The position numbers were made by a program, and so were the translations under genes. Shown here one piece after another: positions 1 through 26,159 of a DNA stretch of 26,159 nucleotides. Below the pieces are notes generated by a model. That model saw nothing but the letters and a program-made list of their open reading frames with translations, had not been told where the DNA came from and searched no databases. Numbering within the stretch: position 1 is the first letter of the stretch; each line of letters starts with the position of its first letter. Source of the stretch: a virus; IMG/VR virus record IMGVR_UViG_3300031688_000116, positions 1-26,159 of that record; one strand, written 5' to 3'.

Positions 1-1
1 A

Positions 2-1507
2 GGTGATATTAAGGATAGTATGGATTCTATTATGGATCGTGCTAAAGAAGCAGCAGAAACAATGCGAAGAGGAGGAGGTATAGGTTATGATTTCTCTAAA
101 GTACGCCCTAGAGGTACTCAAATTAAGTCATTGGAAAGTCAAGCCAGTGGGCCTATCTCTTTTATGTCTATATTTGATGCAGTATGTCAAACAATCAGTA
201 GTTCCGGTCATAGGCGCGGCGCGCAAATGGGTGTTCTCCGTATTGACCATCCGGATATTGTTGATTTCATTACTGCTAAACGTAATTCTGATAAGCTCAC
301 TGGTTTCAATATATCATTAGGCATTACTGATAAGTTTATGGAGTCTCTCTCTAAAGAAGACGACAGTTTTGACCTAGTGTTTGATGGGATTGTACATGAA
401 ACAGTTTCTGCGAATGAGATCTGGGATCTGGCAATGGAATCTACCTGGGATTGGGCTGAGCCTGGCGTCTTATTCATTGATCGCATCCAAGAAATGAATA
501 ACTTATACTATTGTGAGGACATTAGTGCTACTAACCCATGTGGTGAACAACCTTTACCACCCTATGGTGCTTGTTTACTAGGCTCTTTTAACTGCACTAA
601 GTATACAATTAAGAATAAAAATGGTAAGTACACATTCGACTTTACTCAATTCAAAGAAGACATACCTCATGTTGTTCGTGCTATGGATAACGTTGTTGAT
701 CGTACTATTTACCCATTACGGGAGCAAGAAGATGAGGCAAAGAATAAGCGGAGAATGGGACTCGGCGTTACAGGTCTTGCTAATGCAGGCGAGATGCTTG
801 GATTCGAGTATGGCTCTAAGCCGTTCCTGCGATGGATGGAAAAAGTCTTCGCATGTCTCAGAGACAACACCTACTACGCATCAGCAAAACTTGCAGAGGA
901 GAAGGGAGCATTTCCCCTCTATCGTGAAGACTACCTAAAGGGTAACTTCATTCGCACACTCCCAGCATTTGTCCAAAAGGAGATCCGAAAGCATGGTATT
1001 AGGAACAGCCACCTCACATCTATTGCGCCTACTGGGACAATCTCCCTCGTGGCAGATAACATCAGTGGGGGAATCGAACCAGTCTTTTCACATTCATACG
1101 AGCGTACCATCCAGACTTTTGACGGACCACGTTACGACAACGTTAAGGACTATGCTTTTGCACGAGGGGTCACAGGACGAAAGGCAGATGACATTTCAGT
1201 TCATGAACACTTAGCTGTTCTGACTTTAGCCCAGCACTACATCGACAGTGCTTGTTCTAAAACCTGCAATGTGGGAGATGATGTTACTTATGATGATTTC
1301 AAACGTGTTTACGAAACGGCATGGAAAGAGGGGGCCAAGGGCTGTACCACATTTAGGCTCTCTGGAAAACGCTACGGAATCTTTAATGAGACCGTGGAAG
1401 AAAAAGAGAAGGATGAGATCCAGACTGAAATCACTCCAGAGGAGAACGGAGCGAAGGCAGAGGCGTGTTTTTTTGACCCGACTACTGGGCAGCGAGAGTG
1501 CTCGTGA
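2..1507 (+). CDS. nrdJ: Class II (adenosylcobalamin-dependent) ribonucleotide reductase, 5' partial
   Basis: Reduces ribonucleotides to deoxyribonucleotides for phage DNA synthesis. The reading frame is open to the window edge; the ATG at 20 is internal, because the codons before it continue a normal family sequence, so the N-terminal part (including the first redox Cys) lies outside. Visible signatures are RGGGIGYDFSKVRPRG, the loop NPCGE with the thiyl-radical Cys codon at 539-541, a second conserved Cys in GACLLGSFN, and the phosphate-binding APTGTIS near 1025-1045. The C-terminus ends with a CX10C pair, the usual shuttle that takes electrons from thioredoxin or glutaredoxin. The first-half motifs fit class II (B12) rather than class I NrdA, so B12 must come from the host. 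It is co-oriented with the virion genes, not with the replication genes. A phage glutaredoxin at 25805-26026 is a likely partner. G+C rises visibly in the second half. Confidence 0.9.
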   Translation, partial: GDIKDSMDSIMDRAKEAAETMRRGGGIGYDFSKVRPRGTQIKSLESQASGPISFMSIFDAVCQTISSSGHRRGAQMGVLRIDHPDIVDFITAKRNSDKLTGFNISLGITDKFMESLSKEDDSFDLVFDGIVHETVSANEIWDLAMESTWDWAEPGVLFIDRIQEMNNLYYCEDISATNPCGEQPLPPYGACLLGSFNCTKYTIKNKNGKYTFDFTQFKEDIPHVVRAMDNVVDRTIYPLREQEDEAKNKRRMGLGVTGLANAGEMLGFEYGSKPFLRWMEKVFACLRDNTYYASAKLAEEKGAFPLYREDYLKGNFIRTLPAFVQKEIRKHGIRNSHLTSIAPTGTISLVADNISGGIEPVFSHSYERTIQTFDGPRYDNVKDYAFARGVTGRKADDISVHEHLAVLTLAQHYIDSACSKTCNVGDDVTYDDFKRVYETAWKEGAKGCTTFRLSGKRYGIFNETVEEKEKDEIQTEITPEENGAKAEACFFDPTTGQRECS

Positions 1508-1523
1508 GTTATTAGATTAAAAT

Positions 1524-1529
1524 AGGAGG
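1524..1529 (+). promoter_or_regulatory. Ribosome binding site of the tail nozzle-like gene
   Basis: A full AGGAGG lies 5 bases before the ATG at 1535, in the 27-base gap after the reductase gene. It is the strongest Shine-Dalgarno match in the plus-strand block and fixes that start. Confidence 0.7.
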
Positions 1530-1534
1530 TAGCG

Positions 1535-3289
1535 ATGCCACAACAGATTATACCAATTACAGATCTAGCATCAGCTGGTCTTGTACAAGATACTCCTGCA
1601 GTGTCGCTACCACCTAATGTCTTCTCAGAGGTACACAATGTTCGCTTTAGGGATGGAGCTGTTAAAAGGTTTCCATCTGATGTTGATAAACTAACATCAC
1701 TTACAAACGTTGTGTACGTTGCGTACTGGCCCTCTACACTGGGGGATCGGTATGTAGTGATTACAGACAATGGGTCTGATACAGTGTTCACAGTGTACAA
1801 TGATAGCTTCTCTGTTGTCTCAGCACAAGGTGGTACTAACACTGGAGTAACTGGTGGTAGTTGGCAACACACTCTATTTAATGGTGGTTATCATATCATC
1901 CTTAATAATGGTAACTCTACACCTGTGTTCCTACAAGATGATGTAGTTGGGGTAACTGCACTACCTGGATGGGCCTCTTATGCTGTTGAGGAAGAGATTA
2001 CCTCTTTTGAGCACGATGGTTCTGCCGGTGTTATTGAAGTTAAAAACACTGTGTTTGTAGACCCTGGTGCAGGTAATGCAATATCTATTAAGATAACCGC
2101 ATTGCCTCGTAATACAGCTGAACCAATACACACTGAGACAGTTACTATAAATTCCGCAGGTGTTGTATCACCAGATGCAACATTAGCTGACATCGGCACA
2201 ATAGCTGGAGTTAATTACTCTAATAACTCATTTAACTTTACCCCAGACACCTCTTCCGGTGGTACGGTTTATAAGATATCTGTAACATCTACCCCAGTAA
2301 CGGCTGTGACAGCAGGTGTTATAAGATCTTATGGTAACCTCCTAGCTGCAGGTAACTTAAAAGAAACAGGTGGTCGTACTCTTACAGGCACTGTTAGAAC
2401 CTCTGATGTTGCGGCTCCAGGTGTTATGCCTGAGAACTGGAACCCTTTTAAGAATGGTGCTAACACAGCAGATGAATTTATCTTAGCATCTACAGGAACT
2501 ATTCAAGACCTAGCAGAGCTACAGGGTGTCCTTTACGTGTACACAGACTCTTCTATCCACTCCATTCAACAGACCAACTCGCCTATTGTCCCCTTTCAGA
2601 TTGCAACAGTAACTGACAACTATGGGGTTAATAATACAGATGGTGTTATTGAAGTGGATGGTAAGCATATCGTGTATGGTAGTAATGATTGCTATGTATT
2701 TGGTGGGCATCCTGGATCTATTTCGTCTATTTCTGATGGGCGTGTAAGGAACTTCTTTCGTACTAACATAACAATTAAATCAGTTAGGTTTAACAAGTAT
2801 GATGAGATTTGGTTTTGGTCCAGCTCAATTGTATATGTTTGGAACTATCGTAATAATGTGTGGACTAAAAGAGACTTACCCACAGGTACAAATTCAATGT
2901 CTGCTGTTCGAGGAGATCTACTTCTCTCAGCACCTACAAAACTAGTTGGTGTGGATGGTAGTGCATACTTATCTGGGGCTATACTGGAGCGTAAGCGCAT
3001 GGCAGTTAGTCCTGAGTTTGACACTGAGAGTGTTTCTGGTATGGCATTGTTGTTTGATGGTTCTTCTAAAGCTAACATTAAGTATGCTGGTATTGATAAG
3101 CTTGGAGAAGTAGTTGACTTTACAGCTAATCCTGCCATACCTTTTGATACTACTACAGACTTTAAGGCAGACGTTAGGTTTAATGGTAGGTTCTTAAACT
3201 ATAGGATTGAAAGCCAGTCAAGTGATACAACCCTTGATTGGAATCTTACAGGGTATCAGATTAAGGTGAGTAAAGGGGGCAGCAGGTAA
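1535..3289 (+). CDS. Tail nozzle / tubular-type beta-rich virion protein
   Basis: A 584-aa protein with a consensus Shine-Dalgarno. Its N-terminus (residues about 24-50, with NVFSEVHNVRFRDGAVKRFP) resembles the opening of podoviral nozzle and DNA-stabilisation proteins such as T7 gp12 or P22 gp10, where a line about choosing conditions or genome positions is followed by beta-propeller blades. The rest is rich in short beta strands, Thr, Val and Asn, with no Cys-rich or catalytic motif and no signal peptide or membrane segment. It is the first structural gene after the reductase and is followed by the fibre gene with a TAATG overlap, so the two are likely translationally coupled. Role by context: distal tail tube that holds DNA in and connects to fibres. 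Homology to a named family is not proven by eye; another beta-propeller tail protein is possible. Confidence 0.5.
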   Translation: MPQQIIPITDLASAGLVQDTPAVSLPPNVFSEVHNVRFRDGAVKRFPSDVDKLTSLTNVVYVAYWPSTLGDRYVVITDNGSDTVFTVYNDSFSVVSAQGGTNTGVTGGSWQHTLFNGGYHIILNNGNSTPVFLQDDVVGVTALPGWASYAVEEEITSFEHDGSAGVIEVKNTVFVDPGAGNAISIKITALPRNTAEPIHTETVTINSAGVVSPDATLADIGTIAGVNYSNNSFNFTPDTSSGGTVYKISVTSTPVTAVTAGVIRSYGNLLAAGNLKETGGRTLTGTVRTSDVAAPGVMPENWNPFKNGANTADEFILASTGTIQDLAELQGVLYVYTDSSIHSIQQTNSPIVPFQIATVTDNYGVNNTDGVIEVDGKHIVYGSNDCYVFGGHPGSISSISDGRVRNFFRTNITIKSVRFNKYDEIWFWSSSIVYVWNYRNNVWTKRDLPTGTNSMSAVRGDLLLSAPTKLVGVDGSAYLSGAILERKRMAVSPEFDTESVSGMALLFDGSSKANIKYAGIDKLGEVVDFTANPAIPFDTTTDFKADVRFNGRFLNYRIESQSSDTTLDWNLTGYQIKVSKGGSR

Positions 3290-4509
3290 TGAATATTATC
3301 AAACCACCCTTTACCGGTGACTCTACTTTAGACTCTTGGACAAACCAGATAACACAAGCTCTTAATATGGGGTTACTGTTACCTGGAATCCAAGGACAGA
3401 CGGGTGGGGTGGGATCTGCTGGACCAACAGGTAATACTGCAATCTATCTATATCAAAGAACTACAGTTCAAACTGCACCCTCTAGGCCCACCACTGTTGT
3501 CTATGATTATACAGACATTGATAACGTAATCATAACAGCTAACAATGGCTGGTCAGGTACAGTTCCGATAACTGGTGGTAAATACCTTTGGATTACTTTT
3601 AGATATGTTTCAAATCTAGAAGATACAATTACTAATTCAAACACTTGGAACACTGTGGTGTTGCTATCTGAGGATGGTAATGATGGTGCTCCAGCTCCTA
3701 GGTCTTTATCTCGGAGAGTGTATTACCCATCTGCATCTGGAGCACCCAGTGCCCCAACTGCTACAGTTACATGGGCAACCCTTGTACTCTCTGGACTAAC
3801 AGCAGGGTGGTCAGAGACTGCCCCAACAGCTAGTGCAACTTCAACTACTTTAATTTATTTCTCTGATCTTATATTTACAGACGATACAGGTACAGCTACA
3901 ACTAGTACAGATACTGGTAGTACCCCAATAGAAGGCACTTCTTTCTCAGGCATTGTAACATTTGATAATGGTGACTTTGCACTTGATGGTAATACTGTAA
4001 CTGGTATTGATGGTAATAACTTAAGTGACACTAGTATTACTGGTGGTAAGTTAGCTTCTACCAATATCATTACGGCTTCTGCTCAAATAAGTAACCTTGT
4101 GGTTAACACTCCTCAGATTGCTAATGGAGCTGTGAGTAGTAAGTTTGCTGCATTTACTGGAGCTAGTATAATACCAACTGCAACATATCAATTGATAGAG
4201 GATATTAGTATCACCGCAAGTGGTAATCTTACATCCATCCTATTTAACTGTGGTTTGAATGGAGCCAACTCGGTTCAGTTTGACATAAGACTTGATACAG
4301 TATCTCAACGTGTCTTTAATGCATCCTCTGGATTCTATACAGATGGCACTACACACACATATCACGAACAAATGATAACCCTTGCTATGACATTGACACC
4401 CACCGCAGGAACTAGGGTCGTTTCAGTATATGCTAGGCTTAATGGGGGTTCTCCTTTAAGTCCAACTATACAAAACAGACACCTTGAAACCACGGAGTTA
4501 AAGAAATGA
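3289..4509 (+). CDS. Tail fibre / host-recognition protein
   Basis: A 406-aa Thr/Ser/Asn-rich protein. Residues 33-48 hold five collagen-like G-X-X triplets (GIQGQTGGVGSAGPTG), a feature of trimeric phage fibres. The middle has two beta-sandwich-like modules with repeated W-x-T/W-S-x-T patterns, then a region (about residues 240-285) with ITGGKLASTNIITAS and similar text that resembles the late part of lambda gpJ-type tip proteins, and a C-terminal beta-rich head that may contact the receptor. The start overlaps the preceding stop (TAATG), and the gene's own stop overlaps the next start (ATGA). Adsorption to the host surface is inferred from composition and position; no enzyme motif (endosialidase, lyase) is visible. 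Confidence 0.6.
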   Translation: MNIIKPPFTGDSTLDSWTNQITQALNMGLLLPGIQGQTGGVGSAGPTGNTAIYLYQRTTVQTAPSRPTTVVYDYTDIDNVIITANNGWSGTVPITGGKYLWITFRYVSNLEDTITNSNTWNTVVLLSEDGNDGAPAPRSLSRRVYYPSASGAPSAPTATVTWATLVLSGLTAGWSETAPTASATSTTLIYFSDLIFTDDTGTATTSTDTGSTPIEGTSFSGIVTFDNGDFALDGNTVTGIDGNNLSDTSITGGKLASTNIITASAQISNLVVNTPQIANGAVSSKFAAFTGASIIPTATYQLIEDISITASGNLTSILFNCGLNGANSVQFDIRLDTVSQRVFNASSGFYTDGTTHTYHEQMITLAMTLTPTAGTRVVSVYARLNGGSPLSPTIQNRHLETTELKK

Positions 4510-4901
4510 TAAGACTATTAAGTGGCCCTGAGTTGGCAGATCAATGGCACAAGTTAAGGCCCTTAGTTGAAGAGGCGTTGGTGCATGGCGGTGGGATGGT
4601 GACATCTCATGGGCTCTTTCTGCAATGCTTAGGTGCTATAGGTCAGTGTTGGATAAGAGGAGAGGGTGAAGTTTGTATGACTCGCTTTGAAGAAATAGAA
4701 GGTAAGAAACAGTTAGCTGTAGTTGCCTGTACATCTCCTGGTTGGTTCACACATGGCCCTGAGATACTAAAAATACTTGAGGATTTCGCACGTTTTAATG
4801 GTTGCAACAGAACTGTGGTCTATGGTCGCAAAGGTTGGGCTCGTGCCCTCAAACAATATGGATACAATGAGCCGTTTATAACGCTCACGAAGGAGGTTTA
4901 A
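4506..4901 (+). CDS. GNAT-like small protein, T7 gp13-like by position
   Basis: A 131-aa protein that overlaps the fibre stop by 4 bases. The C-terminal half (GPEILKILEDFARFNGCNRTVVYGRKGWARALKQYGY) has the helix-strand-helix pattern of the end of GNAT acetyltransferase folds, in which a G-rich turn binds the CoA pyrophosphate and a final GF/Y strand closes the sheet. T7 gp13, a 138-aa protein encoded next to the ejection proteins and required for their assembly, shows the same GNAT-like ending and the same location. No clear acetyl-CoA P-loop (Q/RxxGxG/A) is seen, so catalysis is doubtful. Probable role: small virion assembly or ejection cofactor. It could also be a true acetyltransferase; the function is inferred. 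Confidence 0.45.
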   Translation: MIRLLSGPELADQWHKLRPLVEEALVHGGGMVTSHGLFLQCLGAIGQCWIRGEGEVCMTRFEEIEGKKQLAVVACTSPGWFTHGPEILKILEDFARFNGCNRTVVYGRKGWARALKQYGYNEPFITLTKEV

Positions 4902-4902
4902 T

Positions 4903-5589
4903 ATGTCAGGTGGTGGTGGAAATTCAACAACGACAACAGGATTACCAGATTGGGCACGGCCCTACGTAGAAGAAAGTCTAGGAAGTGCTGTTGATATGTA
5001 TAAGGTGGGAGCCTATGAGAATGTTGCAGGGTTAACCCCTGAACAGATTACCTCTCTTGAATCAAAGAAAACACTTGCAGAACGTGGTGGTGTTTATGAT
5101 CGGATAGCAGAAGATAGTTACGGGGCAACTGAAGCCTATCGTAATGCTGCTAGTGGTACTGGTTTGTTTGGAGCTAATGCTTTAGGGGAACAAACAACTG
5201 CTATGAAAGACAGTATTGGAACTGCTGTTGAGGAACTGCTAGGTCAACAACGAGGAGAGTTCAACCGCACAGGTAACCTCGGCGGTGCTAGGGCACAACA
5301 ATCTATGGATTCGTCTGCCATGAGAGTAGGTGGTGAGATGGCAGCAACTGAGCTTGCTAATCGTCGTAATGCTGCTATTACTGGGGCTGGTGGTGTTTTA
5401 GGTGCGGGTTCACAACTCCAAGGTCAATTTGGAGCAGGTGCTGACTTACTTGGTAGTGTTGGTTCAGCTGTACAACAACAGAATCAAAACGAAGGCGATG
5501 CAGCATATCAAGGTATTCAACGATTGTTTGGTCTGTATGGATCTCCTGCTTTGGGTAGCACAAGCACCTCAACAGGTGGAGGTAAGTAA
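4903..5589 (+). CDS. Small Gly/Ala-rich virion protein, possible T7 gp14-type ejection protein
   Basis: A 228-aa protein with AAGGAGG 6 bases before its ATG. It opens with a Ser/Gly/Thr-rich leader and then LPDWARPYVEESLGSA, a start seen in many small phage virion proteins. The middle is amphipathic and Ala/Gln/Arg-rich (about residues 85-150), and residues 150-190 are glycine-spaced (AGGVLGAGSQLQGQFGAGAD), compatible with a membrane-active helix pair. There is no signal peptide and no catalytic motif. The position, after the gp13-like gene and before the giant ejection proteins, is that of T7 gp14, the ejection protein that forms the outer-membrane pore. This is a positional argument. The stop overlaps the next start (TAATG). 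Confidence 0.4.
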   Translation: MSGGGGNSTTTTGLPDWARPYVEESLGSAVDMYKVGAYENVAGLTPEQITSLESKKTLAERGGVYDRIAEDSYGATEAYRNAASGTGLFGANALGEQTTAMKDSIGTAVEELLGQQRGEFNRTGNLGGARAQQSMDSSAMRVGGEMAATELANRRNAAITGAGGVLGAGSQLQGQFGAGADLLGSVGSAVQQQNQNEGDAAYQGIQRLFGLYGSPALGSTSTSTGGGK

Positions 5590-7016
5590 TGAAACGTATA
5601 ATACAAAAGTACCAAGAGGGTGGAGTTGTTAAACCTGGAGTGGCAACTGGGCTACCTGCAGGTGGTAATGCAGCCGACGCTATTCAGAGTTATCTAAGTG
5701 GGTATGTATCTGGCCCCTTGTCTTATACTGGTGTCAGGAAGAGTTATGTTCCAGATTATCGTGAACTTGCAAAAAAGCGTAAGGAAATAAGGGATAAGAC
5801 AACCAATACAACTACAACAGGGACTAACCCAACAGTAATCAATGAGACTGAGGCTGACGTGTTTGATGTTCATGGTACAGGCTACACTGATAGTGATGTT
5901 TATTACTCAACTGACTCCTTTGGTACTCAAGTACCATACACAATAGTGGAGCCTACGGATGTACGTCCACCGGGATATGTTGATAATACACCTTCAAACT
6001 TCCCAGAGGTTCGGGACTATTATGACTCAAGTCCAAGGGGGACAGGTGGCCCTGCCGTATCGTATAGCAGTGATGGCACATCAACTGATCTTGGGTTTAC
6101 CCTTGGCCCCGCAGTTCTTGGTGGTCGTGGAACGTATGTACCTAGTAAAGCAACCCCTTCTCCTGGTGGTTGGAACCCCCACACCTCTACCTACGTTAAT
6201 AATTACAGCTCAGATCCCGCCTTTGTTACTAATGCTGACGGTATTTCTGGCGGAAGAACAGGACACGCTACAGATAATGACAGCCCCGAAAAAGAGGCAC
6301 GTTTAGCCGCACTTGCCGCAGAACGCAATGCAGCATATAACCTAGCTAATCCAGTAGCCCCATCAGCACCTAAATCTTATTTAGTTTATAACAATGATGA
6401 GCGTTGGGATATTATGCTTAACGGAGTTAAGGTTGGCGAAGACTCAAACGCTGACGATGCTAGAGAAAGACAGGCTAAAATTGATTCTAATTCCCTGTTG
6501 AATTATAACAACGGTTTGAACAACGGTGGACCTATCTCACTAAACCCTAGTCGTGTTCAGAAATATAATAATGGAAGTACTGGTGGGGTAGCGATAGCTA
6601 ACTCTCGTCTCAGTGAAGAGGAAATACGTCAACGTCAACTGATGCAATCACCACTACCACAGGCACAGGCAAGTCCTCTCTCAGCTATCGGATCTAAACT
6701 TGCTATGAGTGCTATTGATAAAGGTATTGGATCTGCAGCTTCTTCTATGGCGGCTAAGGAAGGTCTCATGGGAACTCTTGGAAATGCCTTAGGTGGAAGT
6801 GCTGCTACTGGTGCTGCTACTGGTGCTGCTACTGGTGCTGCTACTGGTGCTGCTGGTGCAGGGTTAATGGCAGCTCTTGGACCTATCGGTATTGGTCTTG
6901 GCCTAGGTAAACTGTTTGGAGTATTCAACGATGGGGGCAAGGTCCCTTGCTCTTGTGGCAAAACAACATCTTGCAAATGTGCAAAAGAAATTAAGTCACC
7001 ACTATCAGGAGAATGA
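5589..7016 (+). CDS. Virion-type protein with glycine-zipper hairpin and C-terminal Cys cluster, function unknown
   Basis: A 475-aa protein with GGAGG 6 bases before its ATG, which overlaps the upstream stop. Residues 1-400 are low-complexity, Tyr/Asn/Gly/Pro-rich and probably disordered, with short Y-x-x-G-G or N-N-G-G turns (YQEGG, NNGG). From about residue 362 it becomes Ala/Gly-rich: a fourfold Ala-Ala-Thr-Gly repeat, then AALGPIGIGLGLGKLFG, a glycine-zipper segment able to enter membranes. The last 30 residues hold CSCGKTTSCKC (CXCX5CXC), which could bind a metal ion or be redox-active. The gene ends one base before the start of the transglycosylase gene. I do not recognise a named family; an ejection or membrane-channel role is inferred from the hydrophobic end and the neighbours. 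Confidence 0.6.
   Translation: MKRIIQKYQEGGVVKPGVATGLPAGGNAADAIQSYLSGYVSGPLSYTGVRKSYVPDYRELAKKRKEIRDKTTNTTTTGTNPTVINETEADVFDVHGTGYTDSDVYYSTDSFGTQVPYTIVEPTDVRPPGYVDNTPSNFPEVRDYYDSSPRGTGGPAVSYSSDGTSTDLGFTLGPAVLGGRGTYVPSKATPSPGGWNPHTSTYVNNYSSDPAFVTNADGISGGRTGHATDNDSPEKEARLAALAAERNAAYNLANPVAPSAPKSYLVYNNDERWDIMLNGVKVGEDSNADDARERQAKIDSNSLLNYNNGLNNGGPISLNPSRVQKYNNGSTGGVAIANSRLSEEEIRQRQLMQSPLPQAQASPLSAIGSKLAMSAIDKGIGSAASSMAAKEGLMGTLGNALGGSAATGAATGAATGAATGAAGAGLMAALGPIGIGLGLGKLFGVFNDGGKVPCSCGKTTSCKCAKEIKSPLSGE
6799..6858 (+). repeat. 12-bp tandem repeat in coding sequence
   Basis: Four perfect copies of GTGCTGCTACTG run from 6799 to 6846, followed by one diverged copy (GTGCTGCTGGTG) to 6858. In frame they encode Ala-Ala-Thr-Gly units just before the glycine-zipper segment. 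The 12-base period keeps the frame, so copy number can change by slippage without breaking the protein. Confidence 0.9.
7007..7012 (+). promoter_or_regulatory. Ribosome binding site that fixes the transglycosylase start
   Basis: AGGAGA lies 5 bases before the ATG at 7018. An earlier in-frame ATG at 6916 would add 34 residues inside the upstream gene and has no such site, so 7018 is the better start. Confidence 0.7.
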
Positions 7017-7017
7017 T

Positions 7018-10000
7018 ATGATCGATAAAACAGATCCAACTAATAGGGATACTGTACCTGCGATGCTAACACCTGGGGAATTTGTCCTCAACAAGGAAGC
7101 ATCAACTATGTTTGCTCCTGTGATAGAGCAAATGAATGACGCAGGGCTACAGCATCGTGCAATGAAAAACATGGGTGGTGGTATTCAAAATTATAATAAA
7201 GGTGGTTTTGCGTGGCATAAAAACTACACATCTGAGGTTGAAGCTGCCATCGTTTTAGCGGCAGCTAAGTACGGTATTGATCCATTAACTCTTAAAACCA
7301 TTGTTTACCTTGAGTCTAGGGGAAATCCTGAAGCCCAATCAAAACAGTCATCTGCTGGTGGCATCATGCAATTTATAGATGATACAGCTAAATCTTATAA
7401 TCTTGAAAACCGTTTTGATGTTAATGAAAGCCTAGATGCAGGTAGTAAACTGTTGACAAATAATGCTTCTCATTTAAGAAGTGTCCTTGGTCGTGAACCG
7501 ACACCAGCGGAGATATATCTAGCACATCAACAAGGAGCAACAGGTGCTTTACGTTTGTTAAAAGATCCATCTATTAATGTACTAGATGTAGAAAACATGA
7601 CAGAGAGTAAGGTTATTAAGAACGGCGGTAATGTTAACATGACTGCTGGTGAGTTTTCAAACATGTGGCTGAAAAAAGCCAATGATGCTGCTAACTTTAT
7701 TGGAGGCGATGACACAAACACACCCACACAACCTACAACCCAAGCAACATCTACAGAACCAGTACCAAGATTTTTTAGTGGCGGTGGTAAGGATGGTGAA
7801 GGTAGTTTTGGAATGATTGGTGATTTCTTTGGTGGAGTTACAACACCATCTGTAGCACCTATGGTTTCTATCCCTCCCCAAATGAGACCTAAAGATCTAG
7901 CTCCTCAAATGGTAGCTGGGATAACAGACTCGATGTCATCTTCACGCCCTCAGATGAGACCCAACACTCAAGTAGATCCCTTAGCTGTCGAACAGGCAGT
8001 TATGCAGGCCAGTGTACCACAAGTACAAGCAGCACCCCCAGTACCTACAAGCTTCAATGAAGCCTTTAGGGATGCACGAGCTGACATGGGAGCGGGAGGT
8101 ATCTTTAACTTTCGTGGTAATAATTATACTACTGATTATGCTGAAGAGAAGGATATGGTAACTGCTAACATGGGTGGTGTTGTCTATCTGAATGATGGAA
8201 GTTCGGAATCAAGTTTGATGCCAGATGTTAACAGTGATGAATCATTACTACAAGGTTCTTCCGGAAGCGTTGACAGGGCTTCTCGCATGTCAACTCAAGA
8301 GATTATGTCTATGTACCCTGTACCTGAAGTTCAAGGTATTCCAACAGAACTTCCCCCAGCACCCAGACCAACCATGCTTGGTGGTCAGCTTTACTACTTA
8401 AATGGTGATGGTTTTGTTACAGATACAAATGGTAACCCTGTTCAAGACCCTGAGATTGGTGCTGCTGTTCAAGATAAATTGAATTACAGTGAAAAAGAAT
8501 CTGCAGCTAATGCACAAGCATACAACGAATCTATAGCTCAACAGGATGTACTCAATGGTACTAACTTACAATCGGTAAACCCAAGCTATGATTCAATGCG
8601 TCAACAGCAAGAGTCTAATGCTACTGAGGCAGAAAAGATCAGAGCGGAGATTGCACAGATTGATATGGAACGTCAAGCTGCTAATGACGAGTTTAATAAG
8701 AAGCAGTCAGAAGTTGTACCACCATTAGAGCGTGGTCAGAGCGTGTTTGTAGAAGGTTTTGTACCTCCTGTAGCAAACAGTGGTAAGGGTGGTGGTCCTG
8801 CGTATGTTCCCCCTAAGCCCTCTAATGCGACATTTGAAGGTAAGTCTCTTGAAGAACTTTACAACATGTTTGCAGTCAATGGTGGTCAGGGGTCTCGTGC
8901 AGATCCCGTATTAGGTCAAGCTTTAATGGCGGAAATTGAGGCTCGTGAATCGGCAGGGGAATCTTTTAATGTTTATGATACCTCTTTACATAACGCTGCT
9001 GCTTTGTATGGTGGTGGTAACAGGCCCGAAGTTGAGCGTCAACAATTTGTTGCCGACACTTCTTCAAGGAACGCTGAGAAATCAGCTTCTATATTAGCTG
9101 TACAACAGGCTGAGTTACAGGCTAAGCTTGATGCAGGTACGGCTACACAGCTAGATATTGACAGGTTTGAGAGAAAACGGAATCAGAATAAGACAGTTCA
9201 GGAAACTGCAACCAGAGACCAGGAAACTGTAAGGCTAACGTCTGAACAACAAGCTGCACTACTTGCGCCTGCTACAGATATTGAAGCCGCCAATGTTGAG
9301 GCCCTTGAAGCTAAGCGAAAAGCAAACAGTGAACGTCTCCAGTCGTATGATCCTGTTACGGGTACTTATAGTAAGCCTATAAAACCTAAAGGCCCAACCG
9401 CTGATACAGTTGAAGCTGCAATTACCGAGTTAGAAAAAAACCCTAAAGAAGTGACAACAACCACACCTGATCAGGACAATGCTACTAGAAAGGCATCTGC
9501 TGAGATAGATCCTAAGGGTGGTGATGGTATTACACCTGAAGTTAAAGGTGCTATGTCTACAATCAAAAGCGTCTTCGGGGATCTATTTGATACTAAAGAA
9601 CTCATGAGAGCTGCTATTATGTATCTTGGTGGTCGTGCTACTGGTCTGTCTGGCAACCAAGCTCTTGCCTTTGCTGGTAAGACATATTTAGCTAGGGAAG
9701 AAGCTAAGGGTGCTCGTACTCAGAAGTTTGTTGATAAACTTATCTCAGATGGTAAGCATAAGATGGGGTCTATTGCGGCTTATAGAAAGTCTCTTGATCC
9801 TAATGATCTCAAACTTATTGGTTTAACTCTTGCAGAAACTGGTAACACTGGTACCTATTACGCATCCAATGCTGCTGGTAGTTTTGTAGCATTGCAGCTT
9901 AAGGAGATGAAGGGGTCTGATGATTCTGTTTATCTTCAAGATTCTAATGGTAAGGTATATGATCCAGCTCAGTTGCATCAAGATCCTAAGAGAGTCAAGG

Positions 10001-10659
10001 GTACTCCGGAGTTTGATACTGCTCTTGCAAGTCAGATCTCTCTTTACAAAGACACATTTGATGAGCTTAGGTTGCAAGGTGGCATTGTTACAAATAAGAT
10101 GGATGGTAAGCCAGCAGTGTACAAGACTGACTTGAAACCATCAGTTGTTGCAGCTGACACTGCGGCTTGGGCTTTAAGGTATGGTGTGCCTCTTCAAATG
10201 GTACCTGGCCTAATGACAGAAGCTTACAATCTAGCTATAGGTGGTAAGGATATTAATGGTAACCCAAAGAGGGCGCAGAAAATAGAACCATATCTCAACC
10301 AGTTGTGGATAACTCAAAGTGCTGGTGATCCAAATAACTTTAAGATTGGTAATGATGATAAGGTAAAGTTTGTTGAGACATCTACAGTTAGTTCTTGGGT
10401 TTCAAACATACACAATCAAATGAAGAAGGTTAACCCACAGTTTAATGAGGTTACTCCAATCAGGTTCTCAACTTGGCTACGTCAGACTGACATCTCTGGT
10501 AAGTGGTCGTTGCCTGAAGAGCAAGGTGGGTTGTCTCAAGAAGCAAGAAATGCGATTACAAAACGTGGAAATGCTGTAGGTAAAAGTGGATATATGCAAT
10601 ATATCTTAGAGGAAGCTGCTAAGAACTATGAGAAAACTCTAACTAATCCTACTACTTAA
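7018..10659 (+). CDS. Internal virion (ejection) protein with lytic transglycosylase domain
   Basis: A 1213-aa protein. Residues 10-45 hold the module DTVPAMLTPGEFVLNKEAS, common in tape-measure and other phage virion proteins. A soluble lytic transglycosylase-like domain follows at about 72-190: catalytic Glu99 in YLESRGNP, the GGIMQF turn (114-119) and YLAHQQGA (167-174) in place of the usual A-Y-N-A-G. It would cut peptidoglycan between MurNAc and GlcNAc so that DNA can cross the cell wall, as T7 gp16 does. Residues 250-640 are low-complexity with a PQMRP repeat and a charged coiled-coil stretch near 535-565. The C-terminal 400 residues are mixed alpha/beta without a recognised domain. The ORF could start 102 bases earlier, but the AGGAGA site supports 7018. 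It is the first of three giant proteins likely ejected together. Confidence 0.8.
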   Translation: MIDKTDPTNRDTVPAMLTPGEFVLNKEASTMFAPVIEQMNDAGLQHRAMKNMGGGIQNYNKGGFAWHKNYTSEVEAAIVLAAAKYGIDPLTLKTIVYLESRGNPEAQSKQSSAGGIMQFIDDTAKSYNLENRFDVNESLDAGSKLLTNNASHLRSVLGREPTPAEIYLAHQQGATGALRLLKDPSINVLDVENMTESKVIKNGGNVNMTAGEFSNMWLKKANDAANFIGGDDTNTPTQPTTQATSTEPVPRFFSGGGKDGEGSFGMIGDFFGGVTTPSVAPMVSIPPQMRPKDLAPQMVAGITDSMSSSRPQMRPNTQVDPLAVEQAVMQASVPQVQAAPPVPTSFNEAFRDARADMGAGGIFNFRGNNYTTDYAEEKDMVTANMGGVVYLNDGSSESSLMPDVNSDESLLQGSSGSVDRASRMSTQEIMSMYPVPEVQGIPTELPPAPRPTMLGGQLYYLNGDGFVTDTNGNPVQDPEIGAAVQDKLNYSEKESAANAQAYNESIAQQDVLNGTNLQSVNPSYDSMRQQQESNATEAEKIRAEIAQIDMERQAANDEFNKKQSEVVPPLERGQSVFVEGFVPPVANSGKGGGPAYVPPKPSNATFEGKSLEELYNMFAVNGGQGSRADPVLGQALMAEIEARESAGESFNVYDTSLHNAAALYGGGNRPEVERQQFVADTSSRNAEKSASILAVQQAELQAKLDAGTATQLDIDRFERKRNQNKTVQETATRDQETVRLTSEQQAALLAPATDIEAANVEALEAKRKANSERLQSYDPVTGTYSKPIKPKGPTADTVEAAITELEKNPKEVTTTTPDQDNATRKASAEIDPKGGDGITPEVKGAMSTIKSVFGDLFDTKELMRAAIMYLGGRATGLSGNQALAFAGKTYLAREEAKGARTQKFVDKLISDGKHKMGSIAAYRKSLDPNDLKLIGLTLAETGNTGTYYASNAAGSFVALQLKEMKGSDDSVYLQDSNGKVYDPAQLHQDPKRVKGTPEFDTALASQISLYKDTFDELRLQGGIVTNKMDGKPAVYKTDLKPSVVAADTAAWALRYGVPLQMVPGLMTEAYNLAIGGKDINGNPKRAQKIEPYLNQLWITQSAGDPNNFKIGNDDKVKFVETSTVSSWVSNIHNQMKKVNPQFNEVTPIRFSTWLRQTDISGKWSLPEEQGGLSQEARNAITKRGNAVGKSGYMQYILEEAAKNYEKTLTNPTT

Positions 10660-10680
10660 TTTTAAAAACAGGAGAATAGC

Positions 10681-13600
10681 ATGGGACTATTAGATGAAGC
10701 TCTAGCGTACACCCCAGATAATATTGACGGGACAGACCTAAGCTTTGTGGATGGAGACACAGCGTCTAACGCTAGTGGTTCTAAAAGCTACCGACTGGAA
10801 GGGATTGAGGCGGCTGAAGTAGAGAAGATCATCCACGGAAAGTATAAACCAGGTGAAGCTGGTGGTGCTGCTACCACTGACATCATGAGGGAAACTGCCA
10901 ACAGGTTAGGGTTTACTAATGTTAAGCTCAAGTTTAACCCCGATGGTTCCCCACAGATGGATACACTTGGTAAGCGTCAGATGTTTGATATGGTAAATGA
11001 CGAAGGTGACAGCTATAAAACTTCAATGTTAAATGCTGGAGCCTTCGACATTGGCCTATACAATAGCAACATGGATATCCTTAATAGGGATATCTATGAA
11101 GCTCAACGAACTGAAGATCGTTTGTCTGGGGATGGTACCCTCAACGACTTTGACATGGCTGCTCTGGATATCAGGATGGCTAGTGCTGAAGAGGGTGCTA
11201 AGACTCTTGGGTTTAAGAGAACCCTTGAGACTGAAAGGGAACGCTCAGAGTACATAAACTACTTCATGCAACAAGGCATGTCTCGTGATCAAGCTACAAG
11301 TGAGATGGGGAAGTACTTTAATAATAGTGTGGCTATCCGTAAGGCTGGTGTTTCTATTAACAATGAATCCCTAAACCCAATATCAGACAACTGGAATAAA
11401 GGTTGGACCAGTGTTGGAGAGAGTGCCTTTGGTGTTCTTAACCTCGGTGGTTACAAGTCTGGTGCAGAAGGTGTAGAAACTTGGGGAAAGAATGGTGTTC
11501 GTAGGCAGCAGGCTAAGCTCGCAGCTTATGGTAACACACTTAACAACTACAAAGACATTGAAAGTGTTGGTCAAGTGTTTGAGTACCTTGGTAACATGAT
11601 GGCTATGTCCCTCCCATTCATGGCGGTAACAGCTGCAGCAACAGTTGCAGCTCCTGTTACTTTTGGAGCATCGTACTTAGTACCTGTTAGTATGTTCACA
11701 GGTCAGGTTTGGAATGAGATGGAGGGGCCTAACGAGGACAAGTCAGCTGCTGCTGCTATTGGTGGTGGTATTACCATGACTGTACTTGATAGGCTTGGTC
11801 TTAAAGGTCTTGGTGGTGCGTCTAAAAGCCCAGTCCAGGCTATCCAAGAAGCTGCTAATAAGTTAGCTAAGGAAAGGGGAATACCTTTAGGTGAAGCTAA
11901 GGGTGTTGTTAAACAAGAAGTAGATGTCGCTGTTGCAGAGTTTGCAGAACAAGTTGAAGCAATGGCTAAGAACCAACTCAAAGCTAAAGCTACAGCTATG
12001 AGGGTTATGAAAACCATTGGTGTTGGTGCTACAGCAGAGGGACTGACAGAGGTTGGTCAAGAAGCTATTGGATATCTAGCAGCTGTTAAGGGTTCTAATA
12101 AAGTATTTGATGCTGAAGAGTTCCAAGAACGTATAACCAATGCTGCTCTTGCAGGTACTGCGCTAGGCGGTGTGTTCTCCGCTCCAGGAACTGCTAAAGA
12201 TCAGTTGGGATGGATGGATGCAGCTGCAAGATATGGTGAAGCTGCAACACCCTCAGAGGTAGAGGGATATACAGCCATAGAAATATCTAATCACGGAACT
12301 GTTAGGACTAATGCTCAAGTCTTACTAGATCAGAAAAGAGAAATCAAAAACCTTAAAGACAGAGGTGTTGGTGTAGGTTTTAATGTTGTAGACAGAGACC
12401 TTGAACACAAGGAAAAGAATAAAGGCAAAACCACTATGGAACGTGCATCAGAAACTGTGATGGATGCTCATAAACTTTGGAGGGCATCTGTTACTAGTGC
12501 AATTCCAAAAAGAATATTAGATAAGTCAGCATCTGCACGAGCTATGGCATCTTTATTAGGTGGCGTGTTGACCCCCTTACATGGGGGCTCTGGTATAGAG
12601 GCGGCTCAACACCACTTGGTAACTGCCTATAAGAACTACATCTCTGAGCCTGAACCTTTCTATAAGTCTATGGGATTGATGAGTGTTGCTGGTGTTTTTA
12701 GATCTTCAAGCAAGCGTAAGATCAGTAATGATATTTATAAAATATTAAATGATCCAAAGCACCAAACGAATGGTCAGTTTGATGGGAGTAAAGTGTCTAA
12801 TGATCCTGCTTACTGGGCTAACTTTAGTGTTGATATTAAAAACAGATCTAGAATTGTAAACCTTGGTAATCAAATGGTAAACTTAGGTGTCACTATGCGT
12901 AAGGATCAGGTGATTGCTGGTGCTAACATGGGCGACATTGATAACTATCTGTTTAAATACAAAGGTCTTGATAAGAACGCAGTCTCTAAGGATCAGAAAC
13001 TATTTAAGTCTCTCCTGATGTCTGAGTTTAATATGTCTGCGGCAGAAGCCCAGAGGATAACGGATGAGGTCATAGATAATCCACTTGTGTCTGATCTTTC
13101 AGATGTCCTTGGAGAAAACAATGAGGTTATTATATCTAACGTTGGTTCATTAAACCCAAGTGCACACAAGAAAAGAACCATTGGCTTATCTGAAAACTCA
13201 AAGTTTAATGATGCTGGTTTCTTTGAGTCTGATATCTTTGCTAACATAGCTACTGCAGCGAAGTCTGCAGCTAGGTACTCAACTCAAATGGAGTATGTAG
13301 GTAAGGATGCAGAGATTATATCTCACCTACTAAACAAGATGCAAGCTGAGGGTGTTTCAGATGCGGATGTCAATAAGGTGGCATCAGATGTTAAAGATAT
13401 CTTAGAGGCTATGGCTGGTAACTATAAGAGACCTACCACTGAGATGGGTAAGAAGCTTATGCGATTCCAAAAGAATGTAATGTTCTGGATGACACTATCT
13501 GCTTTACCCCTTGCAACATTTTCTTCCTTGCCCGAAATGGCTATGACTCAGGGGGCATTAACATCTGAGCAGATTTATGGGAAGAATGGAAGTATCAGAA

Positions 13601-14730
13601 CATTTGCTGCGGAAGCTGTTGCAGCTTTCTTACCTGCCCTGAAGAAGGTAGAGAATGAGACAGATGAGGGTATACTTAAGATAGTTACTAGGAGTAAGGG
13701 TCAAGAAGTCTTCCAGCAAGTAGGGCTTGGGCAATGGGAAGTGGGTGCAGCTACCACATCAGGTGTTAGTATGGCATCTGAAGGTCGTCAGCAGATGATG
13801 CAAGCTTTCTTTAGGGCTATCGGTCTTACGCAGTGGACAGACTACACTCGTTCTGTTCGTGGTGCTATGGCATTTGACTTCATATCATACAACTCTAAGC
13901 TTGTTGCTATGAGAGATCTTGGTTATACTAAAGCAACACGAGAAGCACAAGAGGCTGAACAGAAACTTAGAAGTTTGGGGATACCTGTAGAACAATTTGC
14001 AGAGTTAATGTATCAGTACGAACTCTATGGTGATATTGCTATGGACACTGAAGTTAAGAAACAATTCTGGGAACAGACTATTACTGAAGCTTCCTATAAC
14101 TTTATCAACCAATCAGTAGCACTTCCAGGTGCAGCCAATAGACCTTTGATCTATCAGGATCCTAGGTTTGCTTTGTTCACACAGTTCCAAGGTTTTATAT
14201 CTACCTTCACAGCGAACCAACTACCTCGCATGTGGAATGATTATGTCAAACGAGGAACTCCGACTATGAGATACAATACTTTTGTATTGATGGCAACCAT
14301 GATTGCTCTTGGGTTCTTTGCTCAAGGTATTAAAGACTCTATTAAGTTTGACGATGATGATGATGGTGGCACATTTGGTAATCCATACTTGGATAAACCT
14401 GAGTACATTCGTCGTGGTGTCATGGCTTCTGGATTATTCGGTACAGGTGAACGAGTAATAGACATGTTTGCTCCTATCTATGGTCAACGATCTAATGGTG
14501 TTGGTGGCTGGTTGTATAATCAAACCACTGGTGAAAGCCCAACTGTAGGGTATGTAGCTAGGGGTGGTGAAGCAGCATTGAAGCTGGCTCAAGGTGATGT
14601 TGAGGGTGCTTTGTATAATACACTCAAGATGTCTCCTGGTATTGGACCATTTACAGATAAGAATAAAAGCCTAGCTAGTCTTCTAACTGGTGGTGGTTGG
14701 AACTACAAGGACAATAAGGAGAATCAGTAA
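10681..14730 (+). CDS. Large internal virion (ejection) protein with N-terminal staphylococcal-nuclease-like domain
   Basis: A 1349-aa protein with AGGAG 7 bases before its ATG. Residues 20-127 resemble staphylococcal nuclease: DGDT at 24-27, YRLEGIEAAEV at 37-47, DTLGK at 94-98, then a strand-helix ending SMLNAGAF. Matched to the known active site, Asp21 is D26, Arg35 is R38, Asp40 is E43, Glu43 is E46 and Arg87 is K98. The body is long and helical. Hydrophobic stretches lie at about 303-340, 934-950 and 1201-1215, and the C-terminal part (FINQSVALPGAANRP, FTQFQGFISTFTANQLPR) looks like the conserved end of large internal proteins of marine podoviruses. Role: component of the ejection conduit, possibly acting on nucleic acid. 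The family name of the body is not certain; its stop overlaps the next start. Confidence 0.65.
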   Translation: MGLLDEALAYTPDNIDGTDLSFVDGDTASNASGSKSYRLEGIEAAEVEKIIHGKYKPGEAGGAATTDIMRETANRLGFTNVKLKFNPDGSPQMDTLGKRQMFDMVNDEGDSYKTSMLNAGAFDIGLYNSNMDILNRDIYEAQRTEDRLSGDGTLNDFDMAALDIRMASAEEGAKTLGFKRTLETERERSEYINYFMQQGMSRDQATSEMGKYFNNSVAIRKAGVSINNESLNPISDNWNKGWTSVGESAFGVLNLGGYKSGAEGVETWGKNGVRRQQAKLAAYGNTLNNYKDIESVGQVFEYLGNMMAMSLPFMAVTAAATVAAPVTFGASYLVPVSMFTGQVWNEMEGPNEDKSAAAAIGGGITMTVLDRLGLKGLGGASKSPVQAIQEAANKLAKERGIPLGEAKGVVKQEVDVAVAEFAEQVEAMAKNQLKAKATAMRVMKTIGVGATAEGLTEVGQEAIGYLAAVKGSNKVFDAEEFQERITNAALAGTALGGVFSAPGTAKDQLGWMDAAARYGEAATPSEVEGYTAIEISNHGTVRTNAQVLLDQKREIKNLKDRGVGVGFNVVDRDLEHKEKNKGKTTMERASETVMDAHKLWRASVTSAIPKRILDKSASARAMASLLGGVLTPLHGGSGIEAAQHHLVTAYKNYISEPEPFYKSMGLMSVAGVFRSSSKRKISNDIYKILNDPKHQTNGQFDGSKVSNDPAYWANFSVDIKNRSRIVNLGNQMVNLGVTMRKDQVIAGANMGDIDNYLFKYKGLDKNAVSKDQKLFKSLLMSEFNMSAAEAQRITDEVIDNPLVSDLSDVLGENNEVIISNVGSLNPSAHKKRTIGLSENSKFNDAGFFESDIFANIATAAKSAARYSTQMEYVGKDAEIISHLLNKMQAEGVSDADVNKVASDVKDILEAMAGNYKRPTTEMGKKLMRFQKNVMFWMTLSALPLATFSSLPEMAMTQGALTSEQIYGKNGSIRTFAAEAVAAFLPALKKVENETDEGILKIVTRSKGQEVFQQVGLGQWEVGAATTSGVSMASEGRQQMMQAFFRAIGLTQWTDYTRSVRGAMAFDFISYNSKLVAMRDLGYTKATREAQEAEQKLRSLGIPVEQFAELMYQYELYGDIAMDTEVKKQFWEQTITEASYNFINQSVALPGAANRPLIYQDPRFALFTQFQGFISTFTANQLPRMWNDYVKRGTPTMRYNTFVLMATMIALGFFAQGIKDSIKFDDDDDGGTFGNPYLDKPEYIRRGVMASGLFGTGERVIDMFAPIYGQRSNGVGGWLYNQTTGESPTVGYVARGGEAALKLAQGDVEGALYNTLKMSPGIGPFTDKNKSLASLLTGGGWNYKDNKENQ
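10738..11061 (+). other. Staphylococcal-nuclease-like (OB-fold) domain in the 1349-aa protein
   Basis: Domain extent estimated from motif matches: DGDT, the RLEGIEAAE strand and the DTLGK block, in the order and with roughly the spacing seen in staphylococcal nuclease. The calcium ligands and one catalytic Arg are kept; the second Arg is Lys. Activity is uncertain. Confidence 0.6.
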
Positions 14731-17700
14731 TGGCAATAAACACAACAACTGGATCTGTAGCTAAAGGGGGGACATCAGTCTCCCCTGTTGACTTCATTAA
14801 AGATCAGCTGAATATGGAAGAAGGGGGAGATCAGCAGGTAGCACCAGATGTTACCCCTGTCCAAGGTGGTGCTGGGTTAGTAGAAGAGGCGGCTTCGTTT
14901 CGTGTAGACCCTGAACTAGAGTCCACAGTAGATACCTTACAGGATCCCAGTGGTTTACCTTCTGGGTTGGAGCAACTAAATCAGGTTGTACCTAGCAATC
15001 AAATGGAAGGGTTTGTTCCTTCAATGGGAGCAAATATCAAAGCCTTAAAGGAAACTAATGGTTCTAACTATGGTGATTCTGCGTTTCAACAAAGGACTGA
15101 AAACTTTGGCAACTTAGTATTGGCAGGTAACATTGGTGTTAACTTAGCGCCTAACAGTGCTGGTACGTCTGCTTTTGAACTCACTAAGTCACTCTCAGGA
15201 CCTGACCTAGCTGGTGCAATGTCTGGTGTGTTTGAAGGTAAAAAAACTAGTCTTTTACAAGCTATCAGTAGGGCAGATGGGTTAGTGGATGTTGAGTCAT
15301 CTTCTACAAAGAGTGGGTATAAGACAGTTCCAAGTAAGTTGTATGCTCAAACAATGGGTGCAGTTACTGAACAGTTCTTTGCTAATGAGGCTGCAGGTTT
15401 AAAGTTTGAAGATGACCCGTTTACTGATGAACCTGCTACGTTACTTCCAAGCACGGAGTCAGCTAAGGATAATAAGGTTAAGGTTTTAACACAGGCTAAG
15501 AACAATCAGCAGCTTGGTCAAGAAATACACCTACAATACTTGCGGCTTCTCAGGGATTCTTTAAAGGGACAGGGGATACCAGAGACAGATCCACAGTTTG
15601 AACAGCTTAGTTTAAATGCTCCAGATAGACTTCCAGGTATGGAAGCTGAGATCCTTGGAGCTGCTGCTAAAAGTATTTGGGCAGATGCCAATCCAGAACT
15701 TGTGTATAAGCCCGATGTTAAAGCATTTGATCAGACTACATACGCACTTACCCACAGGGGTGAAGACGCCTTGGAGATGAGTTCTAAGTATCGTAATCAA
15801 ATCTTTCCAAAGGTTGAGGTTAAACCACTCAGTGCTCCTAAAGCTTTGGTTGGTACTGACATAGGTAAAAACTACTTACGACAGGCTTCTGGCTACAAGA
15901 AAGGTATGAAGTTTAATAGTGAACTAGAGGAAGCTATTAGTAATCTAGAACAGGTTGCCAATGTGGTTGACTCTCGTAGACTTAAGATACTATTAGCAAC
16001 TAGCCTTCCAGCAATAACAGGTAGGGACGGTAAAGATTTTTGGGGTGCTGATATTAATAATGTTGGTAATAAAAAACTAGATTCTTTCAATGCAGCACTG
16101 ATGGTTCAAGAACAAAGAATAGCTGATGGTACTTTAACTAGGAGTTCAGGGGAGGACTACAACCCTGAGGGAGAGTTGGAGAAGATACGTAGGACACTGG
16201 CACAAGAGATAAATGGTTTGGTTGAGTTTAGGAACAAGGCATTTTATTTAACATATAGTGTCCAAGGGTTTCAAGGACGTATTACTCCACAGCAAACATA
16301 TGTCAACCCAACTACAGCTAAGTCTGCTAGGTTTGTAACACGCTCTGCAACACCAGCCATTATTAAATCTGGTAACAGACAGGAAAGAAACCTACGTCAG
16401 ATGTATGCAATGATTTTGTTAAAGGTGGGTGACGATGCACTACCACCTCGTAGGGATGCCCTATTAGAGTCTAACAAGGGGATACTTCGTGCGATGGGTA
16501 TCAGATTAAGGGAGGCCCTTACAATGACGGATGCTCAGCTAGAGGCTGTGTCTACTGCTATTGAAAACAAAGTACCACTAGACTCCCCACAGTTTCCAAA
16601 GTTTAATGGCTTAAACCTAGACCCAAACAACGAAGCTGATGCTAAGATAATCCGTCAGATACAAAGCAAAAAGGAGGATGGTAACTTATTCATAGACACC
16701 ATAATAGATTTTGCTAACTACATGGACTATAAGGATAGGCCAGATGGTGATGGACAATTCCTATCTTCTGTTAATGCTTACATGGATGGCAAGACCAATG
16801 GCCCTGCAAGTAATGCTATGCAACTTGGTGACAAGAGGACTGCGTTCTTCACAGGTGTAATGCGAACTCAAGATGAAAAGCTTTTGGATTCTGGGGATCT
16901 TAGAGACTCGTTGATTAGATTAGCTACTCAATCTATCATAGATAAACCCTTTAATCTTGAAGATGATTTAAAACAGCCAGCTGATACAGTGTCTAAGGAA
17001 GTGTTTAAGTATCGTGAGCTTGCCAAGTTAGTGATCATGACTTGGGGATATGGTAAAGAGCTTACTAGCTTTGGTCCATTGATTGAAGAAGTTGTTGCTC
17101 TTATAACAGCAGAAAAACAAAGGGTGTTATCTGAAGGACCTTCTAAAAACAGTCTAAAAGATATTGATGCAGCGCACGATTATCTAAGTGCTATAGATAC
17201 CATAAATAGTTTAGACTATACAAATGAGAGTGTAGGTTCAATGGCAAAAGTCCGTGATCAGATGCTTACTAAGTACAGCGAATCTGTTAAGGGTATACTT
17301 GCTAATGGTGCAATGGAAGCAAGGTCTCTTATGAGAGCCGTAGCTGCTGAAACTGCCATCATGAACTTACCTTTTGTATTTCAAACACCCTCTGGTATGA
17401 TTACACACGTTGGTGGTATGGCAAGTTTAGGATCTGAAGGCGCTAACCGATCTACATACAGGAGTATAGACCCTAACACAGGTAAGCTCAGAAGCCCAAC
17501 AGAAGTTATACATTATGAATCTGAGTCCACTGCTGCTGCTGAACGTATCCGGAATGATGTGGCAATACCTGCAGAGTACGCCTATGGCGGTGCTCCTGTT
17601 GTCCCAATTCAAGGTATCGATGCAGCTGTGGTAGCAAGGACTGCCTCTGGCAAGTCTTGGTCTGCACTTCAGAAAACACCTGGAGCTCCTTATCTTCACA

Positions 17701-18344
17701 CTATCTATGATGCTTTTAAGGTAGATGCTAATGGTTACGATACAATCCTAAGGGAAGTTAATACCAACTGGATGGATATAACTATTGGCACCGACAAAGA
17801 CAAAGGTTGGAGTTACTTAGAGGAAGCTTTGAGATCTCTTAAAGAATCTAATAGGATCTTTGACAAAGCATTACAGGGTAGGAGTAATGATGATGTTCTA
17901 ACTACTAATGAAAGAGCATTGATGGATTGGTTGTTGACAGGTGATCTTAAGAAGAGCCCCGATCCTAGGACTGGGGTTTGGTCAGAGAGGGTTGTGATAC
18001 CTAACTTTAAAAACAGAATCTCCAAGTACAACCAACTCCTTAATCAAAAGGTTAAAGGTGGTGGTGGTTTTGATGAGCCTGCTATTATTTCTGACATTGT
18101 AGTTAAGCAAATGTCTAAGGTTGGTTATGATGTTTTAAGCCCACCCCAATCTCCGACTGTCGGGCATCTTAAAGAGTTTAGAAATCTTTTAAGGACCCAT
18201 CTTAATACTATTAGTCGTCTCGAAAAGAGCATAGCTGAGACTAATAAAAATAAGAAGGAACTCAGGAGAGAGATGATGAATAGTGGTATGATGTATACAG
18301 ACCCTGAGGGTAATACATTTCCACTGCAATACTACGCACACTAA
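14730..18344 (+). CDS. Putative virion-packaged single-subunit RNA polymerase (compact N4 vRNAP-like)
   Basis: A 1204-aa protein, start overlapping the previous stop (TAATG) with AAGGAG upstream. Four family signatures appear in order. Around R517, FYLTYSVQGFQGR matches the T7 region ending DWRGR425, followed by a fitting YVNP and SATPA. Motif A is MDGKTNGPASNAM, with D686 as the metal ligand (T7 D537 in DGSCSGIQH). Motif B is R762-x3-K766-x7-Y774-G775, with the spacing of T7 R627, K631, Y639 and G640, and the shared MT. Motif C is TIYDAF with D994 (T7 D812 in HDSF). A PIQGIDA segment before it replaces the T7 HSxD. Residues 1-120 look disordered. T7 gives distances of 112, 94 and 181; here they are 169, 80 and 228. 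Its place after ejection proteins suggests it is packaged and injected, like N4 gp50 (about 3500 aa) but far smaller. Polymerase kinship is strong; packaging and activity are inferred. Confidence 0.75.
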   Translation: MAINTTTGSVAKGGTSVSPVDFIKDQLNMEEGGDQQVAPDVTPVQGGAGLVEEAASFRVDPELESTVDTLQDPSGLPSGLEQLNQVVPSNQMEGFVPSMGANIKALKETNGSNYGDSAFQQRTENFGNLVLAGNIGVNLAPNSAGTSAFELTKSLSGPDLAGAMSGVFEGKKTSLLQAISRADGLVDVESSSTKSGYKTVPSKLYAQTMGAVTEQFFANEAAGLKFEDDPFTDEPATLLPSTESAKDNKVKVLTQAKNNQQLGQEIHLQYLRLLRDSLKGQGIPETDPQFEQLSLNAPDRLPGMEAEILGAAAKSIWADANPELVYKPDVKAFDQTTYALTHRGEDALEMSSKYRNQIFPKVEVKPLSAPKALVGTDIGKNYLRQASGYKKGMKFNSELEEAISNLEQVANVVDSRRLKILLATSLPAITGRDGKDFWGADINNVGNKKLDSFNAALMVQEQRIADGTLTRSSGEDYNPEGELEKIRRTLAQEINGLVEFRNKAFYLTYSVQGFQGRITPQQTYVNPTTAKSARFVTRSATPAIIKSGNRQERNLRQMYAMILLKVGDDALPPRRDALLESNKGILRAMGIRLREALTMTDAQLEAVSTAIENKVPLDSPQFPKFNGLNLDPNNEADAKIIRQIQSKKEDGNLFIDTIIDFANYMDYKDRPDGDGQFLSSVNAYMDGKTNGPASNAMQLGDKRTAFFTGVMRTQDEKLLDSGDLRDSLIRLATQSIIDKPFNLEDDLKQPADTVSKEVFKYRELAKLVIMTWGYGKELTSFGPLIEEVVALITAEKQRVLSEGPSKNSLKDIDAAHDYLSAIDTINSLDYTNESVGSMAKVRDQMLTKYSESVKGILANGAMEARSLMRAVAAETAIMNLPFVFQTPSGMITHVGGMASLGSEGANRSTYRSIDPNTGKLRSPTEVIHYESESTAAAERIRNDVAIPAEYAYGGAPVVPIQGIDAAVVARTASGKSWSALQKTPGAPYLHTIYDAFKVDANGYDTILREVNTNWMDITIGTDKDKGWSYLEEALRSLKESNRIFDKALQGRSNDDVLTTNERALMDWLLTGDLKKSPDPRTGVWSERVVIPNFKNRISKYNQLLNQKVKGGGGFDEPAIISDIVVKQMSKVGYDVLSPPQSPTVGHLKEFRNLLRTHLNTISRLEKSIAETNKNKKELRREMMNSGMMYTDPEGNTFPLQYYAH

Positions 18345-18404
18345 AAAAAAAACAAGGCCCCCAAGAGAACCATAAAGGTTTTCCTGGGGGCCTTTTTATT
18401 TTTA
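18345..18404. terminator. Bidirectional intrinsic terminator between the converging blocks
   Basis: An 18-base stem at 18354-18371 pairs with 18377-18394 around an ATAAA loop; the core is GGCCCCC/GGGGGCC. A poly-A run (18343-18352) lies on one side and T-rich sequence (18393-18403) on the other, so each strand has a stem followed by U residues. There is one A/C mismatch and one G/T pair on the plus strand; on the minus strand their roles swap, keeping the stem stable both ways. Confidence 0.9.
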
Positions 18405-18683
18405 TTTAAGCATACCTTGTTTTGCAAGAAGCTCACGATACTCCTTCATCTGCTCATGCTTTCGTTGTTTTGCTTTTTTGTCATCTATAACACCACTTGA
18501 TAGATCTTCTGCAATACCTATGTCTATGATACGTGGCATGAGATCTTTTGTGTAAGCCAACTCTGGATCTAGAGATGATTTAGTTAGGGGGTTAGTGTTC
18601 CAATCAGAAATGAACTCATCATCATCTACTTGTACACCCCGAAGTGCTAGTTGGTTGTATGATTTACGCGAAGAAGTAATCAC
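18402..18683 (-). CDS. Small protein of unknown function, last gene of the minus-strand operon
   Basis: A 93-aa (GTG start) or 96-aa (TTG at 18692) protein. The AAAGGAGA at 18693-18700 is one or two bases from the TTG but about 10 from the GTG at 18683, so GTG is preferred. The start lies within the 3' end of the RNA polymerase gene. The sequence has a mixed N-terminus with an acidic patch (VDDDEF), a middle with IIDIGIAEDLSSG and a basic, Lys/Gln-rich helical C-terminus from about residue 68. No Cys, signal peptide or membrane segment. I recognise no family. Its coupling to the polymerase gene hints at a related role, but this is only positional. It ends directly at the shared terminator. 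Confidence 0.7.
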   Translation of the reverse strand: MITSSRKSYNQLALRGVQVDDDEFISDWNTNPLTKSSLDPELAYTKDLMPRIIDIGIAEDLSSGVIDDKKAKQRKHEQMKEYRELLAKQGMLK

Positions 18684-20958
18684 TGTTTTCAATCTCCTTT
18701 ATATCTAAGCTGCCTAATGTAGGTTGTTCCACATCGTCTTCAGCATCTGTAATGAAGTTACGTATAACCTCAAAGTAATTATCGTAGTCGTACATGCGTA
18801 TGAATACTTGCTTGGTTAGGTTTAGAAGTTTATTCACATCACTGGCATGAGTACTGAAGCTATCGTGCACAGCTGCAAAGGAACCATCCCACTCAGAGAT
18901 AACTAAAGCCATATGACTTGCATCCATAGAGTGTATGTAGTTAGGTGACATGCCACAGATGAAACCCCTCCTGTCTGGCATACGTGTAGGTACAAGGGCT
19001 ACGTGTGTAACCTGACCCGTCTTATTCCCATACCCTTTGATACGTCCTCTGGCTTTCCTATCTTGCATGATCCACTTCTCATAGATCACATGGAACCCTG
19101 AAGGTGTACTCCACTCAATCTTATCTTCACCCTTACCATGCTTTAGACTTGTGGTGAACTGTTTAAGTTTAATCACAACATCATTAAGCTCATAGAGATC
19201 TTCATCAGTCTTGAAGTTCTTCTTCATAAGAGTGTCACGTATCTTAGATAGGCTACGATACTCAGTGTTAGCTTCGTATCCTTCTGAGTCTACCTTTACA
19301 TGCGTACCTAATTGATACATCGCTAGGTTCTGTAGGTAACTCATAGTAGATAGTGGGCCTGGACATACCTTATCAATTGCTTTGATCAGCAGTTTAGATA
19401 ACTTAGTACAGTCATCCTGTGTGATGTCATACTCTGTGTGGTAGTCCTCTGACTTACAATCAAAGAACATGTTCTCAGCGATCTTCTTAGAGCCTGCTGA
19501 GTATGCCCTAGTCATGGAGCCACGCTTGGATATACCCTTACGTATACTCTTCATAGGCATACTAGACAATATACCATTAAGCCTATCATCTTTACACAGA
19601 TTAATCATCTCCTTGGCTGTCTGCACATAGAAGTCTTTCTGTATCTCTGAGGGTATTAGACCAACCAACTCACCAGTCTGTTCATCCTTAGAGATTGCTC
19701 CGAGGTGTTGCCAACCATTGTTACTTCCATCAATAGGTATAGGTAGGCTAGTCATGTGTATACGATTGTCTCTGTAAGCACATTCAAATTCATACCACTC
19801 AACACAAGCAGCAAGGAAGGATACTTTCTTCTCAGCTTGACCAGAGAACTGTGAGTTCTTACCGGCCTCTATGATATCATCCATGTACTCATTGGTCCAT
19901 ATGATACGATCTTCTAGGGTCATCTTGTCAACAGAGATGTTGTCTAACCCTTCACTCTCAAGGTGTCCTTTGTAATCAGATGTACACCAATCAGGTATCT
20001 CATCGATGTTGTAAGACATGTTGAAGACAGACGCTGTGTGTATAGCTAACCACTGTAACCCACTCTCAGTCATGGGCTTTGAGTGTTGGAACTTAAACAA
20101 TCCCCTAGCTAGATCAGATCCTTGGAAGTTCATGAAGCTCTCACAATAGTAGAACCTACCACGATAGTCCACATCCAAGTACTGATAGAAAACCTCTAGC
20201 TCTGATAGCTTACGTGCCTTCTCTGATATGAATGCCCACTCAACCATCTTACTTCTACGCTTGAGTTCCTTAGCATCATTGTCTTTGATAGGGTCAGTAG
20301 ATAAGAACAACTCTTTGTTCTCAACCATTGCATTGTATACTGGTTTGTTTATCTTCCAAGCAGTCTGCTGTAGTTTGTTAAGGGCTTGTACCCAAGGTGC
20401 ATAAGGGTCTATTGGATCACCCTCTACCCTACCTTTGATCACTGGCCTGTGTACCCCATTGATCTGTTGTATCATACCAGATATATCTTTGGGTCGTATG
20501 ATACTGGTAGAGGCTAAGGGAAAACTCCCACCTCTCTCAGGTATCACACCTAACTCATACCACCTATGGGATGCAGACACCACATGGCAGCTGTTACGGG
20601 TCTTAGCATAGGACAAGTCGATAAACCCTAGGTTGTATAGGGCTTCTACGAACAGGTCTCCTATGGACACTACAGAGCCCCAGGGAAGGGGCTCTCGGTC
20701 TAGTTCTTTACCCACACTCTGACCTATCTTACTAGATGCATTGGTGAGTGTGGTGGTACCAGCTGGGCTTGAACTGGTATCCTTAGTGAATTGCATTTGA
20801 AGTATAGAGATACTCTTAACAACGTAGCCTTCCATACGTTCACTATAGTTTCCAGACAATCTCATCAAGAGCCCAGCAAGGTGGGGTCTTCGACGTGCAG
20901 GACTTACACCATCTACCCTCTTGACAAGGTAATCAACTATCTCTTGGAGTGCTGACAT
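18664..20958 (-). CDS. T7-like single-subunit DNA-directed RNA polymerase, N-terminally short
   Basis: A 764-aa phage RNA polymerase that would transcribe phage genes in the cytoplasm. Signatures in order: D264-YRGR268 (T7 D421 to R425), motif A D410-GSNNGWQH (T7 D537), motif B with K478, MT and Y486 (T7 K631, Y639), HSMD at 676-679 and motif C H698-D699-SF (T7 D812). T7 RNA polymerase is 883 aa; the region before the GR motif is about 157 residues shorter here, so the N-terminal domain that helps bind promoters in T7 is much reduced. The Gly after the motif B Tyr is Ser (AYSAGSKK), and T7 R627 aligns to Lys474. AGGAG precedes the ATG by about 5 bases. It lies 8 bases after the primase-helicase gene and overlaps the next small gene. 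Intracellular middle or late polymerase is the likely role. Confidence 0.9.
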   Translation of the reverse strand: MSALQEIVDYLVKRVDGVSPARRRPHLAGLLMRLSGNYSERMEGYVVKSISILQMQFTKDTSSSPAGTTTLTNASSKIGQSVGKELDREPLPWGSVVSIGDLFVEALYNLGFIDLSYAKTRNSCHVVSASHRWYELGVIPERGGSFPLASTSIIRPKDISGMIQQINGVHRPVIKGRVEGDPIDPYAPWVQALNKLQQTAWKINKPVYNAMVENKELFLSTDPIKDNDAKELKRRSKMVEWAFISEKARKLSELEVFYQYLDVDYRGRFYYCESFMNFQGSDLARGLFKFQHSKPMTESGLQWLAIHTASVFNMSYNIDEIPDWCTSDYKGHLESEGLDNISVDKMTLEDRIIWTNEYMDDIIEAGKNSQFSGQAEKKVSFLAACVEWYEFECAYRDNRIHMTSLPIPIDGSNNGWQHLGAISKDEQTGELVGLIPSEIQKDFYVQTAKEMINLCKDDRLNGILSSMPMKSIRKGISKRGSMTRAYSAGSKKIAENMFFDCKSEDYHTEYDITQDDCTKLSKLLIKAIDKVCPGPLSTMSYLQNLAMYQLGTHVKVDSEGYEANTEYRSLSKIRDTLMKKNFKTDEDLYELNDVVIKLKQFTTSLKHGKGEDKIEWSTPSGFHVIYEKWIMQDRKARGRIKGYGNKTGQVTHVALVPTRMPDRRGFICGMSPNYIHSMDASHMALVISEWDGSFAAVHDSFSTHASDVNKLLNLTKQVFIRMYDYDNYFEVIRNFITDAEDDVEQPTLGSLDIKEIENSDYFFA
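18693..18700 (-). promoter_or_regulatory. Ribosome binding site of the small terminal gene
   Basis: AAAGGAGA on the minus strand, inside the end of the RNA polymerase gene. Its distance (about 10 bases) supports GTG at 18683 over TTG at 18692 as the start. Confidence 0.55.
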
Positions 20959-20966
20959 GTATTCTC

Positions 20967-22586
20967 CTATGTAGTTATGTAATCAAAACCAACCTCTTTA
21001 TTCTGAAGTCGGGTAGTTTGTGCATCATATGTTGCAGCACCAGCATCACCTGTCTTACCTGTAAACCTAGACTTAAGCACCCTGAATTGAACAGTGTTAC
21101 GTTCATACTCATCAGCTGCTGTTAGGTTCCTAGAGAATGCAATGATGTCAAAGGAGATCTGTTTGATAGAACCAGAACCTTTGATGTCATCGATGGATGC
21201 AATGTTACCATCCTCGAATGCCTTACCACCCTGTGCTTTACGAAGGTGGGAGATCAAACCTAGCCAGATGTTGTGCCGCTTGACGATTTTGAGGAGGTCG
21301 GACATGAACTTGTCGATGGCTTCATTACCCGATAGACCGTCACTTCCTTCTGATACTGCGATTGTGATGTGGTCGAGGACCAAATATTTACAACCCATGA
21401 GGGCCATGTATTCGATTTTATCAATGAGGCTGTCATCTCCAACTGATCCTTGGTGGTCGAGGAGGACGAGTCTTTCATCTCCAAACACCTGTTCAAAACC
21501 TTGTCTAAGTTCATCTTCAGCCGGAGGTGTGTCTTCATTAAGCGACTTCTTGAGTACCATGCCAATGAACTTCTCTGCCGTATCTCCAACGCTCTCTTCC
21601 AGACTGATAAGCCCCACCCGATCTTCCGTTTTCGAGAGAAGATCCAAGATAATTTCTTTGATAATAGTAGACTTACCACTCCCAGTTCCAGAAGTGAATA
21701 GAGTAATCTCACCATGCCTAATCCCCTTTAATTTACTATTTAAACCACTCAAACAATCAGGGTAGGGTACACACTCTACGTTCTGTCGTTGAATGAATTG
21801 ATCCCAGATAGGTTTACCTGTAACGATACCAGATGGGTTCCAACTCTGTGCATTCCACACACACTCAAGTAAAGTCTTCCAACCATGCTTAAGTAATGTA
21901 GCATTAGCGTCATTCTCTGGTAGCTTTGCGACTTTAGCCTTGCCTGGTTTAATCATCTTACCCAGGAAGTCAGACATCTTCTTACCAGCTTCATCTTGAT
22001 CCATCATAATTACGACAGTCTTGAAGGAGTTTATCCAATCCCTTTGAGCAAGAGCACAAGAGGTAGAAGATGAAGAAGGTACAGCAACCACAGAATAGGT
22101 TCTTCCGTACTTTTCTTTGTACGCTTGGGCGACACTGAGTGCATCGACTTCTCCTTCACATATGACCAACGTAAATCCAGATGTTGATTGTTGTTGTCCA
22201 AATAGTTCGACATTCTTAAAATCTCCATGAGTACGAAACTCTTTTGGGAGCTTACGCTCTTTGTATGCAGACAGTTCTCCATTGACAGTGTAAGGGTAGA
22301 AGTGTGATTGAGGTTTGCCATTAACATCTACAGACATCTTGACATTGTAGTGATCAACCACATCCTGAGAGATCCCACGACTAGACATTGGATAGCTTCT
22401 GTATGTACTAATCTCATCAATTATAGATGAGTCCATAAGGAAGTCTGTGTCTTCTATAATTTCCATTGGTTCTCTTTCATTTATAAATACAGTTGTTCCA
22501 CACGAGAAGCAGTGGCTTCTTGGGTTGTCATCATTGTATACGTGGTTAGCATCAGAGCTTCCACATTTTTCACAATTAGTTTTCAC
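20967..22586 (-). CDS. Primase-helicase, T7 gp4-like
   Basis: A 539-aa replicative primase and 5'-3' helicase (T7 gp4 is 566 aa). A zinc ribbon at Cys5, Cys8, Cys26 and Cys29 reads template; a Toprim primase core follows with Glu144 in CEGEVDAL and the DxD at 196/198 in MMDQDEAG. The RecA-like helicase starts near 275, with Walker A GTGSGKST at 300-307, Walker B around LVLDH with D405, and SHLRK near 446. The start is GTG at 22586, with AAAGGGA about 6 bases upstream; the zinc motif begins at residue 5, so no upstream start is needed. The C-terminus ends GFDYITT and lacks the obvious acidic, Phe-ending tail by which T7 gp4 contacts its polymerase. The gene lies 30 bases after the RusA-like gene and just before the RNA polymerase gene. 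Confidence 0.93.
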   Translation of the reverse strand: MKTNCEKCGSSDANHVYNDDNPRSHCFSCGTTVFINEREPMEIIEDTDFLMDSSIIDEISTYRSYPMSSRGISQDVVDHYNVKMSVDVNGKPQSHFYPYTVNGELSAYKERKLPKEFRTHGDFKNVELFGQQQSTSGFTLVICEGEVDALSVAQAYKEKYGRTYSVVAVPSSSSTSCALAQRDWINSFKTVVIMMDQDEAGKKMSDFLGKMIKPGKAKVAKLPENDANATLLKHGWKTLLECVWNAQSWNPSGIVTGKPIWDQFIQRQNVECVPYPDCLSGLNSKLKGIRHGEITLFTSGTGSGKSTIIKEIILDLLSKTEDRVGLISLEESVGDTAEKFIGMVLKKSLNEDTPPAEDELRQGFEQVFGDERLVLLDHQGSVGDDSLIDKIEYMALMGCKYLVLDHITIAVSEGSDGLSGNEAIDKFMSDLLKIVKRHNIWLGLISHLRKAQGGKAFEDGNIASIDDIKGSGSIKQISFDIIAFSRNLTAADEYERNTVQFRVLKSRFTGKTGDAGAATYDAQTTRLQNKEVGFDYITT

Positions 22587-22616
22587 CAGTAGTCCCTTTC
22601 GATTTTCATATCACGG

Positions 22617-23015
22617 TTACGATTCTTTCTTATCCGAGTCTTTGAATGCTTCGAGTCCCACTTCAAGTTCTTTTGCTTTTGTAACTCGAACCCAGAGGTA
22701 CTCTCTTCCTCGTTTAACTCTGTCTCTTTGAAGGATAATTCCTTGTACGGTTTTATCATTGAACTCCTCGAATATGTTTTGATAGGTATCAAGTAAAGGT
22801 TTAATTATATTGTCTAAGTCAGAGGCTTTATTAGAAAGACCAGCATACACAATGAAGTGGACAGGGCTATCTTTAAAAGCCCATGTCTCACCCATCAGTA
22901 TCATTGCCATCTCCTCTTGGAACCTCTTGTAGTCAGCTGTCTTGTAGGTTGTCCTGCCCTTCCTGACAAACATCCTGTTCGCTGATAGTGGTTTCATCTG
23001 GAATAGGTTTTCCAT
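22617..23015 (-). CDS. RusA-like Holliday junction resolvase
   Basis: About 132 aa. The acidic signature ASDLDNIIKPLLDTYQN followed by an acidic stretch (FEEFNDK) and a conserved final strand matches RusA, a homodimeric Mg-dependent nuclease that cuts four-way junctions; the N-terminus (KPLSANRMF) is also typical. It would resolve branched replication or recombination intermediates before packaging, a job T7 gives to endonuclease I (gp3). The frame opens at ATG 23042, but that start has no Shine-Dalgarno and adds nine residues unlike the family; ATG 23015 has GAGAGG 4 bases upstream and gives a normal RusA N-terminus. Its first 27 codons overlap the end of the HNH gene in another frame. Confidence 0.8.
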   Translation of the reverse strand: MENLFQMKPLSANRMFVRKGRTTYKTADYKRFQEEMAMILMGETWAFKDSPVHFIVYAGLSNKASDLDNIIKPLLDTYQNIFEEFNDKTVQGIILQRDRVKRGREYLWVRVTKAKELEVGLEAFKDSDKKES

Positions 23016-23286
23016 TACGCCTCTCTGCTGTTCTGATAGCATGACAGTTATGACACACTACCTCTGTTTTAAATACCTCATTAAGTATATCACCGATATC
23101 TTTATCACAAGAGATCATTCGAGATACATTGTGAAGCTTCTCATACTTAGGTAGATGGTCAAAGCCTAGGGCATCTGGGTGTTTATCATAACCACAATCA
23201 GTACAACCTATGTCAGTCTTCAGAATCCCGATGAACTGACGTTTGCTCTTTCGACTTATACTCTTCAATTTGTTTCTTAATGTCAT
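22933..23286 (-). CDS. HNH endonuclease, small
   Basis: A 117-aa protein with a basic N-terminal helix and a zinc-finger HNH core: CTDCG at 28-32, FDH at 42-44 (first His), NVSRMI in the middle and CHNCHAIRT at 78-86. This arrangement, two CxxC pairs around a DH and ending NCH..RT, is that of many small phage HNH nucleases. Function could be homing or nicking DNA; T7-type phages often carry free-standing ones. Its first 74 bases overlap the exonuclease gene and its last 83 overlap the RusA-like gene, so only about 200 bases are its own. The ATG at 23286 has a weak GGGAAG site upstream; a TTG at codon 7 is an alternative. The tail after the core is Gln/Asp-rich and probably disordered. Confidence 0.8.
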   Translation of the reverse strand: MTLRNKLKSISRKSKRQFIGILKTDIGCTDCGYDKHPDALGFDHLPKYEKLHNVSRMISCDKDIGDILNEVFKTEVVCHNCHAIRTAERRNGKPIPDETTISEQDVCQEGQDNLQDS

Positions 23287-23962
23287 CTAGTTCTTCCCAA
23301 GATGTTAGCATTGTTAATAGACGCTTGGAAGTGTCCGGATTACCGGATCCATTTGTTCTCCAAGCAGCTCGTACCCTATTCCACCTGCGGTGCATAGGAA
23401 CTCCATGTAGTATCTTCTCTGCTTTCTTAGGTCCAATCCCCTTAATTCCAGGGATGTTATCAGACCTGTCACCAGTAAGACATTGAAGCATAAGCTTAAG
23501 ATTAGCAGTGTCTTCATCAACTTCTGTAATCTCTTTCTTAACAAAGTTGTAATGTGTTCCAGGAATCTGGAGAAGATCTTTGTCAATACCAACTATTGTA
23601 TACTCTTGCTCAACAGTTCTACACTCAGCAGCCCAGATGGCAACAAGGTCATCTGCTTCCATATCATCTGCCTCAACAGCAGAATACTTCTCAACCATGT
23701 ACTTATGCCCATAGTTCAGTGCTTCTTTAACGTCAGGCTCTATCTCCTTTCTGGTTCCTTTGTAGGCAGGGTAGATATCCTTTCGGAAATTACCCCTACC
23801 TTTAATTGCTACGAGGAAACTATCAGACCCACAGTTACGTTGGATCTCTCTCATAGTATTGTCAATTCCCACACGTATCTCTTTCTGTTTGGTTGTTACA
23901 CAAGCCATCCGAAAGTAGATTGAGTCTGAGTCTACCAGTATTACTGCATTATCAGTGAACAT
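23213..23962 (-). CDS. 5'-3' exonuclease / flap endonuclease
   Basis: A 249-aa nuclease of the T7 gp6 / T5 FEN / Pol I 5'-nuclease family. It removes RNA primers and flaps and may degrade host DNA. Seen: the first metal-binding Asp in VDSD near residue 11, YPAYKGTR (the conserved helical-arch region), EADDMEADDL (acidic cluster), GIDKDLLQ and the helix-three-turn-helix LTGDRSDNIPGIKGIGPKKA that grips duplex DNA. The ATG at 23962 overlaps the polymerase stop; AGGAG lies about 12 bases upstream, a long spacing, but the family motif starts within 10 residues so no other start fits. The C-terminal 40 residues are highly charged and overlap the HNH gene. Confidence 0.92.
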   Translation of the reverse strand: MFTDNAVILVDSDSIYFRMACVTTKQKEIRVGIDNTMREIQRNCGSDSFLVAIKGRGNFRKDIYPAYKGTRKEIEPDVKEALNYGHKYMVEKYSAVEADDMEADDLVAIWAAECRTVEQEYTIVGIDKDLLQIPGTHYNFVKKEITEVDEDTANLKLMLQCLTGDRSDNIPGIKGIGPKKAEKILHGVPMHRRWNRVRAAWRTNGSGNPDTSKRLLTMLTSWEELDDIKKQIEEYKSKEQTSVHRDSED

Positions 23963-25790
23963 CTGCGTAGCTTTCTCCTATTACATAATCACCACCATCC
24001 ATACATGTTACACCGAACATCTCTGGGCCAGCAGCAAAGGACTCTGTTAGAATTTCCCCAACACGTTTAGCATCGTCAGGGTGTGATTGGAATGCCATCT
24101 CATCATGGTAAAACAAACGAGGTTCAGCACGTAGTTTCTCTTCACGTATCTTATCCCATGCCCACATCAGTGAAGCCTTACAGGTTACACCCTCAGCAGC
24201 TTGGAGTAAGTAGTTAAGAGTTTGGTGACCAGACGCACAGAATACAGGGCGTCCATCAAGGGCAGGGAACCATCCATCACCTTGTTGGTTAGATGTTTTG
24301 TTCCAGATGTTTAAGAGTTTCTTCTTAAGTTCTTCCAAACCTTTGATACCCTTAGAGAAATCAGCACGAGACTTACGTCCTACTTCGCTGTTTGACTTTC
24401 CTGATAGAACCTGTCCCAGTTTAGCGTCACCAGCACCAAAGAGATAAGCATATAGATACCCTTTGGCGACACCCCTAGAGCATCCAAGAGCATCAGCATT
24501 TCGTTGGTGTTGATCCCCATACCTGACTTCATTAGTGAAATCATCGTTCCCCACGTAATGACAAAGACCACGTAGCTGATTACCAGCACTATCGGCACCA
24601 ACAATAACGTACCCTGGATCAGGTTTAAGCATCCCACGTATTTCTTTACCCCAAGGTGTTTCAATACCTGGAAGGTTTGCAATAACTTCGTGACGTACTC
24701 TGAAGGTAGGAGTACCAATAGTCCACATGTTACCATGAAGTCGTTTATCATCTGAGCCCTCTACTTTTTCTACCCAGCCCTCCATAAGAGAAGCCTTGTG
24801 ACGTAACACATAGTACTCGTCCACCATCATACCAACTTCCCCAAGCTTAGCCAATGAGGATGTTGTGAGTTTAGGTCCAGTCGTTACCCATTCTCTTCCG
24901 ATTTTCTTTCGGTTGTATTCATCTGGTTTCCATCCGATAGTGACAAGCCAATCTTTAACCGCTTCTTGTGATCCCAGTTTAGCTTGTTCCTTAGTTGTTC
25001 GTTGGAATTTGAAATCTGGTCCAGCGAGGTGGGTGTCTGTGACCGAGACTTCCGTTCCAAAATATTCAGTAAGCAGCTTGGCAGTCGTCGCATTGTACTT
25101 CCCATTCTTGTTGTACTTAGGTGACTTAGGTTCCTTGTCAATGTAGACAACCTTAGTGCCCATCTGAGGCTCAATGATGTTAGAGATCTCAGCCATACGT
25201 TGTTGCATTGTACCCACTAGGGTCTTAGCTTCCTCCATATCAAAGTACCAGCCCTTGCTCTTGCAGAATGCATTGAACTTAGCTGTCTCATGTTCTGCTT
25301 GCATACCCAATTTAATCTTAGGGTTATACGTAGCAACCTTCTTGTACTCTGATAGTAACTCATTGTACACATCAACATTCACACGAACATCTTGTACACA
25401 ATAACGTAACATCTCACGTGAGTAAGCATCCCAACCATCTTCATATGTAATCTTGCTGTTGCCAAGGTGTTCACCCCAACCTGCAAGACCATGCTTGTGG
25501 GCACGTTTGTAGCGTAACACCTGAGACATAACCCACGTGTCATGTAAGCGTTTCTCATTGAGTGTAGTACCACACAGCTTGTCCATGACCACATTATCAA
25601 AACCTATAATGTTATGTCCTACCAGTAGCTCTGCGTTCTGTAGTAGTGCAGCACCATCAGCTATAGAACCATGTAGGTTATCGTGATCAGAGAACTTATA
25701 GATCTGATTGGTATCTAAGTTCTGTGCAACAATCATCCAGATAGTGTCCGGAGTAAGACCATTGCATTCTATATCATAACATAAACGCAT
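23952..25790 (-). CDS. DNA polymerase, family A, T7-like, with proofreading exonuclease
   Basis: About 612 aa (T7 gp5 is 704). Replicates the phage genome. Numbered from the chosen start: exonuclease metal sites D6/E8 (YDIEC), D65 (GFDN) and D134 (VQDV), so proofreading looks intact; palm motif A D400 (VGADSAGNQLR); O helix R439, K443, Y447; motif C H562-D563-E564. The motif A residue that is Glu480 in T7 is Gln405, and T7 Tyr530 aligns to Phe451. Y447 matches T7 Tyr526, which tolerates dideoxynucleotides. Whether a thioredoxin-binding insert exists cannot be decided by eye; the region between the thumb helices is similar in length to T7. The ATG at 25790 has AAAGGA 6 bases upstream; a start at 25808 adds six residues without a site. 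The stop overlaps the exonuclease start. Confidence 0.95.
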   Translation of the reverse strand: MRLCYDIECNGLTPDTIWMIVAQNLDTNQIYKFSDHDNLHGSIADGAALLQNAELLVGHNIIGFDNVVMDKLCGTTLNEKRLHDTWVMSQVLRYKRAHKHGLAGWGEHLGNSKITYEDGWDAYSREMLRYCVQDVRVNVDVYNELLSEYKKVATYNPKIKLGMQAEHETAKFNAFCKSKGWYFDMEEAKTLVGTMQQRMAEISNIIEPQMGTKVVYIDKEPKSPKYNKNGKYNATTAKLLTEYFGTEVSVTDTHLAGPDFKFQRTTKEQAKLGSQEAVKDWLVTIGWKPDEYNRKKIGREWVTTGPKLTTSSLAKLGEVGMMVDEYYVLRHKASLMEGWVEKVEGSDDKRLHGNMWTIGTPTFRVRHEVIANLPGIETPWGKEIRGMLKPDPGYVIVGADSAGNQLRGLCHYVGNDDFTNEVRYGDQHQRNADALGCSRGVAKGYLYAYLFGAGDAKLGQVLSGKSNSEVGRKSRADFSKGIKGLEELKKKLLNIWNKTSNQQGDGWFPALDGRPVFCASGHQTLNYLLQAAEGVTCKASLMWAWDKIREEKLRAEPRLFYHDEMAFQSHPDDAKRVGEILTESFAAGPEMFGVTCMDGGDYVIGESYADVH

Positions 25791-25796
25791 GTTGCG

Positions 25797-25802
25797 TCCT
25801 TT
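25797..25802 (-). promoter_or_regulatory. Ribosome binding site that fixes the DNA polymerase start
   Basis: AAAGGA on the minus strand, 6 bases before the ATG at 25790. The alternative ATG at 25808 has no comparable site, so the shorter protein is preferred. Confidence 0.65.
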
Positions 25803-25804
25803 CT

Positions 25805-26026
25805 TCATTTGTTTAAGTACATCTTAAGATCATTATACCCACCAATAAATACATCATTTCGGTATATGATTGGTACAGTGTTCATCATAGACCTCTTCAT
25901 GATTGATTCACCTAGAGATCGTTGTATATCAATAGCATATTCAGTGAAACCTTCTCCGGTTTCTCGTAGTAATTCCTTAGCCTTGTCACAGAATGGACAG
26001 TTGGATATACTATACACCTCATACAT
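25805..26026 (-). CDS. Glutaredoxin
   Basis: A 73-aa thiol-disulfide oxidoreductase. The redox motif CPFC sits at residues 10-13 after a short strand (YEVYSISN), and the typical TVP cis-proline (NTVPIIY) and a final GGYNDL helix are present, so the fold is complete despite the short length. It would use glutathione to reduce protein disulfides; the expected client is the CX10C tail of the phage ribonucleotide reductase on the other strand. The ATG overlaps the end of the DUF1289-like gene, and AGAGGG lies 8 bases upstream. It ends 14 bases before the polymerase ATG. Confidence 0.93.
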   Translation of the reverse strand: MYEVYSISNCPFCDKAKELLRETGEGFTEYAIDIQRSLGESIMKRSMMNTVPIIYRNDVFIGGYNDLKMYLNK

Positions 26027-26159
26027 TCTGTTTACCCTCTAAGGATTTCATAATACTATTACGTTTATCTTCAGAGTATTCACGCCAATTTTGGATGTCC
26101 TTGAGAGACCTGCCGCAAGCCATGCAATGGTCCTCTCCTATCCTACACTCCTTAACACA
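26019..26159 (-). CDS. DUF1289-like Cys-rich protein, 5' partial
   Basis: Only the C-terminal 46 residues are in the window; the gene runs off the right edge. The visible part begins with CVKEC and continues HCMACGRSLKDIQNW, then a helix ending DKRNSIMKSL. Four Cys at 1, 5, 12 and 15, followed by GR-x-L-x-x-I-x-x-W and a final basic helix, match the small DUF1289 family of bacterial proteins, whose Cys residues may hold a metal or Fe-S cluster. The stop (TGA at 26019-26021) overlaps the glutaredoxin ATG, so the two are probably coupled. Function of the family is not established. The start and the operon promoter lie beyond the window. Confidence 0.7.
   Translation of the reverse strand, partial: CVKECRIGEDHCMACGRSLKDIQNWREYSEDKRNSIMKSLEGKQNV

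Follow-up and report, generated by a model that had tools for sequence, protein, structure and literature searches.

A compact predicted RNA polymerase of the N4 virion type encoded opposite a T7-type RNA polymerase in marine podophages

The stretch of DNA analysed here (hereafter the window) comprises positions 1 to 26,159 of the IMG/VR virus record IMGVR_UViG_3300031688_000116. Its forward strand carries a structural/ejection-like operon, in which a gene for a 584-aa structural/tail protein and several smaller genes precede those for a virion protein with an SLT lytic transglycosylase domain (6916-10659; about 1215-1247 aa, the start codon being uncertain) and an ejection-like virion protein of 1349 aa (PHROG 6958; 10681-14730). 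The last gene of the operon (14730-18344), the subject of this work, encodes a protein of 1204 aa; it starts with the ATG at 14730, overlaps the preceding gene by 1 base and ends with the stop codon at 18342-18344. All three of these large proteins are devoid of cysteine. A replication module lies tail-to-tail with this gene on the reverse strand, beginning with a T7-type RNA polymerase (18664-20958; 764 aa, 10 cysteines) and continuing with primase/helicase, RusA, HNH, exonuclease and DNA polymerase genes.

Two minor features of the locus are also worth recording. A 96-aa ORF on the reverse strand (18402-18692) overlaps the T7-type polymerase gene at its end, and a 96-aa counterpart is found at the same place in three relatives (G009, G010 and G012). 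Positions 2-1507, within the late operon, encode part of a ribonucleotide reductase (RNR) large subunit; at the same place Roseobacter phage CRP-7 has two separate RNR fragments (gp44 and gp46), a split perhaps due to an insertion.

Taken alone, the 1204-aa protein yielded no useful match in PHROGs (at E 0.01), in Pfam, including the RNA polymerase family PF00940, or in a phmmer search of the PDB. Its match to PHROG_414 (RNA polymerase), at 0.028, did not pass the threshold. The sole PDB match, factor H-binding protein (0.011), lies outside the motifs described below and was rejected as a chance hit. The only phage match obtained with tblastn (E 0.4) was to Pseudomonas phage Arace01, in motif A of the protein annotated there as a virion RNA polymerase.

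Relatives were collected through the neighbouring gene. A search of IMG/VR with the T7-type polymerase gave 80 loci, and every one with enough flanking sequence contains an ORF of about 1160-1260 aa, convergent with and immediately downstream of the polymerase gene, beyond which lie an ORF of 1300-1400 aa and then another large ORF. A reverse search, based on the motif A and motif C patterns of the new family, gave 67 loci. The 21 of these that were examined and had not been used before encode proteins of 1128-1332 aa where complete, and all are paired with a T7-type polymerase. The family therefore spans about 1100-1330 aa, its genes lie tail-to-tail with the T7-type polymerase gene, and in every relative with enough flank its member is the final gene of the ejection cassette. 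Cysteine is absent from 37 of 37 family members and from each of the 21 further loci (one partial). The first-pass annotation had likened the protein to the N4 virion RNA polymerase (vRNAP), at about one third of the length, and had noted a T7-like polymerase in the same genome; both statements hold for the window and for the whole family.

For profile comparisons, we used a reference built from the catalytic domains of 15 Schitoviridae vRNAPs, including N4 residues 998-2103, in which the known catalytic residues were checked to align. A profile of the four sequences closest to the window protein matched this reference with 90% probability (E 1.5e-6), and the 37-sequence profile with 97.8% probability (E 1.1e-12); these E-values refer to a single comparison and not to a database search. 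Control profiles (10 column-shuffled, one reversed and two of other window proteins) gave E-values of 0.15-0.99. The comparison with N4 vRNAP had been named beforehand as a possible refutation of the polymerase assignment, and it found the family. When compared with the T7-type polymerases that these phages encode, the family profile reached only E 0.1. Since the match is to the N4 type and not to these enzymes, we assign the protein to the N4 vRNAP lineage and reject the idea that it is a duplicate of the T7-type polymerase encoded beside it. Elsewhere, PHROG_414 was matched by 20 of the 37 members (best 9e-8) and Pfam RNA_pol by the ORF of one relative (6e-6), and an hmmsearch of PDB sequences with the family profile found no polymerase. 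Sequence comparison thus identifies the 1204-aa protein as a single-subunit RNA polymerase of the N4 vRNAP lineage.

The catalytic motifs are in agreement with this assignment. Residues 512-534 (QGFQGR...NPTTAKSAR; 16263-16331, forward strand, as for all motifs below) contain R517, K531 and R534, which the profile alignment places on R424, K437 and R440 of N4 mini-vRNAP. Motif A (YMDGKTNGPASNAMQLG, residues 684-700; 16779-16829) contains D686, aligned with N4 D559, within the DGxTNG(P) signature common to N4-type vRNAPs; it reads DGKTNG in the window protein and DGxT[N/H]G throughout the main family. Motif B (RELAKLVIMTWGYG, residues 762-775; 17013-17054) places K766 on N4 K670 and Y774 on N4 Y678. 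A QGID sequence (residues 961-964; 17610-17621) lies upstream of motif C (IYDAF, residues 992-996; 17703-17717), whose D994 corresponds to N4 D951 and T7 D812. The two catalytic aspartates, the motif B lysine and tyrosine and the GR-region arginine are therefore in the order of single-subunit polymerases and in register with N4.

The first-pass annotation had listed G516-R517, D686-G687-x3-G691, R762-x3-K766-x7-Y774-G775 and D994-A995-F996, and all of these residues are at the positions given. Its claim of a complete core motif set is borne out for R517, D686, K766, Y774, G775 and D994, which are invariant in 33 of 33 main-family sequences, but not for R762, a column that holds R in 24 of them, K in 7 and another residue in 2; many distant members have an arginine one residue upstream. 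The other columns invariant in all 33 are K531, R534, G687, T689, G691, Q961, D964 and N1011, among which K531, R534, Q961, D964 and N1011 were absent from the earlier list. Over all 37 aligned sequences only 12 columns are invariant, R517, D686, Y774, G775 and D994 being among them. Conservation of this kind over the 33 main-family sequences, whose identity to the window protein falls to about 20%, excludes a chance occurrence of the motifs.

The predicted structure points in the same direction. AlphaFold2, given the 37-row alignment and run for residues 105-1204, produced a model with a mean pLDDT of 83.2 and a pTM of 0.83. All 50 PDB matches listed are mitochondrial, T7 or N4 polymerases (E 4e-14 to 9e-12); the highest query TM-score among them, a moderate 0.46, belongs to the complex of N4 mini-vRNAP with its promoter hairpin (E 2e-12). 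Among the matches listed from viral predicted structures are T7-type polymerases and vRNAPs. In the model, D686 ends a palm strand, R762 and K766 belong to a helix that stops just short of Y774, and a turn between two strands holds D994, a placement expected for single-subunit polymerases. As far as the model goes, the second possible refutation named beforehand, a fold at odds with a polymerase site, also came out in favour of the polymerase: the predicted fold is the cupped hand of this class, with the motifs on the expected elements.

With fold and catalytic site computed, we infer that the protein is catalytically active. One might instead suppose that it is an ejection protein derived from a polymerase, no longer catalytic and retained only as part of a conduit or of a DNA-pulling device. 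Large alpha-helical proteins of an ejection cassette could indeed retain a fold without its activity, and the variation at R762 would fit such a history. However, the catalytic aspartates, K766, Y774, R517, K531 and R534 remain unchanged in 33 of 33 sequences, and invariance of catalytic residues at about 20% identity implies selection on the active site. We consider a loss of catalysis highly improbable.

As the window ends before the early region, candidate promoters were sought in five relatives whose long contigs (57-60 kb) are nearly complete. A search of the whole contigs for repeated hairpins gave one family, with a 9-bp stem, the loop ACRGG and the 3' flank T-AAAAGA (layout AATNNGNCC-ACRGG-GGNCNNATT-T; early hairpin sequence AATCCGACCACAGGGGTCGGATT). 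The five genomes contain 18 such hairpins in the forward orientation (3-4 in each) and none in reverse. Every one belongs to the early module and its strand, 6.6-16 kb upstream of the gene for the T7-type polymerase, and most precede the start of an early gene by a short distance; Markov-resampled genomes contained 0 or 1 in total. Compensatory changes were found in 5 of the 9 stem pairs (18 double-changed cells; none of 500 shuffles scored as high), and sliding the pairing partner abolished this signal. In IMGVR_UViG_3300001355_000077, whose vRNAP is 88% identical to that of the window, one hairpin occupies the same place, which in the window's own genome would fall just past the window's end.

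A second motif, TTCTCTAAGTTCCTTATAGGGA, has an end that resembles the T7 promoter (TATAGGGA). Its positions are conserved and for the most part precede leftward genes, e.g. terL and the 584-aa tail gene. One copy faces the early module, so that both enzymes may act on early genes. The natural assignment would be that the hairpin is used by the vRNAP and the T7-like motif by the T7-type enzyme.

It could be argued that the virion-borne polymerase is real, and that the hairpins are terminators, RNA-processing sites or regulatory RNA, the early genes being read from host or T7-type promoters. The T7-like promoter that points into the early module would suit this explanation, as would the terminator-like character of 1 of the 6 forward hairpins in the two early regions scanned. 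On the other hand, in the early regions sigma-70-like sites were not above chance (8 vs 18.3 and 26 vs 29.0), the loop and the 3' flank are conserved, and the hairpins keep to the early strand, most of them shortly ahead of early genes. Their layout also resembles that of the three hairpin promoters of N4 (PMC4496689), which are expected before gp1, gp2 and gp15; in N4 itself we found short hairpins just before these three genes. A role other than that of promoters is therefore one that we regard as rather unlikely.

The same hairpins bear on the question of whether the polymerase travels in the virion. An active but unpackaged enzyme, i.e. a second intracellular polymerase acting late in infection, would be compatible with a gene lying in a late-direction operon. 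Nevertheless, the nearest kin of the protein is N4 vRNAP and not the intracellular T7-type enzymes, and its freedom from cysteine in every member is shared with the ejection-like neighbours (none in the two large upstream proteins) and with the N4-type vRNAPs (0-1 in the 15 reference proteins), as opposed to the 10-14 cysteines of the T7-type polymerases. The gene closes the ejection cassette in all relatives that could be judged, and a polymerase made late would be useless at hairpins preceding early genes unless it was carried in. Given their location, the candidate early promoters would be open only to an enzyme made in advance; this, the lineage, the position at the end of the cassette and the lack of cysteine all point to carriage in the virion. 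An unpackaged enzyme seems improbable to us.

Based on these observations, we consider it likely that the window encodes a compact N4-type vRNAP that is carried in the virion, uses early hairpin promoters and is succeeded by the T7-type polymerase. We infer the following order of events. The vRNAP would be made late, as the product of the last gene of the structural/ejection operon, would be packaged with the two large cysteine-free ejection proteins, and would enter the host with the DNA. There, a small number of hairpin promoters would direct its transcription of the early module; the T7-type RNA polymerase would be expressed as a result and would in turn transcribe the late genes, that of the vRNAP included, from T7-like promoters. 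It is also probable, though we say this with more reserve, that such a two-step relay is a property of this marine podophage family, a virion polymerase of about 1200 residues acting first on hairpins and the T7-type enzyme afterwards, and that host RNA polymerase is possibly dispensable.

The likeness to N4 vRNAP (gp50; mini-vRNAP 998-2103) and other Schitoviridae vRNAPs thus extends from the catalytic residues, the DGxTNG motif A and the single-subunit fold to the near absence of cysteine, membership in the ejection cassette and probable hairpin promoters in the early region. The differences are in scale and in partners. Reference N4-type vRNAPs have 2842-3820 aa (PMC10654107), whereas the compact family lacks the giant N- and C-terminal domains of the N4 enzyme, which has about 3500 residues and in which the role of the outer two thirds is open (PMC12633501). 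The compact vRNAP is paired with a single-chain T7-type polymerase, while N4 uses a heterodimeric RNAPII and the host enzyme; the hairpins have a 9-bp stem and a 5-nt loop, as compared with 5-7 bp and 3 nt in N4; and genome size, about 55-60 kb in the complete relatives, is a further point of difference. Because it has 1204 aa, and not some 3500 residues with large terminal domains, we classify the window protein as a compact variant of the N4 vRNAP lineage, reduced nearly to the catalytic domain, and not as a typical member. With the T7-type RNA polymerase of its own genome (PF00940) it shares superfamily, fold and catalytic motifs, and it differs from that enzyme in its profile score, cysteine content, place in the late ejection cassette and want of a Pfam RNA_pol match.

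Other phages offer partial parallels. Roseobacter phage CRP-7 is the only cultured phage that we found with this layout; its authors described the T7-type polymerase only (PMC6918029), and gp33 (QBQ72826, 1235 aa) is annotated as hypothetical. This protein is encoded convergently with the T7-type polymerase, has no cysteine and aligns with the N4 profile in the motif C region only (E 8e-4). It differs from the window protein, to which it has no significant BLAST match, in having R at the position of K766 in motif B. On sequence grounds it is likely a member of the family; an AlphaFold2 model of a CRP-7-type relative from 7 sequences had a pLDDT of 37, and no claim is drawn from it. Alteromonas phage R22Y, a podovirus, has an annotated vRNAP of 2083 aa and a second RNA polymerase (PMC11705849). 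Its vRNAP is likewise below the usual length, but it is 1.7 times longer than the window protein, and its authors compared the phage with schitovirus V19. In StenR_269, a large cysteine-free protein was proposed as a vRNAP without support from homology (PMC10747016). In the part of the literature that we searched, neither a vRNAP of about 1200 aa nor a division of hairpin and T7-type promoters between two polymerases is described. A survey of N4-like viruses dropped vRNAP-like proteins of <2500 aa, a step that removed T7-like polymerases (PMC10654107), and compact vRNAPs would therefore also have been dropped.

A natural vRNAP reduced almost to its polymerase domain shows what is dispensable, and such an enzyme should be easier to study. 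The family offers a testable promoter code for each of two polymerases. If the relay is true, it joins the strategies of N4 and T7 in one genome, shows that a virion polymerase can do without the giant domains of the N4 enzyme, and would account for the onset of early transcription in marine phages of a widespread group.

Several other hairpins were seen in the relatives. A left-end repeat, CAGCAAT...ATTGCTG, was considered as a general promoter and dropped, being present in only 2 of the 5 complete relatives. This second hairpin repeat (CAGCAAT-N7-ATTGCTGTTTCATAAACAC) stands ahead of several short genes at the left end (L126 16913 and 17344; L124 65 and 512; L123 1416 and 1767). Repeated early hairpins were not found in G022 or CRP-7. 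More distant relatives have short repeated hairpins of their own, most of which lie a little ahead of early genes (L136 12371, 12870, 13458 and 17862; L226 704 and 8140; the early regions of L221, L222, L223 and L140). They are suggestive of promoters and were set aside as evidence, as most occur in two copies and late regions of other relatives gave single pairs. An Rfam search of one early region (L124) gave no match. A conserved array of 3-4 consecutive hairpins of 7-8 bp lies in a non-coding stretch of the early region, shortly after a promoter-like hairpin (L124 3348-3439; L118 9810-9869; L122 19120-19179; L128 19396-19455). Among the more distant relatives, G023 has hairpins with loops of 3 nt, including a TTC, the loop also found in N4 ahead of gp1.
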